Shown here: positions 1 to 64,000 of the stretch, one piece after another
How the letters are laid out: each line of letters starts with the position of its first letter
Numbering within the stretch: the stretch's first letter is position 1
Assembly: GCF_000240165.1 (NCBI RefSeq)
Contig: NC_017585.1
Coordinates: 372,001 to 436,000, forward strand
Reading direction: 5' to 3'
DNA: 64,000 bases
Source of the DNA: Streptantibioticus cattleyicolor NRRL 8057 = DSM 46488
GTDB lineage: Bacteria > Actinomycetota > Actinomycetes > Streptomycetales > Streptomycetaceae
Notes under the pieces: model-generated
What the model was told of the DNA's origin: nothing
Seen by the model: the letters and a program-made list of their open reading frames with translations, nothing else
The model's database searches: none
Made by a program: the position numbers and the translations under genes

Positions 1-1494
1 GTGCGCGCCGCCCTCGACGTGCTGCGCGACCTGGGTCCCCAGCTCGCCGGCCACCCCGATCTGGCCCGCGCCGTCCACCTCGCCTCGGCGCTGCTGTCGG
101 ACCAGGACCAGGGGGCGCGGCGGGAGGTGTACGAGTGGTTGCGGGAGACCGCGGAGCGGACGCCGGGCGCGCTCGGCCCGGCCGGGCAGGCGCTGTTGGT
201 GCGGTACGAGTCGACGGCCGGGCTGACGTCGGCGCGGCGGGCGATGGAACGGGTGCGGGGGCTGCTGGAGGAGCCCGCCGACTCCCTTGGCGAACCGTTC
301 CTGCTGGGCACCGCCGCCGCGGTCGCCCAGTGGGCCGACGAACTCGACGAGGCCGAACGCCTGGTCCGGCGCGGACTGGCCGGGCAGCGCGCCTCGTTGC
401 TCCACCCGATGCAGGCGGCGATGGTCAACACCCGGGCGGACATCGCCGCGGCCCGCGGGGACTACGCCGCCGTGCTGGCGCTGCCCGAGGCCCGGCCGTG
501 CCCCGAGAACCCCCCGAAGGCCGCCCGCCGGCTCAACGTCCAGGCGCACGCGGTGATCGCGCTGGTGGAGACGGGCCGGATCGGGGAGGCCGAGCGCCTC
601 GCGGCCGGCTTCGATCCGCGCAGCGTCAACGACGGGTGGGAACGCAACCGGTTCCTGTACGCGCGGGGGGTGTTGCGCGCCGCCACCGGTGATCCGGCGG
701 GCGCGCTGGACGACTTCACCGAGTGCGGGCGCCGTCAGTCGGCGCGGGACGTGATCAGTCCGGTGGTCACCCCGTGGCGTTCGGCGGCGGCCGGCTGCCG
801 GCTGGCGCTGGGCCGCCCCCGGGACGCCCTGGTGCTGGCCGAGGAGGAGCTGCGGCTGGCCGAGGTGTGGGGTACGCCGCGGCTGGTGGGGCGGGCGCTG
901 CGGGCGCTGGCCGAGGCGACCGGTGGCCGGCGCGGGGTGGAACTGGCCGCGGAGTCCGTCCGGTTGCTGCGGGACACCCCGGTGGCCACCGAACTCGTCC
1001 CGGCGCTGATCGCCTACGGCCGGCAGCTGACCGCGTCCGGGGAACGCGCCCGGGCCCGCGAGCCGTTGCGCGAGGCCGCCGAACGGGCCGAACGGCTGGG
1101 CGCGGTCCGGCTGCGCGCGGTGGCCGAGGAGGCGCTGCGCGAGGGCGGCGTCCGGCGGGCGGCGACCGCCCGTACCGGCTCCGCGGCGCTGACCGGCAGC
1201 GAGCGCCGGATCGCCGCCCTCGCCGCCGACGGCCGCACCAACGACGAGATCGCCGCCCTGCTGCACGTCGCCCGGCGCACCGTGGAGACCCATCTGACCA
1301 GCGCCTACCGGAAGCTGGGGATACGCCGCCGGACGGCGCTGGCCGCCGCCCTCGCCCACCGTCCGGCCGAGGCCGCCGTACCCGGCGACGCCCTGGAGTC
1401 CGCCCGTCCCGGCGCCGACCCCTGCCCGCTGCGCCGCGCCGCGCAGCACCCGGCCGGGAGCCGCCGGCCGTCGGTGCGGGACGGCGGCGGCTGA
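1..1494 (+). CDS. LuxR-family transcriptional regulator, C-terminal part
   Basis: The reading frame is open from the first base, so the true start probably lies upstream of the window; the GTG at position 1 may be chance. The visible 497 residues are helical TPR-like repeats (about 1-370) followed by a LuxR/GerE helix-turn-helix at about 395-455, containing TNDEIAALL and RRTVETHLTSAYRKLGI. This arrangement is typical of large ATP-binding LuxR (LAL) regulators, whose AAA-type ATPase domain would lie upstream and is not seen. A low-complexity tail of about 40 residues follows the helix-turn-helix. It should be a DNA-binding activator. Its target cannot be read from this window. Confidence 0.85.
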   Translation: MRAALDVLRDLGPQLAGHPDLARAVHLASALLSDQDQGARREVYEWLRETAERTPGALGPAGQALLVRYESTAGLTSARRAMERVRGLLEEPADSLGEPFLLGTAAAVAQWADELDEAERLVRRGLAGQRASLLHPMQAAMVNTRADIAAARGDYAAVLALPEARPCPENPPKAARRLNVQAHAVIALVETGRIGEAERLAAGFDPRSVNDGWERNRFLYARGVLRAATGDPAGALDDFTECGRRQSARDVISPVVTPWRSAAAGCRLALGRPRDALVLAEEELRLAEVWGTPRLVGRALRALAEATGGRRGVELAAESVRLLRDTPVATELVPALIAYGRQLTASGERARAREPLREAAERAERLGAVRLRAVAEEALREGGVRRAATARTGSAALTGSERRIAALAADGRTNDEIAALLHVARRTVETHLTSAYRKLGIRRRTALAAALAHRPAEAAVPGDALESARPGADPCPLRRAAQHPAGSRRPSVRDGGG

Positions 1495-1561
1495 ACGGGC
1501 AGGAGCAGTACGAGGGTTCGCGGCCCGGACCCGGCCGAGCCACGAGGGAGGAGAGGATCCG

Positions 1562-1840
1562 ATGGGTGCGCAGGGGCAGATACCGATGGCCTGGCACGAC
1601 GGGCAGCTCCACATGCCCGCGGCCGATGTCGCCCGGCTGTTGCGCAGCATCGCCGCGCTGTGGAGCGAGTGGACGGCGGCCGGGGAGCCGGAGTTGGACC
1701 GGCAGACCGCGGACACGCTGGCGGGCACCCTGACCGATGTCGCCGACCAGCTCGACCTGGCCTGCATCGCCGAGGTGACCGACGCCCGCCTCGGCCCCGG
1801 GGCGCAGGGCGGCGCGGGGGCGGACCCGGGGACGGGCTGA
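1562..1840 (+). CDS. Small conserved-looking hypothetical protein
   Basis: Encodes 92 residues behind a strong ribosome binding site (GGGAGGAGAG) 6-8 nt before the ATG. The middle is helical (VARLLRSIAALWSEW, then TLAGTLTDVADQLDLACI) and the C-terminal 20 residues are glycine-rich. There is no signal peptide or membrane segment. It lies 67 nt after the LuxR-type gene in the same direction and may be cotranscribed with it. I do not recognise the family. Confidence 0.6.
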   Translation: MGAQGQIPMAWHDGQLHMPAADVARLLRSIAALWSEWTAAGEPELDRQTADTLAGTLTDVADQLDLACIAEVTDARLGPGAQGGAGADPGTG

Positions 1841-1888
1841 GCGGCCGGCCCTGGTCGCTCCGTCAGCCCTCCGCGTCGGATTTCCCCG

Positions 1889-2302
1889 TCAGCCTTCTCC
1901 GTTGACGCGCCGGAGCAGTTCCAGCAGGGTCGCGCGGTCGGCGTCGGTCAGGGCGGCGAAGCAGGTGGTGAGGACCTGGTCGGCGACGCGGTGCCCGGCC
2001 GCCAGGATCCGCTCGCCGGCCGGGGTGAGGTGGTGTTCGATGCGCCGGCCGCGGCCAGGCCGCCGGTCGACCAGGTCCTGCGCGGCGAGGCGGCCGACGA
2101 GCGTGCCGAACGCCTGCTCGCTCTGGAACGTCGCCGCGGCCAGTTCGCGGGCCGACGCTCCGGGGGAACGGCTGATCGCGCGGAGCGCGTCCCATTGCGC
2201 CAGCGTCGTGCCGACGGCCGCGAGCGCGCTGTCCAGCGCCCGGTGCTGCCGGTACTGGGCCTGTTTGACCGCCCTGCCGAGGGCCTGCGGATCACCATGC
2301 AT
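1889..2302 (-). CDS. MarR-family transcriptional regulator
   Basis: A 137-residue winged-helix protein of normal MarR length. The recognition-helix region reads SARELAAATFQSEQAFGTLV (about 51-70) and the wing follows at about 80-95 (RRPGRGRRIEHHLTPAG). It is divergent from an alpha/beta hydrolase gene, and the 60-nt space between them holds palindromes (see 2323-2352). The usual MarR arrangement would have it repress both itself and the hydrolase until an aromatic or lipophilic ligand binds. The ligand is unknown. Confidence 0.85.
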   Translation of the reverse strand: MHGDPQALGRAVKQAQYRQHRALDSALAAVGTTLAQWDALRAISRSPGASARELAAATFQSEQAFGTLVGRLAAQDLVDRRPGRGRRIEHHLTPAGERILAAGHRVADQVLTTCFAALTDADRATLLELLRRVNGEG

Positions 2303-2322
2303 GGGGCAAGCCTAACCCAACG

Positions 2323-2352
2323 ACTAAGCTAGCTTATATAAACATCCTTAGT
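2323..2352. promoter_or_regulatory. Candidate MarR operator and divergent promoter
   Basis: An AT-rich island in very GC-rich DNA. It contains the perfect 12-bp palindrome TAAGCTAGCTTA (2325-2336) and a wider inverted pair ACTAAG (2323-2328) / CTTAGT (2347-2352). It sits between the divergent MarR and hydrolase starts. The hydrolase ATG at 2365 has no clear Shine-Dalgarno sequence, so its message may be leaderless with the -10 box inside this island. Operator function is inferred from position and symmetry. Confidence 0.55.
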
Positions 2353-2364
2353 TACTCTGTCGGC

Positions 2365-3168
2365 ATGGCTACCGACATCACCACGGTCGTCCACGACGAC
2401 CTGCCGCTGACCCTGTCCGAGGCCGGAACGGGCCGCCCCGTGCTGCTCCTGCACGGCGGCGGAGGCCCCGCCACCGTCGCCGGACTCGCCGCGCGCCTGG
2501 CCCGCGTCGCCCACGTCATCGCCCCCGTCCACCCCGGCTGGGACGGCACCCCCCGCCCCGCGTGGTGCACCGGGATCGACGACCTGGCCCTCGCCTACCT
2601 CCACCACCTGCACGACCGCGGCCTCGACGACGTCCTCGTCATCGGCTCCTCGCTCGGCGGCTGGGCCGCGGCCGAGATGGCGGTGCGTGACACCGCGGGC
2701 CTCATCTCCGGCCTGGTCCTGATCAACGCGGTCGGCGTGCGCGTCGAGGGCGAGCCGATCGCCGACTTCTTCGCCCTCGACCCCCGCGGTCTCGCCGAAC
2801 ACTCCTGGCACGACCCGGACCGCCACTTCCAGGACCCCGCCCTCCTCCCGGCCGCTCAACGCGCCGTCCGCCAGGCCAACGCGGCCACCATGCGCGTCAT
2901 CGCGGGCGACCCCTACATGCACGACCCCAAGCTGCTGCGTCGGCTGGGGCGCGTCGACATCCCGGCCCTGCTGCTGTGGGGCGAGAGCGACCGCGTCGTC
3001 ACCCCGGCCTACGGCGCGGCCTTCGCGGACGCCTTCCCCCACGGCCGCTTCGAGACCATCCCCGAAGCCGGCCACCTTCCGCACATCGAACAGCCCGAGG
3101 CCACCTTCGCCCGGATCGAAACCCAACTGCTCCGCACCACCGCCTCTCCGGTCAGAACGGGGAGGTGA
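2365..3168 (+). CDS. Alpha/beta-fold hydrolase
   Basis: A 267-residue soluble alpha/beta hydrolase. The oxyanion-hole region is LLLHGGGGPAT (about 27-37), the nucleophile elbow is GSSLGG (about 93-98, Ser95), a candidate acid is the Asp in WGESDRVV, and the catalytic His is in EAGHLPHIE near the C-terminus. Family members cleave esters, C-C bonds or lactones; the substrate cannot be told from sequence. The divergent MarR regulator suggests induction by a small molecule. The 3' end overlaps the convergent orphan gene by 17 nt. Confidence 0.88.
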   Translation: MATDITTVVHDDLPLTLSEAGTGRPVLLLHGGGGPATVAGLAARLARVAHVIAPVHPGWDGTPRPAWCTGIDDLALAYLHHLHDRGLDDVLVIGSSLGGWAAAEMAVRDTAGLISGLVLINAVGVRVEGEPIADFFALDPRGLAEHSWHDPDRHFQDPALLPAAQRAVRQANAATMRVIAGDPYMHDPKLLRRLGRVDIPALLLWGESDRVVTPAYGAAFADAFPHGRFETIPEAGHLPHIEQPEATFARIETQLLRTTASPVRTGR

Positions 3169-3601
3169 ATTCGACGCCGGCGCCGTCGTCCGTGAGGCTG
3201 AATCCGAGCTTTTCGGCGACGAGCGTCGTGCCGTCACTGAAATAGAGCGTGACCCGCGCGTCGTCGATGGGCCAGTGGTCGTGCCCGTTGGTCTTGATCC
3301 ACATGCGGACCTTGAAACCCTCGCAATCCGGCTTGGTCGCGCCGGGCGCCTCCACCACCAACGGCACGATGTGGTGCGAGTCGTCGTTGTACGTGGTCAT
3401 GTCCTTTCCGGAGCTGTCCGCGTTGTTGACCGAGGCCAGCAGGCCCTTGTCGTCCCGTGTCTTGACGGTGACGTAGATGCCGGTGTCGTGGTCCTTGTCC
3501 TCCTCGTCGCCGGTGAGCGTGAAGAGCGTGGCCCGGACGCCGGGCGGCGTCCGTTCGTCCGCGCCGGCGGCCACCGGGCCCGCCCCGGATTCGTCGGTCA
3601 T
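3152..3601 (-). CDS. Hypothetical acidic beta-rich protein
   Basis: I start it at the ATG at 3601 (149 residues) because GAAAGGGG lies 6-8 nt upstream; the frame stays open to 3700 but that extension lacks a ribosome binding site. The protein is acidic and beta-strand rich (for example TGIYVTVKTRDD and RVTLYFSDGTTLVAE), with no signal peptide or membrane segment. The pattern suggests a compact beta-sandwich of PLAT or C2 type, but no diagnostic motif supports that. Function unknown. It converges on and overlaps the hydrolase gene. Confidence 0.6.
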   Translation of the reverse strand: MTDESGAGPVAAGADERTPPGVRATLFTLTGDEEDKDHDTGIYVTVKTRDDKGLLASVNNADSSGKDMTTYNDDSHHIVPLVVEAPGATKPDCEGFKVRMWIKTNGHDHWPIDDARVTLYFSDGTTLVAEKLGFSLTDDGAGVEFTSPF

Positions 3602-4436
3602 GGCGGAACCCCTTTCAGCGGGCACCCGTTCACCGGGTAAGCGGCGGGCGGGAAAAGGGAATTCGGCGGCTCCGGCGGCGGAAGGGGAGAACACCATCAC
3701 CGCCGCCGCCTTCGCGTCCGCCCCCCGTGGTTTCGGACCCGTGCGGGCGCGTCAAGAGGCGTAACTCCGGAGATTCCGCCGCGAGAAGACCCCTTTCCGT
3801 CCGGCGCGAGGAAAAACGAATCCCCCACGCGATTCCCCGGACGCACGGAGATCACCGGCCCCGAAAACGGGCGCACGACACCGGCGCGGGAATTCACCAC
3901 CACCCCCCCGAGGGCGACGCCGCCCCGGGCCGGCTCGCGGCGAGCACGCCGCACCACGTGCGCACGCGTCGCGGACGGCCCGGGCGCCGAGATGGTTGCA
4001 TCACCCACGTGATCGACGGGGGCGCGGACCGGACATCCGGCGACGGCCGATTCATAAACCCGGGTAACAGGGCTTTTAACGAAGACTTATGGTCCCCGCC
4101 ATGTCGTTTTCGCCGCGCGGCCCGTCAGGGCGCTTCTGACCGGCCGGTTTGTGACGGTCGTCTCCGCGCGGACCGGGAACCCGAAATGGCTGGCATCCGT
4201 CCGCGCGCGCCCAAGTCGCCCAGCACCGGACGCAGTTGGCGCAAACGCGTCCCGAATGATGAGATAGCATTCGTCCTCGGACGCCCCACCGTTCCCCTCC
4301 GGATACCCGTCACGGCATTCCGGTGGAAGCCCGCTGCGGGATCGCGCGGCATTCCCGGAGCGTCCGTCGTCTCCGCGCGCCGACCCACCGTCGGCCACCC
4401 GCGGCTCCCCCGAACATCTCATTGAACAGGAAATTG
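3602..4436. other. Gene-poor spacer upstream of the LuxC/LuxE-like operon
   Basis: About 830 bp without a convincing gene. The open frames here are arginine-rich shadows without ribosome binding sites. Base composition drops locally around 4040-4100 and 4240-4330, where promoters for the downstream five-gene operon would be expected. I cannot pick out a clear -35/-10 pair or operator. Confidence 0.5.
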
Positions 4437-5699
4437 ATGCCCGTTCAACAACTCGCCGAGCTGATACGGTTCGTGCGCCGCAACTCCCCGTTCTACCAGG
4501 AGCTCTACGCCCACCTGCCGGAGCGGGTCGAGTCCCTCGAAGACCTTCCGGTGGTGCCCCAGACGGAATTCTGGCGGGCCAACTCACCGCGCGACAACCG
4601 GCTGCTGACCGCGCCGCTCGACGAAGCGGTGGTCTTCCGCAGCGGCGGCACCACGGGATCCCCGAAGTTCTCCGTGTACACCCGCACCGAATGGGAGGAG
4701 TTCACCACCGCGTTCGGTGCCGGGCTCGTCACGGCGGGGCTGCGGCCGGGTCACCGGGTGGCCGATCTTTTCTACGCCGGTGATCTCTACGCCAGCTTCA
4801 TGTTCATCCTGGATTCACTTCACCGTTCCCCGGTGGCCAATGTCCGGCTGCCCGTGGGCGGTGCCACTTCCTGGGAATCCACCGCGGCCACCCTGGAGGA
4901 GTTCCGGGCCCAGGTGATCGCCGGCACCCCGACGACGTTGTGCGCCCTGGCCGATCGCCTGGTCGCGGCCGGCCGTCCGCTGCCCGACGTGGAACTCCTC
5001 TTCTTCGGCGGCGAATGCGTCTTCGGCGACCAACTCCCGCTGCTGAAGCAGGCGTTCCCCGCCGCCGAGGTGCGCTCGATCGGCTACGCCAGCGTGGACG
5101 CGGGCCTGCTCGGCGAGGCGGTGCCGGGCGAGGACCCCCGGGTGCACCGCGTCTTCGCCCCGCACACCGTGGTGGAGATCCTGGCGGACGACGCCGACAC
5201 CCCGGTGACCGCCGAGGGCGTGCCGGGCCGCCTGGTCGTCACCGACCTGCGACGGCGGCTGATGCCGGTGCTGCGCTACCCGGCGGGCGACCGCGCCGAG
5301 TGGGTCGACCGCGCCGCTGGGCTCTTCCGGATCCTCGGCCGCGCCGAGGAAGGGGTGCGCCTCGGCCCGGTGACGCTCTACACCCAGGACGTGCACGACA
5401 TCGTCGCCGCCACCGACGATGCGGGCCGGATCACCGGCGTCCAGCTCGTGGTGCGGCGCCAGGACGGCCGCGACGAACTGCTGCTGCGCCTGGCCGCCGA
5501 CGAACTCGCCGGTGAGGACGACAAGGTGGCCGAGGCGATCACCACCGCGCTGCTCACCGGCCGTCCGGCCTACGACTCCGCCGTCTCGGCCGGTCACGTC
5601 AACGCGCCGGTGGTGGAGTGGGTGCGCCACCGCGACCTGGCGGTCAACGCCCGTTCGGGCAAGCTGATCCGCGTCGTCGACGAACGGCCGCACTCGTGA
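4437..5699 (+). CDS. PaaK-like adenylate-forming enzyme (acyl-CoA ligase family)
   Basis: A 420-residue enzyme of the phenylacetate-CoA ligase branch of adenylating enzymes, which makes an acyl-AMP and then usually a thioester. The ATP loop is FRSGGTTGSP (67-76), the region that is usually YGSTE reads YASVDAG (217-223), RYPAGD follows at about 280, and the C-terminal lysine motif is ARSGKL (Lys409). The ATG at 4437 is chosen over an in-frame ATG at 4323 because CAGGA stands 6 nt before it and the extension is arginine-rich. It is the first gene of the operon and overlaps the next by 4 nt (GTGA). The altered YASVDAG motif makes substrate prediction unsafe. Confidence 0.85.
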   Translation: MPVQQLAELIRFVRRNSPFYQELYAHLPERVESLEDLPVVPQTEFWRANSPRDNRLLTAPLDEAVVFRSGGTTGSPKFSVYTRTEWEEFTTAFGAGLVTAGLRPGHRVADLFYAGDLYASFMFILDSLHRSPVANVRLPVGGATSWESTAATLEEFRAQVIAGTPTTLCALADRLVAAGRPLPDVELLFFGGECVFGDQLPLLKQAFPAAEVRSIGYASVDAGLLGEAVPGEDPRVHRVFAPHTVVEILADDADTPVTAEGVPGRLVVTDLRRRLMPVLRYPAGDRAEWVDRAAGLFRILGRAEEGVRLGPVTLYTQDVHDIVAATDDAGRITGVQLVVRRQDGRDELLLRLAADELAGEDDKVAEAITTALLTGRPAYDSAVSAGHVNAPVVEWVRHRDLAVNARSGKLIRVVDERPHS

Positions 5700-6988
5700 G
5701 CGCCTCGGCGCGCCGCCTGCCCGTCGTCCTGCGGAACCGTTCCTTCGGCTCGGTCTGGGCCGCCCAGGTGCTCACCCAGGGCGCGGGCCGGATGTTCCAG
5801 GTCGGCGCGGTGTGGTGGCTGGTGGGGTATGCCGCCGGGGAGCACCGGGGGCTGGACTCCGGTCTCTTCCTGATGGCCGGCACCCTGCCTCCGGTGGCGC
5901 TGGCGCCGGTGGTGGCCCGGATCGTCGCCCGCCGTTCACACCGCGCGGTGCTGGCGGTCTCCGCCTCGGCGGCCGGCCTGGTCGCCGCGGGCATGGCCGG
6001 GTGGACGTACGCGGCCACGCCCCCGGTGGCCGCCGTCTACGCGGCCGGGCTCGCCCTCGCCTCCTGCCAGGCGGTCTTCGACCCGTGCCTGACGACGTCG
6101 GTGCCGGAGCTGGTGGCGGACGCCGACATCGAGGCGGCCACCGGTTTCGAGCTGTCCACCCAGTCGCTGGCCGGGCTCGCCGGCGGGCTGCTGGGGCCGC
6201 TGCTGGTCGACGCGTGCGGCATCGCCGGTGTGGTCGCCGGAAGCGCCGGCGCCTATCTGCTGGCCGGCGCGCTGCTGTCGGCCACCCGTTTCCCGCACCG
6301 CGCCACGCCGACCGGCGCGGACGGTCCGGCGGACCAGGCCGACGGGCGGGCCGCGCGTCCGCTGCGCGCCGTCCTGGCCGGACTGCCGTTCATCCGCCGG
6401 GTGTTGCTCTGCTTCGCCGCGGCCAACGTCTTCACCACCGCCGTCTACGTCGTCATGCCGCTGTACACCCACGACGTGCTGCACTCCACCGGCTCCACGG
6501 TGGCCTCGCTGGAGGCCGCGCTCGGCGCCGGGACGCTGATCGGCTCCTTCACCGGCGCCCGGGTCCCCGGCCGCCCCACCGCGATCGGCGCGGCCTGCCT
6601 GCTGCTGACCGGCGCCGCGCTGGCCCTGCCGGCCGCCGTCCCCGGCCGGATCGCCGCCCCCGCGGCGCTGGTCGTGGCGGGCTGGTGCGTCGGGGTGATC
6701 GGCGTGCGGTTCGTGGCGCTCTTCCAGCGGCTGGTGCCGGCCGCCGACAAGCCCGGGTTCTTCGCCGTGATGCAGGCCCTGCTGGGTGCCACCTTCCCGG
6801 TCTCCTCGCTGCTGTTCGGCGCGCTCGGCGACCACGTGCCGGCGCGGGCGCTCTGCCTGCTCCAGGGCGTCGGGCTGCTGCCGGTCGCCGTCGCGCTGTG
6901 GTGGCTGGGCAGCCGAGGCGACGCGGGGTCCGAGGCGTCCGCCCGCCCCGCCGCCCGTACCGTCGCGGCCACCGGAGGCGCGCGGTGA
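5696..6988 (+). CDS. MFS transporter, probable exporter
   Basis: A 430-residue membrane protein with about 10-12 hydrophobic segments. The N-terminus, NRSFGSVWAAQVLTQGAGRM, is typical of MFS proteins of the MFS_3/enterobactin-exporter type. The GTG start at 5696 overlaps the preceding stop by 4 nt, so translation is coupled. Within an operon of acyl-activating and acyl-reducing enzymes the simplest role is export of the product, but import of the acid substrate is not excluded. Confidence 0.85.
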   Translation: MSASARRLPVVLRNRSFGSVWAAQVLTQGAGRMFQVGAVWWLVGYAAGEHRGLDSGLFLMAGTLPPVALAPVVARIVARRSHRAVLAVSASAAGLVAAGMAGWTYAATPPVAAVYAAGLALASCQAVFDPCLTTSVPELVADADIEAATGFELSTQSLAGLAGGLLGPLLVDACGIAGVVAGSAGAYLLAGALLSATRFPHRATPTGADGPADQADGRAARPLRAVLAGLPFIRRVLLCFAAANVFTTAVYVVMPLYTHDVLHSTGSTVASLEAALGAGTLIGSFTGARVPGRPTAIGAACLLLTGAALALPAAVPGRIAAPAALVVAGWCVGVIGVRFVALFQRLVPAADKPGFFAVMQALLGATFPVSSLLFGALGDHVPARALCLLQGVGLLPVAVALWWLGSRGDAGSEASARPAARTVAATGGAR

Positions 6989-8127
6989 CCGTCACCCTGG
7001 CCCCCGCGGCCCTTCAGGACATCGCCGAACTGCGGCAGTTGTACTTCGAGGTGTACGGCCACGGCTACCCGGTGCCGCTCGGCAGCGACCCGGCGGTGAT
7101 GCGCGAGCTGATCACCGGCGGCCACGCCCACTGGCTGACCGCCCGCACCGACGACGGCCCGCTGATCGGCTCCGCGGCCGTCCAGACCGAGCCCGGCAGC
7201 CGCATCGGCAAGCTGGTCGGCCTGGTCGTCCACCCCTCGCACCGCACCGGCGGACTCGCCTCGCGGCTGACCGCGGCGGTGTGCGACGAGGCGTTCGCCA
7301 CCGGCCGCCTGGACTCGGTGTACACCACCGCCCGCGTGGTCACCGAGGGCCCGCAGCGGATCGCGGTGCGCAACGGCTTCCGCCCGCTCGGTCTGCTGCC
7401 CAACGCCGTCGAGGTCGAGGGGTGCGAAACCCTGGCGCTGTTCGCCCGGTACGCCGACGGCGTGCTGGAGCGCCGGGCCCCGGTGCGGCGGGTACCGGCG
7501 CAGCTGACCGGGTTGCTGGCCGCGGCCGAGCAGGCCGTCGGCATCGACTACGGGGCCACCCTGACCGACCCGGCCGGACCGGTGGCGCCCCGGCCCGTGA
7601 CGCCCGGCGCCGAGCCCATCGAGCTGATCGCGGCGCCCTCGTTCGTCCGCCGCCGTTTCCACGACCGCTTCCCCGGCACCGACGACCGGTTCTTCCCACT
7701 GCACGCCCCCAACGCCGTCCTGGTCGCCCACGACGGACGCTTCGAGGCGTACGCGGAGCTGGACCCGGTGGCCGCCAGTTGCGCCCTGATCGCGGTCCAT
7801 CCGCGGCCGGCCGCGGTCGACGGCGCCCTGGAGGCGCTGATGAACGCGGTCACCCGGGCCGGCGCCGACTACGTGGAGACCCTGCTGCCGCTGACCGACA
7901 CCACGGCACTGGAGGTCTTCCTCGCCGCCGGCTTCGTCCCCGGCGCCGTCTACCCGGCGATGCGCCGGATCGGCGACCGCTTCCACGACCATGTGGTCCT
8001 CTCCCGCACCAGCCGGCAGATCGACTTCCGCCGGGCCGCCGTCAGCCCGCTGCTCCAGCCCTACCTGAGCGCGTACCTGACCGCCTGGAGCGCCACCTAT
8101 CTGCCCCTTCACGAGGTTGTCCGATGA
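6985..8127 (+). CDS. Two-lobed GNAT-family acyltransferase
   Basis: 380 residues, about twice a single GNAT domain. The N-terminal lobe (about 1-150) shows the acyl-CoA binding region KLVGLVVHPSHRTGGLASRL, followed by AVRNGFRPLGLLPN. The C-terminal lobe (about 205-370) repeats the fold more loosely (CALIAVHPRP, then VFLAAGFVPGAVYPAM) and appears to lack the pyrophosphate loop, so it may be structural or bind the acceptor. The GTG start overlaps the MFS stop by 4 nt; the 3' end overlaps the LuxE-like start by 4 nt. In context it could transfer the activated acyl group to an amine. Donor and acceptor are unknown. Confidence 0.8.
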   Translation: MTVTLAPAALQDIAELRQLYFEVYGHGYPVPLGSDPAVMRELITGGHAHWLTARTDDGPLIGSAAVQTEPGSRIGKLVGLVVHPSHRTGGLASRLTAAVCDEAFATGRLDSVYTTARVVTEGPQRIAVRNGFRPLGLLPNAVEVEGCETLALFARYADGVLERRAPVRRVPAQLTGLLAAAEQAVGIDYGATLTDPAGPVAPRPVTPGAEPIELIAAPSFVRRRFHDRFPGTDDRFFPLHAPNAVLVAHDGRFEAYAELDPVAASCALIAVHPRPAAVDGALEALMNAVTRAGADYVETLLPLTDTTALEVFLAAGFVPGAVYPAMRRIGDRFHDHVVLSRTSRQIDFRRAAVSPLLQPYLSAYLTAWSATYLPLHEVVR

Positions 8128-9287
8128 ACCCCCATCTCGCACCGGTCCAGGTCCCCGATCCGGCGGCGCTGGCCAGGTTGCAGCGACTGTGCGACATCAC
8201 CGAGCCGTACGCCGCCGGCGAGGAGGCCGACGCGCTCTTCGCCGACGCGATGCGCGAGGTCCACGACTGGCACGCGCGGCGCGGTGACTTCTTCCGCGCC
8301 CTGCTGGCGGCCCCGGCCCCGACCCGCCCCACCGTGGGCGCCGACGTGCTCGCCCCGCTGGTGCACGCCACGTTCTTCAAGCGGCACGAGGTCCTGTCGA
8401 TCCCGCGCGAGGAGGTCGCGCTCCATCTGACCTCCTCCGGGACGACCGGCCAGAAGTCGCAGATGTTCTTCGACACCTGGACGATCCGCGCGGCCCAGCG
8501 CATGGTCGCCCGCATCTTCGACCACTACGGCTGGATCACCCCCGACCAGCCGGTCAACTACCTGCTGTACAGCTACGAACCGGCTCCCGGGCTGCGCCTG
8601 GGCACCTCGTTCACCGACAACTACCTGTGCGACTTCGCGCCGGCCCGGCAGGTCGTGCACGCGCTGCGGCACACCGGTTCCGGCCACGAGTTCGACGTGC
8701 ACGGCTGCGTCGCCACGCTCCAGCGGTTCGCCGAACAGGACGTGCCCGTGCGCATCCTGGGGTTCCCGGCGTTCCTCCACTTCACGCTGGAACGGATGCG
8801 GGCGATGGGGCTGCCGCCGCTGCGGCTGCCCGCCGGGTCGCTGGTGGTGCTCGGCGGCGGCTGGAAGGGGCACGCGGACCGCCAGTTGCCCAAGGAGGAG
8901 TTCTACGCCGAGGTCACCGAGCGGCTCGGGATACCCGGCGACCGCATCCGCGACACCTTCGGCTCGGTGGAGCACAGCGTGCCGTACGTGGAGTGCGCCC
9001 ACCACCGGCTGCACGTACCCGTGTGGTCACGGGCCGCGGTCCGCGACACCGGGACGCTGCGCCCGCTCCCCTACGGCGAACGCGGCTTCCTCCACCTGGT
9101 CTCGCCGTACATCACCTCGGTGCCCGCGCACAGCGTGGTCATGGGTGACCTGGCCTCGCTCCACCCGGGTTCGGAGTGCCCGTGCCCGTCGCCCACCGAC
9201 TGGTTCACCGTCCACGGCCGCGCCGGGGTGAGCCGCAACCGCAGCTGCGCGGTGGCCGCCGCCGAACTGATGAAGGGAATGTCGTGA
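8124..9287 (+). CDS. LuxE-like acyl-protein synthetase
   Basis: A 387-residue member of the LuxE branch of adenylating enzymes. In luminous bacteria LuxE activates a fatty acid with ATP, carries it on a C-terminal cysteine and passes it to the reductase LuxC. Here the ATP loop is LTSSGTTGQKSQ, SLVVLGGGWKGH lies mid-protein, and the C-terminus keeps the family signature GRAGVSRNRSCAVAAAEL with Cys375 at the acyl-carrying position. The ATG overlaps the GNAT stop by 4 nt, and the next gene is a LuxC homologue, so the LuxE-LuxC pairing is preserved. No luxA, luxB or luxD homologue is present. Confidence 0.88.
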   Translation: MNPHLAPVQVPDPAALARLQRLCDITEPYAAGEEADALFADAMREVHDWHARRGDFFRALLAAPAPTRPTVGADVLAPLVHATFFKRHEVLSIPREEVALHLTSSGTTGQKSQMFFDTWTIRAAQRMVARIFDHYGWITPDQPVNYLLYSYEPAPGLRLGTSFTDNYLCDFAPARQVVHALRHTGSGHEFDVHGCVATLQRFAEQDVPVRILGFPAFLHFTLERMRAMGLPPLRLPAGSLVVLGGGWKGHADRQLPKEEFYAEVTERLGIPGDRIRDTFGSVEHSVPYVECAHHRLHVPVWSRAAVRDTGTLRPLPYGERGFLHLVSPYITSVPAHSVVMGDLASLHPGSECPCPSPTDWFTVHGRAGVSRNRSCAVAAAELMKGMS

Positions 9288-11797
9288 CCACCACCTCCCC
9301 GAAGGCCCGACTCCAGCTGTGGCAGGGCGAGTTCGTCGACGACGCCGAAGCGGAGCGGCGCCTGGCCGGCCTGTCCGCGCTGGCCGACCAGGTGCTGGCC
9401 GATCCGCTGCCGGTCGAGGTGGTGCTCGCCGCCTGCGCGACGCTGAGCGAGGGCCTGCGTGACGTGAACGGCGCCGTACGCGCCCGGCTGGCGCCGTGGG
9501 CGGGGCCGGAGGACGACGGCGTGCTCGACGAGGTGGCCGCCGCGCTCGACCGCGAGGCGCTGGAACGCAAGGTGCGCCGCGAACTCGGCGGGCTGCGGCC
9601 GGACCGGCTGACCCGCCCGGACGCCCGGGAGACGGTGTACGAGGCGTGGGCGCCGGTGGGTCTGCTGGCCCACGTCGCCCCCGGCAACGCCGCCTCCGTG
9701 GCGCCGCTGAGCGTGGTCGAGGGGCTGCTCACCGGCAACCTCAACGTGCTCAAGGTGAGCGCGTCCGACTCGCCGCTGGCGCTGCGGATCCTCGCCGAGC
9801 TGGGCGCCGCCGATCCGACCGGGCGGGTCGCGGAGCGGATCGTCGCGCTGCGGTTCCCCTCCGCGCGGCGCGAGTGGCTGCGCCTGATGTGCGCCCACGC
9901 CGACGCGGTGGCCGCGTGGGGCGGGGAGGAGGCGGTGGCCGCCGTCGCCGAACTGGTGCCGCCGGGCTGCCGGGTGGTGGAGTGGGGTCACCGGATCTCC
10001 TTCGCCTACCTCACAACGCGCGCCGCCGCCGACGACGGCACGCTGGACGCGCTCGCCGGCGACGTGTGCCGCTTCGAGCAGCAGGCGTGCTCCAGCCCGC
10101 AGGTGGTCTACCTGGACACGGCGGAACCGGACGAGGTGTTCGCCTTCGCGGAGCGCTTCGCCGCGCGGCTGGCCAAGGTCTCCGGACGGCACCCCGCCGC
10201 CCCGTCCTCGGTCGCCGAACGGGCCGAGGTCACCACCACCGAACTCGTGGCCAGGCTGGAGGAACACCTCGGGCTGACCCGGGTGTTCGCCGCCGAGGAC
10301 GGCTCCTGGCGGGTGCTGGCCGACTCCCGTCCGGCGCTGACCGCCTCCCCGCTGCACCGCAGCGTGTGGGTCAAGCCGCTGCCCCGGCACGAGGCGATCG
10401 CCACGCTGCGCCCGATGCGCCGTTACCTCCAGACCGCGGCGGTCGGCGGCGGCCCCGCCGAGGCCGCCGAGGTGGCCCGGGTGCTGCTGGCGGCCGGGGT
10501 CACCCGGATCACCCCGGTCGGCTCGATGCCCGACGGCTACCCGGGCGAACCGCACGACGGCGTCTACCCGTTGCAGCGCTACAGCCGCCGGGTCGCGGTC
10601 CGCGCCGAGGGCGCCGGATGGGACGCGGTGGCCTGCCTGGACGACCTGGCGGCGCCGCCGGTGCTGCCGCCCGCGCCGACCGGTCCGCTGCTGGGCAAGG
10701 CGGACGTGCAGCGGGCGCTGGCCACCCTCGACGACCGCCACGCCCACCTGTACTTCCGCAGCGGCGGCACCACCGGCGCCCCGGCGCTGTCGGTCTTCAC
10801 CAACGCCGACTACGACCACCAGATGCGGGTCGCCGCGGACGGACTGCTCGCCGCCGGCTTCGACCCGGCGCGCGACCGGGCGGCCAACCTGTTCTACTGC
10901 GGCGCGATGTACGGCAGCTTCATCAGCTTCTTCTCCGTCTTCGAGCGGCTCAACGCCACCCAGATCCCGATGGCGGCCGGGACCGACCACGCCGCGGTGG
11001 CCGAGGCGCTGGTGGCCTACCGGGTGGACACGGTCTTCGGGATGCCCTCGTACCTGTGGCAGCTCTTCCACGCCGAGGCCGACCGGCTGCGGGCGTACGG
11101 CGGCATCCGCAAGGTGTTCTACGGCGGCGAGCACTTCACCGCGCGCCAACGCCGGGTCCTCACCGAGGAGTTCGGGGTGGAGGTGATCCGTTCGGCCGCC
11201 TACGGCAGCACGGACCTGGGCCCGCTGGGCTACCAGTGCACCTCCTCCGAGGGCTCGGTGCACCACGTGCTCACCGATCTGCACACCCTGGAGGTGCTCG
11301 ACCGCGAGGAGGACCGCCCGGTGGCCCCCGGCGAGCCGGGACGGCTGGTCTTCACCTCCCGGGCCCGCCTCGGCCAGCGGCTGGAACGCTACGAGATCGG
11401 CGACCTGGGCCGGCTCGTCCCCGGCCGCTGCCCCTGCGGCAGCCACGCCCCCCGGGTGGAACTGCTCGGCCGGTACGGCGACGTGGTGCGGGCCGGCACG
11501 TACTTCTTCAACTACCGCCGCTTCGTGACCGTCGCCGACGAGGCGCTGGACTACACCGGTGAGCTCCAGTTGGTGCTGAGCGCCGAGGACGGCCGGGAGC
11601 GGCTGACGCTGCGGATGGACGAACGGTACGCGCCGGAGGCGGACGTGGCCCGGGAGGCGTTCCTGGCCGCGGTGCCGGAGCTGGCGGAAGCGGTGGCGGA
11701 GGGGCTGCTGTCCTGCTCGGTGGAGACCGCGGGGATCGCCGCCTTCGAGCGCACCGCGACCAGCGGCAAGCTGCGTTCCGTGGTCGACCTGCGGTGA
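9284..11797 (+). CDS. LuxC acyl reductase fused to PaaK-like ligase
   Basis: 837 residues in two parts. Residues 1 to about 455 are a LuxC-type acyl reductase of the aldehyde dehydrogenase fold: VAPGNAASVAP (131-141) lies in the cofactor site and FEQQACSSPQ carries the presumed acyl-accepting Cys269. Residues about 465-837 are a complete PaaK-like adenylating domain with FRSGGTTGAP (491-500), YGSTDLG (640-646), ERYEIGD and Lys829 in SGKL. A CPCG pair at about 716-719 is also seen. One chain could therefore activate an acid and reduce it with NAD(P)H to an aldehyde, like a CoA-dependent carboxylic acid reductase. It is the last gene of the operon, with a GTG start overlapping LuxE by 4 nt and a strong terminator after it. 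Both domain assignments are firm; the combined reaction is inferred. Confidence 0.88.
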   Translation: MTTTSPKARLQLWQGEFVDDAEAERRLAGLSALADQVLADPLPVEVVLAACATLSEGLRDVNGAVRARLAPWAGPEDDGVLDEVAAALDREALERKVRRELGGLRPDRLTRPDARETVYEAWAPVGLLAHVAPGNAASVAPLSVVEGLLTGNLNVLKVSASDSPLALRILAELGAADPTGRVAERIVALRFPSARREWLRLMCAHADAVAAWGGEEAVAAVAELVPPGCRVVEWGHRISFAYLTTRAAADDGTLDALAGDVCRFEQQACSSPQVVYLDTAEPDEVFAFAERFAARLAKVSGRHPAAPSSVAERAEVTTTELVARLEEHLGLTRVFAAEDGSWRVLADSRPALTASPLHRSVWVKPLPRHEAIATLRPMRRYLQTAAVGGGPAEAAEVARVLLAAGVTRITPVGSMPDGYPGEPHDGVYPLQRYSRRVAVRAEGAGWDAVACLDDLAAPPVLPPAPTGPLLGKADVQRALATLDDRHAHLYFRSGGTTGAPALSVFTNADYDHQMRVAADGLLAAGFDPARDRAANLFYCGAMYGSFISFFSVFERLNATQIPMAAGTDHAAVAEALVAYRVDTVFGMPSYLWQLFHAEADRLRAYGGIRKVFYGGEHFTARQRRVLTEEFGVEVIRSAAYGSTDLGPLGYQCTSSEGSVHHVLTDLHTLEVLDREEDRPVAPGEPGRLVFTSRARLGQRLERYEIGDLGRLVPGRCPCGSHAPRVELLGRYGDVVRAGTYFFNYRRFVTVADEALDYTGELQLVLSAEDGRERLTLRMDERYAPEADVAREAFLAAVPELAEAVAEGLLSCSVETAGIAAFERTATSGKLRSVVDLR

Positions 11798-11802
11798 CCC
11801 GG

Positions 11803-11835
11803 CGGTGTGGTGCGGGCCCGGTCCGCACCACACCG
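11803..11835 (+). terminator. Strong terminator of the LuxC/LuxE-like operon
   Basis: A perfect 13-bp stem, CGGTGTGGTGCGG with CCGCACCACACCG and a 7-nt loop, begins 6 nt after the fusion gene's stop. There is no T-tract, as is usual in these genomes. It marks the operon's end. Confidence 0.8.
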
Positions 11836-12027
11836 GTCGTCGGGGCGTGGCCGCCCGGCGTCCGCAGCCGCCGGGCGCCGTCAGCGAGGATGTCCGGGGA
11901 CGGGGACGCCGTCGAGCCGGTGGAGCCTTCTTCCGGACGCCCGCCGCACCACCTCGTCCACCACCGGCTCGCCGGGCCCGGGACGGCCCTGCCCCGGGAT
12001 CCGAAGTCACCGGCACAGCACGCCGCG

Positions 12028-12402
12028 TCACCGCCGCACCGGCCCCGGGTCGTTCCCGCGCGCCCGTCGGCCGCGCTCCCCCGCCGGGCGCCCGCGGGCC
12101 ACGCCTTGGCCGGGCCGGCCGGCGTACCCGCGGTCGCGCAGCAGGAGTTCGGCGTGGCCCCGGCGGATCAGCAGGTGGCGTTCGCGGTGGGTGAGCAGCG
12201 CCTGCCAGACGTCCCGCCGGTCGCGGGAGCGCTGCGGCATCAGGGCGGTGGTGACGGCCAGCACCAGCAGTCCGGCGGTCACGTGCCAGGGGGCGCCGAG
12301 GACGATCCCGCCGGCGGTGGCCGCGCCCGGCAGCGCCGCGGTGACGGCCGCCGTGGCGCGGGCGCGTGGGGAGGGGCCGCGGCGGGAGGTCGGGGCGGGC
12401 AT
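12028..12402 (-). CDS. Small membrane protein
   Basis: 124 residues starting at an ATG at 12402 with a good ribosome binding site (AAGGAG, 8 nt upstream). Two hydrophobic segments lie at about 14-36 and 40-55 (AATAGGIVLGA and VTAGLLVLAVTTALM), and the rest is a basic cytoplasmic tail (RERHLLIRRGHAELLLRDRGY). The last 30 residues are glycine/arginine-rich and may be poorly conserved. It is divergent from the HTH/membrane protein gene at 12637. Function unknown. Confidence 0.6.
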   Translation of the reverse strand: MPAPTSRRGPSPRARATAAVTAALPGAATAGGIVLGAPWHVTAGLLVLAVTTALMPQRSRDRRDVWQALLTHRERHLLIRRGHAELLLRDRGYAGRPGQGVARGRPAGERGRRARGNDPGPVRR

Positions 12403-12636
12403 CGGTGTTCTCCTTCGGTCGGTGGGGTGCCGTGGGCCCGGTGCGCGGGACGGGGGTTGCGCGGGGCGGCTGCGGTGACGGCCGCGGTCGGGCATCCTGG
12501 TAGCGGCCCCGTGCCGTGTCGGGCGGTGGCCGGGTCCGTTCAGACTGCGTGGGCGGCGGGTTGTTGCGGAAGACACCAAGATCGTTGTTGCCCCGGATCC
12601 GCGGAACCGGCAACAACGGCACAGCGGGAGGCTGCG

Positions 12637-14475
12637 GTGGCGGTCGGTGGCAAGGGCGGCAGACCGAGCTGGCGTGACAAGCGCGGGCCGGAGGGCGGAC
12701 GCGCCCGCTGGACGCCGAAGCCCGGGCACCCCCGCCCGGCCGAACTCGCCGACTGGGTCGAGCACGTGCGGGACCTGCTGGAGTTCTTCCCCACCGACCA
12801 GGAGGCCGCCCACGCCCTCAACGTCGACAAGAGCGTGATCTCCCGCTACGCCAACGGCGGCGAGGTCCCGCACAAGGACTTCGTCGGCCTCCTGCTGCGT
12901 ACCGTCCACCCGCACGGCACCCCGGTCACCGACGAGGTCCGCGAACGCACCCGGCACCTGCACCTGGCCGCCGTCAAAGCCGTCAACCCACAGGCCGGCG
13001 AGCGGTACGAAGGGCTCTACGAACGCGACGCGTTACGCGACCGGGTCGCCGAACTCACCGCCCGCGAGGCCCTGTTACGACAGGAGATCGCGGCGGCGGA
13101 CGCCAGGGCGCGGGACGTCGGCGAACGCCTGCGGGCCCAGTGGTCCGCCGAACGCCACCGGCTCACCGACGCCCTGCGCCACGCCGAGCAGCGGGCGGCC
13201 ACCCTGGAACGGCGACTGGCCGCCGCTCAGCGGGATGCCGAGCACACCGCCCTGGAGGCCGCCCACCGCCACGTCGACGCGCTGCGGACCGAGGCCGCCG
13301 AACTGCGCCGCCGCCACGAGGACGAGACCGCCCGGCTGTCGGCCGCCGCCACCGCCCGCATCGCCGAACTCGAGGCCGAACTCGTCCGCACCCGGCGGGC
13401 CCGCGCCCAGGCCGAGGCCCGCGCCGACGAACTCCTGACGCGCCTGGCGGCCGTGACCGACGAAGCCCGCCAACTGCACGCCGAGACCGAGCGGTTGCGC
13501 ACCGAGGCGGACCACCACGCCGCCGAGGCCGACGCGCTCGCCGAGGCCACCTCCGTGGTCAACCAGGCGTGGCACGACCTGGACCACGACACCGAACCGG
13601 TCTTCGCCACCACCGCCCCGGCGGTTGTTGCCGACTCCGCGACAACCGCCGCCCAGCGCCCCGTTCCCCGGCCGCCCGCCCCCGGCCCCGGCTCCCCGGC
13701 CGCTGACGCGGAGGGGGAGCGGGTCCGCCCCGCCGTGCGGCGGGTGCGCGCGGCGGTCCGCCGTCAGACGCCGCGGACGCTGCTGATCCACGCGGTGCGC
13801 GTGGTCGCCGTCCTCGCCGGGCTGACGTCGGTCGTGCTCGGCGTGGGCCGCTGGCTCGACGCGCACAGCGAGATGGTGGCCGTGCGCAACGCCCCCCTCT
13901 GCGCCCCCGGGACACCGCAGCCGTGCACCACCGCCGCGTCGGGACGCGTGGTGGACAAGTACTCCGGCTCCGACAACGGCGACGAGCTGACCATCGCCAC
14001 GGGCACCGGGCGCCCCCGTACCATCCCGGTGAACAGCGCCGTCTACGGCGTCGCGCAGCGCGGCTCCCACGCCGACCTGAGGATGTGGAAGGGCGACGTC
14101 GTCCGGGTCACCGTGGCCGGCCGCAGCAGCACCGGGACGCCCGGAAGCTGGCTGCCGTTGGTGTGGATCACCCTGCTGCTCGCGCTCGGCACCGAGACCG
14201 CGCTGTGCGGCGCGCTGGCCGGCGCGGGCACCTCACCGGGCGGCACCCTCTTCCTGGCCCTCCCCTTCAGCATGATCACGTCCATCCCGGTCGCCTGGCT
14301 GCTGAGCACCACCGCGTGGTGGGCGTACCCGCCGACCATCGCCTTCTGGCTGTTCTCCGCCGCCGTCGTGGGCCTCATGGTCCGCAAGGACCCCGACTGG
14401 GCCGCCGCCTGGGGCCGCACCTCCCCCCGCCGCTTCCCCCGCCCCCGCCCGAGGCTGCGCCCGCGGCGGGTCTAG
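12637..14475 (+). CDS. HTH, coiled-coil and four-helix membrane protein
   Basis: 612 residues from a GTG at 12637, preceded by GCGGGAG at 6 nt. The frame remains open far upstream, but that part has a different composition. Residues about 30-90 form a helix-turn-helix-like domain (AAHALNVDKSVISRYANG). Residues about 120-310 are a long, charged, heptad-like coiled coil rich in Glu, Ala and Arg, and a Pro-rich linker follows. The C-terminus has a membrane helix at about 382-406, an extracytoplasmic stretch with two cysteines (APLCAPGTPQPC), then three more helices at about 504-531, 536-562 and 566-585. It could couple an envelope signal to DNA or cytoplasmic partners. I do not know the family. 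Confidence 0.7.
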   Translation: MAVGGKGGRPSWRDKRGPEGGRARWTPKPGHPRPAELADWVEHVRDLLEFFPTDQEAAHALNVDKSVISRYANGGEVPHKDFVGLLLRTVHPHGTPVTDEVRERTRHLHLAAVKAVNPQAGERYEGLYERDALRDRVAELTAREALLRQEIAAADARARDVGERLRAQWSAERHRLTDALRHAEQRAATLERRLAAAQRDAEHTALEAAHRHVDALRTEAAELRRRHEDETARLSAAATARIAELEAELVRTRRARAQAEARADELLTRLAAVTDEARQLHAETERLRTEADHHAAEADALAEATSVVNQAWHDLDHDTEPVFATTAPAVVADSATTAAQRPVPRPPAPGPGSPAADAEGERVRPAVRRVRAAVRRQTPRTLLIHAVRVVAVLAGLTSVVLGVGRWLDAHSEMVAVRNAPLCAPGTPQPCTTAASGRVVDKYSGSDNGDELTIATGTGRPRTIPVNSAVYGVAQRGSHADLRMWKGDVVRVTVAGRSSTGTPGSWLPLVWITLLLALGTETALCGALAGAGTSPGGTLFLALPFSMITSIPVAWLLSTTAWWAYPPTIAFWLFSAAVVGLMVRKDPDWAAAWGRTSPRRFPRPRPRLRPRRV

Positions 14476-15224
14476 CTCCCCAAGTCCCGCGCGATCCGCA
14501 GGAATTCCGCGTCGGTGACGAACGGGTCGGCGGCCCAGACGGTGATGGTGTATCCGTCCTGCGGCCACACCACCGTCCACGACGGCCGGGACGTCTTCTC
14601 CAGCCGGGCGGGGTGACCGTTGACGGTGGTCGGGGTTCCCCGGGTGGGTGTGGTCTCGCCGGTGGTCACCGTGATGCTGACGGCTCCGGCTTGCCCTCTT
14701 TTGCCGGTGTTCCGTTGGTAGCTGCAGGTCCAGGTGGGCTTGTCGCTTCTGGAAGGGGGACTTCCCGTCCCGCCCACCATGATGGCTCTCCCCGCGGGAG
14801 TGAAGCCGGGCGGCAGGTATCGGGGGTGCGGGAAGTGCGTGTCGTCGAAGGGGACGATGCGCTCCCTGGTGACGGAGTCGGTGATCTCCCTGTCCCCCAC
14901 CGGACTGCCGAGGGAGATGCTGGCCAGTCCTTCGTGTGTCTCACCGCACGAGTCGTTGACACCCAGCGCCGACCGTTGCCGCTCCTTCAGCACCAACGTG
15001 ATGCCGTGGGCGGATTCATGGGCTTCCAGCCGAGGCCTGTCCTCGCAGTCCGCCCATGCCACGGGGGTGGTCAGGGTACGCCCGTGATCGCTCACGAGCA
15101 CGTCGTCCAGCACGGCCGAGTCGTGACTGTACGAGTCGGCCGTGCAGCCGGTCACGGCTCCCGCGAGGCAGACGAACGCGACGCCCGCCCACATCACGCG
15201 GCGGAAGCGTCGGGGGTTCCTCAC
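14472..15224 (-). CDS. Putative lipoprotein
   Basis: 250 residues with a basic N-terminus, a hydrophobic stretch (MWAGVAFVCLAGAVTGC) and a lipobox-like VTGC with Cys27, so a lipid-anchored exported protein is predicted. The mature part contains a Cys pair (WADCEDRP and VNDSCGETH) and a Trp-rich C-terminal region. No enzymatic motif is visible. It converges on the preceding gene with a 4-nt overlap. Confidence 0.75.
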   Translation of the reverse strand: MRNPRRFRRVMWAGVAFVCLAGAVTGCTADSYSHDSAVLDDVLVSDHGRTLTTPVAWADCEDRPRLEAHESAHGITLVLKERQRSALGVNDSCGETHEGLASISLGSPVGDREITDSVTRERIVPFDDTHFPHPRYLPPGFTPAGRAIMVGGTGSPPSRSDKPTWTCSYQRNTGKRGQAGAVSITVTTGETTPTRGTPTTVNGHPARLEKTSRPSWTVVWPQDGYTITVWAADPFVTDAEFLRIARDLGS

Positions 15225-15233
15225 CCGTCCAAC

Positions 15234-16214
15234 CTAGCTCCCCTCTCCCCTGCCCGCACTCGTGACCCGGCGGAATCGCGTGGCCAACTCGTGGACGTGG
15301 TCGAGGAGTTCGAGAGGTCCGACGATGCGGAAGTCGGCGTCGAGGAGGCCGAGGGCCATGGTGGGCCAGTCGAGGGAGTAGGCGGTCATGCGGACGCGGC
15401 AGTGGGCGGCGTCGAGTTCCTCGACCGTGCTCCAGCGGCCGATCCGTTCGCGTACCGTCGCGGCGGGGGCGTCCACCAGGGCCTCGACGGGGAAGGCGGA
15501 GGCGGTCTTCTCGATGCCGCCGCGGACGAAGGCGGCGGCGTCGGTGGCGGGGAGGGCGCGGGGGCGGAAGCGGTCGCCGGTGCCGTGCGGGGCGGTGAGG
15601 CGGTCGACCCGGAAGCTGCGCCAGTCCTGCCGGGTGAGGTCGTAGGCGACCAGGTACCAGCGGCGGCCGGGGCAGACCAGGCGGTGGGGTTCGACGTGCC
15701 GCTCGGTGCGGCTGCCGTCGGCGGCGGTGTAGTCGAAGCGGAGCCGTTCGGTGTCCCGGCAGGCGAGGGCGACCACGGTGAGCACGGCCGGGTCGACGCC
15801 CGTTCCCACCGAGCCGCCCCAGTCGGCGGGGACGGTCACCTCGCGCAGCGCCTCCACCCGGCGCCGCAGCCGGGCCGGCATCACCTGCGTCACCTTGGCC
15901 AGCACCCGCACCGACGACTCCGCGATGCCCTCCACCGCCCCCTGCGCCGCGGCCTGCAACCCGACGGCCAGGGCGACCGCCTCCTCGTCGTCGATCACCA
16001 GCGGCGGCAGCGCCGCGCCCGCCGCGAGCTGGTAGCCGCCGTCCACCCCGCGCTGCGCCCGCACCGGGTAGCCCAGCTCCCGCAGGCGGTCGACGTCCCG
16101 CCGCAGGGTGCGCACCGAGACCTCCAGCCGCTCGGCCAGCTCGCCGCCCGGCCAGAAGCGGTGGGTCTGGAGCAGGGAGAGCAGTCGGATGATCCGGGTG
16201 CTGGTGTTCGCCAT
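15234..16214 (-). CDS. WYL-domain transcriptional regulator (DeoR/YafY type)
   Basis: 326 residues. An N-terminal HTH_11 winged helix (about 1-60, ELAERLEVSVRTLRRDVDRL) is followed by a WYL ligand-sensing domain with RLVCPGRRWYLVAYD (about 180-195) and a C-terminal WCX-like region. The ATG at 16214 has GGGAGG upstream. It is divergent from a DinB-family gene, the usual arrangement for such regulators, and probably controls it. Confidence 0.9.
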   Translation of the reverse strand: MANTSTRIIRLLSLLQTHRFWPGGELAERLEVSVRTLRRDVDRLRELGYPVRAQRGVDGGYQLAAGAALPPLVIDDEEAVALAVGLQAAAQGAVEGIAESSVRVLAKVTQVMPARLRRRVEALREVTVPADWGGSVGTGVDPAVLTVVALACRDTERLRFDYTAADGSRTERHVEPHRLVCPGRRWYLVAYDLTRQDWRSFRVDRLTAPHGTGDRFRPRALPATDAAAFVRGGIEKTASAFPVEALVDAPAATVRERIGRWSTVEELDAAHCRVRMTAYSLDWPTMALGLLDADFRIVGPLELLDHVHELATRFRRVTSAGRGEGS

Positions 16215-16322
16215 GTTTCGATCCTCCCGCAATTGAGGACGGAAAGTGACCGTTGTGACCGCCAACATGGTTGTTGTCCACAGGGACGAGCGACAGCGGA
16301 CGACGAACGAAGGACGCCGACG

Positions 16323-16892
16323 ATGAGCGAGACCGCCACCGGTCAGGACACCGCCACCCGCACCGACGCGGCCACCGGAACCCCGTCCGGCGAGCACGCC
16401 GAGCTGCTCAAGGCGCTGGCCAAGCAGCGCCACTTCCTGCGCTTCACCACCCGTGACCTCACCGACGAGCAGGCCGGGCTGCGAACCACCGCCAGCGAGT
16501 TGTGTCTGGGCGGCCTGATCAAGCACGTCACCTCGGCCGAGCGGATGTGGACGCGGTTCATCGCCGAGGGTCCGTCCGCGATGCCGGACTTCACCGCGCT
16601 GACCGAGGAGGACCGGGCGCACTGGGCCGACATGTTCCGGATGCTGCCGGGTGAGACGCTGGCCGGGGTGCTGGCCGAGTACGCCGAGGTGGCCCGCGCG
16701 ACCGAGGAGTTGGTGGCGGGGCTGCCCAGCCTGGACGTCACCCGGCCGCTGCCCAAGGCGCCGTGGTTCGGGGAGGACACCCACTGGTCGGCCCGCCAGG
16801 TGCTGCTGCACATCATCGGCGAGACCGCCCAGCACGCGGGCCACGCCGACATCATCCGCGAGTCCCTGGACGGCGCCAAGACGATGGGGTGA
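16323..16892 (+). CDS. DinB-family (DUF664-like) protein
   Basis: 189 residues forming a four-helix bundle of the DinB/YfiT type. Metal-binding histidines are visible as IKHVTSAERMW (about 70-80) and as QVLLHIIGETAQHAGHADI near the C-terminus, the typical spacing for a DinB metal site. Members are often thiol-dependent S-transferases (bacillithiol or mycothiol) or have no known substrate. It is divergent from the WYL regulator, which probably controls it. Confidence 0.85.
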   Translation: MSETATGQDTATRTDAATGTPSGEHAELLKALAKQRHFLRFTTRDLTDEQAGLRTTASELCLGGLIKHVTSAERMWTRFIAEGPSAMPDFTALTEEDRAHWADMFRMLPGETLAGVLAEYAEVARATEELVAGLPSLDVTRPLPKAPWFGEDTHWSARQVLLHIIGETAQHAGHADIIRESLDGAKTMG

Positions 16893-16903
16893 CCCCGCCC
16901 GGG

Positions 16904-16936
16904 TCCGCGTCCGGGTGCCGGGAACCCGGACGCGGA
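16904..16936. terminator. Bidirectional terminator
   Basis: A perfect 13-bp inverted repeat (TCCGCGTCCGGGT with ACCCGGACGCGGA, 7-nt loop) between the convergent DinB and XRE genes. It probably stops transcription from both sides. Confidence 0.75.
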
Positions 16937-16958
16937 GCCGGCGTTCCGCGCCCGTGGC

Positions 16959-17534
16959 TCAGGGACCGGGGACGGAACGGTACCCGCCACCGGCCGGCGG
17001 CTCCCAGGCCGCGGCCGGGAGGCGCTGGCCGTGCACCGCGGGGACGGCCGACCGGTTCTCGGCCGTCAGCACCCCGGCGATGGAGCCGAGGGCGGTGGCG
17101 GCGAGCGCGATGAAGCCGACGGTGAGGGCGAGGGCGGCGGACCGCAGTTCGAGGGCTCCGGTGCGGCCCTGGGTGCCGACGGCGACCGGCTCCGGCACCG
17201 GTCGGGCGCCGACGGCGGCCACGGGCGGCTCCGGCGGCGGTGACGGCGTGGCCGCCGGTTCCCGGCGGCCGAGTCGGGCGGCCACCTCGCGCCAGCGCTG
17301 TTCCCACTCGGCGGGGTCGCCCCCGCAGGCGGTGACGTACGCCAGCGTCACCGCCAGCGACGGCAGGCCCAGCCCTCGCGCGGCCTCCGACAAGGTGGCC
17401 CCGGAGTAGTGGGCGTGTTCGGCCATGGTCCGGTAGGACGGGTTGCCGGCGGCCTGGCGGAGCCGACGCAGCTCCAGGGCGAACCGTTGCGCCGGGCCGG
17501 CCGACGGGTCGATGGGTCGTTCGGGTCTGGGCAC
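16959..17534 (-). CDS. XRE-like helix-turn-helix protein with one membrane segment
   Basis: 191 residues. The N-terminal helix-turn-helix (about 17-75) includes RLRQAAGNPSYRTMAEHAHY and SGATLSEAARG. A Pro-rich linker leads to a single membrane helix (ALALTVGFIALAATALGSIAG, about 133-153) and a short tail. This cytoplasmic HTH plus one helix is common in Streptomyces and suggests a membrane-tethered regulator or scaffold. The GTG start has GAGGAG upstream. Its target is unknown. Confidence 0.75.
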   Translation of the reverse strand: MPRPERPIDPSAGPAQRFALELRRLRQAAGNPSYRTMAEHAHYSGATLSEAARGLGLPSLAVTLAYVTACGGDPAEWEQRWREVAARLGRREPAATPSPPPEPPVAAVGARPVPEPVAVGTQGRTGALELRSAALALTVGFIALAATALGSIAGVLTAENRSAVPAVHGQRLPAAAWEPPAGGGYRSVPGP

Positions 17535-17765
17535 TGTTTCTCCTCGGTTGCGCGCCGGTGAGAGGTTGCCGCCTTCCCGCTACGACCACGCATGCTACGC
17601 ATCCGCCTGTCATCGGGATGTAACTCAGGTCACCAGAGCGCCTTTTGGCTTGTCTGGAAGGCTGCCTGTCTTCCAACGCCCGTGGGTTGCCGGGCGCAAA
17701 ACCCCATCAATGGGGTGCGGGCTGTCATCCGCCGGGGCCGAAGGCGCCGCCTACCGTCGGCGGAT

Positions 17766-18089
17766 GTGGACGTACGAGAAGCGATCAGAGAAGAGACCAC
17801 GCTCGCCCCGGTGCCGCTGTCCGCGGCGCCGGAGGTGAACCGGCTGCTGGCGAGGGCCGGTCTCGGCACGCTGCGCCCCGACGACGTGGTGGCGCTGCCG
17901 GGGCGCAACGACAACTGGTCGGGGCCGACGACCGGGGGACACCACGTCTTCGTCAAGCGCATCGGGGGTCCGGCGCGGGAGGCGCGGCGCAGGGTGGAGC
18001 GGGCGCTCGCCTTCGAACGCCTCGCCTGCCGCCGGCCCCCGGACGATCTGCTGTGGCAGCCGTGTCCGGGGTGGGACGAGGACGACCGG
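17766..18089 (+). pseudogene. Phosphotransferase N-terminal fragment
   Basis: About 108 codons from a GTG at 17766 read as the start of an aminoglycoside-phosphotransferase-fold protein: LPGRNDNWSGPTTG (glycine-rich nucleotide loop), HHVFVKRIGG with the likely ATP-binding lysine, and a helix RRVERALAFERL. The coding pattern stops abruptly near 18089 and the frame then runs into arginine/glycine-rich shadow sequence, so the catalytic half (HxDxxxxN and DxD) is missing. Directly downstream, in another frame, lies the C-terminal part of a flavin-type oxidoreductase. A deletion joining two formerly neighbouring genes explains this best. I believe the GRNDNW-type N-terminus matches phosphotransferases of class V lanthipeptide clusters, but this is from memory. 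Confidence 0.6.
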
Positions 18090-18729
18090 CATTGCGGTCG
18101 CCGAGTACGCCGAGGCGGTCCGGGCGCTGCTGGCGGGCGGCCGGGTGGAACGGGAGGGCGCCTACGTCACCGTGCGGGCCGAGCTGCCGCCCTTCGACCA
18201 CCCGCCGGTGGAGATCGGGCTCGGGGTGCTGCGGCCGGGGATGGCGCGGACCGCCGGGCAGGTCGCGGACGCGGCCATCACGTGGCTGGCGCCCGCCGCC
18301 TATCTGCGGGACGTGCTGGTGCCGGCGCTGGAGGCGGGGGCGCGGGAACGGGGGCGGGCGGCGCCCAGGGTGGTGTCGGTTTTGCACGCGGCGCTCACCC
18401 GGCCCGGCCGTGACCCGTACCTGCTGGCGTACGCCTGCTCGCACAACCACCTGGGCGCCCCGCACTACACCGACATGCTGCGCCGCGCGGGGCTGGCGGT
18501 GGACCCGGCCGATCCGAGGGCCGGGGCCAGGGCGCTGGTGGACGGCGGTGTCTTCGCCTCCGGCGGCCCCGGTGAGGTGGCGGACGCGGTGGCCGCGTTG
18601 CGTGCCGCGGGGGCGGACGAGGTGGTGGTGAACGTCAGCGGGGTCGCGGCCGTCGAGGGGTTCCGCAGCGCGCTGCGCGACCTGGAGGAGATCCTGGAGG
18701 CGGTGGCCGGCCGCCCGGGGGCCGGGTGA
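18088..18729 (+). pseudogene. Luciferase-like (LLM) oxidoreductase, C-terminal fragment
   Basis: About 213 codons with good coding character, beginning without its own start at GIAVAEYAEAVRALLAGG and including VEIGLGVLRPGMAR, DAAITWLAPAAYLRDV and EVADAVAALRAAGADEVVV. This is the C-terminal two thirds of an F420- or flavin-dependent LLM oxidoreductase; the N-terminal third of the barrel is absent. An internal ATG at 18145 could start a 194-residue product, but it would lack much of the cofactor site. It follows the truncated phosphotransferase in a shifted frame at about 18088, consistent with one deletion removing the 3' end of one gene and the 5' end of the other. Confidence 0.7.
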
Positions 18730-18802
18730 GCGGCGGATGCCGCCGGGAGAACGGGACGCCCTGGCCGGCGTCGGCGGATCGCACGGCCAGGGCGGTTCGG
18801 GG

Positions 18803-18826
18803 AGGGACCCGCGGGCGCGGGTCCCT
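18803..18826. terminator. Terminator hairpin
   Basis: A perfect 10-bp stem (AGGGACCCGC with GCGGGTCCCT) and a GGGC loop lies 7 nt beyond the isochorismatase stop and may also stop transcription from the left. Confidence 0.75.
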
Positions 18827-18833
18827 TCGTGGA

Positions 18834-19406
18834 TCAGCCCTTGAGCAGGCTGAGGATGGCCTCGGTCGAGTCGACCTCGCCGAGCCGCGGGAAGATCTTC
18901 TCGACGCTGTGCTCGTGGGACTGCGGGTCCCGGTCGGTGGTGGCGTCGTGGGCGATGGTGACGTGGTAGCCGTGCTCGTAGGCGGCACGGGCGGTGGACT
19001 CCACGCCGATGCTGGTGGCGATGCCGGCGAGCACGATGCCGGTGACCCCGCGGCGGCGCAGCTGGACGTCGAGTTCGGTGCCGTGGAAGGCGCCCCAGTG
19101 CCGCTTGGTGATCACGATGTCGCCGGTGGTGTCGCCGAGTTCGTCGACGAAGGTGGCGAAGCCCTCCGGCAGCGGGGCCTTGGGGCCGGGCGCGGTGGTA
19201 CGGCCGGTGGGCAGGTCGCCGCCGTCGTCGGACCAGTGCACGCGCACCAGGACCACGGGGAGCTTGCGGGCGCGGAACGCGTCGGCCAGCTTGGCGGCGT
19301 TGGCCAGCACCCCGTCCAGCGGGTGGACGGTGGCGCCGGCGGCGATGCCTTTCTGGAGGTCGATCAGGACGAGTGCGGTGTTGTCGTCGAGCACGGTGGC
19401 GGGCAT
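18834..19406 (-). CDS. Isochorismatase-like hydrolase lacking the usual cysteine
   Basis: 190 residues with the cysteine-hydrolase fold: ALVLIDLQKG (Asp16) and VITKRHWGAF (Lys101) match two members of the usual Asp-Lys-Cys triad. The third position reads GIATSIGVESTAR, with Gly134 where amidohydrolases have the nucleophilic cysteine. Such members are either isochorismatase-like enzymes that do not use a cysteine or have another activity, so an amidase call would be wrong. The ATG at 19406 lies next to a tandem repeat and the MarR gene on the same strand. Confidence 0.85.
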   Translation of the reverse strand: MPATVLDDNTALVLIDLQKGIAAGATVHPLDGVLANAAKLADAFRARKLPVVLVRVHWSDDGGDLPTGRTTAPGPKAPLPEGFATFVDELGDTTGDIVITKRHWGAFHGTELDVQLRRRGVTGIVLAGIATSIGVESTARAAYEHGYHVTIAHDATTDRDPQSHEHSVEKIFPRLGEVDSTEAILSLLKG

Positions 19407-19432
19407 GGGAGAACCTTCCGGTGTTGTGAGTC

Positions 19433-19491
19433 GGTCGTCAGTCGTGGTCAGTTGTCGTCAGTCGTGGTCAGTGGTCAGTGGTCAGTGGTCA
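19433..19491. repeat. Short tandem repeats (GTCAGTG and GTCAGTCGTG units)
   Basis: About 59 bp between the MarR and isochorismatase genes are built from near-identical units: two copies of GTCGTCAGTCGTGGTCAGT-like sequence, then three GGTCAGT units. They fall in the untranslated leader or promoter of the isochorismatase gene. They may be slippage-prone or bind a regulator; the sequence does not decide. Confidence 0.7.
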
Positions 19492-19499
19492 TATGGGTG

Positions 19500-19931
19500 C
19501 TATTCCTCGACGAGTCGGCGCAGCAGGTGGAGTGCCTGGATGACGACGGCGCGCTCGTGCGGGTCGAGCCGGTCCTCCAGCGCTTCGACCAGCCAGCCCT
19601 CCCGGGTGCGCCGGACCTCCTTGAGGTGGTGACGGCCCTTGTCGGAGAGCTGGATCAGCGACTGGCGGCCGTCGGAGGGGTCCGCTGTCCGTTCCACCAG
19701 TCCGGCCTCCTCCAACGCCATGATGGTCGCTCCCATGGATTGCGGGCGCATGCGCTCGGCCTTGGCCAGCGCGGCGGTCGTCGCGGGACCGTGGCGGTCC
19801 ACCAGGCTGAGTACGGATGCCTGCGAGAACGTGATCGGTGCGTCCTCCGACACGGCTCGCAGCCTGCGCATCAGCCGTCCGACCAGGAACCGCAACTCCG
19901 AGGCCGCGTCCTCCAGTTGAGGGTCGCTCAT
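19500..19931 (-). CDS. MarR-family transcriptional regulator
   Basis: 143 residues with the MarR winged helix: AALAKAERMRPQSMGATIMAL (about 53-73) is the recognition region and DPSDGRQSLIQLSDKGR (about 83-99) the wing. It lies just downstream of the MFS efflux gene and upstream of the isochorismatase-like gene, all on the minus strand. It most likely represses the efflux pump, with the palindrome at 21528-21555 as a candidate operator. Confidence 0.88.
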   Translation of the reverse strand: MSDPQLEDAASELRFLVGRLMRRLRAVSEDAPITFSQASVLSLVDRHGPATTAALAKAERMRPQSMGATIMALEEAGLVERTADPSDGRQSLIQLSDKGRHHLKEVRRTREGWLVEALEDRLDPHERAVVIQALHLLRRLVEE

Positions 19932-19996
19932 CTTCGCTCACCACCAAGCGCCGATTCGGTAAGGGAGACTGCTCAGTCTAGCCTTTCAAGCTGTGC

Positions 19997-21406
19997 TCAC
20001 CCGGTCCGCTTCCGCCGCCGGACGACGCTGGGGTCGACCACGGTGGCCAGCAGGAGCAGCACGCTGAGGGCGCCGAGCACCATGCCGATGGTGTGCAGTC
20101 CGCCGGTGGTGGCGCGTTCTCCGTAGAAGAGGCTGATCAGGCTGGAGGAGGCGATGGCGCCGATGTACTGGGCGGTGCGGAACAGGCCGGCCGCGGTGCC
20201 GGTCTGCTCGGGCGGTGCCTGCTGGTAGAGGGCGGCCTGGTTGCCCACGGCGTTGAGCCCGTTGGGGATGCCGAAGACGATGCCGATGGCGGCGAGGAAC
20301 CACACGGCCGCGGTGGCGGAGACGGTGCTCAGCCCGACCGTGGCGACGATCATCGCGATGGTGCCGATCACCAGCGGCCCGAGGATCTTCTTCTTCCGGG
20401 ACCCGAACCACGAGCACAGCGCGGCCACCACGGACATCGGCAGGGTGATCAGGCCGACGGTGCCGGCCGAGTAGTGGCCGGCCTCCTGCATCCACTGCGG
20501 GTAGCCGTACAGGATGCAGTAGATGACCAGGTAGGCGGCGCCGTAACGGGCGTAGGTGCGCACCAGCGGGCCGTTGGCGGCCAGCATCCGCAGGTCGATG
20601 AAGGGCTTGGGGGCGCGCAGCTCCCAGCCGGCCATGACCGCCGCGATCACCACGCTGAGGCCCAGGCTCCACCAGGCCGGGTGCTTGAGGTCCATCAGGA
20701 AGACCAGCAGCGGCAGCAGCAGACCGGTGAAGAGCACCACACCGAACGGGTCGAGGGAGACCCAGGCGCTGTCCTTGTGGTGTTCGGGCTCGTCCTTGGG
20801 GAGCCACAGCAGGGTGAGGATCAGGCCGATGACGGCGAGCGGGATGTTGACCGCGAAGATGGCCCGCCACCCCGCGGCGCTGATCAGCAGGCCGCCGAGG
20901 GCCGGGCCGATGGCGGCGCTGACCAGGCCGGCGATGGTCAGCCAGCCGAGCACGATGCCGGGCACCTCCTGCCCCAGCGTCTGCGACTGCTTGCGGACCA
21001 TGGCCATCGCCGCCGGGTACGCGGCCGAGGTGCCGATGCCGATGAAGACCCGCACGGCGATCAGCCACCCCAGCGAGGGCGCGAGCAGACCGCCGATGCC
21101 GGCCAGGCCGACGATGATCAGGCCGCTGATGTAGACCCGGCGGGCGCCGATGCGGTCGGCGACCTTGCCCATGGCCGGCTGCGCGATGGCGCTGGCCACG
21201 TAGAGCCCGGAGACCAGCCAGATGGTGGCCGCCGCCCCGGCCGAGAAGGACTTGCCGATGGGGACGAGTGCCGTGGAGATCATCGTGGAGTTGATCGGGT
21301 TGAGCATGGAGCCGATCACCACGGGGGCCACGAAGCGCGGGCCGAACCCTATTCGGCGCCGGGCGTCGCCCACCCGTTCGCCGGCGCTCACAGCGGTGGA
21401 AACCAT
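19997..21406 (-). CDS. MFS drug-efflux transporter, DHA2 (EmrB/QacA) type
   Basis: 469 residues with about 14 hydrophobic segments, the DHA2 pattern. The first loop carries GKVADRIGARRVYISG (motif A) and the fifth helix region GLVSAAIGPALGGLLIS (motif C, antiporter signature). N-terminal NSTMISTALVPIGKSF is the motif-D-like start of drug:proton antiporters. It is followed by a MarR regulator on the same strand, as is common for multidrug pumps. Substrates unknown. Confidence 0.9.
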   Translation of the reverse strand: MVSTAVSAGERVGDARRRIGFGPRFVAPVVIGSMLNPINSTMISTALVPIGKSFSAGAAATIWLVSGLYVASAIAQPAMGKVADRIGARRVYISGLIIVGLAGIGGLLAPSLGWLIAVRVFIGIGTSAAYPAAMAMVRKQSQTLGQEVPGIVLGWLTIAGLVSAAIGPALGGLLISAAGWRAIFAVNIPLAVIGLILTLLWLPKDEPEHHKDSAWVSLDPFGVVLFTGLLLPLLVFLMDLKHPAWWSLGLSVVIAAVMAGWELRAPKPFIDLRMLAANGPLVRTYARYGAAYLVIYCILYGYPQWMQEAGHYSAGTVGLITLPMSVVAALCSWFGSRKKKILGPLVIGTIAMIVATVGLSTVSATAAVWFLAAIGIVFGIPNGLNAVGNQAALYQQAPPEQTGTAAGLFRTAQYIGAIASSSLISLFYGERATTGGLHTIGMVLGALSVLLLLATVVDPSVVRRRKRTG

Positions 21407-21527
21407 CGCGTCTTCTTTCGTCGTCGCGTCAGGGACTGTGCCAGTGGCAGAGCCCGGCGTGACGGCACCACGTCGTCGTCGACGCCTTCGCGTCCGCGTG
21501 CCGTCAGCGGGACCAGCCTAGCCATTC

Positions 21528-21555
21528 GACAGGATACCTTGCAAGGCTACCTGTC
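21528..21555. promoter_or_regulatory. Candidate MarR operator upstream of the MFS gene
   Basis: A 28-bp imperfect palindrome with outer arms GACAGG / CCTGTC and a perfect core CCTTGCAAGG, followed by another CCTGTC at 21567-21572. It lies about 120 nt upstream of the MFS start in a locally AT-richer stretch, where the promoter is expected. Binding by the adjacent MarR protein is an inference. Confidence 0.55.
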
Positions 21556-21586
21556 TATATCGACTGCCTGTCCATACCGATAGCGG

Positions 21587-21627
21587 GCCGGCCGGGGGCC
21601 CGGCGCGCGTTCCAACCCCCGGCCGGC
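21587..21627 (-). terminator. Terminator after the beta-propeller gene
   Basis: A perfect 12-bp stem (GCCGGCCGGGGG with CCCCCGGCCGGC, 17-nt loop) beginning 13 nt beyond the stop at 21641. Confidence 0.65.
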
Positions 21628-21640
21628 GGCTGTGGTCCGG

Positions 21641-22603
21641 CTACGACAACGGCAGCGCGGTGACCGTGAAGGGCAGTGAGGGGGTGGCGGTGTTGTGCTG
21701 GAACTCGGTGACCAGCAGCGATCCGTCGACCGGCAGCGCGGCGCTGGGCTGGGCGAAGGCCGGGTCGGTCAGCTGCCGCACCAAGGTGGCCTTGGAGTAG
21801 TCGGAGTTGAACGTCAGCTCGCTGACGATGTTGGCGGTGTTGCCCGCGATGTAGCCGGTGCCGTCGACCAGGTTGAACCCGTCGGGGTAGCCGAGGTCGG
21901 CGCCGGAGGTGTCGATCCAGGCGACCGTGCCGGAGGAGATCTCCACCCGGAAGAGCGCGTCCTTGTTGGTCTGGTCGAGCAGCAGGTAACGGCCGTCCGG
22001 GGTGACGGCGAGGCCGTTGGCGTTGACGCCGGCCACCCCGCCGCCGGAGGTGTACGTCATCGCGGTGCCCGACAGCGACAGCCACTTGTCCACCGTGAAG
22101 GCACCCGAGGAGTCACGGGTGATCCGGAAGACGTAGGGCAGGTAGGAGTCGGTGACGTAGCCGGTGCCGTCCGGGCCGAAGGCGATGTCGTTGAGCATGC
22201 CGCCGGAGCCGAAGGACGCGGTGGACAACTCGGTGACCAGGGCGCCGGTGGTGTCGTCGTAGACGTCGATCAGCTGCTGCCTGCCGCGCACCACGAACAG
22301 GTGGCCCTGGCCGTCGTCCTTCACCCCGGCGGCCACCGTGTGGTTGCTGTCGCCGGCCACGAAGACCGACATGGCGGCGGTGCCCACGGTGCCCCGGTAG
22401 ACCGAGCCGTCCCCGTACCCGGAGACGAAGAAGGTGGTGCTGCCGGGGCGTTGGGTGATGCTTTCCGGGTAGGCGGTGCTCCCGGGCAGGGTGTAGCTGG
22501 TGACGCCGTCGGCCCAGGCCGGCGCGGTGGCCCCGGCGGCGGCCAGCAGCCCGGTGGCGGCCAGGGCGGCGGCGACCAGGGTTCTCAGCCGGGTGAGTCT
22601 CAT
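21641..22603 (-). CDS. Secreted beta-propeller protein (NHL/SMP-30-like)
   Basis: 320 residues from an ATG at 22603 with AAGGAG 7 nt upstream. A Sec signal peptide is clear (basic MRLTRLR, hydrophobic core, cleavage near APAWA-DG at about 31). The mature part has repeated blade-like strands such as NDIAFGPDGTGYVTD, NGLAVTPDGRYLLLD and FNLVDGTGYIAG, typical of six-bladed NHL or gluconolactonase-like propellers. Lactonase metal ligands are not obvious, so a binding role is as likely as an enzymatic one. It is transcribed alone. Confidence 0.8.
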   Translation of the reverse strand: MRLTRLRTLVAAALAATGLLAAAGATAPAWADGVTSYTLPGSTAYPESITQRPGSTTFFVSGYGDGSVYRGTVGTAAMSVFVAGDSNHTVAAGVKDDGQGHLFVVRGRQQLIDVYDDTTGALVTELSTASFGSGGMLNDIAFGPDGTGYVTDSYLPYVFRITRDSSGAFTVDKWLSLSGTAMTYTSGGGVAGVNANGLAVTPDGRYLLLDQTNKDALFRVEISSGTVAWIDTSGADLGYPDGFNLVDGTGYIAGNTANIVSELTFNSDYSKATLVRQLTDPAFAQPSAALPVDGSLLVTEFQHNTATPSLPFTVTALPLS

Positions 22604-22793
22604 GACGGTTCTCCTTCGGGCAGGTGGGAGCGCCCGGCCGGAACGCCGGTGCGCGTGAGGGGGCCCGCCGCGATGCGCGGGCGGGACGTACCCCGCCGCC
22701 GCGAGACGCGCGGGCGGACGGGGAAGCGATGGGGTCGCGGACGTGGCCGGGACCGGGCCCGTGACGGGCGTACGGGTGCGTACGGGACGCACG

Positions 22794-22827
22794 GCGGGAG
22801 GCCCACGGCTCGGCGCGAGCCTCCCGC
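22794..22827 (-). terminator. Terminator of the CoA-transferase operon
   Basis: A 9-bp stem, GCGGGAGGC with GCCTCCCGC, around a 16-nt loop, about 33 nt past the MmgE/PrpD stop. A second GC-rich hairpin lies between it and the gene. Confidence 0.6.
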
Positions 22828-22859
22828 GTTCCGGGCGCCGCCGGGGCGCCCGGGGCGGA

Positions 22860-24278
22860 TCACACGGTCAACAGGGCGGCCAGCCGGGCCGTTTCCCGCT
22901 CGCCCTCCCCGGTGACCTCGGGCAGGGCGGCCAGCAGTGCGCCGAGTTCGCGTCCGCGCTCCTCGGGCATGACCAGCGCCGCGTTGTCGTGGAACTTGGC
23001 CAGCAGGTCGTCCGGGCCCAGCTCGTTGCCCTCGCCGCCCCGGCTGACCGGGACGTGGGCCAGCATGCCCTCCTGGCCGCCGCGGATGCGTACCAGCAGC
23101 CCGGCCGGGAGACTGCGCGGGAAGAGCGTGTCGCACACCGGGTCGGCGGCGCAGCGCACCCGCGCGGCGAGGGCGAGACGGGCCGGGTCGGTGACCGCCT
23201 CGTCGGTGAAGTCGGCGAGCCCGACGCCGAGTCCGGCCCCGCCGAGCAGGGCGGTGGCGATCACGTACGGCGCCGAGAACTTGGCGGCGTAGCCGTCGGC
23301 GGGTGCCTTCTTCACCTCGGCCGGCTCGGCCACCGTCCGCAGCACCGCGGTGGGGAAGGCCGCCTCCACCGCCTCGATGTCGTCCACCCGCAGCCCTCGC
23401 CGGCGCAGTTGCAGCGCCGCGTCGACGGCCGCGTGCAGGAAGTGGTTGCACGGATACGGCTTGATCTGGATCCGGGCGCTCTCCCAGTGGTCGCCCAGGT
23501 CGCGGGTGACCGCCTCGGGGTCGGCGGGCTCGTCCAGCCAGGCCCGCAGGAAGCCGAAGCGGCCGTCGAGCACGGTCGGCGGCGCGGTCAGGCCGCCGAG
23601 GGCGAACTGCGCGGCGGTGATGCCGCTGTGCGCCGCCCAACCGCAGTGCACGCGCTTGACGGTGCCGCCGGTGCGGTTGGCCTCCAGCAGCCCCGAACCC
23701 ATGCTGGCCGCGATGCCCACGGCGTGGGCCAGCCCGTCGGCGTCGAGCCCGTAGAGCACCCCGGCCGCCAGCGCCGCGCCGAGCGCCCCGCAGATGGCGG
23801 TGGCGTGCTGACCGCGTTCGAAGTACTGCGAGTTGCCCAGCACGGTGTCGTAACCGGCCATGCCCAGGCGGACGTTGAGTTCGTTGCCGAGGGTGAGGGC
23901 GTCCAGCAGGCGGGCCGGGCTCGCCGCGGTCTCCTGGGCCACCGCGAGCGCGGCGGGCACCACGGACGCCGACGGGTGGAGCACCGAGGGCAGATGGGTG
24001 TCGTCGAAGTCGAGCGAGTGCGCCAGGGTGCCGTTGACCAGCGCCGCGTCCGCCGCGGGCAGCGGTTCGGCGACCCCGATCGCGGTGGCCGCGCCCTTGC
24101 CGGCCCGGCCCGCCACCACCTCGGCGACCTGCCGGCCGGTGGGGCAGGTCCGGCCGGCCAGCATCACTCCGACGGTGTCGAGCATCCAGGTCGCCGCCCG
24201 GGTGCGTTCCTCGCGCCCCAGGCCGCGGTGTGCGGTGTCGGCGGCGAACCGCGCGAAGCGTACTGCCGAGGCGGTCAT
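22860..24278 (-). CDS. MmgE/PrpD-family dehydratase or decarboxylase
   Basis: 472 residues, full length for the MmgE/PrpD family, which includes 2-methylcitrate dehydratase and cis-aconitate decarboxylase. Family features are LAHSLDFDDTHLPSVLHPS (about 84-102), GNELNVRLG and KPYPCNHFLHAAVDA. It is the last gene of a four-gene operon and its ATG overlaps the preceding stop by 4 nt. With a CoA-transferase and an HpcH/HpaI lyase it suggests dehydration or isomerisation of a tricarboxylic or branched dicarboxylic acid. The substrate is not known. Confidence 0.88.
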   Translation of the reverse strand: MTASAVRFARFAADTAHRGLGREERTRAATWMLDTVGVMLAGRTCPTGRQVAEVVAGRAGKGAATAIGVAEPLPAADAALVNGTLAHSLDFDDTHLPSVLHPSASVVPAALAVAQETAASPARLLDALTLGNELNVRLGMAGYDTVLGNSQYFERGQHATAICGALGAALAAGVLYGLDADGLAHAVGIAASMGSGLLEANRTGGTVKRVHCGWAAHSGITAAQFALGGLTAPPTVLDGRFGFLRAWLDEPADPEAVTRDLGDHWESARIQIKPYPCNHFLHAAVDAALQLRRRGLRVDDIEAVEAAFPTAVLRTVAEPAEVKKAPADGYAAKFSAPYVIATALLGGAGLGVGLADFTDEAVTDPARLALAARVRCAADPVCDTLFPRSLPAGLLVRIRGGQEGMLAHVPVSRGGEGNELGPDDLLAKFHDNAALVMPEERGRELGALLAALPEVTGEGERETARLAALLTV

Positions 24279-25108
24279 GGCGCCTCCTCGGCGAAGAGCG
24301 CCAGCGGGCGCACCGGCGACCCGGTGCCGCCGACGATGGGCAGCGGCACGGCGACGAAGGTGAACGGCGCCGGGCGCTCGGCCGCCAGCGCGGTCAGGTC
24401 CAGGTGCTCGATGATGTGGATGCCGTGGTCGACCAGGAGGATCCGGTGCACCGGCATCACCCGGTGCCCCTGGCCCGGCGGGATGCGTTCCACCGCGGTG
24501 GTGTCGGCGCCCACCGCGCGGATCCGGCGCTCGGCGAGCCAGCGCGCGGCGTCCTCGGTGAGCCCCGGCACGCCGCTCGCGGTGCCCAGGTACGCCTCCG
24601 GGTCCGGCCAGTGCCGGCCCCAGCCGGTGTGCACCAGCACCACGTCGCCCTCGCCCGGCTCGGTGTCGCCGGCGGCGGTGGCCAGGTCCTCGGCGGTGAT
24701 GCCGTAGCCGCCGGGGAGGATCTCGGCCGAGCGCGCCGCGGCCACGTCCAGCAGGAGGCCGCGGCGGATCAGCGGGGTGACGGTCTCGATGCCGTGCACG
24801 CTGAACCGGCCGCCGGTCTGCGCCCGCGCCGCCGAGTGGCCGCCGTGCAGCAGGCCGTTGTGGGACACGTGCGACAGCGCGTCGATGTGGGTGCCGACGT
24901 GGCCGCCCATGGTGAACATCTCGTTGGCCGCGGAGCCGCCGTCCGGCCGGTTCATGTCCCCGTGCCGGCGTACCAGCGCCATCCGGAACCCGGGGTGGTT
25001 GGGGGAGCAGGGCATGCCGGACTCCAGCGGCCGGCCGAGGTCGACGATGCGCACCCCGCCCGCGACGGCGGCCAGCAGCCGGTCGGTGGTGATCGGGTGT
25101 GTGGTCAT
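24275..25108 (-). CDS. Cyclase-family metal-dependent hydrolase (kynurenine formamidase-like)
   Basis: 277 residues. The signature HVGTHIDALSH (70-80) is the zinc-binding HxGTHxDxxxH motif of the cyclase/kynurenine formamidase family, and DLGRPLESGMP near residue 23 is its usual N-terminal strand. Family members hydrolyse amides or lactones, including formylkynurenine and isatin. It overlaps the lyase stop and the MmgE/PrpD start by 4 nt each. In this operon it may open a lactone or amide precursor before CoA activation, which is an inference. Confidence 0.85.
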   Translation of the reverse strand: MTTHPITTDRLLAAVAGGVRIVDLGRPLESGMPCSPNHPGFRMALVRRHGDMNRPDGGSAANEMFTMGGHVGTHIDALSHVSHNGLLHGGHSAARAQTGGRFSVHGIETVTPLIRRGLLLDVAAARSAEILPGGYGITAEDLATAAGDTEPGEGDVVLVHTGWGRHWPDPEAYLGTASGVPGLTEDAARWLAERRIRAVGADTTAVERIPPGQGHRVMPVHRILLVDHGIHIIEHLDLTALAAERPAPFTFVAVPLPIVGGTGSPVRPLALFAEEAP

Positions 25109-25965
25109 GCCCCCGCCACCTCCTGGAGCGCGTCGGCGAGCTGGAGCACCCGGCGGGCCTTGGCGATCACCGGGGGCGCCACCAACTGGCCGTCGCCGCG
25201 CAGGTGGACGGAGTGGCTGTCGGTCTCCACCGAGCTGTTGAGCGCCTCGATCAGCAACCGGGCCTCCTCGATCTCCTCCACGGTCGGCGAGTACACGTCG
25301 TGGATGACCGGTATCTGGTCGGGGTGGATGGCGAACCGGCCGAAGAAGCCCATGGCCTTGCCGACCGTGCAGCTCTCCCGCAGCCCCGCCAGGTCCCGCA
25401 CCGCCGGGTAGACCGACTGCGCGGGCGAGGCGAGGCCGGCCGCCCGGGAGACCAGGACCATCTTGGAACGGCACAGGTCCAAGGCGTACTCGTCGCTGCC
25501 GGCGAACAGATCCGCGCGCAGGTCGGCCTCACCCAGGCCGATCATGGAGATCCGGGAGGAGGCCGACACCAGCTGGAAGGCGTGCTCGACGCCGTAGGCG
25601 GACTCGATCAGCAGATGGATGTCTGCGCGGCAGCCGAGGGCGTCCAGCCAGCCGGAGACCTGGCGGATGTCGTCGGTCCGCTCGCACTTGGGCAGCCTTA
25701 AACCGCGCAGCGCCGGGGCGGCGACCGCCTCGATGTCCGCCCGGCACCACGGCGTTCCGGGCCCGTTGACGCGTACGTAGGTCGGTTTGGGCGGGTCACC
25801 GGAGAGGATCTCCTCGGCGACCTTGCGTGCCTCGTCCTTGGCGGTGGACGGCACGCCGTCCTCCAGGTCGAGCACGACCGCGTCGGCGTCCCCGTCGTAC
25901 GCCTTCTCCACGAACCGTCCGCGGTGGGCCGGTACGTACAGGTAGCTGCGGTGCAGCTGGCTCAT
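25105..25965 (-). CDS. HpcH/HpaI-family CoA-ester lyase (citrate lyase beta-like)
   Basis: 286 residues similar to CitE, malyl-CoA, citramalyl-CoA and hydroxymethylglutaryl-CoA lyase-like proteins. SYLYVPAHRGRFVEKA opens the barrel, DAVVLDLEDGVP holds metal-site residues, LLIESAYGVEHA carries the conserved Glu, GLGEADLRADL follows, and GRFAIHPDQIPVIHDVYSP is the C-terminal signature. It should cleave a 3-hydroxyacyl-CoA into two pieces, or form one. The upstream gene is a CoA-transferase that could make its substrate. A ribosome binding site, AAGGAG, precedes the ATG at 25965. Confidence 0.9.
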   Translation of the reverse strand: MSQLHRSYLYVPAHRGRFVEKAYDGDADAVVLDLEDGVPSTAKDEARKVAEEILSGDPPKPTYVRVNGPGTPWCRADIEAVAAPALRGLRLPKCERTDDIRQVSGWLDALGCRADIHLLIESAYGVEHAFQLVSASSRISMIGLGEADLRADLFAGSDEYALDLCRSKMVLVSRAAGLASPAQSVYPAVRDLAGLRESCTVGKAMGFFGRFAIHPDQIPVIHDVYSPTVEEIEEARLLIEALNSSVETDSHSVHLRGDGQLVAPPVIAKARRVLQLADALQEVAGA

Positions 25966-27176
25966 CACACGACTCCTTCTCGGTGTAGTTCGGCCACCCG
26001 GTCCTCGTCGACGCCCAGGGCCCCGTAGACGCGGGCGTTGTCGCCGCCGAGCCGTCCGCCGGCGTGGCGTACCGCTCCGGGGGTGCGGGAGAGGCGGAAC
26101 GGTACGTTCTGCAGGCGCACGCTGCCCAGTTCGGGGTCGGGGAGGTCGATCAGGGCCTCGCGGTGCGCCAGGTGGGGGTCGGCGGCGACGTCGGCGAAGT
26201 CGTAGACCGGGGCGACGACCGCCTCGGCCTCCTCGAAGGCGCGCACCACATCGTCCCGGTCGCGTGCGCCGACCCAGGCGGCGACGGCCTCGTCGATCTC
26301 CTCGACGTGTTCCTTGCGGCCGGTGCCGGTGCCGAACCACGGCTGTTCGGCCAGGTCGGGGCGGCCGACCAGGCGCATCACGCGTTCCGCGATCCGCCGT
26401 GAGGGGGCGGAGACGGCCACCCATCCGCCGTCCTTGGTCCGGTAGGTGTTGCGGGGCGCGTTCCCCGCCGACCGGTTGCCGCGCCGCTCAGGGACGGTGC
26501 CCAGCGCGGCGTGGACGGTGGGGTAGGCGCCGACGACGGACAGCAGCGATTCCCACAGCGAGACGTCGACGACCTGTCCGTGTCCGTCCCGGTCCCGGGC
26601 GCGCAGCGCGGTGAGCACCGCGAAGGCCGTCATCACCCCGGTGACGCCGTCGCCCATGGGGAAGGACGGCAGCACCGGCGGCCCGTGCGGGTCCCCGGTC
26701 ATCGCCGCCACCCCGGACAACGCCTCGACGGCGGTGCCGAACCCGGGCCGGCGGGCGTACGGGCCGCTCTGGCCGTATCCGGTGACCCGTGCCATCACCA
26801 GCCCAGGGTTCTCCGCCGACAGCGTGTCGTAGTCGAGCCCCCACTTCTCGAAGGTGCCGGGGCGGAAGTTCTCGATCACCACGTCCGCCTCGCCCGCCAG
26901 CCGCCGGAAGATCTCCTGGCCTTCCGGGGTGCTCAGGTCGAGGCTGACGCAGTCCTTGTTGCGGCCGAGCAGTTTCCACCACAGCGACACGTCGTCCTTG
27001 CGGGCGCCGAAGGTCCGGATCGGATCGCCCCTGGGGTGTTCCACCTTGAGGACCTCGGCCCCGTAGTCGGCGAGCAGACAGCCGGCCAGCGGGGCGGCCA
27101 CCAGCGTCGCCGCGTCCAGCACCCTGATCCCCGACAACGGGCCCCGAACGGAATTGTCGTACACCGAATCAGACAC
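25965..27176 (-). CDS. Family III (CaiB/BaiF) CoA-transferase
   Basis: 403 residues using the GTG at 27176. An in-frame ATG at 27182 is possible, but it directly abuts the AAAGG ribosome binding site, whereas the GTG has 6-nt spacing. Family features are GIRVLDAATLVAAPLAGCLLAD in pieces near the N-terminus, ENFRPGTFEKWGL, GYGQSGPYARRPGF and the catalytic Asp in PSFPMGDGVTG (about 176). It transfers CoA, often from succinyl-CoA, to a carboxylic acid. It is first in the operon with a lyase, a cyclase and MmgE/PrpD. The combination resembles itaconate or mesaconate breakdown, but no hydratase gene is present. Confidence 0.9.
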   Translation of the reverse strand: MSDSVYDNSVRGPLSGIRVLDAATLVAAPLAGCLLADYGAEVLKVEHPRGDPIRTFGARKDDVSLWWKLLGRNKDCVSLDLSTPEGQEIFRRLAGEADVVIENFRPGTFEKWGLDYDTLSAENPGLVMARVTGYGQSGPYARRPGFGTAVEALSGVAAMTGDPHGPPVLPSFPMGDGVTGVMTAFAVLTALRARDRDGHGQVVDVSLWESLLSVVGAYPTVHAALGTVPERRGNRSAGNAPRNTYRTKDGGWVAVSAPSRRIAERVMRLVGRPDLAEQPWFGTGTGRKEHVEEIDEAVAAWVGARDRDDVVRAFEEAEAVVAPVYDFADVAADPHLAHREALIDLPDPELGSVRLQNVPFRLSRTPGAVRHAGGRLGGDNARVYGALGVDEDRVAELHREGVV

Positions 27177-28200
27177 GCGCATCCTTTCCCGCGCCCCGTG
27201 GGCACAACAGCCCCGGGAAACACTGGAATTTCATGACAGAGCACGCAAGAGATTCCCGCGAAGACGTTCGGGAAAGCCCGTCCGAACGCTTCGCCGGGAC
27301 GTGAAGAAATGAATCCGCTTCACCCACGCAACAGCGGTGACCCGCCCCCAATCCCCCGTGCAGCCTTGCGGAACCTGGAAGACTTGGAAGGAAGCCTGCC
27401 TTACTGTCGACGTGTCGTCAACCTACCGGCCGCCCTGCCCAGTTGGCCCGTCGCCAAAGCGATGACCTGCGCATTCTTAACACCCGCAAGATCGCGTCCA
27501 ATGCCCGGCGGCGGTGTGATGTGACTGACCACACACCACGGGCGGCGGCGGAGAAACATAACGTTGCCTAGGCCAACCAATTTTCCGGATGGAAACACCA
27601 CGGACGCCCGCACGACTCATGGAAAACCCTTTGACAGCACCTCGGTGTCCATTTCCGCCGGGGCCGTGTCGTTATTCCCGGGGGGTGCCGATCCGGGGCT
27701 TTGAAAGGCGAATGAACGCAAGGCGGAGCCATGACCGTTGCGGGCGCACCCGACCGCTTCGACGGCCCGGCACGGGCAGGGGCAGGGGCAGGGGCTTCCT
27801 CGCGTGACGACGGTGAACGGCCGGTGCGCGCGGCGTCTTCGGCGCGCTCCTGGCACCGTCCGGCGGCGGGCTTCTACGACCCGCGGCAGCGCAGCACGGC
27901 GTCGGCGACCTCGGGCAGCCACACGGCCGCCACCCGGGCCGGCACACCGGCACCGGGTGGGCGCAAGGATCCTGAGGCAGTCATCGGCCTGCGGCCGGCA
28001 CGGCCAGCTCACCCCCCGACAGCGTCCGCTCCACGAACCGCTCGATCACACCAGCCGTCGAATATCTTGGCACTCCCGGTGGTGGCGGGCAAGGCGCCCC
28101 CGCCCCCGGGGACCGGCGGGGCCGTGACTATGCTGATGAGCCGTTCGTGTCGGCGATCAGGGGCGCACCGCTCCGGTGCTTCGTGGGAGAGGTGGGGCGG
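27177..28200. other. One-kilobase gene-poor, AT-richer region
   Basis: No convincing gene. The left half (27180-27720) is clearly less GC-rich than the rest of the window and holds the hairpin at 27254-27299. A short GGGGCA repeat lies at 27772-27796. On the minus strand at about 27874-28073 two tiny overlapping frames (about 30 and 36 codons, the second from an ATG at 27984 and ending in VADAVLRCRGS) have protein-like sequence but weak start signals; they may be the eroded end of an older gene. Confidence 0.5.
27254..27299. promoter_or_regulatory. Large inverted repeat upstream of the CoA-transferase operon
   Basis: Two 18-nt arms (27254-27271 and 27282-27299; left arm TCCCGCGAAGACGTTCGG) pair at all but one bulged base on each side around a 10-nt loop. 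It lies about 80-125 nt upstream of the operon's start codon. It could be an operator for a dimeric regulator or a leader hairpin. No regulator gene is adjacent. Confidence 0.5.
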
Positions 28201-28431
28201 GTGGCCAAGCCCGTACGTGCGGCGATCGGGGACGTGTGGATCAGGTGCACGTTCTGCCAGGGCGATCTGTTCCGCAACCGTGAGGTGAAACTCAACAGCT
28301 CCGGCATGGAGCTGTTGAACGTCGGCTGGGCCAACGAGTCGGCGACCGGGCTGATCTGCTGGAACTGCGGCTACGTCCACCTGTTCGTCAACCGGGACCT
28401 CGAGTTGTACAAGGTGAAGCAGACCGGATAG
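28201..28431 (+). CDS. Small zinc-ribbon protein
   Basis: 76 residues from a GTG at 28201, preceded by a purine-rich GGGAGAGGTGG. Two CxxC pairs, RCTFCQGD and ICWNCGYVH, about 35 residues apart, form a classic zinc ribbon. Between them VKLNSSGMELLNVGW looks beta-stranded. The frame is open back to an ATG at 28147, but that extension is less convincing. Such stand-alone zinc ribbons are common in Streptomyces and have no assigned role. Confidence 0.7.
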   Translation: MAKPVRAAIGDVWIRCTFCQGDLFRNREVKLNSSGMELLNVGWANESATGLICWNCGYVHLFVNRDLELYKVKQTG

Positions 28432-28447
28432 CGGCGCTCTCCCGCCG

Positions 28448-29383
28448 TCAGTGCGGGATGCCGTCGATCAGCTCACGGGCCCCCTGGCGCAGCAGGGCGA
28501 CGGCGACCGCGGTGCCGAGGGTGGCCGGGTCGAGGCGGCCCGCCCACTCGTGGGCGTTGAGCACGGTCTTGCCGTCCGGGGTGAACACGCAGGCGCGCAA
28601 CGACAGATCACCGGAGCGGTGGGCGGTCGCGTAGCCGGCCACGGGGCTGTTGCAGTGGCCCTGGAGCACATGGAGGAACATGCGCTCCGCGGTGGCCTCC
28701 CGGTGCGTGCCGGGGTGGCCGAGCGCGCCGACCGTTTCGATCAGGGCGGTGTCGTCCTCGCGGCACTGCAGGGCGAGGATCCCGGCCCCGATGGACGGCA
28801 TCATCACCTCCGGCGGCAGGATCTCGGTGGCCGCCTCCGCGCGGCCGATCCGCCGCAGGCCCGCCACCGCCAGCAGCAGGGCGTCGGCCTCCCCGGCCGC
28901 CAGTTTCTCCAGCCGCCGGTTGGCGTTCCCGCGGAACGGCACGCAGCGCAAGTGCGGGTGGGAGACGGCCAGTTGGGCGACGCGGCGCACCGACGAGGTG
29001 CCGACGCGGGTGCCGGGCGGCAGCTCGTCCAGGGTCAGTCCGCCGGGGTGGACGAGGGCGTCGCGGATGTCGTCGCGTTCCAGGAAGGCCGCGAACGTGG
29101 TGCCGGCGGGCAACGGCCGGTCGGCGGGGACGTCCTTGAGGCAGTGCACGGCCAGGTCGGCCCGGCCCGCGAGCAGCGCCGCGTCGACCTCCTTGGTGAA
29201 CGCCCCCTTCCCCTCGACCTGGGCGAGGTCGCCCATCCACCGGTCCCCGGTCGTCCGTACCGGCACGACCTCGGTGCGGATGCGCGGGTGACGGGCGGCC
29301 AGTTCCGCGCGGACGCGCTCGACCTGGGCCAGCGCCATGGGCGAGTCACGGGAGACGATGCGGATCAGCTCGGGTGCGGACAT
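28448..29383 (-). CDS. hemC: Porphobilinogen deaminase (hydroxymethylbilane synthase)
   Basis: 311 residues. It joins four porphobilinogens into hydroxymethylbilane in tetrapyrrole synthesis, in the cytoplasm. [14 protein letters not shown] carries the catalytic Asp84; [10 protein letters not shown] and [12 protein letters not shown] are arginine-rich substrate-binding motifs; Cys244 in [11 protein letters not shown] is the dipyrromethane cofactor attachment site. It stands alone, whereas the housekeeping hemC normally sits with hemA and hemD, so this is probably a second copy. The ATG at 29383 begins [10 protein letters not shown]. Its 3' end meets the zinc-ribbon gene. Confidence 0.92.
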
Positions 29384-29707
29384 GGCGCCAACGATAGGCC
29401 CTCGCCGTGCGGTGGCCCGGCCGGGCTCCGCGCCGCCGCCGCCCGAGCCGACGTTCCGTCGGGACGACGCGGTCCGCACGGCCGCGCGAGCTTACGCACC
29501 GGCGGGTCAGCTCCGTCCGCTTCCGGCGGTGGCGCGGTGCCGTATCCCCGCGCCGGGCGGAACGGTCAAGTCGGCTTCGTACTAGGCGAGTTGACGCAAC
29601 GCCTCCGGACTGACGCGCCCGGTCCATGAGACCGACACGCTCCCCACCCGGTGTCGCACCGGTATGCCGCACACCACCCTCAAGGGTGACGTCCGTGCGC
29701 CTACCGC
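29384..29707. other. Spacer between hemC and a TetR gene
   Basis: About 320 bp with the hemC promoter expected on its left side. I see no gene, and no regulatory structure beyond a short hairpin (CACCC-TCAA-GGGTG near 29675-29688) that could serve the TetR gene as a weak terminator. Confidence 0.4.
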
Positions 29708-30328
29708 TCACCCGGCGTCGTCGGCCGGCCGGAACAGCGCGTCGAGGATGTGGTGGATCAGCTCCTCGGGGAACTCCTCCGGCGTGCCGTGGGCCTCCTC
29801 GGTGAGCCGCATCGCGGTCGCGCCCTCGTGCAGGATCACCATGAGCCGGGCCAGCTCGCGCGGACGGACCCGGGCGGCGTGGCCCGCCTTGGCCAGCGCG
29901 TCGTCGATCAACTCGGCCAGCCCGCCGATCAGCCGCGCCTCGTGCTCGGCGAGCTGCCGGGCGACCTCGGGGTGCCGCGCCGCGTGCAGCGTGAACTCCA
30001 TGGACAGCAGGAACCACCGCTGATCCGCCCGCTTACGGCCGGCCAGGTGACGCAACAGGTGCGACGGCAACTCCCGCCCCGGCCGCAACCGCCCCGCCGC
30101 CTCCCGCAGATCGGCCAGCAACTGATCGGCCTGCTGGTCGTAGAGGGCGAGGAACAGCTCTTCCTTGTCCTGGTAGTTCGAGTAGAACGCCCCCCGCGTC
30201 AACCCGGCCCGGGACACGATGTCGTGGATCGAGGTCGCATGGAACCCCTGCTCGACGAAGAGCGCGAGCGCACTCTCGTTCAACGCCGCGACCGTGACTG
30301 GACGACGCTTCGTCGGCGACTTGGGCAC
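29708..30328 (-). CDS. TetR-family transcriptional regulator
   Basis: 206 residues from a GTG at 30328 with AAGGA upstream. The N-terminal helix-turn-helix is standard (ALFVEQGFHATSIHDIV, then AGLTRGAFYSNYQDKEELF) and the helical C-terminus is the ligand and dimer domain. It lies upstream of, and on the same strand as, nothing it obviously controls; the fatty-acid-type genes to its right are candidates, with a GATACA/TGTATC palindrome at 31689-31705. Confidence 0.88.
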   Translation of the reverse strand: MPKSPTKRRPVTVAALNESALALFVEQGFHATSIHDIVSRAGLTRGAFYSNYQDKEELFLALYDQQADQLLADLREAAGRLRPGRELPSHLLRHLAGRKRADQRWFLLSMEFTLHAARHPEVARQLAEHEARLIGGLAELIDDALAKAGHAARVRPRELARLMVILHEGATAMRLTEEAHGTPEEFPEELIHHILDALFRPADDAG

Positions 30329-30686
30329 GAACGCTGATCCTTCATCCTCGGCTGATGTCCCCGCCGCCTCCCCCGGTACGGCACGACGCCGGGTCCTGGC
30401 GGCTCCGGCGCAGAGTTTACGGCGTCGGGCCGGCGGCGTCCGGCGGAGCGGGGCGGCTCCGGAGGGCGCCGGATGGAGCGCGGTCGGCGGCGGGGGCGTT
30501 CGGTGGCCGGTGCGGGTGGTGGCCGGTGGCGGCGGTGCCCGTCGCTCCCGGCCAGCGACCGGCGCCGCGGGCGCCCTGGCCACCCGCGCCGTAAGCGCGC
30601 GTTCAACGGCCGTCACCGGCAGCACCGTTCAGCCGTCCCCAACCCTGGCGCCCGAACCGCCCGGCCCCGCGCCGCAGGCGCCCCCC
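30329..30686. other. Spacer with no recognised gene
   Basis: About 360 bp of very GC-rich sequence between the TetR start and the end of the dehydrogenase gene. Open frames here are Arg/Pro/Gly-rich on every strand and lack ribosome binding sites. I see nothing specific. Confidence 0.4.
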
Positions 30687-31580
30687 TCACTCGCCCTCGC
30701 CGGAGGCGCCTCCGCCACTCGTCCGGTAGTCGTAGAAGCCCCGGCCGGTCTTGATGCCGAGGTGGCCGGAGTCGACGTAGCGGCGGAGGAGGTCGCGGGG
30801 GGCGGTGGGGAGGGAGGGGCGTTCTTCGGCGTAGTGGTTCTCGATGTCGAGGACGACGTCGAGGCCGACCTGGTCCATCGCGCGGAAGGGGCCGACGGGG
30901 GTGCCGGTGTTGATCTGCCACATGCGGTCGACGTCCTCGGGGGTGGCGACGCCCTCGGCCACCACGGCGAGCGCTTCGCGCTTGATCGCCGCCCAGACGC
31001 GGTTGAAGATGAAGCCGGTGCTCTCCTTGCGGGCCTCGAACGGGAAGATCCCGTAACGCGGCAGTTCGGCGAGGAGCAGGTCGACGACGGCGCGTCGGGT
31101 GCTGCCGGAGGACATCACGTCGACCGCGTTCTGCGCCGGCGGCATGTAGAAGTGGATGTTGACCACCCGGCCGGGGTCGGCGACGTGGTCGACGAAGCGG
31201 CTGGTCGGGTAGGACGAGGAGTTGCTGGCCAGGATGGCGTCGGCGGCGGCGAGGCGGTCGAGGTCGGCGAAGACGCGCTTCTTCAGGTCCAGCCGTTCCG
31301 GGACGGCCTCGATCACCAGCCAGGCGTCGGCGACGGCGGCGGCCAGGTCCTCATGGACGGTGAGCCGGCCGGGCCGGCCGCCCTCGATGCGGGCGGCGAC
31401 GGCGGGCAGTTCGCGCTCCACGTAGGCGCGGGCGTCCGCGAGCTGCCGTGCCGAGGGGTCGCTGATCCGCACCTCGCCACCGCGCGTGGCGAACATCAAG
31501 GCGATGCGGCGGCCGAGGGTACCGGCTCCGATCACGGCGACCGGGCGCTCTTCGACATCGCGGGGAACGGCGAACGGCAT
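30687..31580 (-). CDS. 3-hydroxyacyl-CoA dehydrogenase
   Basis: 297 residues, the length of single-function short-chain enzymes such as hydroxybutyryl-CoA dehydrogenase. The Rossmann loop is VIGAGTLGRR (G18-A-G-T-L-G); LVIEAVPERLDLKK, ILASNSSSYPTS and the catalytic-His region VVNIHFYMPP follow, with TGFIFNRVWAAIKREAL in the C-terminal domain. It oxidises a 3-hydroxyacyl-CoA with NAD. It is divergent from an acetoacetate decarboxylase gene, suggesting linked handling of a 3-keto or acetoacetyl compound. Confidence 0.9.
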   Translation of the reverse strand: MPFAVPRDVEERPVAVIGAGTLGRRIALMFATRGGEVRISDPSARQLADARAYVERELPAVAARIEGGRPGRLTVHEDLAAAVADAWLVIEAVPERLDLKKRVFADLDRLAAADAILASNSSSYPTSRFVDHVADPGRVVNIHFYMPPAQNAVDVMSSGSTRRAVVDLLLAELPRYGIFPFEARKESTGFIFNRVWAAIKREALAVVAEGVATPEDVDRMWQINTGTPVGPFRAMDQVGLDVVLDIENHYAEERPSLPTAPRDLLRRYVDSGHLGIKTGRGFYDYRTSGGGASGEGE

Positions 31581-31688
31581 GAAGATCACTTCCTTGGGAT
31601 TCCGGCCGCGCACCGGGTGCGCACCGGGTGCGGGGCGGCCTGGCGGGGGCCGTTTGCCTTGTCCCGCCAATCGGATGCACGATGTATC

Positions 31689-31705
31689 CGATACACACTG
31701 TATCG
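31689..31705. promoter_or_regulatory. Candidate operator between divergent genes
   Basis: A perfect palindrome CGATACA-CAC-TGTATCG in an AT-richer stretch between the dehydrogenase and decarboxylase starts, preceded by a related half-site GATGTATC. The size and spacing suit a TetR-type dimer. The nearby TetR gene at 29708 is the obvious candidate regulator, which is inferred. Confidence 0.6.
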
Positions 31706-31813
31706 CGCTGCCCCGCCGGACCACGACCCCGGCGCCAGGACGGCGAACCCCGTGACGGCACCGGGCCGCGACGAGCCGCCGGTACCCGAACGCCACCGCA
31801 CCAAGGAGTCCCC

Positions 31814-32563
31814 ATGCGCCTCGACCAGGTACCCCGCCACGCCTCCACCCCGCTGACCGTCCCCGTGTACCCGCCGCGCCCCACCCGCTTCACCGACCGC
31901 GAATACCTCAACGTCGTCTACCGCACCGACCCCGACGCGCTGCGCGCCGTCGTCCCCGAGCCGCTGGAGGTCACCGAGCCGCTGGTGCGGTTCGAGGTGA
32001 TGAGGATGGGCGAGGTCGACGGGTACGGCCCGTACGTGGAGGCCGGGCAGGTGATCCCGGTCCGGTACGGCGCCGAGGAGGGCGAATACCTGCACGCCAC
32101 GTACCTCGACAGCTTCGCCGCCACGGCCGCCGGACGGGAGCTGAGCGCGTACCCCAAGGTGATGGCGAGCCCCCGGCTCCACACCGAGGCCGGCGCCCTG
32201 GTGGGCACCCTGGACTTCGGCAGCGAGCGGGTGGCGACGGCGACCATGCCCTACAAGTGGCAGCCGCTGGACAGCCGCACCGCCCGCGGGCAGATCACCG
32301 TGCCGACGTACGCCGTCAAGATCGTCCCCGACTACACCGGCGGACTGCGCGTCTGCGACCTGGTGCGCACCCGCATCGAGGACGTCACGGTCAAGGAGGC
32401 TTGGACCGGCCCCGCCCGCCTCCAGCTCTTCGCCCACGTCATGGCGCCCCTGGCCGACCTGCCGGTCCTGGAGGTCGTCTCGGCCAGTCACATCGTCACC
32501 GACCTGACCCTCGCGCCGGCCCTGCCGGTGTACGACTACCTCACCCGCACCCCGTCGCGGTGA
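31814..32563 (+). CDS. Acetoacetate decarboxylase
   Basis: 249 residues, normal length for the Adc family. Schiff-base Lys115 lies in GRELSAYPKVMASP, at the same number as in the clostridial enzyme, and acidic residues precede it (FEVMRMGEVDGYGPYVEAG). The ATG has AAGGAG 5 nt upstream. It would decarboxylate acetoacetate or a related 3-keto acid. It is divergent from a 3-hydroxyacyl-CoA dehydrogenase with a shared palindrome between them. Some family members act on larger, cyclic or branched substrates, so acetoacetate is only the default. Confidence 0.88.
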   Translation: MRLDQVPRHASTPLTVPVYPPRPTRFTDREYLNVVYRTDPDALRAVVPEPLEVTEPLVRFEVMRMGEVDGYGPYVEAGQVIPVRYGAEEGEYLHATYLDSFAATAAGRELSAYPKVMASPRLHTEAGALVGTLDFGSERVATATMPYKWQPLDSRTARGQITVPTYAVKIVPDYTGGLRVCDLVRTRIEDVTVKEAWTGPARLQLFAHVMAPLADLPVLEVVSASHIVTDLTLAPALPVYDYLTRTPSR

Positions 32564-32667
32564 TCCGATGCCGCCGGGAACCGCCGGATTCCGCCGGCGC
32601 GTCGCGTCGACCGCGTTGATCAGCCCGAACTTGATCGTCCAGACCGGAAACCTTAGCGTTCGGAGGT

Positions 32668-33117
32668 ATGGACGAGGGTGTGGAAGAGGTGTCCGGCACG
32701 GCGGTGGCCGCGGCACGTGATCTGCGGGTGCTCTTCAGCAGGCTGCGCCGCCGGCTGAAGGAGGCGTCCGCGACCGAGGACCTCACCGCGCCGCAGACCT
32801 CCGTCCTGGCCCGGCTGGTCAAGGACGGCCCCTCGTCGGCGAGCGTGCTGGCGGGTGCCGAGCGGGTCCGGCCGCAGTCGATGGCGACCACGCTCGCCGC
32901 GCTGGAGTCGCACGGGCTGATCGCCCGCGCGCCCGACCCGGAGGACGGCCGCCGCCAGGTCGTCACGTTGACCCCGGCCGGCCGTGAACGCGCCGAAGGG
33001 GTCCGCGCCACCCGCGACGAGTGGCTGGCCCGCGCCTTCCAGGACCGCTACACCGACGGCGAACGCGCCACGATCACCGAGGCGTTGCGGCTGCTCGACC
33101 GGCTGACCCAGCCCTGA
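32668..33117 (+). CDS. MarR-family transcriptional regulator
   Basis: 149 residues. The recognition region SVLAGAERVRPQSMATTLAAL (about 52-72) and wing DPEDGRRQVVTLTPAGR (about 90-106) are closely similar to those of the MarR protein at 19500-19931, so the two are probably paralogues. The GGAGG before the ATG at 32668 has only 1-nt spacing, so translation might begin at a nearby GTG instead. A TTGATC direct repeat lies upstream. Target unknown. Confidence 0.85.
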   Translation: MDEGVEEVSGTAVAAARDLRVLFSRLRRRLKEASATEDLTAPQTSVLARLVKDGPSSASVLAGAERVRPQSMATTLAALESHGLIARAPDPEDGRRQVVTLTPAGRERAEGVRATRDEWLARAFQDRYTDGERATITEALRLLDRLTQP

Positions 33118-33279
33118 CCTCGCCGCCTCCGGCGCGGCGCACCGGCTCTGGGCAAACCCCGCCGGGGCCAGCAGAATGCGGGGTAGCCGACGCACGTACG
33201 CTCTTTCGGGAATCACAGTGCCGATGTACGGGGCAGGCCGTCGGCGGCGCGGCGCTTCACGGCAGATCGGACAGGTGAG

Positions 33280-33600
33280 ATGGACGGCACCGTGCTGGAG
33301 TACCGGACCGTCTTCCATGGTGAGCGGGCCGTCGTCCGGCTGTACGGCGAGATCGACATGGACAGCGCCCCCGACCTGACCACCGCGCTCGCCCTGTGTC
33401 TGGAGACCCGGCCCCATCAGGTGATCGTGGATCTGTCGGGGGTGGCCTTCTGCGACTGCTCCGGGCTGGACGCGTTACTGCGCGCCCGGGACCACGCGGC
33501 GGTCCGGGGCATCCCGTTGACGGTGACCGGGGTGACCGCCCCGGTGGTGGTGCGGCTGTTCGCGCTCACCGGGGCCGACGTGGCGCTCGGGGCCCGGTGA
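33280..33600 (+). CDS. STAS-domain anti-sigma factor antagonist
   Basis: 106 residues, one SpoIIAA-like STAS domain. VVRLYGEIDMDSAPDL is the first strand, and the switch site FCDCSGLDALLRAR holds Ser61, the position phosphorylated by RsbW-type kinases. Two partner-type genes lie nearby (an anti-sigma kinase at 34063 and a second STAS protein at 34591), so a partner-switching module is likely. No sigma factor gene is seen next to it. Confidence 0.9.
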   Translation: MDGTVLEYRTVFHGERAVVRLYGEIDMDSAPDLTTALALCLETRPHQVIVDLSGVAFCDCSGLDALLRARDHAAVRGIPLTVTGVTAPVVVRLFALTGADVALGAR

Positions 33601-33605
33601 ATTCG

Positions 33606-33634
33606 CGGGGCGCGCCGCGGTGCGACGCGCCCCG
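33606..33634. terminator. Bidirectional terminator
   Basis: A 9-bp stem (CGGGGCGCG with CGCGCCCCG, 11-nt loop) between the convergent STAS and small secreted protein genes. Confidence 0.65.
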
Positions 33635-33643
33635 GGCGGCCGG

Positions 33644-33961
33644 TCAGGCGCCGAACCGCACGCTCCGGAAGGCGAAGGACCCGGGGGCGTCCTGGCCGGG
33701 CGCGAGGCGGTGGCGGGCGCCGGCGCACCCCTTGTCGGCGTAGACGGTGGCGGGCCCCCGGGTGCCGTTGTGCGCGCCACTGGCGGACTGGGCCATGGCC
33801 AGGCACTTGCCGTCCGGCGGGTTGCTGACGTAGTAGCCCTTCCCCGCGGGGCCGCGCCAGGTGAACTGGCCGGACGCGGCGGTCGCCGGGCCGGCGGCGA
33901 GCGGCACGGCCAGAGCGCCCCCGGCGAGGACGGCGATCACGGTACGGAACAGTCGATGCAT
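33644..33961 (-). CDS. Small secreted protein
   Basis: 105 residues from an ATG at 33961 with AAGGAG at 5 nt. A Sec signal peptide is clear (MHRLFRTVIAVLAGG, then cleavage near GPATA-AS at about 29). The mature domain of about 75 residues has two cysteines (DGKCLAM and DKGCAGA) likely to form a disulfide. It resembles small Streptomyces secreted proteins with no assigned function. Confidence 0.75.
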   Translation of the reverse strand: MHRLFRTVIAVLAGGALAVPLAAGPATAASGQFTWRGPAGKGYYVSNPPDGKCLAMAQSASGAHNGTRGPATVYADKGCAGARHRLAPGQDAPGSFAFRSVRFGA

Positions 33962-34062
33962 CACAGCTCCTTGGATCCGACAACGACGGAGTCGGGCAAA
34001 GCCGACATACCGTCAACGATCCAAGGGCCCGGACGTTGCCGTCGCGTCGGACACGCCCCCGT

Positions 34063-34479
34063 TCACCACGGCAGCAGCGCCCGGATCTCCTTGCCGTCCG
34101 GTCGCGTCAGGACGCGCACGTCGATGCTGACCTGACGCACCAGCGGCCAGCCGAAGCCGCCGGTTCCGGTGGCCAGGTCGGGCGGCCGGGGCCGGGGCAC
34201 CACGGTGCTGGTGTCGCCGACCGTGACCTCGACGCCGTCGGGCGCCGGGCGCAGGCACACGGTGAGCGGGCCGGGCGCGTGGCGCACGGCGTTGGTCACC
34301 AGCTCCGAGACGGCCAGAAGGATGTCGTCCCGGCAGGTGGCGCCGGTCGGTGGGCGGGTACGGGCGAGGGCGCTGAGGAAGTCGGCGGCGCGGTCGCGGG
34401 CCCGGCCGATACAGTCGGCCGTTCCCTCGAACTCGACCCGCAGATCCGGCACTTCCCGGCCCTGGGTCATCAGTTCCAT
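34063..34479 (-). CDS. Anti-sigma factor serine kinase (RsbW/SpoIIAB-like ATPase)
   Basis: 138 residues of the GHKL ATPase fold. The N box is SELVTNAVRHA (58-68), the G1 box VGDTS (about 87-91) and a glycine-rich GTGGFGWPLV (105-114) is the ATP lid. Proteins like this bind a sigma factor or phosphorylate a STAS partner. It lies on the same strand as a STAS gene about 110 nt upstream (34591-34902). It may regulate a sigma factor encoded elsewhere. Confidence 0.88.
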   Translation of the reverse strand: MELMTQGREVPDLRVEFEGTADCIGRARDRAADFLSALARTRPPTGATCRDDILLAVSELVTNAVRHAPGPLTVCLRPAPDGVEVTVGDTSTVVPRPRPPDLATGTGGFGWPLVRQVSIDVRVLTRPDGKEIRALLPW

Positions 34480-34590
34480 GATCCGGTTCCTGATCCCGAA
34501 GGCTACGTCTGCTCCCTCACGCCTGCCCGCTGCGGCGCCCGCTACCCCACCGCCGGCGTACCCGGGCGTTCACCACGGGCTGACGCCGCG

Positions 34591-34902
34591 TCAACCGTCC
34601 TGGCCGAACATCCCTTCCAGCCGGACGAGTTGGAACAACCGGGCAGGCTGGCCGCACACCGCGCTCAGCGTGAGCCGTCCGTGGTGGGCGAGGGCGCGGT
34701 GGTGGAGGGTGATCAGCGCGTGCAGTCCTGCGGAGTCCATGAAGCCCACCCGGGACAGGTCCACCGTGACGTCCCGCCACGCCCCGTCGGCGTTCTCCAG
34801 GGCCTGTACGAGGGCGGGGGCGGTGTCGAAGTCGACCTCCCCGCACGGGCGGATCACCACGGTGCCGGGGCGGCGGCTGACGGTGACGGACAAAGCGTGC
34901 AT
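34591..34902 (-). CDS. STAS-domain anti-sigma factor antagonist
   Basis: 103 residues from an ATG at 34902 with a purine-rich AAGGGGG upstream. VVIRPCGEVDFDTAPAL opens the STAS fold and GFMDSAGLHALI carries Ser57 at the phosphorylation site. It precedes the anti-sigma kinase on the same strand, the usual order for such pairs. Confidence 0.88.
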   Translation of the reverse strand: MHALSVTVSRRPGTVVIRPCGEVDFDTAPALVQALENADGAWRDVTVDLSRVGFMDSAGLHALITLHHRALAHHGRLTLSAVCGQPARLFQLVRLEGMFGQDG

Positions 34903-35126
34903 GGCTTCGGCCCCCTTCCTGGAAATGCGCCACGGGCCGAGCCGGCCGGTCACACCCGGGTGCGCGCCCGAGGGGGCGTGCGACCCGCGTCCGCCGCACG
35001 GCGCGCGGGAACCGGCCGAGTCCTACCACCGTCACACATCCGCCTCCCCGACGCCACCCCCGGCGACGCATGGTGACGGACGCCTCCCGCGCGGGAGGCG
35101 GGGCGCCAGGTCGCCGCCGGACCGCG

Positions 35127-35471
35127 TCAGGCGTCGGTCCACAGGTCGCAGCCGCCGGCCCGGACGCGGAAGCGTTCCCGCAGCGCGGCGGCGGCCTGGG
35201 CGCGGGGGACGGCGAGGTGGAGGTCGGCGGCGGCGCGGCGCTGGACGTCCGCCACGGTGACCGCCGGCCGGTCGTGGCCCTCGCCGACGGCGCGGCGGGC
35301 CGCCGTGATCGCCCGGTCGGCCGCCGCCTCCAGATCGCGCCGCCGGTGGCGTACCGCCGCCGGTCCGTCGGCCCGCGCCTGCCTGCGGTCCGCCCGCCAC
35401 GCCTGCGCCGCGGCGAACCCCAGCACCACGAAAGCGCCCCCCGCGACCATGTCCCCCGCGTCCGGAACCAT
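35127..35471 (-). CDS. Hypothetical protein with N-terminal membrane segment
   Basis: 114 residues from an ATG at 35471 with GGAGACGGAGG upstream. A hydrophobic segment (MVAGGAFVVLGFAAAQAW, about 8-25) precedes a basic, alanine-rich helical region and a single C-terminal cysteine (GGCDLW). It is probably a membrane-anchored small protein. No family recognised. Confidence 0.55.
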   Translation of the reverse strand: MVPDAGDMVAGGAFVVLGFAAAQAWRADRRQARADGPAAVRHRRRDLEAAADRAITAARRAVGEGHDRPAVTVADVQRRAAADLHLAVPRAQAAAALRERFRVRAGGCDLWTDA

Positions 35472-35643
35472 CGTCCGTCCTCCGTCTCCTCGTCCGGCCT
35501 CGCCACGGACCGGGCGGCGCCGGGTCCGTGCCGTCCCGCCTACCCGGCCTCACCGGCGATGACGCCTGCGGTGAGCCCTCCGGTTGCCGCCGGACCTAAG
35601 GTGGTCCGGGTCCGTACCGTCCGTGTCCTGCCGAGGTGCCGTC

Positions 35644-36239
35644 ATGGTCGACATCCCGCACGAGAAGTTCGACTTCGTCCGCCACACCGCCCGGTTGCGG
35701 GAGGTCGTCCGGCACAACAACGCCACGGCAGGCCGCAAGGAGAGCGTGGCCGAGCACTCCTGGCATCTGGCGATGACCAGTTGGATCCTCCACCGCGATT
35801 TCGAGCGCGAGTCGGGGCACCGGCTCGATCTGGCGAGGATGCTCAAGATGTGCCTGATGCACGACCTGGTGGAGATCGACGCGGGAGATCCGTCGGCGTG
35901 GGACGGCGAGGGCAAGGCGGACAAGGCGCGGATCGAGGAGGAGGCCGCCCGGCGGCGTTTCGCGGATCTGCCGGACGGGCTGGGCGACGAACTCCTCGCG
36001 CTGTGGCACGAGTACGAGGCGGGGCCACCCCTGAGGCCCGGCTGGTGCGTGGCGTGGACCGGCTCAACCCGGCGCTGATGCGGCTGCTGACCGGTCAGGG
36101 CTGGGCGGACGTGGGCGCCGACGCGGACGCGCTGGACCGCCTCCAACTCCCGCGCGTCCAGGTCAGCGAGGTCCTCACCGCCCTCTACCGCGAGGTGCGG
36201 GACGCCGCGGTGGAACGGGGGCTGCTCGCGGCCGACTGA
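35644..36239 (+). pseudogene. HD-domain phosphohydrolase with a frameshift
   Basis: The first 127 codons encode an HD-domain protein of the YfbR/5'-nucleotidase type: SVAEHSWHLAMTSW, CLMHDLVEIDAGD and WDGEGKADKARIE hold the metal-binding His and Asp residues. At 36021-36024, within the run GGGGCC, the reading moves to another frame: frame one becomes GPPLRPGWCVA and stops at 36078, whereas one extra base would give TPEARLVRGVDRLNPALM and continue to a normal end at 36239 (198 residues). A single-base deletion is therefore inferred. It could be a true mutation or an error in a G-run. The HD core is intact, so a shortened product might still act. Confidence 0.75.
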
Positions 36240-36252
36240 CCCCGCGCGCCGC

Positions 36253-37437
36253 TCAGCCGCCGGTCCAGGTCACCGGCAGCGCGTGGACGCCGTGGATGAC
36301 CATGTCGCTGCGGAGCGGCACCTGTTCGGGCGGCACCGCGAGCCGCAGGCCAGGGAAGCGCCGGAAGAGCGCCGGGAAGGCGACCCGCAGCTCCACCCGG
36401 GCGAGTTGCTGGCCGAGGCACTGGTGGACGCCGTGCCCGAAGGCGAGATGGCCACCGGCCGCCCGGCCGAGGTCGAGGGTCTCCGGGTCGGCGTACCGCC
36501 CGGGGTCCCGGTTGCCGCCGGGCAGCGAGAGCAGCACCGTCTCGCCCGCCGCGATCCGCACGCCGGCCACCTCCACGTCCTCCAGGGCGACCCGGACAGT
36601 GCCGGGCACCACCGGCAGGTAGCGCAGGAGTTCCTCGACGGCGGCGTCGATCCGGGCCGGGTCGGTGATCGCCGGGATCTGCCCGGGGTGGGTCAGCAGC
36701 GCGAAGGCGCCGAGCGCCAGGACGTTGGCGGTGGTGTCGAAGCCCGCGCCGAGCAACAGGAAGGCCAGGTTGGCCAGTTCCTCGTCGGTGAGGTGGCCGG
36801 CGTCGGCCACGAGGCCGCCGAGGACGTCGTCGGTGGGCGCGGCGCGTTTGTCGCGCACCAGGTCGCGCAGGTAGGCGGCGATGTCGTCCACCGCCCGCCG
36901 CCGGTCCGGCGCCGTGATGTCGCGGCGGCTCATCCGGGCGACCTCGCGCTGGAAGTGGTCGCGGTATCCGGCGGGGACGCCGAGGAGTTCGCAGATGACG
37001 AGGGCGGGCACCGGCGCGGTGTAGGCGGGCACCAGGTCGGCCGGGGGGCCGGCCGCGGCCAGGCGGTCGAGGTGTTCCTCGGCGATCCGCTCGACGCGGT
37101 CGGTCAGCCGCCGCATGCGGCGCACCGTGAACTGACCGGTGAGCAGGCGGCGGTAGCGGGTGTGGTCGGGCGGGTCCATCGCGATGAACATCCCGGGCCT
37201 GGCGGGTTCGGCGGGGGCGTCCTGGTAGGGGTTGCGGCGCAGTTCGGAGCGGGCGCTGAACCGCGGGTCGGCGAGGATCGCGCGGATGGCCGGGTATCCG
37301 ACGGCCACCCAGCCGGAGGTGCCGTCCGGGTAGCGCGTCCGGAAGACCGGCTCGCGCGGGTCGCCCCGTCCTGCGGTGACCGGGGGGTCGAACGGGCCGG
37401 GGACGGCCGTCGGAGGGGTCGGGGGGTCTGTTCGCAT
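36253..37437 (-). CDS. Cytochrome P450
   Basis: 394 residues, soluble bacterial class. AGFDTT (231-236) is the I-helix oxygen-activation motif, E269-x-x-R272 the K-helix pair, and FGHGVHQCLGQQLARVELR surrounds the heme-ligand Cys340. The His usual before the acidic residue (AGHET) is Phe here. It needs a ferredoxin and reductase, none of which is adjacent. A divergent TetR gene and a palindrome between them suggest inducible control. The substrate cannot be read from sequence. Confidence 0.92.
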   Translation of the reverse strand: MRTDPPTPPTAVPGPFDPPVTAGRGDPREPVFRTRYPDGTSGWVAVGYPAIRAILADPRFSARSELRRNPYQDAPAEPARPGMFIAMDPPDHTRYRRLLTGQFTVRRMRRLTDRVERIAEEHLDRLAAAGPPADLVPAYTAPVPALVICELLGVPAGYRDHFQREVARMSRRDITAPDRRRAVDDIAAYLRDLVRDKRAAPTDDVLGGLVADAGHLTDEELANLAFLLLGAGFDTTANVLALGAFALLTHPGQIPAITDPARIDAAVEELLRYLPVVPGTVRVALEDVEVAGVRIAAGETVLLSLPGGNRDPGRYADPETLDLGRAAGGHLAFGHGVHQCLGQQLARVELRVAFPALFRRFPGLRLAVPPEQVPLRSDMVIHGVHALPVTWTGG

Positions 37438-37532
37438 CACGGTGTCCTCACCCCGCGGGCGCCGGGTCCGCGGTGGGTTGCGTGGGGGCGGCGACGTGCC
37501 ACCACCCTGAGCTAAAGTTATATCGAGTGTAA

Positions 37533-37564
37533 ACATGCAGGGAAGGTAACCATCCTCTCCATGT
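37533..37564. promoter_or_regulatory. Candidate TetR operator and divergent promoter
   Basis: An imperfect inverted repeat with outer arms ACATG / CATGT and purine/pyrimidine-matched inner arms, in the only AT-rich stretch between the P450 and TetR starts. TTATAT at about 37518 may be part of the P450 promoter. Confidence 0.5.
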
Positions 37565-37575
37565 AAGGTGATCCC

Positions 37576-38187
37576 GTGGAGGAGTCCCGGCGGGAACGCA
37601 AGAAGCGGCAGACCAGACAGCTGATCGTGGAGACGGCGATGCGCCTCTTCGCCGAGCAGGGGTACGAGCGGACCACCGTGGCTCAGATCGCCGCCGCCGC
37701 GGACGTGGCCACGAAGACCTTCTTCAACCACTTCCCCAGCAAGGAGGACGTGCTCCTCTCGGACACCCGGACGGGCAACGCCATCGCCCTGGAGGTGATC
37801 GCCGAGCGCCGCCCCGACGAGAGCGTCCCCGACCTGCTCACCCGCGCCTACGCCCGGATGGAGGCCGCCTACCGGGCCGACGGGCCCGCCGCGCACTCCC
37901 CCGCGCTGATGGAGCTGCACACCCGGCTGCTGACGACGGTCCCCGCGCTCCAGGCGAAGGCGCTGCGGCTCGTCTTCCACCAGCAGAAGGAGATCGCCGA
38001 CGCCCTGCACCGGGCGTACCCGGACCAGCTCGACCCGGTGAGCGCCGCCGCGGTGGTCGGAGCCCTGGTCGGCGCCACCCAGGCGGCGGCGCTGCGGAGC
38101 CTGGAGGCGGGCGACACGGCCGAGGAGTTCTGGGCGGCCATGCGCCGCGCCGTCGACATCGCCCTGCACGGCTTGCGGACCGGGTGA
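37576..38187 (+). CDS. TetR-family transcriptional regulator
   Basis: 203 residues from a GTG at 37576. The helix-turn-helix is AMRLFAEQGYERTTVAQIA with VATKTFFNHFPSKEDVL, typical of TetR_N. The C-terminal domain (LLTTVPALQAKALRLVFHQQ) resembles regulators of drug or fatty-acid genes. It is divergent from a P450, which it probably represses. Confidence 0.9.
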   Translation: MEESRRERKKRQTRQLIVETAMRLFAEQGYERTTVAQIAAAADVATKTFFNHFPSKEDVLLSDTRTGNAIALEVIAERRPDESVPDLLTRAYARMEAAYRADGPAAHSPALMELHTRLLTTVPALQAKALRLVFHQQKEIADALHRAYPDQLDPVSAAAVVGALVGATQAAALRSLEAGDTAEEFWAAMRRAVDIALHGLRTG

Positions 38188-38373
38188 CCGCCGGCTCCTC
38201 GTGCCGACCCGGCGCCGCGGGCATATCGTCCAGGTATGCGAGGTTGCCTGCCGCATGTGGGGTGAGTCCGCGCCGCCGGACCGTACGGACGCCGGCGGTC
38301 CCCGCGCCCCGGCCGACCGCACCGTGGCCGGGGCGGGGTGCGCGGTGTGCCGCCGGACCGCCGGGAGGCCCCG

Positions 38374-40515
38374 GTGACCGGGGACCCCGGGCAGAGCGAC
38401 GACGCGGCGCTCGACGAGGCGCTGGCCGCCACGGTACGCCGCACCGGCGCCTGGGCCGGCGGCGTCTACGTCCTCTCCCCGGACGAGCCGACGCTGGAGC
38501 TGGTGGTCATGTCCGGCCTGCCGGAGGCGGCTTCCACGCCGTGGTGGCGGGTGCCGGTGAGCGGCAGCGGTCCGGTGTCGGAGTCGGTGCGCGAGGACCG
38601 GCTGGTATGGGTGGGCAGCCAGGAGGACATGGTCCGCCGCTATCCGCGGACCGCCGCCGCGATGCCCTACCGCCTCGCGCTGGCGGCCACCCCGATCAGG
38701 GACGCCCAACGCTGCCGGGGCACCCTGCTGCTGCTGTGGCCGGCCACCCATCCGCCGACGCTCACCCGGCGGGAACGTGGCCGGGTCACCTCCAGCGCCC
38801 GGCGCCTCGGCCAGGTGCTGGACGAGTCCGTCCGGCCGCCCGCCCCGTCGCCGTCCGGCCGCCCCCGCGTCATCACCGTCCACCCCTCCGGAACCGGGGC
38901 CGACCGGTCCGGGCTGGCCGCCGCCGACCTGCTCGAACGCCTCCCCCTCGGGGCGATCGCGCTCGACCTGGAGGGCCGGGTCACCTTCGTCAACGCCGCC
39001 GCGGCCGGCCTGCTCGGCAGCAGCCCCGGCCAACTGCTCGGCACCCAGCCGTGGCACTCCCTGCCCTGGCTGGACGACCCGGTGTACGAGGAGCACTACC
39101 GCACCGCCGTGCTCAGCCGCGAACCCGTCGGCTACCACGTGCTGCGTCCGCCCGACCGGTGGCTGGACTTCCGGCTCTACCCCGACGACAGCGGGATCAG
39201 CGCGCTGATCACCCCGCACGGCGAGCCCGTCGGCCCGCCCGACCCCGCCGCCCGGCAGGCCCACCCGCACCCGCACTCCGCGGCCATGTCACCCGCCGGC
39301 CCCGGACGCATCCACCAGCTCATGCACCTGGCGGCGGCGCTCACCGAGACGGTGGGCGTACGGGACGTGGTCGACCTCGTCGCCGACCAGATCGTGCCCG
39401 CCTTCGGAGCGCAGGGCATGGTGGTCTCCATCGCCGACGCCGGACGGCTGCGCATCGCCGGTTACCTCGACTACCCGTCCCACCTGATCGAACGCCTCGA
39501 CGGACTGCCGCTGGGCACCGGCGTCACCCCGGTCGGCGAGGTGATGGCCACCGGTGTCCCCGCCTTCTTCGGCAGCCGGGAGGAGCTGGCCCGCGACCAC
39601 CCCCGGGCGGTGTCGCTCAGCGACAAGCAGGCGTGGGCGTTCCTCCCGCTGACCGTCTCCGGCCGGAGCGTCGGCTGCTGCGTGCTCTCCTACCGCGCCC
39701 CGCACCGCTTCACCGCCGACGAGCGGGCGGTCCTCACCCCGCTCGCCGCGCTCGTCGCCCAGGCCCTGGACCGGGCCCGGCTCTACGACGCCAAGCACGA
39801 CCTCGCGCACGGGCTGCAACAGGCCCTGCTGCCCCGCGCGCTGCCCGACGTCACCGCGCTGGAGGTGGCCGCCCGCTACCTGCCCGCCACCCACGGCATG
39901 GACATCGGCGGCGACTTCTACGACCTGATCCGGCTCGGCGACACCACCGCCGCGGCGATCATCGGCGACGTCCAGGGACACAACGTGACCGCCGCCGCCG
40001 TCATGGGCCAGGTGCGTACCGCCGTGCACGCCCACGCCACCGCGGGCGAGTCCCCCGACCAGGTGCTCGCCTGCACCAACCGGGTGCTGGCCGACTTCCG
40101 CACCGACCTCTTCGTCTCCTGCCTCTACGCCCATCTCGACCTGGCCGGCCGCCGGGTCAGCCTGGCCAGCGCCGGACACCCCGCGCCGCTGCTGCGTTCG
40201 CCCGGTCCGCCGCCGCACACCCGGGTCCTCGACGTCGAACCCGGCCTCCCGCTGGGCATCGGCATCGACACCCCGTACCCGGTCACCACCGCGTCGCTGC
40301 CGCCCGGGGCGGTCCTCGCCCTCTACACGGACGGACTGGTGGAGACCCGGGGCCGGGACCTGACCGAGACCACCGAGGCCGTCGCCCGGCACCTGACCGA
40401 CACCGGCGACCGGCCGCTGGACCAGCTCATCGACGGCCTGATCCGGCACACCTGGCCCACCGGGCAGCACACCGACGACATCGCCGTCCTGCTGCTGCGT
40501 ACCCGGACGGCCTGA
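38374..40515 (+). CDS. GAF/PAS/GAF SpoIIE-type serine phosphatase
   Basis: 713 residues from a GTG at 38374, chosen because GGGAGG lies just upstream; an in-frame ATG at 38338 lacks one. In order: a GAF-like domain (about 10-155), a PAS domain (about 180-280, ALDLEGRVTFVNAAAAGLLG), a second GAF (about 315-475) and a PP2C/SpoIIE domain (about 480-713) with metal-site motifs IGGDFYD (about 511), IGDVQGHN (about 531) and HTDDIAVLL (about 698). Such enzymes dephosphorylate STAS antagonists, and two STAS genes and a kinase lie within 5 kb. It has no membrane segment, so it senses a cytoplasmic signal. Confidence 0.9.
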   Translation: MTGDPGQSDDAALDEALAATVRRTGAWAGGVYVLSPDEPTLELVVMSGLPEAASTPWWRVPVSGSGPVSESVREDRLVWVGSQEDMVRRYPRTAAAMPYRLALAATPIRDAQRCRGTLLLLWPATHPPTLTRRERGRVTSSARRLGQVLDESVRPPAPSPSGRPRVITVHPSGTGADRSGLAAADLLERLPLGAIALDLEGRVTFVNAAAAGLLGSSPGQLLGTQPWHSLPWLDDPVYEEHYRTAVLSREPVGYHVLRPPDRWLDFRLYPDDSGISALITPHGEPVGPPDPAARQAHPHPHSAAMSPAGPGRIHQLMHLAAALTETVGVRDVVDLVADQIVPAFGAQGMVVSIADAGRLRIAGYLDYPSHLIERLDGLPLGTGVTPVGEVMATGVPAFFGSREELARDHPRAVSLSDKQAWAFLPLTVSGRSVGCCVLSYRAPHRFTADERAVLTPLAALVAQALDRARLYDAKHDLAHGLQQALLPRALPDVTALEVAARYLPATHGMDIGGDFYDLIRLGDTTAAAIIGDVQGHNVTAAAVMGQVRTAVHAHATAGESPDQVLACTNRVLADFRTDLFVSCLYAHLDLAGRRVSLASAGHPAPLLRSPGPPPHTRVLDVEPGLPLGIGIDTPYPVTTASLPPGAVLALYTDGLVETRGRDLTETTEAVARHLTDTGDRPLDQLIDGLIRHTWPTGQHTDDIAVLLLRTRTA

Positions 40516-40522
40516 CCGGGGC

Positions 40523-41323
40523 TCACCACCGGGACGCGAGACCCGGGCGCGGCGGCGGCCGTCGGGTGCCCCCGCGCAGCGGCACCGCCAACAGGGCACC
40601 GACCACGAACCCCGCCACATGCGCCAGGTAGGCGACGGTCCCGGCCCCGGAGAGCCCGTAACCGGCCGAGTAGAACGCCTGGAGCACGAACCACAGGCCG
40701 AGCACCACCCAGGCCGGCAGCCGCAACGGGATGAAGAACAGGAAGGGCACCAGGCTCCACACCCGCGCCCGCGGATAGAGCACCAGGTAGGCGCCGAGCA
40801 CCCCGGCGATCGCCCCCGAGGCGCCCACCAGCGGGGTGGCCGAGTCCGCGTCGGCGAGCGCGAACCCGTACGCCGCCGCGTATCCGCAGAGCAGGTAGAA
40901 GCCGAGGTAGCGAAGGCGGCCGAGGCGGTCCTCGATGTTGTTGCCGAAGATCCACAGGAAGAGCATGTTGCCCAGCAGGTGGAGCCAGCTGGCGTGCACG
41001 AACATCGCGGTGAGCACCGACAGCGGCGGCGACTTGGTGTATCCCGGCGGTGCCAGCAGGCAGCCGGGGCCGCGCGGGCCGATGGCCGCCGTACCGGTGG
41101 GGACGAGCGACGGCACCGCGTCGTGGATCAGCTCGCGGGGCACCGCGCCCCAGTGCGCCATGAACGCCTGCGGCTGGCACAGCTCCACCGGTCCGGCCCC
41201 GCCCGCCGGTGACGTCACCGCGCCCGGCGTCCGCAGGAAGACCACGACGTTCGCGGCGATCAGCGCGTACGTCACCCACGGTGTGCGGCGCACCGGGTTG
41301 ACGTCGTGTACCGGGATGACCAC
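40523..41323 (-). CDS. Rhomboid-family intramembrane serine protease
   Basis: 266 residues with six or more membrane helices. The catalytic Ser169 is in VGASGAIAGV and His235 in YLAHVAGFVVG; HASWLHLLGNMLFLWIFG (about 110-127) is the conserved second helix with its His and Asn. It cleaves membrane proteins within the bilayer. It lies beside, and convergent with, the SpoIIE phosphatase, but no functional link is evident. Confidence 0.93.
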   Translation of the reverse strand: MVIPVHDVNPVRRTPWVTYALIAANVVVFLRTPGAVTSPAGGAGPVELCQPQAFMAHWGAVPRELIHDAVPSLVPTGTAAIGPRGPGCLLAPPGYTKSPPLSVLTAMFVHASWLHLLGNMLFLWIFGNNIEDRLGRLRYLGFYLLCGYAAAYGFALADADSATPLVGASGAIAGVLGAYLVLYPRARVWSLVPFLFFIPLRLPAWVVLGLWFVLQAFYSAGYGLSGAGTVAYLAHVAGFVVGALLAVPLRGGTRRPPPRPGLASRW

Positions 41324-41339
41324 GTTGCCACCCTCCCCG

Positions 41340-41456
41340 TCATCCGCCGGAGCAAACCGGGGCCCGCCGGCCGTACGTCAACACGGCGTGCCCGCCGACC
41401 CGATGCCCACCCACGACCAGGACCAGGACCAGCCACGCCACGGTTCGCTTCCTCAC
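41340..41456 (-). CDS. Possible 38-residue membrane peptide
   Basis: A GTG at 41456 would start a 38-residue protein with a basic start (RKRT), one hydrophobic stretch (VAWLVLVLVVGG) and a C-terminal cysteine. The ribosome binding site is weak, and the hydrophobic part is encoded by a short CCAGGA-type repeat. It may be real or chance. Confidence 0.3.
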   Translation of the reverse strand: MRKRTVAWLVLVLVVGGHRVGGHAVLTYGRRAPVCSGG

Positions 41457-41524
41457 TCGCCGCCGGCCTCGGCCCCCTTCCGCCCAGTCGACCACGCCCG
41501 CCGCGCCCTCGCACCCGGACGGAC

Positions 41525-41782
41525 TCAGGTCCTGTCGTCCGGGCGTTCCAGGCCGCTGCCGTACTCCACGAAGACCGGGCCGCACTTCATGCAGCGCCAG
41601 TGGCCGGAGCCGTCGGAGTAGGCGGCGCAGGGGCACTGGGGGCAGGAGACCATGGAGATCTGCGGGAAGTCCGGCGCGACGATGCGGAACTGGGGGCGCG
41701 CCCAGTAGGCCGGGTCCTCGTTGGACAGGCCGTCGTGCGTGGCCGGCCCCGGCTCCGCCGTCTCCTCGTCGGACCCGTTCAT
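41525..41782 (-). CDS. Small zinc-ribbon protein
   Basis: 85 residues from an ATG at 41782. SCPQCPCAAYSD and WRCMKCGPVF provide two CxxC pairs 19 residues apart, a zinc ribbon. The N-terminus is acidic. The start overlaps the stop of a 39-residue zinc protein by 4 nt, so the two are translated together. Function unknown. Confidence 0.7.
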   Translation of the reverse strand: MNGSDEETAEPGPATHDGLSNEDPAYWARPQFRIVAPDFPQISMVSCPQCPCAAYSDGSGHWRCMKCGPVFVEYGSGLERPDDRT

Positions 41783-41898
41783 GACGTCGCTCCGCACTTG
41801 GGGTTGGTGCATACGTACTCCCGGCCGTTCCAGACCATCGTGGACCCGCACGTACCACAACTGATGGCGTCCCGCGGCGACACGCCCGATCCGGCCAT
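41779..41898 (-). CDS. 39-residue zinc-knuckle protein
   Basis: Too short for most gene finders but convincing: a strong GGGGGAGGG site precedes the ATG at 41898, and the product has ISCGTCGSTMVW and YVCTNPKCG, two cysteine pairs as in a treble-clef or zinc ribbon. Its stop overlaps the next gene by 4 nt (ATGA). Function unknown. Confidence 0.65.
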   Translation of the reverse strand: MAGSGVSPRDAISCGTCGSTMVWNGREYVCTNPKCGATS

Positions 41899-42073
41899 TG
41901 CGCCCTCCCCCCTCAGCCGTGCCCGCGCGGGGCGGGGCCTACACCCGCCGGGCACGTCCGCATTGTCGGCGCGTACCGTCGCGGAGGCAACCTCGCGGGA
42001 ACCCGCGTGCGTTGGTGTTGGGTGGAGGCTCCCGCGCGCAGGACCGGGGCCTGCCGGGAACGAGGAGTGGAGC

Positions 42074-42793
42074 GTGGCGGACGTGGTGACCGGGCGGTCG
42101 GCGGGGCGTGCCCCGGGCAACGGCAAGCGGACGAGGCAGCGGATGCCGTGGTGGAAGGAGCTGCCGATCCTGGTCGTCATCGCCCTGGTGCTGGCGTTGG
42201 TGATCAAGTCGTTCTTCGTGCAGGCGTTCTCGATCCCGTCCGGTTCGATGCAGAACACGCTGCAACTGGGCGACCGGGTGCTGGTCGACAAGTTGACCCC
42301 GTGGTTCGGGGCCAAGCCGCAGCGGGGCGAGGTGGTGGTCTTCCGCGACCCGGACAACTGGCTGGCCGATGAGCCGACACCGCATCAGAACGCGTTCCAG
42401 AAGACCCTGAGCTTCCTCGGGATCCTGCCCGCCGCCGATGAGAAGGACCTGATCAAGCGGGTCATCGCGGTCGGCGGCGACACCGTGGAGTGCTCCGGCA
42501 CCGGTCCGGTGAAGGTCAACGGCCGGGCGCTGGACGAGCCGTACGTGTTTCCCGGGAACACCCCGTGCAGCGACGACCTCCAGGGCGGCCGGTTCAAGGT
42601 CATCGTGCCCAAGGGCATGATCTGGGTGATGGGCGACCACCGCCAGCTCTCCGCCGACTCCCGTTACCACCAGCGCGACCGCAACCACGGTTTCGTCCCG
42701 GAGGGCAACGTCGTCGGGCGTGCCTTCGTGGTGGCCTGGCCGGTCGGCCGGTGGGGGACGCTGCCGGTTCCGCCGACGTTCGCCGGGCGCTGA
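42074..42793 (+). CDS. Signal peptidase I
   Basis: 239 residues from a GTG at 42074 with GAGGAG upstream. One N-terminal membrane helix (ELPILVVIALVLALVIKSFF) is followed by FSIPSGSMQNTL with catalytic Ser58, DLIKRVIAVGGD with the general base Lys128, and GDHRQLSADSRYH, the box E signature. It removes signal peptides outside the membrane. Streptomyces usually has four signal peptidase genes in one cluster; this one stands alone. A secreted protein gene follows. Confidence 0.93.
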   Translation: MADVVTGRSAGRAPGNGKRTRQRMPWWKELPILVVIALVLALVIKSFFVQAFSIPSGSMQNTLQLGDRVLVDKLTPWFGAKPQRGEVVVFRDPDNWLADEPTPHQNAFQKTLSFLGILPAADEKDLIKRVIAVGGDTVECSGTGPVKVNGRALDEPYVFPGNTPCSDDLQGGRFKVIVPKGMIWVMGDHRQLSADSRYHQRDRNHGFVPEGNVVGRAFVVAWPVGRWGTLPVPPTFAGR

Positions 42794-42960
42794 GGGCGGC
42801 GGACGGCCGGGGTCGATGGACGAAACCGGCCGGCCTGTCCAACTTTCCTGGAATCGGCCGAAGCTGACCTGTCGGTGCCGGTGCCGCGGTGGTGGCATGG
42901 GGGCCGCGGGGCGCCGGAGCGCGGCCCGCGGCCATCCCCCCATGTCCGAAAGGGATCTCC

Positions 42961-43614
42961 ATGCTCAGACCCCTGTTCGTCGGTGCCGCCGCGGCGGCCC
43001 TCGTCACCACGTGCTTCGCCCCCGCGGCGAATGCCTCGAAGATCGAGAACCCGCCGCCCGACAAGATCGTCATCGACCTGGTGACCGTCAACGGCTCGGG
43101 ATGTCCGGCCGGAACGGCGGCGGTGGCGGTCTCCCCCGACAACACCGCCTTCACCGTCACCTACAGCGACTACCTCGCCAAGGTGGGCGTCGGCGCCTCA
43201 CCCACCGACTTCCGCAAGAACTGCCAGCTCGACCTGGACGTCCACGTCCCGCAGGGCTTCACCTACGCGGTCGCCGAGGCCGACTACCGCGGCTTCGCGC
43301 ACCTGGAGAACGGCGCCACCGGCCTGGAACGCGCCAACTACTACTTCCAGGGCATGCAGCAGACCGCGTACATCTCGCACGACTTCTCCGGCGCGCTCGA
43401 CGACGACTGGCAGACCACCGACACCACGGACGTCGCCTCGCTGGTGTGGGCACCGTGCGGTGAGGAACGCAACTTCAACGTCAACACCGAGCTGCGGGTC
43501 GGCGCCGGCACCTCCGACCCGACGAAGACCACCAGCTTCATGACGATGGACTCCGCGGACGGTTCCATCACCACCACGTACCACCTGGCGTGGAAGCAGT
43601 GCCCCACGGCGTGA
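42961..43614 (+). CDS. Secreted DUF4360 protein
   Basis: 217 residues from an ATG at 42961 with GAAAGGG upstream. A Sec signal peptide (LFVGAAAAALVTTCFAPAANA) cleaves near residue 25. The mature protein has VNGSGCPAGTAAVAVSPDN and FRKNCQLDLDVHVPQGF, recognisable as the DUF4360 family of secreted, beta-rich proteins. Four conserved cysteines suggest two disulfides. No enzymatic activity is known for the family. It follows a lone signal peptidase, though linkage is unproven. Confidence 0.85.
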   Translation: MLRPLFVGAAAAALVTTCFAPAANASKIENPPPDKIVIDLVTVNGSGCPAGTAAVAVSPDNTAFTVTYSDYLAKVGVGASPTDFRKNCQLDLDVHVPQGFTYAVAEADYRGFAHLENGATGLERANYYFQGMQQTAYISHDFSGALDDDWQTTDTTDVASLVWAPCGEERNFNVNTELRVGAGTSDPTKTTSFMTMDSADGSITTTYHLAWKQCPTA

Positions 43615-43625
43615 CCCGGCACGAG

Positions 43626-43657
43626 GCGGGCGCTCGCGGTACGCCGCGGGCGCCCGC
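43626..43657. terminator. Bidirectional terminator
   Basis: A 14-bp stem with one G-T mismatch (GCGGGCGCTCGCGG with CCGCGGGCGCCCGC) and a TACG tetraloop between the convergent DUF4360 and FMN reductase genes. Confidence 0.75.
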
Positions 43658-43676
43658 GGCACGGGCGGCCCGGCGG

Positions 43677-44267
43677 TCAGAGCGCGGGGCCGCCGCCCGG
43701 CGTACGCAGCGGGGCGAGCGCGGTGGTCCAGGCGACGACCTGGTCGAGCAGGGTGGTCAGCCCCGAGACGTGGTGTTCGTGCGGCCGGAAGACCTTGTAG
43801 CTCTCGAACTCGGTGAACATCGACAGCGTCACCTGCTGGCGTACGTCGGCCATCTGCAACTCACCCGCCACCAGCCGCAGTTGCTCCACGGCCCGGGTAC
43901 CGCCGACGGAACCGTAGGAGACGAAGCCGACCGCCTTGTTGTTCCACTCCCGGTACAGGTAGTCGATGGCGTTCTTCAGCGCCCCGGGGATGCCGTGGTT
44001 GTACTCGGGGGTGACGATGACGTAGCCGTCGAACGAGGCGATCTTGGCCGACCACCGCTTGGTGTGTTCGTTGTGGTACTGCCCCAGCGAGGGCGGCAGC
44101 GGCTCGTCGAGGAGCGGCAACGGGTGGTCGCGCAGGTCCACCAGTTCGAACTGGGCGTCGGCCCGGCGGGAGGCCATCGCGTACGCCCAGGCGGCCACCT
44201 GCTCGCCGACGCGGTTGGGGCGGGTGCTGCCGAGGATGATGCCGATCCGGGTCAAGGTCTCTCCCAC
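43677..44267 (-). CDS. NADPH-dependent FMN reductase / flavodoxin-fold oxidoreductase
   Basis: 196 residues. GIILGSTRPNRVGEQVA is the phosphate-binding loop for FMN, VIVTPEYNHGIPGALKNAIDYL is the flavin-contact signature, and FVSYGSVGGTRAVEQLR completes the fold. Family members reduce FMN, quinones or azo compounds with NAD(P)H. The GTG at 44267 has only a weak ribosome binding site. No partner monooxygenase is adjacent, though a FAD monooxygenase lies 1.4 kb away. Confidence 0.9.
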   Translation of the reverse strand: MGETLTRIGIILGSTRPNRVGEQVAAWAYAMASRRADAQFELVDLRDHPLPLLDEPLPPSLGQYHNEHTKRWSAKIASFDGYVIVTPEYNHGIPGALKNAIDYLYREWNNKAVGFVSYGSVGGTRAVEQLRLVAGELQMADVRQQVTLSMFTEFESYKVFRPHEHHVSGLTTLLDQVVAWTTALAPLRTPGGGPAL

Positions 44268-44483
44268 TCACGCGCTTCGCCGCGGGCGCCCCTGCCGCCG
44301 CGGACGCGCGCGGTCTGCGCGGGCCGCGGCCGTCGCCCGGGCACAGCGTGTCCCGGCGCGGGTCCGCACGGCGCCCATTACCCCGAAAGCGGCATGTCCC
44401 GCACGCTTTTCCGGGGAAGCGCACGGGACATCGCGGAAGGGCGGGAACGGCCTACGCGGCCGCGGTCGCGTGGGCCTCGGCGG

Positions 44484-45077
44484 TCACACCTGGGGGATCT
44501 TGTCGTTGCGGATGCATTCCTTGTCCGGCTTGGGGGCGACGATGTCCCACAGGCACAGGACGGGGATCACCGCGTAGATCGTCTGCACCGGGCGTCCGCA
44601 CGCCGGGAGCTTTTCGGACTTGTCGATCAGCCCCAGCGCCCACACCGGGTCGAGATAGGGGAGAATGGCGTAGCCGCCACAGCATTCCTGCGGAATGACG
44701 TACCAGTACTGGGCCTTCGCCTCCTTGTCGTCCGGGTGGTCCTCGATCTTCTTCCGCGGGGCCCAGACGATCCCCCCGCTGATGTCCGCGGGGTTGGCGC
44801 TCATCATGACCGGTGTGGTGTCCACCCGGTGCCCGGCGTCGTCGATCTGGAGGCTTTCGAAGGTGTAGAGGTTGTTCCCCTTGTGCTGCGCCCCCAGGTC
44901 CATGCGCAGGTAGTGGGCGTGGTGCTTGTCCAGGCCGTCGGCCGTGCTGATCGGGGTGGGGACGATCTGGAGGTCGCCGTCGCGCCGGGCGTAGCCGCCG
45001 GTGCCCTTGTGGACCAGGACGACCGGTTCTCCCTTCCTGATGGAATTGACGATGTCGTCGAGCGAATTCGAATGCAT
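44484..45077 (-). CDS. Orphan hypothetical protein of lower GC content
   Basis: 197 residues from an ATG at 45077 with an excellent AGGAGGGG site 5 nt upstream. The protein is soluble with five cysteines (PQECCGGYA, LPACGRP, PVLCLW, DKECIRN), several clustered near the C-terminus, and no recognisable domain. Codon use is less GC-biased than in neighbouring genes, and flanking DNA is also less GC-rich, which suggests recent acquisition. Function unknown. Confidence 0.65.
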   Translation of the reverse strand: MHSNSLDDIVNSIRKGEPVVLVHKGTGGYARRDGDLQIVPTPISTADGLDKHHAHYLRMDLGAQHKGNNLYTFESLQIDDAGHRVDTTPVMMSANPADISGGIVWAPRKKIEDHPDDKEAKAQYWYVIPQECCGGYAILPYLDPVWALGLIDKSEKLPACGRPVQTIYAVIPVLCLWDIVAPKPDKECIRNDKIPQV

Positions 45078-45445
45078 CGTTTCCCCTCCTGCCATATCGG
45101 CGCACGGTTGCACGAAAACACACCGTGGGTTTCTCGCGGGAACGGGGTGACAACCGGAACGCCGTATGGGCTTTTCATCGTTCCAGTGGGCTTCCCGGTT
45201 GATTCCCGGCACCGGAACCGGCAAGCGCACCGCCGTCCGGCTTCACCCGGACGAGCGATGCACGGGCAAGGCCGGATTCCACGGAGCACGCGGGGAGAAC
45301 GGAGTCCGCGCGGGAAAGGCGGGACGGGAGTTGGCGGCGGCACCGGTGGGACGGACACCGGGTGCGTCGGGAGCGCCGAGGGGGTAGTGGTCATTCGGTG
45401 CCCGGATGCGGGTGACCCCAAGAGCAATCGAGTCGGAGGTTTTCC
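45078..45445. other. Spacer with no recognised gene
   Basis: About 370 bp between the orphan gene and the DUF1918 gene. The left 100 bp are comparatively AT-rich and should hold the orphan's promoter. Plus-strand frames here are Gly/Arg-rich without start signals. Confidence 0.4.
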
Positions 45446-45640
45446 ATGCGAGCATCGGTCGGCGACCGGATCCGGATCCACACCCGCGCCGTGGGGATGA
45501 AGGAACCCATCGGCGAGATCGTCGAGGTGCGCGGCGCCGACGGGGCGCCGCCGTACGTGGTCCGCTTCGACGACGGCCACGAGACGCTGATTTTCCCCGG
45601 ACCGGACTGCGTGGTCGAGCCCCGGGCGATGCAGGGCTGA
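45446..45640 (+). CDS. DUF1918 protein
   Basis: 64 residues with a GGAGG site before the ATG. The DUF1918 pattern is clear: VGDRIRIHTRAVG, GEIVEVRGADGAPPYVVRF, then DDGHETLIFPGPD. It is a small SH3-like beta barrel widespread in actinomycetes with no known function. Confidence 0.88.
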   Translation: MRASVGDRIRIHTRAVGMKEPIGEIVEVRGADGAPPYVVRFDDGHETLIFPGPDCVVEPRAMQG

Positions 45641-45650
45641 CCCCGCCGGC

Positions 45651-45697
45651 GCCGTGCGGGTGACGCGCCGGGACGCCCGTCCGGCCACCCGCACGGC
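45651..45697. terminator. Bidirectional terminator
   Basis: A perfect 12-bp stem (GCCGTGCGGGTG with CACCCGCACGGC) around a 23-nt loop that can itself pair. It lies between the convergent DUF1918 and monooxygenase genes. Confidence 0.6.
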
Positions 45698-45705
45698 CGG
45701 ACGGA

Positions 45706-47241
45706 TCAGCCGCGGCCGGTGACGGCGGCCAGCACCTCGGTGAGGCGGGCGGTGTCCGCCGGGCCACGGGAGCGCCAGGCGATGAAGGCGTCCGGGCGCA
45801 GCAGGAGGACGCCGTCGGGTTGCAGCCCCATGGAGGCGGCGGTGGGCGCGTCGAGTTTCACGGCGCGCACCTCGGTGCCGAGCGCGGCGGCGGTCCGGCC
45901 GGCCGCCGCGCACCAGTCGTCGCCGGCCGGCCCGGTCAGGACGGCGAAGCGGGACCGGGGCAGGTAGACGGTGGAGACGTCGGCGCCGCCGAGGACGCGG
46001 TGCGGGACCCGGGATCCCGGCGCCGCGTCGAAGCAGGCTTCGACGTCCTCGGTGGAGGGCACCCGCACCACCGGGTCGATCACCGCCGAGGAGGCGTACC
46101 GGTGCCCCATCACCACCACGGAGGCGTTCCAGGCGCCGACCGCGCGGCGCTCCGCCACGGCCGCCGGGTCCCAGTGCAGCCGGGGGTCGTGCCAGCGCAA
46201 CAGCGCCTGGCGGGTGACGAGTTGGGCGACGGCATGGCGTTCGTCGTGGTAGCTGTCGAGGAGCCGGTCCCCGGCCTGGCCGGAGTGGACCATGGCCAGC
46301 TTCCACGCCAGGTTGTGGGCGTCGGCCAGGCCGGTGTTGAGGCCGAAGGCACCGAGCGGCGAGACCGCCCGTGCGGCGTCGCCGACGAGGAACGCCCGGC
46401 CGCGGCGGAAGGTGTCGGCCATGCGCACGATGGCCCGCCACGGCAGCACGCTGACCACCTCCACGGGTATGTCGGCGCCGATCGCGGTGCGTACGGCCCG
46501 CGCGCAGCGCTCCGGGGAGGGCTCCGGTTCCGGGAAGACGACGTGCAGCACCCAGCGCCGTTCGCCCACGGCCAGCAGGATGCCGGGGGCGTCGGGGTGG
46601 GTGATCCGGGTCATCACGGGCATGGTGCCGAAGGCGCCCACGAGGTCGGCGTCGAAGAGGATGTTCATGGTGACGTCGCCGATCTCGCCCGGCCCGGTGG
46701 TGGTGACGCCCAGCGCGTCGCGCACCGTGCCGCGGATGCCGTCGGCGCCGATCAGATGGTCGGCGGTGACGACCCGTCCGTCGGAGAGCGTCACGGTGAC
46801 CGCGTCGGCGTCCTGGGCGACGTCGGTGACGGCGACGCCGAACTCGACGGTGGCGCCGCGTTCGCGGGCGGCGGGCAGCAGCACGGCGTCGATGCGGTTC
46901 TGCGGGTAGTGGCCGTGCGGCACCTCGGGTGAGACGGCCGAGGCGGCCGGCGGTGCCGCGCGGCCGGACGGCGCCGGGGTACGGTCGATCTCGGCGACGG
47001 TGCGCGCCTCGGCCCGCCACAACTCGGCGGAGCGCACGGCCGCGGCGGCCATCTCGCGGCCGAGCCCGACCTCGTGGAAGAACTCGAGGGTGCGCGGGCT
47101 GATGCCGAGGGCCCGCGGGTGCTCCGACGGTGCCGGGCGGCGTTCGACGACCAGTGACGGCACGCCGTGGTGACCGAGGAAGACCGCCGTGGCCAGCCCG
47201 ACGGTGCCGCCACCGGCGATGACGACGGGAACGTGAGACAT
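45706..47241 (-). CDS. FAD-dependent aromatic monooxygenase (PheA/TfdB-like)
   Basis: 511 residues. VVIAGGGTVGLATAVFLG is the N-terminal dinucleotide loop with VVERRPAPSEHPRA after it, DHLIGADGIRGTVRDALG carries the DG motif, and FLVGDAARAVSPLGAFGLNTGLAD in parts is the GD motif for the FAD ribityl chain. The C-terminus is a thioredoxin-like domain (about 390-511) as in phenol and polyketide hydroxylases. It hydroxylates aromatic or polyketide substrates or inactivates drugs such as rifamycin or tetracycline. A divergent TetR gene controls it, most likely by sensing the substrate. Confidence 0.9.
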   Translation of the reverse strand: MSHVPVVIAGGGTVGLATAVFLGHHGVPSLVVERRPAPSEHPRALGISPRTLEFFHEVGLGREMAAAAVRSAELWRAEARTVAEIDRTPAPSGRAAPPAASAVSPEVPHGHYPQNRIDAVLLPAARERGATVEFGVAVTDVAQDADAVTVTLSDGRVVTADHLIGADGIRGTVRDALGVTTTGPGEIGDVTMNILFDADLVGAFGTMPVMTRITHPDAPGILLAVGERRWVLHVVFPEPEPSPERCARAVRTAIGADIPVEVVSVLPWRAIVRMADTFRRGRAFLVGDAARAVSPLGAFGLNTGLADAHNLAWKLAMVHSGQAGDRLLDSYHDERHAVAQLVTRQALLRWHDPRLHWDPAAVAERRAVGAWNASVVVMGHRYASSAVIDPVVRVPSTEDVEACFDAAPGSRVPHRVLGGADVSTVYLPRSRFAVLTGPAGDDWCAAAGRTAAALGTEVRAVKLDAPTAASMGLQPDGVLLLRPDAFIAWRSRGPADTARLTEVLAAVTGRG

Positions 47242-47286
47242 GGGACCCCCTGGTGTGCGACGTGGAGTTCGCGGAGCGGGAACGGC

Positions 47287-47336
47287 GTTCCCACCGAGTG
47301 GGAACACTGTATCCGCTCGTTGGGAACACCGTACCC
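47287..47336. promoter_or_regulatory. Operator cluster between monooxygenase and TetR genes
   Basis: A perfect palindrome GTTCCCA-CCGAG-TGGGAAC (47287-47305) is followed by a direct repeat of GGGAACAC[TC]GTA[TC]CC at 47300-47314 and 47322-47336, 22 bp apart. GGGAAC is thus repeated on the face of two helical turns in the divergent promoter region. TetR binding is inferred from position. Confidence 0.65.
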
Positions 47337-47354
47337 TCCGCGTACACTGTGCCC

Positions 47355-48071
47355 ATGGAACCCCGATCCCGCCCAGCGACACTCGTGTGGATGCGTGAGC
47401 GCGAACGCGCCGTCCGTCCGCAGCTCAGCGAGGAGAAGATCGTGCGGTGCGCGATCGAGATGGCCGACGCGGACGGCATCGACGCGTTGTCCATGCGCCG
47501 CATCGCCACCCGGCTGGGCACCGGCACCACGTCGCTGTACCGCCACATCACCGGCAAGGAGGAGCTGATCGAGCTGATGGTCGACGCGGTCCACGGGGAG
47601 CACCCCGCGCCGGCCGCCACCGGGGACGACTGGCGGGCCCAACTGGCCGACGCGGCACGGGGCTTCCGCGCCGCGCTGCTGCGCCACCCCTGGCTCGCCC
47701 AGCAGGCGGCCCGGCGCCCCGCCCTCGGGCCCAACGTCGTCGCCCGCACCGACCGCGTCCTCGGCATCGCGGCCCTGGCCACCGACGACCCGACCCTCGC
47801 CGGCATGGTGGTCGAGCTGGTCAACACCTACGTCCTCGGGCACACCGGGGCCGAACTCGCCGAGTTGGAGGCGCAGCGCGCCACCGGCATGACCGAGAAC
47901 GAGTGGCGCGAGTCGGTCGGCGTCTACGTACGGCAGGTCGTCGAATCGGGCCGCTATCCCCACTTCAACCGGCGCGTCCTCGAAGCGGACGACCCGGACG
48001 CGGACGCCCGCTTCGAGTTCGGCCTCCACTGCCTGCTCACCGGAATCGCCGCGCTGGTCGACCGCCGGTGA
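47355..48071 (+). CDS. TetR-family regulator (tetracycline-repressor-like C-domain)
   Basis: 238 residues from an ATG at 47355. The helix-turn-helix is AIEMADADGIDALSMRRIA with GTGTTSLYRHITGKEEL. The C-terminal part (TYVLGHTGAELAELEAQRATG) matches the TetR_C_1 type found in TetR(B)-like and anthracycline repressors. It is divergent from a FAD monooxygenase, a pairing seen in drug-inactivation and polyketide-tailoring loci. Confidence 0.9.
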   Translation: MEPRSRPATLVWMRERERAVRPQLSEEKIVRCAIEMADADGIDALSMRRIATRLGTGTTSLYRHITGKEELIELMVDAVHGEHPAPAATGDDWRAQLADAARGFRAALLRHPWLAQQAARRPALGPNVVARTDRVLGIAALATDDPTLAGMVVELVNTYVLGHTGAELAELEAQRATGMTENEWRESVGVYVRQVVESGRYPHFNRRVLEADDPDADARFEFGLHCLLTGIAALVDRR

Positions 48072-48078
48072 GCGCCGG

Positions 48079-48840
48079 TCACAGGGTGCGCAGCGCGCCG
48101 CCCTCGACGTGGATCATGCTGCCGGTGGTGTAGGAGGCCACCGGGGAGAGGACGACGGCGGCCAGGCGTCCGAACTCCTCGGGGGTGCCGTACCGGCGCA
48201 GCGGTATGTGCGCGGTGCGTGTCCGGCGGGTCCGCTCGGGGTCGTCGGTGGCCGCTTCGAGCCGGCTGAGGCGGTCGGTGGCGATGGAGCCGACGACGAA
48301 GCCGTTGACCCGGATGCCGCGCGGCCCGAGTTCGTCGGCGAGCGCCTTGGCGGCCATGGCGAGGCCGGGGCGCAGCCCGTTGGAGACGCCCATGCCGGGC
48401 CAGGGCGACTTCACCGACAGCGACAGGACGAAGCCGATCGACCCGCCCTCGGGGAGGACGGCGGCGGTGGCGCGGGCGATGCGCAGGGCACCGAGGAAGA
48501 CCGACTCGAAGGAGTCGCGCCACTGCTGGTCGGTGATGTCCGAGACCTGCCCGGTCGGCGGCCCGCCGACGCTGATCAGCGCGCCGTCCAGCCGTCCGAA
48601 GTCACGCAGCGCGGTCTCCACCAGGCGGTCGGCGGTGTCCGCGGCGGCGTTGTCCGCGGCCACCCCGGCGGCGTGTTCCGGTCCGCCGAGCGCGGTGACG
48701 GTCTGAGCGACCGCGGCGGCGTCCCGCGAGGAGACCACCACCCGTGCCCCCTCCTCCCGCAGCACCCGCGCCGTCGCCAGCCCCAGCCCCTTGGTTCCCC
48801 CCGTCACCAGGAAGACCTTGTCGTTCACCATCAGATCCAC
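48079..48840 (-). CDS. SDR-family oxidoreductase lacking the usual Tyr-Lys pair
   Basis: 253 residues from a GTG at 48840 with GAGGTGG at 5 nt; an ATG at 48831 is an alternative. VFLVTGGTKGLGLATARVL is the NAD(P) loop and ALISVGGPP stands where NNAG usually does. Where YxxxK is expected the sequence reads GVSNGLRPGLAMAAKAL, with neither Tyr nor the matching Lys, so classical SDR chemistry is doubtful. The C-terminal ASYTTGSMIHVEGG is normal. It converges on the TetR gene with 7 nt between stops. Confidence 0.85.
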   Translation of the reverse strand: MDLMVNDKVFLVTGGTKGLGLATARVLREEGARVVVSSRDAAAVAQTVTALGGPEHAAGVAADNAAADTADRLVETALRDFGRLDGALISVGGPPTGQVSDITDQQWRDSFESVFLGALRIARATAAVLPEGGSIGFVLSLSVKSPWPGMGVSNGLRPGLAMAAKALADELGPRGIRVNGFVVGSIATDRLSRLEAATDDPERTRRTRTAHIPLRRYGTPEEFGRLAAVVLSPVASYTTGSMIHVEGGALRTL

Positions 48841-49003
48841 GGATGCCACCTCACCAACGCTTCGAACATGTCGCGTCAACCTGCAACAAGGCAACGGCCG
48901 TTCACATTCCGATCGCCTGTCCCGCGATGTGGACACCCGCCGCGACCGCCGCCCCGCCGCCCCGCGAAACGCTCCCGTAACGCGTCCCGGTTACCGTCGG
49001 GCG

Positions 49004-49534
49004 ATGAGCATCACGGTGAACGGCAACGCCACGCGGACCCTGATCCGGCCGGGGGGCGAGGACGACCTCGACGAGCTGACCCGGATCTACAACCACTACG
49101 TCACCGGGACCCCGGTCACCTTCGACACCGAACCGTTCACCCCGGAGCAACGGCGGGGCTGGCTGACGTCGCACCCCGCGCACGGCCCGCACCGGCTGCT
49201 GGTCGCCGAGGAGGACGGCGCACTCCTCGGCTACGCCACCAGCAGCCCGTTCCGGCCGAAGGCCGCCTACGCCACCTCCGTGGAGACCAGCGTCTACCTG
49301 GCACCGGAACACGTCGGGCGCGGTGTCGGCGGCCTGCTGTACCAGGCGCTCTTCACCGCGCTGGCCGACGAGGACGTCCACCAGGCGCTGGCCGGTGTCA
49401 CCGTGCCCAACGAGGCCTCCGAACGCCTCCATCGGCGCTTCGGCTTCCAGCCGTGCGGGGTCCACCGCGAGGTGGGCCGCAAGTTCGGGAGGTTCTGGGA
49501 CGTGGCGTGGTTCCAGCGGCCGGTGGGGCGTTGA
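49004..49534 (+). CDS. GNAT acetyltransferase, phosphinothricin-type
   Basis: 176 residues like phosphinothricin/methionine sulfoximine acetyltransferases. RIYNHYVTGTPVTFDTEPFT is the characteristic N-terminal substrate region, SVETSVYLAPEHVGRGVGGLLYQAL the acetyl-CoA loop, and ERLHRRFGFQPCGVHREVGRKFGRFWDVAWFQ, in sections, the C-terminal signature. It would N-acetylate an amino-acid-like compound such as a sulfoximine. Chromosomal copies are usual in Streptomyces. Confidence 0.88.
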   Translation: MSITVNGNATRTLIRPGGEDDLDELTRIYNHYVTGTPVTFDTEPFTPEQRRGWLTSHPAHGPHRLLVAEEDGALLGYATSSPFRPKAAYATSVETSVYLAPEHVGRGVGGLLYQALFTALADEDVHQALAGVTVPNEASERLHRRFGFQPCGVHREVGRKFGRFWDVAWFQRPVGR

Positions 49535-49541
49535 CCGCGGA

Positions 49542-50240
49542 TCACCCGTGGCCGGCGGTGAGCCGGAGAATGTGGCCGGCCGTGCCGTCCGGGTCGACGA
49601 GCTGGTGCAGGTGCGCGCCCGGCAGGTGGCCGACGCGCCAGCCGCGCGCCCGCGCCTCGTCGGCGAGGCCGTCGTACGGCGGGCCGAACAGCAGGTAGGA
49701 GCAGGGGTGGTCGTCCCAGCCGACGGGGACCGGGATCCGCTGCTGGTAGTAGGACAGCGGCAGGGCGGGCTCCTCCGCCTCGACGGCCTTACGGGTCGCG
49801 GGGTCGGGGAACATCGGGGCGACGTCCGCCTCGTCGTACCAGTCGGTCCAGCGGGGCAGGACGCCGTCGACCGCCAACGGGCGCAGGAAGTCCAGCAGTT
49901 CGGGCGGGGCCACCGGGGTGGGCCCGGTGCGGGCGGGCAGCGCGGCGTCGACGAAGACCGAACCGGCCACCGGGTGGTCCAGGCCCGCGCGGACGGCGGG
50001 GAGGAAGAGCCCGGCGTTGCTGTGCGCGACGAGCACCAGCGGTTGGTCCGCCGGGACATCGCCGAGGCCGTCCCGGACGGCTTCGACGGCCCGGGGCCAG
50101 AACGGCGGCGCCCCCGCACCGGCCCGGGCCAGCGACGGCACCCGCACCCGGCGTCCGGCCGCGCGCAACCGCTCCGCGACGGGCTGCCAGGTCGACGGGC
50201 CCACCGAGGGGCTGTGTATCAGGACGAAGACCGGTTCCAT
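49542..50240 (-). CDS. Alpha/beta hydrolase
   Basis: 232 residues. VFVLIHSPSVGPSTWQPVA is the N-terminal strand and oxyanion loop, with SPSVG where HGGG is usual. LVAHSNAGLFLPAV holds the nucleophile Ser in AHSNAG, and HLPGAHLHQLVDPD near the C-terminus supplies a His. The divergent oxyanion loop suggests an unusual substrate. It converges with the acetyltransferase gene with only 7 nt between them. Confidence 0.8.
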   Translation of the reverse strand: MEPVFVLIHSPSVGPSTWQPVAERLRAAGRRVRVPSLARAGAGAPPFWPRAVEAVRDGLGDVPADQPLVLVAHSNAGLFLPAVRAGLDHPVAGSVFVDAALPARTGPTPVAPPELLDFLRPLAVDGVLPRWTDWYDEADVAPMFPDPATRKAVEAEEPALPLSYYQQRIPVPVGWDDHPCSYLLFGPPYDGLADEARARGWRVGHLPGAHLHQLVDPDGTAGHILRLTAGHG

Positions 50241-50395
50241 GACGGCATCCTGCCGTCACCCCGCACGCCCCCGCGGCCGGCTCGGCCCAGGGCGAACACC
50301 CGTCGCAACGCGGCGAGTTCCGGTCTCCCCCCGGCGCCGGGCGTGTAGTTGGATGTCCGTCGCGGACGGCGGCGGCGTGGGCCGGGGGGGACGGG

Positions 50396-50644
50396 ATGGA
50401 CGACGGGATGGACGACGGGATGTTCGAGCGGGTCGTCGCGTGCGTGGTGGAGGTGCTCCAGGTGCCGCCGCGGGAGGTGGTGGCCGACGCGGCCTTCACC
50501 GACGACCTGGGGGCGACCAGCCTGACCCTGGTGGAGGTGGTCATGGCGCTGGAGGAGGAGTTCGGCGTCGAGGTGCCGGAGGCCGAGGTGGAACGGGTAC
50601 GGACCGTGGGCGACGCCTGCGACCTGGTGCGCGGGCTGTCGTGA
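50396..50644 (+). CDS. Acyl carrier protein
   Basis: 82 residues (or 74 from the third Met). FTDDLGATSLTLVEVVMALEEEFG, in parts, is the ACP helix II region with the phosphopantetheine Ser42 in GATSLT; the usual DSL is TSL here. The start is embedded in a tandem 12-bp repeat, ATGGACGACGGG, so three in-frame ATGs (50396, 50408, 50420) are possible, with the G-run 5' as ribosome binding site. The stop overlaps the ketosynthase start by 4 nt. It is a dedicated carrier for the ketosynthase and BioF that follow. Confidence 0.88.
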   Translation: MDDGMDDGMFERVVACVVEVLQVPPREVVADAAFTDDLGATSLTLVEVVMALEEEFGVEVPEAEVERVRTVGDACDLVRGLS

Positions 50645-51837
50645 GGGCGGGCCGCCGGGTCGTGGTGACCGGCGTGGGCAGCGTGCTGGCCGCGGGCGTC
50701 GGGGCCGGCGCGCTGTGGCGGGCGCTGCTGGAGCCGCCGCCGCCCGGGCACCGTCCGGTGGCCGGCTGGGATCCGTCGCCGTGGCTCGATCGCGTCGAGG
50801 CCCGGCACGCGGACCGGTTCACCCAGTTCGCGGTGGCCGCGGCGGAGTTGGCCGTGGCGGACGCCGGACACCCCCGCCCGGCGGGGCGGGACGCGGGTGT
50901 GGTGCTCGGCACCGCGCTCGCCGGGGTGACCACGCTGGAGGCCCAGGTGCTGATCCGCGCGGAACGCGGGGGCAAGCGGGTCTCGCCGTTCACCGTTCCG
51001 ATGGTGATGCCCAACGCGGCGGCGGCCACGGTGTCGCGGCGGTTCGGACTGCGGGGGCCGTGCGAGACGGTGACCACGGCGTGCGCGGCCGGTACGCACG
51101 CCATCGGCTCGGCGGCCCGGCTGGTCGCGGCCGGGGTGTGCGACACGGTGCTGGCCGGCGGCACCGAGGCCGCGATGAGCGACACGGTGATGGCCGGGTT
51201 CCACACCATGCGGGCGCTGTCGGCGACCGGCCGGGCCCGCCCCTTCGACGCCGGGCGGGACGGGTTCGTGGTCGCCGAGGGCGCGGCGGTGCTGGTGCTG
51301 GAGGCGTGGGAGACGGCGCTGGAGCGCGGCGCCCGGGTCCACGCCGAGGTGCTGGGCGCGGCCTCCACGGCGGACGCCCACGACCTGACCGCACCGCTGC
51401 CGGACGGCTCCGCGGCGGCCCGCTGCGTCACCCTCGCGCTGCGCGACGCCGGTCTCGCCCCGGCCGCGATCGGCCAGGTGAACGCGCACGGCACCGGCAC
51501 CCGACAGGGCGACCTCGCCGAAGCCCGCGCGCTCACCGCGGTCTTCGGGGCCCAAGGGCCGCCGGTCACCTCGGCCAAGGGCGCCACCGGACACGCCTTC
51601 GGGGCGAGCGGCGCCCTGGAGGCGACCGCCGTCGTGCTCTCCCTGACGCACGGCCTGATCCCCCCGGTCGCCGGCCTCGTCGTACCCGACCCCGGCCTCG
51701 GCCCCCTCGACCTGGTCACCGGCGCCCCCCGCCGCTGGACCGCCCGGCCCGCCCTGTCCACCTCCTTCGGCTTCGGCGGCCACAACGGCTGCCTCGTCCT
51801 CGGCCCGCCCCCGCAAGGCCGGTGCCGTGCGGGGTGA
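50641..51837 (+). CDS. Beta-ketoacyl-ACP synthase (FabF-like)
   Basis: 398 residues with a complete Cys-His-His centre: Cys148 in TVTTACAAGTH, His283 in VNAHGTGTRQGD and His318 in SAKGATGHAFGASGA with Lys313, and a C-terminal TSFGFGGHNG. It elongates an ACP-bound chain by decarboxylative condensation. The GTG start overlaps the ACP stop and its end overlaps BioF by 11 nt, so the three are one translational unit. A ketosynthase tied to BioF suggests a role in building the pimeloyl chain. A secondary-metabolite role with an alpha-oxoamine synthase is the alternative. Confidence 0.9.
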   Translation: MRAGRRVVVTGVGSVLAAGVGAGALWRALLEPPPPGHRPVAGWDPSPWLDRVEARHADRFTQFAVAAAELAVADAGHPRPAGRDAGVVLGTALAGVTTLEAQVLIRAERGGKRVSPFTVPMVMPNAAAATVSRRFGLRGPCETVTTACAAGTHAIGSAARLVAAGVCDTVLAGGTEAAMSDTVMAGFHTMRALSATGRARPFDAGRDGFVVAEGAAVLVLEAWETALERGARVHAEVLGAASTADAHDLTAPLPDGSAAARCVTLALRDAGLAPAAIGQVNAHGTGTRQGDLAEARALTAVFGAQGPPVTSAKGATGHAFGASGALEATAVVLSLTHGLIPPVAGLVVPDPGLGPLDLVTGAPRRWTARPALSTSFGFGGHNGCLVLGPPPQGRCRAG

Positions 51838-52975
51838 GGCGGTCTTCGACTGGCTGGCGGACACCGCGCGGCGCAGGGAGCGGGCGGGGCTGCGGCGGAC
51901 GGCCCGGGCGCGCGGACCGGTCGGGTCGGGGGTCAACCTGTCGGGCAACGACTACCTGGGGCTCGCCCGCCATCCCGAGGTGTGCGCCGCGGCGGCGGAG
52001 GCGTGCCGGGTGTGGGGGGCCGGGTCGACCGGGTCGCGGCTGGTGACCGGGACGACCGCGCTGCACGAGGAGTTGGAGGAACGGCTCGCCCGGTTCTGCG
52101 GGACCGAGGCCGCGCTGGTCTTCTCCTCGGGCTATCTGGCCAACGTCGGGGCGCTGACCGCGTTGTGCCGTCCGGGGAGCCTGGTGGTGATGGACGGCCA
52201 CGCGCACGCCTCGCTGATCGACGGCGGACGGCTGTCGGGGGCCGCGGTGGCGGAGACGGCGCACGGCGAACTGGCCGCCGTGGAGGACGTGTTGGCGCGG
52301 CGGCGGCAGCGGCGGGCGGTGGTGGTCACCGAGTCGGTGTTCTCCGTGGACGGGGACGCGGCCGATCTCGCCGGGCTGCTCGGCGTCGCCCGCCGGCACG
52401 GGGCGGCGCTGCTGGTGGACGAGGCCCACGCGCTGGGCGTGGTGGGCGAACGGGGGCGCGGCGCGCTGGCCGGGGCGGGGCTGGCCGGGGAGACGGACGT
52501 GGTGATGACGACCACGTTGTCGAAGGCGCTCGGGGCGCAGGGCGGGGCGGTGCTCGGGTCCCGCCGGGTCGTGGAGCACGTGCTCAACAGCGCGCGGAGT
52601 TTCCTGTTCGACACCGGTCTGGCGCCCGGGTGCGCGGGCGGCGCGCTGGCCGCGTTGCGGTTGCTGGAACGGGAGCCGGGGCGGGCCGTGCGGGTGCGGG
52701 AGGTGGCGGCCCGGTTGCGGGAGGGGCTGGCGGCGGCGGGGCTGACGGTGACCGCGGGGGGCGCCGCGGTGGTGTCGGTGCGGGCGGAGTCGGCCCGGGC
52801 GGCGGTCGCGTGGCAGGAGAACTGCCGGGCCGCCGGGGTGGAGGTGAGCTGCTTCCGGCCGCCGTCGGTGCCGGACCGCTTCTCCCGGCTGCGGCTGACC
52901 GCCCGCGCGGATCTGACCGACGAGGAGGTGGCGCGGGCGGTGTCGGTGATCGCCGCGGCCCGGCCGGACGATTGA
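51827..52975 (+). CDS. bioF: 8-amino-7-oxononanoate synthase (BioF) or related alpha-oxoamine synthase
   Basis: 382 residues of the PLP-dependent alpha-oxoamine synthase family. It condenses pimeloyl-ACP or -CoA with L-alanine, the first ring-forming step of biotin synthesis. LSGNDYLGLARHP and GAGSTGSRLVTGTTALHEELE, in parts, are the family N-terminal signatures; LLVDEAHALGVVGERGRG holds the PLP-ring Asp, and Lys233 in TTTLSKALGAQGG forms the aldimine. The GTG start lies 11 nt inside the ketosynthase gene. BioB and BioD genes lie opposite, so the biotin assignment is likely. The stop codon lies in a hairpin shared with the P450 gene. Confidence 0.88.
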   Translation: MRGEAVFDWLADTARRRERAGLRRTARARGPVGSGVNLSGNDYLGLARHPEVCAAAAEACRVWGAGSTGSRLVTGTTALHEELEERLARFCGTEAALVFSSGYLANVGALTALCRPGSLVVMDGHAHASLIDGGRLSGAAVAETAHGELAAVEDVLARRRQRRAVVVTESVFSVDGDAADLAGLLGVARRHGAALLVDEAHALGVVGERGRGALAGAGLAGETDVVMTTTLSKALGAQGGAVLGSRRVVEHVLNSARSFLFDTGLAPGCAGGALAALRLLEREPGRAVRVREVAARLREGLAAAGLTVTAGGAAVVSVRAESARAAVAWQENCRAAGVEVSCFRPPSVPDRFSRLRLTARADLTDEEVARAVSVIAAARPDD

Positions 52976-52993
52976 GCTGACGCTACGTCAGCT
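52975..52993. terminator. Compact bidirectional terminator spanning two stop codons
   Basis: A perfect 8-bp stem, AGCTGACG with CGTCAGCT and a 3-nt loop. The last base of the BioF stop is the first base of the stem, and the P450 stop (52988-52990) lies within the right arm. Confidence 0.65.
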
Positions 52994-54292
52994 TCGTTCG
53001 ACCAGCACCTCGGTGGGCGCCCGGAACGACAGCAGTCCGAGCAGCGGCGTCTCGCCGGGCGGGCGCACCGGGCGCAGCGTGGGCAGCCGTGCCGAGACCG
53101 ACCGCAGCACCACCTCGGCCTCCATCCGCGCCAGCGCGGCGCCCGGGCACCGGTGGCGTCCGATGCCGAACGACAGGTGCTCCCGGCCGCGCGGGCGGCC
53201 GGGACGCAGCTCCTCGGGGGCGTCGAAGACCACGGGGTCCGATCCGGTGGCGGCGAGCAGAAGCAACAGCGGGGCGCCGGGCGGGAGTTGGACGCCGCCG
53301 ATCTCGGCGGGGCCCGCGGTGATCCGGCGCCAGGTGGTCAGCGGCGGCTCGCGGCGCAGCATCTCCTCGGCCCACAGCGCGGCGAGCCCCGGTTCGCGGC
53401 CCAGTCGCGGCCACAGCACGCGGTCGTGCAGGGCGCGCAGCAGCATGGTGGCGAGCATCTGGCCGGTGGTCGCCTGACCGGCGATGACCATGAAGTAGCA
53501 GACCGCGACGATCTCCCGCCGGTCCAGCGGGGTGCCGTCCGGGTGCCGGTGGCCGGCGAGCAGTCCGAGCAGGCCCGGCCGGGCCTGCTCGGCGCGGTCG
53601 GCGAGCGTGCCGAGCCAGCGGTGGAAACCGGCCGCGAGCCGGGCCAGTCGGGGCTGCCGGGAGCGCTCCGGGAAGCCCCAGAACAGCTCCAGGGAGGCGT
53701 CGTTCCAGCGGGCCAGGGTGGCCAGGTCGACCCCGTCGTCCGCCTCGACGTCGGCGCGCAGGCCGAGCACTTCGAGCATGACGGCGAACGGCAGGTCACG
53801 GGTGAGGGCGGCCACCAGGTCGCAGCGGCCGTGCGCGGCCAACTCCGCCTCCACCCGGTCCAGGTGGCGTTCGGCGAGCCGGGTCACCAGGGGCACCGCG
53901 GCGGCGACCCGGCCGCCGGAGAGCAGCCGGCCGACCAGCCGGCGCAGCCCCGCGTGGCCCGGCGAGCCGTTGTTGGCCAGCGTGGGCGGCAGGTCGAACC
54001 CCGCGGCGGCCAGTTCGCGCAGCGCGGGCACCGACAGGCGCACCACCGCGTCGAGGGTGTTGTCCGGCCGGAAGCGGACCGGGTCGAGCAGCACCCGCCG
54101 TACGTCGTGGTAGCGGCTGACCAGCCACAGACCGGTGGCGGGGTCGCGGTGCACCGGTGCGGTGCGCCGGAGCCGGGCGTAGACCGGCCAGGGGTCGGCG
54201 GTGAAGGCGGCCGTGAACAGGCCGGACGCCGGGCATCCGGCCCCGGCGGGCCCGGTGCGGCTGGTGTGCTCCACGATGCGGCGGCCCCTCAC
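52988..54292 (-). CDS. Cytochrome P450 in the biotin locus (BioI-like by context)
   Basis: 434 residues from a GTG at 54292; a later GTG at about 54274 with GAGGGG before it is possible. MVIAGQATTGQM (271-276 core AGQATT) is the I helix, E310-x-x-R313 the K helix, and SFGIGRHRCPGAALARMEAE surrounds the heme Cys382. It lies 14 nt after bioB on the same strand and converges with ACP-KAS-BioF. In Bacillus subtilis the P450 BioI cleaves long acyl-ACP to pimeloyl-ACP for biotin. This enzyme may do the same or otherwise oxidise an ACP-bound chain; the ACP in the locus supports that, but similarity to BioI itself is not established here. Confidence 0.88.
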   Translation of the reverse strand: MRGRRIVEHTSRTGPAGAGCPASGLFTAAFTADPWPVYARLRRTAPVHRDPATGLWLVSRYHDVRRVLLDPVRFRPDNTLDAVVRLSVPALRELAAAGFDLPPTLANNGSPGHAGLRRLVGRLLSGGRVAAAVPLVTRLAERHLDRVEAELAAHGRCDLVAALTRDLPFAVMLEVLGLRADVEADDGVDLATLARWNDASLELFWGFPERSRQPRLARLAAGFHRWLGTLADRAEQARPGLLGLLAGHRHPDGTPLDRREIVAVCYFMVIAGQATTGQMLATMLLRALHDRVLWPRLGREPGLAALWAEEMLRREPPLTTWRRITAGPAEIGGVQLPPGAPLLLLLAATGSDPVVFDAPEELRPGRPRGREHLSFGIGRHRCPGAALARMEAEVVLRSVSARLPTLRPVRPPGETPLLGLLSFRAPTEVLVERS

Positions 54293-54306
54293 CCGTTCCG
54301 GGCCGG

Positions 54307-55368
54307 TCAGACGTTGGGCGGCAGGGCGGTGCCGGCGCCGCGTTTGCGCGGGGTGACCGCGTCCTTGCGGTGGGCGGGCATGGTGGTCTCGCCCGTGCCC
54401 TCGATCCGGAAGCCGGCGTCGCGGATCATCGCCAGGTCGGCGGCGCCCGGCTGGCCCTCGCTGGTCAGGTAGTCGCCCAGGAAGAGGGAGTTGGCGATGT
54501 GCAGCGCCAGCGGTTGCAGGGAGCGCAGATGGATCTCGCGCCCGCCGCCGATCCGTACCTCCACGTCGGGGCAGACGAAGCGGACCATGGCCAGAATGCG
54601 CAGGCACCGCTGCGGGGTGAGGGTCCACTCGCTCTCCAGCGGGGTGCCCTCGAACGGCATCAGGAAGTTGACCGGCACCGAGTCGGGGTCCAGGGTGCGC
54701 AGCGACAGGGCGACGTCCACCAGGTCCTCGTCGCTCTCCCCCATGCCGGCGATCAGGCCGGAGCAGGGCGACAGCCCGGCCGCCCGGGCCTGGTCGACCG
54801 TACCGACCCGGTCCTGGTAGGTGTGGGTGGTGCAGATGTCGGCGTACCGGTCGCCGGCGGTGTTGAGGTTGTGGTTGTAGGCGTCCGCGCCCGCCTCGCC
54901 GAGCTGTTCCGCCTGGCCCTCGCCGAGCAGGCCGAGGCAGGCGCAGACCTCCACGCCGGGGTTGTCGCGGCGGATGGCGGCGATGGTGTCGGCGACCCGG
55001 TGGATGTCGCGGTCGCTGGGGCCGCGTCCGCTGGCCACCAGGCAGACCCGTTTGGCGCCCGCCGAGATCCCCGCGGACGCGGTGCGGGCCGCCTCCTCGG
55101 GCGCCAACCAGGTGTACTTGAGCACGTCCGCGCGGGAGCCGAGGCGCTGCGAGCAGTACGAGCAGTCCTCCGGGCACAGCCCGCTCTTGAGGTTCACCAG
55201 GTAGTTGAGCTTGACCCGGCGGCCGAAGTAGTGGTGGCGTACCCGGAAGGCGGCGGCGACCACGTCGAGGAGGTCGTCGTCCTCGGTGCGCAGGACGGCC
55301 AGGGCCTCCTCGCGCGTGGGGGTTTCGCGGCGTAACGCCTTGCCGACGAGGGTGTCGAGTAGTTGCAT
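54307..55368 (-). CDS. bioB: Biotin synthase
   Basis: 353 residues. The radical SAM cluster motif is CPEDCSYC (Cys65, Cys69, Cys72), with [15 protein letters not shown] and [17 protein letters not shown], parts of which are BioB hallmarks including the second-cluster cysteine, and a C-terminal [14 protein letters not shown]. It inserts sulfur into dethiobiotin as the last step of biotin synthesis. It sits between bioD (upstream) and the P450 (downstream) on the minus strand. Confidence 0.96.
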
Positions 55369-55533
55369 GCCGGCCGGACCTCTCTGGTGCGGTTCACGGG
55401 GACGAACGGGGGCCGGGCCGTCGCGGGGCGTGCCGGGGCCGTTCGGAAACCGGGGCGAGTGCCGTGCGTGGGGCCGAGTATCACAGCGCGCGGCGGCCGG
55501 GTGAAGGGGCGTAATCGGACAGCGGCCGGGGCG

Positions 55534-56250
55534 TCAGGGCGCGTGGCGCGCGGTGAACGCGTCCGCGTCGAACTCGCCGCCGAGCGCGGGTCCGAGCCCG
55601 GTGCGCGCGGCCCGCAGGAAGGCGGCGCGGTCCAGCGCGGCCATGTCCGCGGGGAGCACCCCGGCCAGCGGGGCGCCGGACATCCGCGGCAGGTCGTGGA
55701 GGTTGCACCGCATCGCCAGGTCGGGGCGGGCCGGCCAGCTGCCGATCACCACGCCCGCGCAGCGGATGCCGCGGCGGTCCAGGGCCTCGGTGGTCAGCGC
55801 GGTGGCGTTGAGGGTGCCCAGCCCCGGCGCGGCGACCACCAGGACCCGGATGCCCAGTTCGCGGGCGAGGTCGGCGAGGGTCCACCCCTGTTCGTCGAAG
55901 CGGGCCAGCAGTCCGCCGGCGCCCTCGCAGAGCACCAGGTCGTGTTCGGCCTCCAAAATACGCAGCGCGTCGGCCGCCGCCGGGAGCGGGACGGTCGGCA
56001 GCCCGGCCCGGCGCGCGGCGGTGTCCGGCGCCAACGGCTCGGGGTAGCGGGCGAGTTCGCGTACGGTGACGGGTCCGGCGAGCCGGCACACCTCGGCGAG
56101 GTCGCCGTCCTGCCCGGGGGCCAGTCCGGTCTGGGCGGGTTTGACGGCGGCCACCCGGCGTCCGGCGGCGCGGGCGAGCGCGGCCACCGCGGCCGTGGTG
56201 ACGGTCTTGCCCACCTCGGTGCCGGTTCCGCTGACGGCCAGCAGTGCCAT
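55534..56250 (-). CDS. bioD: Dethiobiotin synthetase
   Basis: 238 residues from an ATG at 56250 with GGGAGGTGG upstream. [20 protein letters not shown] is the P-loop (GTxxxGKT), [14 protein letters not shown] the substrate loop, and [20 protein letters not shown] the magnesium/carbamate region. It closes the ureido ring of dethiobiotin with ATP and CO2. It is 165 nt upstream of bioB on the same strand. The gene that would act before it, bioA, is not in the window. Confidence 0.95.
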
Positions 56251-56326
56251 TCCCACCTCCCCCATCGGCGCGCCGCACGAGGATAGGCGCCGCGGACCGG
56301 CCGCCGACAGCACGGTTCCGGCCGCG

Positions 56327-57313
56327 TCACCCGATGCGCAGCAGCACCTTGCCCGGCCGCCCCGGCGCCGCCTCCAGGCCGATCGCCCGCCGCACCTCGG
56401 CCAGCGGCACCACGTGCGCCACCGCCGAGGCCGCCGTGCCGTCGGCGACCAGCCGCTGCACCTCGGTGAGGGCCCGCTCGACCTCGTCGCGTCCGGCCGA
56501 GTGCACCCAGTCGCGCAGCCGGAACAACACCACGCGCACGTCGGGGCGTTCGGCGGCGAGGGCGGGCGGCAGGGGGCGGCCGGAGAGCAGCCCGTAGTGG
56601 ACCAGCGTGCCGCCCGGGGCGAGCGCGCGGGCCAGCGCGGCCCCCTCCGCGCCGCCGACCGCGTCGAGCACCACCGCCGGCGCCACGCCGCCGGCCGCCG
56701 CCCGGACCGCCTCGGGCAGCGCCCGGCGCACCGGCTCGTTGGCGGTGCACACCACGGCCGCGGTGCGCAGCCCGGCCAGCCGCTGGTACCCGCGGGGGTG
56801 GCGGACGACGGCGACCGGCTCGGTGCCGGCCCGGTTGAGCATGCGGACGATCATGCGGCCGATGGCGGAGCCGGCCGCGTTGACGACCACGGCGGCCGGG
56901 GCGGGCACGTACCGGCGCGTCATCCGCCAGGCGGTGAGCGGGTTGATGTAGGAGGTGGCCGCCTGCTCGTCGGTGAGTTCCGGCAGCACCGGGAAGCACC
57001 AGCGGGCCTCGGTGACCTTGATCTGCTGCCACGCCCCCGCGCTGCCCAGCGGCAGCACCCGCTCCCCGGGCACCAGGCCGGTCACCCCCGGGCCGACGGC
57101 CGCCACCACCCCCACCCCCTCGAAACCGGGCACGAACGGCAGCACGGTACGGGAGGCGTACGCCCCGGAAACGGTCAGCAGGTCCGAGGGGTTGACGGCG
57201 GCCAGCGCCATCCGCACGGCGACCTCGCCCGGCCCCGGCTCGGGCGGCCGGTACTCCTCGGTGGCGACCACCCGCGCGGCCGGGCCGAAGCTGCGGACGA
57301 CGCATCTGAGCAC
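56327..57313 (-). CDS. Medium-chain reductase, enoyl-thioester-reductase (MECR)-like
   Basis: 328 residues from a GTG at 57313 with GGAGAG 7 nt upstream; an ATG five codons earlier lacks a site. [52 protein letters not shown] and [18 protein letters not shown] fit the 2-enoyl thioester reductase branch better than zinc alcohol dehydrogenases: the catalytic-zinc cysteine and the four-Cys lobe are absent. Such enzymes reduce trans-2-enoyl-ACP or -CoA. Beside ACP and ketosynthase genes it could supply the reduction step of a dedicated chain-building cycle. Quinone reductase remains possible. Confidence 0.82.
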
Positions 57314-57413
57314 GGGAGTTCTCTCCATGGTGGTGACGGCCCGGCGGCGGGCTGTGTACGGTAACAGACAGCAGCGCGCATCCGGTACGAGGCCAGCCGG
57401 GAGGGGGCGGTCG

Positions 57414-57821
57414 GTGCGGTTACGTGTGCCCTTCTCCGACGTGGACATGCACGGCCATGTGCACAACGGGGTCTACTTCGCGTACGTCGAGACCGCGCTC
57501 AACGAGTTCCTGCGCCTCGGCGGGCTCTCCGGCCGCTTCGACCCTCGCCACAACGACGTCGTCTACCACGTGCGCAAGGCGGAGTTGGTCTACCACGCCC
57601 CGGCCGGCTTCGAGGACGAACTCGACGTCACCCCGCGCGTGGCCCGCATCGGTGACAGCAGTCTGACGTTCGCGGTGGCGGTGACCCGGGCCGGGGACGG
57701 CACACCGGTGGCCGACGCCACCGTGGTGTGGGTCTGCGTGGACCGCGCCACCGGTCGCACCACGCCCGTCCCGGACGCCACCCGCGCCGCGCTGGCGGCC
57801 ACCGCCGGCGAGGACCGGTGA
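57414..57821 (+). CDS. Hotdog-fold acyl-CoA thioesterase (4HBT)
   Basis: 135 residues from a GTG at 57414 with GGGAGGGGG upstream. SDVDMHGHVHNGVYFAYVETA, in part, is the 4-hydroxybenzoyl-CoA thioesterase signature with the catalytic Asp. It hydrolyses an acyl thioester. It starts about 100 nt from the divergent reductase and ends 1 nt before the biotin-transport ATPase gene, so it heads that operon. It may release or recycle acyl groups for the downstream ligase and thiolase-like genes. Confidence 0.85.
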   Translation: MRLRVPFSDVDMHGHVHNGVYFAYVETALNEFLRLGGLSGRFDPRHNDVVYHVRKAELVYHAPAGFEDELDVTPRVARIGDSSLTFAVAVTRAGDGTPVADATVVWVCVDRATGRTTPVPDATRAALAATAGEDR

Positions 57822-57822
57822 C

Positions 57823-58500
57823 GTGCGGATCACCCTGGACGACGTCACCGTCCGCTTCGGCGACCGCACCGTGCTCGACGGCGTCAGCCTCGACCTGACC
57901 GAGCACCGCGTCGGCGTCATCGGCCCCAACGGCTCCGGCAAGAGCACGCTGGCCCGCCTCCTCAACGGCCTGGTCACCCCCAGCCGGGGCACGGTACGGG
58001 TGGACGGGCTGAGCACCGCCGAGCACGCGCGGGCGGTCCGGCGGCGGGTCGGCTTCGTCTTCCAGAACCCGGACAACCAGATCGTGCTGCCGGTGGTCGC
58101 CGAGGACATGGCGTTCGGGCTGCGCAACACCGGGGTGCCGCGCAAGGAGATCCCGGCCCGGGTGGAGCGGCAGCTGGCCCGGTTCGGGGTGGCCGGGCTG
58201 GCGGAGCGGCCCAGCCACGCGCTCAGCGGCGGGGAAAAACAACTCGTCGCGCTGGCCTCGGTGTTGGTGATGGAGCCGGACACCGTGGTCTTCGACGAGC
58301 CGACCACCCTGCTCGACCTGCGCAACCGCAACCTCATCCGGTCCTACATCGACGCCATGCCGCAGCAGGCGGTGGTGGTCACCCACGACCTGGAACTGCT
58401 CTGCGGCTACGACCGGGTGCTGGTGGTGGACGAGGGGCGGATCGTCCACGACGGCAAGCCGCTGACGGCGGTGCCCTGGTACGTGGAGCACTGCTCATGA
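57823..58500 (+). CDS. bioM: Biotin ECF transporter ATPase (BioM/EcfA)
   Basis: 225 residues. Walker A is GPNGSGKS (34-41), the Q-loop VFQNPDNQIV (about 79-88), the signature LSGGEKQ (134-140), Walker B VVFDEP, and the H-loop VVVTHDLELL. VFQNPDNQI is typical of energy-coupling-factor ATPases. It drives uptake through BioN and the binding protein BioY encoded just downstream, with 4-nt overlaps. The GTG start follows the thioesterase stop by 1 nt. Confidence 0.93.
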   Translation: MRITLDDVTVRFGDRTVLDGVSLDLTEHRVGVIGPNGSGKSTLARLLNGLVTPSRGTVRVDGLSTAEHARAVRRRVGFVFQNPDNQIVLPVVAEDMAFGLRNTGVPRKEIPARVERQLARFGVAGLAERPSHALSGGEKQLVALASVLVMEPDTVVFDEPTTLLDLRNRNLIRSYIDAMPQQAVVVTHDLELLCGYDRVLVVDEGRIVHDGKPLTAVPWYVEHCS

Positions 58501-59138
58501 GCGCGCCGCTGACGCTGTACGTGCCGGGTGACACCCCGTTGCACCGGGTGCCGGCCGGGTGGAAGGTGGCGGCGCTGCCGCTCACCGGGGTCGCGCTGTT
58601 CCTGGTGGACGCGCCGGTGGTGCTGGCGCCGTGCGCGGCGGTGGCCGCGCTGGCGCTGGGGTCGGTGCGGGCGCCGAGGCAGCGGCTGGCTCGCCATCTG
58701 GCCGGCCCGCTCGTGGTGCTGGTGCTGGTGGTGGCGGCGGCGCTGGTCTTCCAGTCGGCGGCGACCGCGGCCACCGTGGGGCTGCGGCTGCTGGCGCTGC
58801 TGCTGGCGGCGCTGACGGTCACCTTCACCACGCGTACGGCGGACATGCTGGACGTGCTGGACCGGGTGTTGCGTCCGCTGGAGCGCACCCGGCTGGTGAA
58901 CGCGGCGGCGGTCTCGCTCGCGGTGTCGCTGGCGCTGCGCTTCATCCCCGAGGCGTTCCACCGCTACCGGGAGATCCGCGAGGCGCAGGCGGCCCGGGGG
59001 CTCTCCGGCAGTCCGCTGGCGCTGCTGGTGCCGTTGGTGGTGCGGGTGCTGAAGGCGGCGGACGAGATCGCGGCGGCGGTGGACGCGCGCTGCTTCCCGC
59101 CGTCCCGTACCCCGTTGTCCGAGGAGGGCGGCCGATGA
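58497..59138 (+). CDS. bioN: Biotin ECF transporter membrane subunit (BioN/EcfT)
   Basis: 213 residues with four to five membrane helices and the EcfT coupling motifs in the C-terminal cytoplasmic helices (EAQAARGLSGSPLAL, containing the Ala-Arg-Gly signature, with a second Ala-Arg-type motif at DARCFPPSRTP). LDRVLRPLERTRLVNAAAVS, in part, is also typical. It links the ATPase to BioY. It overlaps both neighbours by 4 nt. Confidence 0.9.
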   Translation: MSAPLTLYVPGDTPLHRVPAGWKVAALPLTGVALFLVDAPVVLAPCAAVAALALGSVRAPRQRLARHLAGPLVVLVLVVAAALVFQSAATAATVGLRLLALLLAALTVTFTTRTADMLDVLDRVLRPLERTRLVNAAAVSLAVSLALRFIPEAFHRYREIREAQAARGLSGSPLALLVPLVVRVLKAADEIAAAVDARCFPPSRTPLSEEGGR

Positions 59139-59719
59139 CCGGGCGGGGCGGGCGTCGTCACCTGGAGACCAGGGACATCGTGCTGATCGCGTTGTTCTGC
59201 GCGGTCATCGTGGCGCTGGGGCTGGTGCCGCCGCTGGACGTGGGGATCGCCTCGGTGCCGATCACCATGCAGACGCTGGGGGTGATGCTGGCCGGCAGCG
59301 TGCTGGGGCCGGTGCGGGGGGCCGGGGCGTGCGCGCTGGTGGTGCTGCTGACCATCGCCGGGCTGCCGGTGCTGGCCGGCGGGCGGGGCGGCTTCGGGGT
59401 GATCCCCGGGCCGACCGGGGGCTATCTGCTGGGCTGGATCCCGGGGGCGTTCGTCACCGGGCTGCTGGTCACCGTGGTCGCGGTACGCCGCCGCAGCTGC
59501 CTGGGCCAGCGACTGGCCACGCTGGCGGCCTGTCTGGTCGGCGGGATCCTGGTCGTCTACGCGCTGGGGGTGCCGTGGACGGCGGCGGTGACCGGGCTGA
59601 GCCTGCGCCAGTCGGCGGTGGGCGCGCTGTACTACCTGCCGGGTGACGTGGCCAAGGCGGTGGTAGCGGCGCTGGTCTCGTACCAGGTGCGCAGGTCCTA
59701 CCCGATCGAGCGGAGGTGA
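59135..59719 (+). CDS. bioY: Biotin-binding transporter subunit BioY
   Basis: 194 residues, six membrane helices. Family features are VPITMQTLGVMLAGSVLGP (about 48-66), LPVLAGGRGGFGVIPGPTGGY, in parts, and a C-terminal YYLPGDVAKAVVAALV. BioY binds biotin with high affinity in the membrane. Its presence beside biosynthetic genes means the strain can both make and import biotin. Confidence 0.95.
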   Translation: MTGRGGRRHLETRDIVLIALFCAVIVALGLVPPLDVGIASVPITMQTLGVMLAGSVLGPVRGAGACALVVLLTIAGLPVLAGGRGGFGVIPGPTGGYLLGWIPGAFVTGLLVTVVAVRRRSCLGQRLATLAACLVGGILVVYALGVPWTAAVTGLSLRQSAVGALYYLPGDVAKAVVAALVSYQVRRSYPIERR

Positions 59720-59725
59720 GCCGGC

Positions 59726-61306
59726 ATGCCGGTGGCGCGCCGGGTGGCGGATGCGGCGGCCGGGCCGGGGGCCGACGGTCCCGCGTTCGTGATGGACGAC
59801 GTCGCGGTCACCCACCGGCAACTGGCGCTGCGGGCCGCGGCGGTGGCGGCCGGGCTGCGTACGGTGCCCGCCCGGCGCCGTGACTGGCTCACGGCGGACG
59901 CCCGGCTGCTGGCGATCGCCACCGGCAACCACCCGGTCTTCGCCGAGCTGTTCACCGGGGGCACGGCCGGTGACGGGGCGTGCGCGGTGCTCGATCCGCA
60001 GTGGGGGGTCCGGCAGGCCGAGGCGGTGCTGACGCGGCTGCGGCCGGATCTGCTGGTGGTCGGTGACGAGGGGTCCGCGCTGCGCGGGCCGGCCGCGGCG
60101 CTGGGGGTGCCGGTGCTGGTGGCCGACGGCGGCCCGGACGGCTACGAGGCGTGGCGGGAGGCTCATCAACCCGCCGGTTTCCAGGGCTTGCTGACGGTTG
60201 GTCAGGACGGGTCGGCGTTCCTGGTGGGCTTCACCTCCGGCACCACCGGCGTGCCCAAGGCGTTCCGGCGCTCGCGGGGTTCGTGGCGGGCGAGTCTGGC
60301 GCTGGGCCGTACCGCCTGGGGGATGGACGCCACCCGGCACACCTTCGCCCCCGGACCGCTGGCGCACGGGCTCAGCCTCTACGCGCTCGCCGAGTGCCTG
60401 GAGGCGGGGGCGGCCTTCCACGGGCTCACCCGGTTCGGGGGCGGCGCCTTCGCCGAGCGGCTGGCGGCCGGCTCGGTGCGGCGGCTGGTGGTCGCCCCGA
60501 CGATGCTCAGCGCGCTCTGCTCGGCCGCCGGCGACCGCCGCTTCCCCGGGGTGGACCACGTGGTGACCGGGGCCGCCCGGCTCCCTCCCGAGTTGCTCCC
60601 CCCGGCCGCCCGCGTCCTGCCCGCCGCCCGCGTCACCGAGTACTACGGCGCCTCCGAACTCGGCTTCGTCACCCGGCGCGAGCTGGGCCCGCTGCCGCAG
60701 GCCGCCCGGCGGGCCGGCCAGGACGACGAACCGGACGTGGGCACCGCGTTCCCCGGTGTGGAGCTGGCGGTGCGCGACGAGAAGGGCGCCGCGCTGCCCG
60801 CGGGGGGCACCGGAACGGTGTGGGTGCGCACCCCGCTGGCCTGCGACGGCTACCTGTGGGGCGACGGGGGCTTCCGTACCGAGGACGGCTGGGCGACCGT
60901 CGGCGACCTGGGGCGCCTCGGGTCCGACGGGCGGCTGCGGCTGGCCGGCCGTGGCGGGATGGTGATCACCGGTGGCCTCAACGTCTACCTCGCGGAGGTG
61001 GAGCAGGCGCTGACCGCGTTGCCGGGGATCGACCAGGCGCTGGTCACCGGGGTGCCCGACGACTACCTCGGGCGGGCGCTGGTCGCCGTGGTCACCGGCC
61101 CCGGGGTCGCCGGGCTCAGCCAGGCTCGGCTGCGGGAGCTGTGCCGTCCGTCGCTGGCCCGCTACAAGGTGCCGCGGCGGCTGTACACGCTCGACGCGTG
61201 GCCGCTCACCGCCAGCGGCAAGATCGCCCGGGGGGTCGTCGAGGGGTGGATCGCCGACGCCGGCCCCCGGCTCGTCCCACTGCCCCCGGGAGACGACGAT
61301 GGCTGA
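59726..61306 (+). CDS. Acyl-CoA ligase (YhfT-like AMP-forming enzyme)
   Basis: 526 residues of the ANL adenylating family. GFTSGTTGVPKAFRRSRGSW, in part, is the P-loop (about 167-177), EYYGASELGFV the A5 motif, DGWATVGDLGRL the A7/A8 region, and LTASGKIARG carries the catalytic lysine. GGAGG precedes the ATG, 6 nt after bioY. In Bacillus subtilis bioY2 (yhfU) is followed by yhfT (ligase) and yhfS (thiolase) under BirA control, and this operon has the same gene content. It probably activates a fatty or dicarboxylic acid linked to biotin precursor supply. Confidence 0.9.
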   Translation: MPVARRVADAAAGPGADGPAFVMDDVAVTHRQLALRAAAVAAGLRTVPARRRDWLTADARLLAIATGNHPVFAELFTGGTAGDGACAVLDPQWGVRQAEAVLTRLRPDLLVVGDEGSALRGPAAALGVPVLVADGGPDGYEAWREAHQPAGFQGLLTVGQDGSAFLVGFTSGTTGVPKAFRRSRGSWRASLALGRTAWGMDATRHTFAPGPLAHGLSLYALAECLEAGAAFHGLTRFGGGAFAERLAAGSVRRLVVAPTMLSALCSAAGDRRFPGVDHVVTGAARLPPELLPPAARVLPAARVTEYYGASELGFVTRRELGPLPQAARRAGQDDEPDVGTAFPGVELAVRDEKGAALPAGGTGTVWVRTPLACDGYLWGDGGFRTEDGWATVGDLGRLGSDGRLRLAGRGGMVITGGLNVYLAEVEQALTALPGIDQALVTGVPDDYLGRALVAVVTGPGVAGLSQARLRELCRPSLARYKVPRRLYTLDAWPLTASGKIARGVVEGWIADAGPRLVPLPPGDDDG

Positions 61307-62498
61307 CGCGCTGTCCGACGAACGGCGTCCGGTGGTGGTCGCCGCCCGCCGTACGCCCATCGGCCGGGCCGGCGGCGCGCTGGCCGGGGTCGAGGTGTCG
61401 ACGCTGCTGGCCGCGGTGATCCGGGACGCGCTGGCCGACGCCCGGGCCGACCCCGGGCTCGTCGACGACGTGCTGGTGGGCAACGCGGTCGGGGGCGGCG
61501 GCAACCCGGCGCGGCTCGCGGCGCTGGAGGCGGGGCTGCCGGTGGAGGTCCCCGGGGTGAGCGTGGACCGGCAGTGCGGGTCGGGCCTGGAGGCGGTGGT
61601 GCTCGCCTGCCGGCTGGTGGCCGCGGGCGCCGGTGAGGTCTATCTGGCGGGCGGCGGCGAGAGCGTGAGCACCGCGCCGTGGCGGGTGCGTCCGCCCCGG
61701 CGGCCGGGCGGGCTGCCGGAGTTCTACGCCCGACCCCGGTTCGCCCCGGAGTCGGTGGGCGACCCGGAGATGGGGGTGGCGGCGGAGAACGTGGCCGCGG
61801 CGTACGGCGTGTCGCGGCGGCGGCAGGACGAGTTCGCGCTGCGCAGCCATCGCCGGGCGGTGGCGGCGTGGCGGGCGGGACGGTTCGCCGCCGAGACCAC
61901 CCCGGTGGACACCGGGCGGGCCCGGGTGACGCGGGACGAGTGCCCCCGCCCGGACACCTCACTGGCGGCGCTGGCCGCGCTGCCCGCCGTCTTCGTGGCC
62001 GGCGGCACGGTCACCGCGGGCAACTCCTGCCCGGTCAACGACGGTGCCGCCATGGTGGTGGTGACCAGTGTGGCGGCGGCCCGGCGGCTCGGGCACCGCC
62101 GCGGGCTGGGCTTCGTCGACGCGGCCGGCGCCGGGGTCGACCCCGGTATGCTCGGCATCGGCCCGGTGGCGGCCACCCGGCGGCTGCGGGCCCGCAACCC
62201 CGCTCTCGACCCGCGGGCGGTGCACCGGGTGGAGTTCAACGAGGCGTTCGCGGCACAGGTGTTGGCCTCCCTCGACGCCCTGGGCATCGATCCAGAACAC
62301 GTCAACCTCGACGGCGGCGCGCTGGCCCTCGGCCATCCGTACGGCGCCTCCGGGGCGGTGCTGGTCACCCGGCTGTACAGCCAGCTGGTCCGGGAGCGGG
62401 CGGACGGGGTGCCGCCGTGCGGTGCCCGCGCGCTGGCCATGATGGGCATCGCCGGGGGGCTGGGGATCAGCGCGCTCTTCGAATCGCTGGCCTGGTGA
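61299..62498 (+). CDS. Thiolase-like protein (YhfS-like), second active-site cysteine absent
   Basis: 399 residues, full thiolase length. Cys93 in DRQCGSGLEAV, Asn314 in VEFNEAFAAQ and His346 in ALGHPYGASG are present. At the C-terminus, where thiolases have CxGGG with the general-base cysteine, the sequence reads MMGIAGGLG, so that Cys is Gly383. It can probably form an acyl enzyme at Cys93 but not use the usual base, so ordinary thiolysis or Claisen activity is doubtful. The ATG overlaps the ligase end by 8 nt. It ends the biotin-transport operon. Confidence 0.88.
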   Translation: MADALSDERRPVVVAARRTPIGRAGGALAGVEVSTLLAAVIRDALADARADPGLVDDVLVGNAVGGGGNPARLAALEAGLPVEVPGVSVDRQCGSGLEAVVLACRLVAAGAGEVYLAGGGESVSTAPWRVRPPRRPGGLPEFYARPRFAPESVGDPEMGVAAENVAAAYGVSRRRQDEFALRSHRRAVAAWRAGRFAAETTPVDTGRARVTRDECPRPDTSLAALAALPAVFVAGGTVTAGNSCPVNDGAAMVVVTSVAAARRLGHRRGLGFVDAAGAGVDPGMLGIGPVAATRRLRARNPALDPRAVHRVEFNEAFAAQVLASLDALGIDPEHVNLDGGALALGHPYGASGAVLVTRLYSQLVRERADGVPPCGARALAMMGIAGGLGISALFESLAW

Positions 62499-62633
62499 CC
62501 CGGGCGACCGTGCCCGGTTCACCCACGCAGGGCACCGCGAGGGCCGCCTGGCCGCAGCCTGCCTGCGCGAACCCCGAACACCTGCTCCGATGGGGTCCGT
62601 AACCCTCGTTACCGACCCAGGAGAGCCCATTCC

Positions 62634-63707
62634 ATGCACGCCGCCCCTCCGGCCGGCTCCTCCGGCCGGCCGCCGGACCAGCATCGCCCGCACCCGTCCC
62701 CGCCGCCACACCGCCGCCTCCGCCGCTGCCTGACGGCGGCCACCGCCTTGCTGCTGCCCGCCCTGCTGGCCGCGGCGGGGTCGCCGCCGGGCCCGGCCGC
62801 CTTCCGGCACCCGGCGCGCTACCCGATGCGGGTGAGCGCCTGGGTGGCCAACAGCGGCTCGTCCACGGTCTCGGTCTACGACACCCGGCTGGAGCGCCGC
62901 ATCGGCACCGTCCAGGTGGGCCACGGGCCGACCGGGGTGGGCGCCGCCCCGGACGGCGACGCGGTCTACGTGGCCAACGGCCGCTCGGACACCGTCTCGT
63001 TCGTCGGCACCGCCTCCCGGCTGGCCACGGCCACCGTACCCGTGCAGCGGCGGCCCTTCGCGGCGATGCCGACCCGGGACGGGCGCCACGTGCTGGCGGC
63101 CAACTTCGGCTCGGACACCGTCTCGATCATCAGTGTCCGGGCCCGCCAGGTGATCGCCACCGTGCCGGTGGGGCCGCTGCCGCACAGCATCACCACCATC
63201 CCGGACGGCCGGGCCTACGTCACCGACAACGGCGGCAGCGCGGTGACCGTGCTCGGTCCGGACGGCCACGTGATCCGGATCATCCCGGTGGGCGACTTCC
63301 CCAGCGGGATCAGCTCCTCGCCCTCCGGCGACCGGGTCTACGTCTCCAACACCGGTTCCGGCACGGTGTCGGTGATCGACACCCGTTCCGACACCGTGGT
63401 GGCCGTCCTGCCGGCCGGGCGGGCGCCGCTGGGCAACGCCGTCGCGCCGGACGGCACCCGGCTGTATGTCGCCGACTCGGCCCGGGACCTGCTGCTGATC
63501 ATCGACATCCCGGCCCACCGCGTCGTCGCCGAGGTGCCGGTCGGTGTCCAGCCGCAGGACGTCGCCGTCACCCCGGACGGCCGCCGGGTCTGGGTGACCA
63601 ACGAGGGTTCCGACACCGTCTCGGTGGTCGACCCCTTCGTCCCCCGGGTGCGCGTCACCCTGCCGACCGGACACGAACCGGAGGGCATCGCCATCACCCC
63701 GCGCTGA
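62634..63707 (+). CDS. Secreted or membrane-anchored YVTN beta-propeller protein
   Basis: 357 residues from an ATG with AGGAGAG upstream. A basic, Pro-rich N-terminus is followed by a hydrophobic segment (LTAATALLLPALLAAAG, about 34-50), either a signal peptide or an anchor. The rest is seven blade-like repeats of about 42 residues, each with the YVTN pattern, for example AVYVANGRSDTVSFV, VYVSNTGSGTVSVID and VWVTNEGSDTVSVVD. Such propellers bind partners at the cell surface; enzymatic function is not expected. Confidence 0.88.
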   Translation: MHAAPPAGSSGRPPDQHRPHPSPPPHRRLRRCLTAATALLLPALLAAAGSPPGPAAFRHPARYPMRVSAWVANSGSSTVSVYDTRLERRIGTVQVGHGPTGVGAAPDGDAVYVANGRSDTVSFVGTASRLATATVPVQRRPFAAMPTRDGRHVLAANFGSDTVSIISVRARQVIATVPVGPLPHSITTIPDGRAYVTDNGGSAVTVLGPDGHVIRIIPVGDFPSGISSSPSGDRVYVSNTGSGTVSVIDTRSDTVVAVLPAGRAPLGNAVAPDGTRLYVADSARDLLLIIDIPAHRVVAEVPVGVQPQDVAVTPDGRRVWVTNEGSDTVSVVDPFVPRVRVTLPTGHEPEGIAITPR

Positions 63708-64000
63708 CCGGCGGGGCCGACGCGCTCGGCATCACTTCGGCAATCCGGCCCGGGGCACCGGCGGCCATCCGTACCGGCGGCCGGAGGCGGCCCGGCGCAC
63801 GCGTGTCGCCGGGCCGCCGGGCACGCCGGTGGCATCGCCGCCTCCCCGTCCTCGGCTCCCCCGCGGGCGGGGACGGCGTGGCGTCGCGCGGTGGCGTGGG
63901 GGCCGACCGGGCCGCCGTGCGAGGCCGTTGACGGCCCCGTGGGGCCAACGGACCGCTTCCCGGCGACGGTTCACCCGACGGCGGGCCGGGCCCCGACGCC
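63708..64000. other. Window end, no recognised gene
   Basis: About 290 bp after the propeller gene. It is extremely GC-rich with several short inverted repeats but no convincing frame or regulatory signal. The downstream neighbour lies outside the window. Confidence 0.4.

What the first reader, a model, noticed from the sequence alone, without database searches (positions are those of the whole stretch)
17766..18729. Deletion scar joining a phosphotransferase to a luciferase-like oxidoreductase: possible RiPP cluster remnant
The N-terminal 108 residues of a kinase-fold protein run directly into the C-terminal 213 residues of an LLM oxidoreductase in another frame at about 18088. Class V lanthipeptide clusters (lexapeptide, cacaoidin type) contain a phosphotransferase-like protein (LxmK) and an F420-dependent reductase of the LLM type (LxmJ). 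The remnant may mark a lost cluster, and related strains may still have it intact.
Basis: inference. Interest (0 to 1): 0.6.

Follow-up and report, generated by a model that had tools for sequence, protein, structure and literature searches.

The report
Remnant of a lost lanthipeptide cluster
Two broken genes joined end to end on the megaplasmid of an antibiotic-producing soil bacterium are what is left of a class V lanthipeptide gene cluster whose other genes are gone; it is a clean gene fossil rather than a new system.

Summary
Confirmed. Window 17766-18089 encodes the first ~108 residues of an LxmK-type lanthionine synthetase subunit (NF038156 positions 1-85 of 347, E 1.3e-22). At 18086-18091 it runs out of frame into the last 212 residues of an F420-dependent LLM reductase of LxmJ's family (TIGR03564). 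Same-length pieces of ten intact LxmK score 74-88 bits; the window scores 80. In the same bacterial family, 35 of 42 strong LxmK places have an LxmJ homologue within 20 kb; on one strand, LxmK-then-LxmJ is the commoner order (20 of 27). In 14 loci of that order the missing interval is 2.4-6.1 kb and always holds the HopA1-type partner. Searches of the window's genome found no HopA1/LxmY, LxmX, precursor or second LxmK, so the cluster is dead. The window matches the Streptantibioticus cattleyicolor megaplasmid; a second record (NC_016113.1) is identical across the junction, which speaks against an assembly error. Both fragments keep their conserved residues, so the loss looks recent (inference). 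LxmX usually lies outside the LxmK-LxmJ interval, so at least one further loss is likely.

The parts
17766..18089 (+). N-terminal fragment (about 108 residues) of an LxmK-type (SprPT-type) class V lanthionine synthetase subunit; about three quarters of the model (positions 86-347) are missing
   Evidence: NF038156 positions 1-85/347, 80.4 bits; same-length pieces of 10 of the 25 LxmK homologues fetched score 74.4-88.3 bits; 20 of 21 conserved columns kept
18086..18091 (.). deletion junction; the reading frame shifts by +1
   Evidence: alignment boundaries; identical in NC_016113.1
18091..18729 (+). C-terminal fragment (212 residues plus stop) of an LxmJ-type F420-dependent LLM reductase; the N-terminal part (model positions 1-98) is missing
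   Evidence: TIGR03564 positions 99-265/265; 50-58% identity to the five named relatives found with it, each with an LxmK homologue in the same locus; 59 of 64 conserved columns kept
16959..17534 (-). HTH_31 regulator, divergent from the LxmK fragment; possibly the former cluster regulator (uncertain)
   Evidence: PF13560; standalone homologues lie under 1 kb upstream of the LxmK match in three relatives, L052, L096, L097, but of the four proteins aligned with it the closest (L098, 52%) has no LxmK or LxmJ match in its 13 kb

Best explanation
This is the scar of a class V (LxmK/SprPT-type) lanthipeptide cluster on the Streptantibioticus cattleyicolor megaplasmid. In the ancestor, lxmK and lxmJ lay on the same strand in that order. 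A deletion, put at 2.4-6.1 kb from relatives, removed the C-terminal three quarters of LxmK, the adjacent HopA1-type partner (LxmY type), in some layouts also the precursor genes, and the N-terminal part of LxmJ, and left the two ends joined out of frame. LxmX, decarboxylase and precursor were not found in the genome either, so at least one further loss on the flanks is likely. Nothing here can make a lanthipeptide. Shown: identity of both fragments, the out-of-frame join, no partner genes found in the genome, a second record with the same junction. Inferred: ancestral order, deletion size, number of events, recombination as the cause, loss of function.
For: LxmK and LxmJ-family assignments with truncation controls. 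35 of 42 LxmK places at E 1e-10 or better have LxmJ within 20 kb: 20 K then J on one strand, 7 J then K, 8 on opposite strands. In 14 of 25 fetched loci the order is K then J, with a homologous gap of 2,377-6,144 nt. The LxmJ fragment falls with 13 K-then-J rows at 87/89 support (not a starred branch). Own genome: no second LxmK, HopA1 or CypD over cut-off, no LxmA-leader match at E 1, no LxmX-model match at E 0.1, no precursor-model match at E 1; on held-out loci the LxmX model finds 15 of 15 and the precursor model 11 of 16. Two records agree at the junction.
Against: In 5 of 25 fetched loci the order is J then K, and these five are the best LxmK-fragment hits of the family search. No starred branch holds the window in either tree; its place in the LxmK tree is weak (49/80). 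One K-then-J locus (L052) falls with the J-then-K rows in the LxmJ tree. LxmX lies outside the K-J interval in 13 of 14 K-then-J loci, so one deletion is not enough. 7 of 42 LxmK places have no LxmJ within 20 kb and 46 of 81 LxmJ-like places have no strong LxmK. No relative with the same flanks and an intact cluster was found. The two records carry the same strain's sequence, so they test the assembly, not the population.
Confidence: 0.92

Rival explanations
1. The ancestral cluster was a related RiPP that also uses the SprPT/SprH3 (LxmK/HopA1) pair but made a non-lanthipeptide, such as a thioviridamide-like AviCys or merely dehydrated peptide.
For: PMC7794033 section 9 (read) warns that not all clusters with this gene pair need specify lanthipeptides.
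Against: The fragment scores like LxmK pieces of loci whose full proteins pass the class V equivalog cut-off (10 of 10). An LxmJ-type reductase stands beside it; LxmJ reduces a dehydroalanine of lexapeptide and its homologue is proposed to act in cacaoidin (PMC8068269, passages seen).
Confidence: 0.12
2. Assembly or sequencing error: the strain really has an intact cluster, and the missing stretch was collapsed or dropped.
For: No reads could be examined.
Against: A second record of different length (1,809,491 against 1,812,548 bp) is identical at the junction. The genome is listed at 100% completeness, yet HopA1, LxmX and another LxmK were not found in it.
Confidence: 0.02
3. The two fragments came together by rearrangement (for example a tandem duplication of a J-then-K cluster followed by deletion, or an inversion) rather than by a simple deletion in a K-then-J cluster.
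For: The five best LxmK-fragment hits are from J-then-K loci L043-L047, and loss on the outer sides is needed anyway.
Against: In the LxmJ tree the three J-then-K rows long enough to be used form a 100/99 clade without the window. Simple deletion needs fewer steps.
Confidence: 0.12
4. The leftover LxmJ piece (ORF 18145-18729, 194 aa) or the LxmK-frame ORF is retained for a function of its own.
For: Both fragments keep most conserved residues and a coding-type codon pattern.
Against: Part of a TIM barrel and the N-terminal end of a kinase fold are unlikely to fold or act alone (general knowledge); a recent loss explains the preserved sequence as well.
Confidence: 0.04

Closest known systems
Class V lanthipeptide clusters: lexapeptide (lxm), cacaoidin (cao), pristinin A3 (spr)
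   Same: An LxmK/SprPT-type gene and an LxmJ/SprOR-type reductase gene side by side; sprOR co-occurs with sprPT in 64.62% of cases in Streptomyces (PMC7794033 Table 4).
   Different: Here both genes are truncated and joined out of frame. HopA1/LxmY, LxmX, a CypD-type decarboxylase over cut-off and a precursor were not found in the genome; the protease and transporter genes of such clusters are not beside the fragments (the window's one ABC match is 40 kb away at 57.8-58.5 kb).
HTH_31 - 218 aa - LxmK - HopA1 - 47-aa precursor - LxmJ - decarboxylase - LxmX clusters of three relatives (L052, L096, L097)
   Same: K then J on one strand (homologous gap 2,558 nt in L052); precursor between HopA1 and J; an HTH_31-like protein upstream.
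   Different: In the window the HTH_31 gene points away from LxmK and no 218-aa gene stands between them.
Thioviridamide-type clusters
   Same: They share the SprPT/SprH3 gene pair (PMC7794033, passages and section 9).
   Different: No thioviridamide-specific gene was sought here; the LxmJ fragment points to the class V side (inference).

Membership tests
LxmK (NCBIfam NF038156) | score over the curated cut-off of 315 bits for the whole protein | tested here: not met
LxmK (NCBIfam NF038156) | conserved N-terminal columns | tested here: met
   20 of 21 columns at least 90% conserved in the homologues are kept
LxmJ-type F420H2-dependent reductase (MSMEG_4879 family) | best NCBIfam match TIGR03564, and an LxmK gene beside it | tested here: met
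   TIGR03564 E 2.7e-17, 63.3 bits, positions 99-265; below the 234-bit cut-off, as a fragment. LxmJ has this domain according to PMC8068269
Functional class V lanthipeptide cluster | HopA1-domain partner (LxmY/SprH3) | tested here: not met
   best match in the genome 11.9 bits, E 0.745, cut-off 22.7
Functional class V lanthipeptide cluster | LxmX-type protein | tested here: not met
   no match at E 0.1 in the genome; the model finds 15 of 15 held-out loci; the label LxmX is mine, by elimination
Functional class V lanthipeptide cluster | precursor with LxmA-type leader | tested here: not met
   no NF038146 match at E 1 and no match at E 1 to an 11-row precursor model; that model found 11 of 16 held-out loci, so a divergent precursor could be missed
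Functional class V lanthipeptide cluster | intact LxmK | tested here: not met
   the fragment is the best match; the next best is 30.2 bits
Class V cluster remnant | product of the ancestral cluster contained lanthionine | not testable with these tools
   no intact orthologue found; one genome of the genus is held

The most novel reading that the evidence does not exclude
The S. cattleyicolor megaplasmid recently lost a class V lanthipeptide that its close relatives still make, and this megaplasmid site is a place where such clusters are gained and lost; sister strains would hold a class V peptide not yet described.
Probability: 0.2. Interest if true: 0.4.

Novelty: new member of a known kind. 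Interest (0 to 1): 0.27.

Why it matters
It is a well-bounded example of how a class V lanthipeptide cluster dies: a cut through the core enzyme gene and the reductase gene, with the surviving ends still well preserved. It tells genome miners that an LxmK or LxmJ hit at this site is a pseudogene, not a cluster, and it points to relatives of this strain as places to look for an intact one.

Tried and rejected
Assembly error: rejected through a second record and because the missing genes were not found elsewhere. Unrelated kinase plus unrelated LLM enzyme: rejected.

Empty-site test: 12.5-kb stretches round the closest homologues of the right-hand neighbour (isochorismatase 18834-19406) were taken from 10 relatives. 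MarR and/or MFS homologues lie beside it in 8 of 10; LxmK or LxmJ in 0 of 10; the window's left-hand genes in 0 of 10. No empty or intact orthologous site could be defined.

HTH_31 as cluster regulator: three standalone homologues lie upstream of LxmK, but related HTH_31 stretches occur in 167 of 388 genomes (own included) at E 1e-18, mostly in long open frames among the rows listed (the list was cut), and of the four proteins aligned with the window's the closest has no LxmK or LxmJ nearby (L098). Left undecided.

Microhomology at the break could not be tested without the parental sequence; the repeats found in 17400-19000 do not bear on it. No tRNA in the window. Literature: lanthipeptide + class V + pseudogene + gene cluster + Streptomyces gave 0 papers; lanthipeptide + gene cluster + degenerate + remnant + Streptomyces gave 1 review (listing only); cattleya + lanthipeptide gave 17 papers, 15 listed, none about this locus by title (listing only).

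Caveats and dropped rows. In some searches the query label 'X?' is the HopA1 protein (LxmY type) and 'Y?' the LxmX-type protein; the labels were provisional and turned out swapped. HopA1 was checked with Pfam in 2 loci (L055, L058) and by similarity in the others. In one search one column (H109 of the LxmK fragment) was misplaced; it was dropped. Of the 22 LxmJ homologues, L045, L046 and L053 were too short (cut by the end of the stretch) and were left out of the LxmJ tree (19 homologues plus the window); L043, L044 and L047 are cut at their N-terminal end but were kept. In one search, 13 LxmK rows weaker than E 1e-10 were set aside, one of which (G066) has LxmJ 2.6 kb away; of the 7 strong LxmK places without LxmJ, G393 most likely was not in the LxmJ sample of 388 genomes (one search shows LxmJ 6.4 kb away there), and G135 and G279 have LxmJ-like genes on other contigs.

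Full report
What is there. The stretch 17766-18729 holds two gene fragments in different frames. The first, GTG 17766 to about 18089, matches NCBIfam NF038156 (class V lanthionine synthetase subunit LxmK) at model positions 1-85 of 347 with 80.4 bits, E 1.3e-22. The second, 18091-18726 with its stop at 18727-18729, matches TIGR03564 (F420-dependent LLM, MSMEG_4879 family) at positions 99-265 of 265, E 2.7e-17, and Pfam Bac_luciferase. PMC8068269 (passages seen) says that LxmJ and Cao12 contain that same MSMEG_4879-family domain. Homology to LxmK runs to residue 107-108 and homology to LxmJ starts at the first codon of the second piece; the join is at about 18086-18091, with a +1 frame shift.

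Is the LxmK label fair for a fragment? The curated cut-off (315 bits) cannot be reached by 108 residues. As a control, N-terminal pieces of the same extent from 10 of the 25 LxmK homologues fetched score 74.4-88.3 bits. All 10 full-length proteins given to the model pass 315 bits (388.9-472.8), as do L055 and L058 (440.9 and 409.0). The window's 80.4 bits is what a cut LxmK gives.

Neighbourhood in relatives. The LxmK fragment alone matched 51 of 394 genomes of the family, the own one included. Of 42 LxmK places at E 1e-10 or better outside the own genome, 35 have an LxmJ homologue (E 1e-30) within 20 kb: 20 K then J on one strand, 7 J then K, 8 on opposite strands; 7 have none. Conversely 35 of 81 LxmJ-like places have a strong LxmK nearby, so LxmJ alone is not specific; PMC7794033 (section 9 read) likewise reports SprOR orthologues in other lanthipeptide clusters. 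Of 25 loci examined in detail, 14 are K then J, 5 J then K, 3 on opposite strands, 3 without J in the stretch.

What was lost. In the 14 K-then-J loci the stretch homologous to the missing DNA is 2,377-6,144 nt long. A homologue of the HopA1-domain protein (LxmY/SprH3 type; Pfam checked in L055 and L058) follows LxmK in all 14. Precursors lie inside the K-J interval in 3 of the 14 (L012, L013, L052) and in the later-fetched L096 and L097; in 7 of the 14 the precursor found by similarity lies upstream of LxmK instead. PMC7794033 Table 4 gives 99.49% co-occurrence of sprH3 with sprPT in Streptomyces, so an LxmK without HopA1 is abnormal. The window's genome (8,095,515 bases in 2 contigs, listed 100% complete) has no HopA1 over cut-off (best 11.9 bits), no LxmA-leader match at E 1, no CypD over cut-off (best 28.5 bits), no second LxmK (next best 30.2 bits), and no match to models of LxmX (E 0.1) and of the precursor (E 1). 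On held-out loci the LxmX model finds 15 of 15 and the precursor model 11 of 16, so the LxmX absence is firm and the precursor absence less so.

How many events. LxmX lies upstream of LxmK in 8 of the 14 K-then-J loci, downstream of LxmJ in 5, and was not found in 1 (L058). The decarboxylase lies outside the K-J interval in 10, inside in 1 (L057) and was not found in 3 (L011, L058, L062). One deletion between K and J would therefore normally leave LxmX. Since it is gone too, and ordinary genes come up directly (HTH_31 on the left; isochorismatase by Pfam, then MarR-like and MFS-like genes by my reading, on the right), at least one further loss is inferred. The ancestral order K then J is favoured by the LxmJ tree (window with 13 K-then-J rows, 87/89, not starred; the fourteenth, L052, falls with the three J-then-K rows) but the LxmK tree hardly places the window (49/80). 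Against it, the five best LxmK-fragment hits are from J-then-K loci.

Age. Both fragments are free of stops in frame and show coding-type G+C by codon position. The LxmK fragment departs from 1 of 21 and the LxmJ fragment from 5 of 64 conserved columns, inside the range of the homologues (0-3 of 16-22; 0-15%). So there is no sign of long decay; the break looks recent compared with the divergence of the family (inference).

Where it is and whether it is real. A search of plasmid records found NC_016113.1, plasmid pSCAT (1,809,491 bp) of Streptantibioticus cattleyicolor NRRL 8057 = DSM 46488, 100% identical over 2,461 bp, so the window is taken to be this strain's megaplasmid. The window's own replicon is 1,812,548 bp, so it is another assembly; over 22,461 bp the two differ by three single-base gaps at window 8321-8327 and nowhere near the junction. 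PMC10434180 (passages seen) lists two Streptomyces cattleya plasmids, pSCAT and pSCATT, with 16 and 15 clusters. That the two records come from independent sequencing projects is my recollection, not a call.

Regulator next door. The HTH_31 gene 16959-17534 may be a survivor: standalone homologues lie under 1 kb upstream of the LxmK match in three relatives (G317, G135, G213), in the order HTH_31, 218-aa protein, LxmK, HopA1, precursor, LxmJ, decarboxylase, LxmX. But the window gene points the other way, related stretches are common, and of the four proteins aligned with it the closest has no LxmK or LxmJ match in its 13 kb. Undecided.

Verdict. It is a pseudogene remnant of a known kind. The open and mildly interesting point is whether sister strains keep the intact cluster.

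Noticed in passing
L052:8624-8764, L096:7495-7635, L097:6502-6642: Three relatives share a compact class V-type layout with a 47-aa precursor (leader like LxmA but below the NF038146 cut-off, 15.7-18.9 bits against 25) between HopA1 and LxmJ, and an HTH_31-like plus 218-aa gene pair upstream of LxmK.
   Followed up: partly
L013:8367-9622 (Virgisporangium aurantiacum): Six small ORFs with LxmA-like N-terminal ends lie in a row between HopA1 and LxmJ, a multi-precursor class V-type cluster; of the five scanned, four match the LxmA leader model, all four below its cut-off.
   Followed up: partly
L092:4884-5666: An LxmJ homologue in relative G055 aligns only in pieces in different frames, with LxmK, HopA1 and a weak LxmX match on another contig (L093): a possible second broken lxmJ.
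   Followed up: partly
window 8321-8327: The only differences between the window and NC_016113.1 over 22,461 bp are three single C bases extra in the latter, a likely sequencing disagreement in G+C-rich DNA.
   Followed up: no
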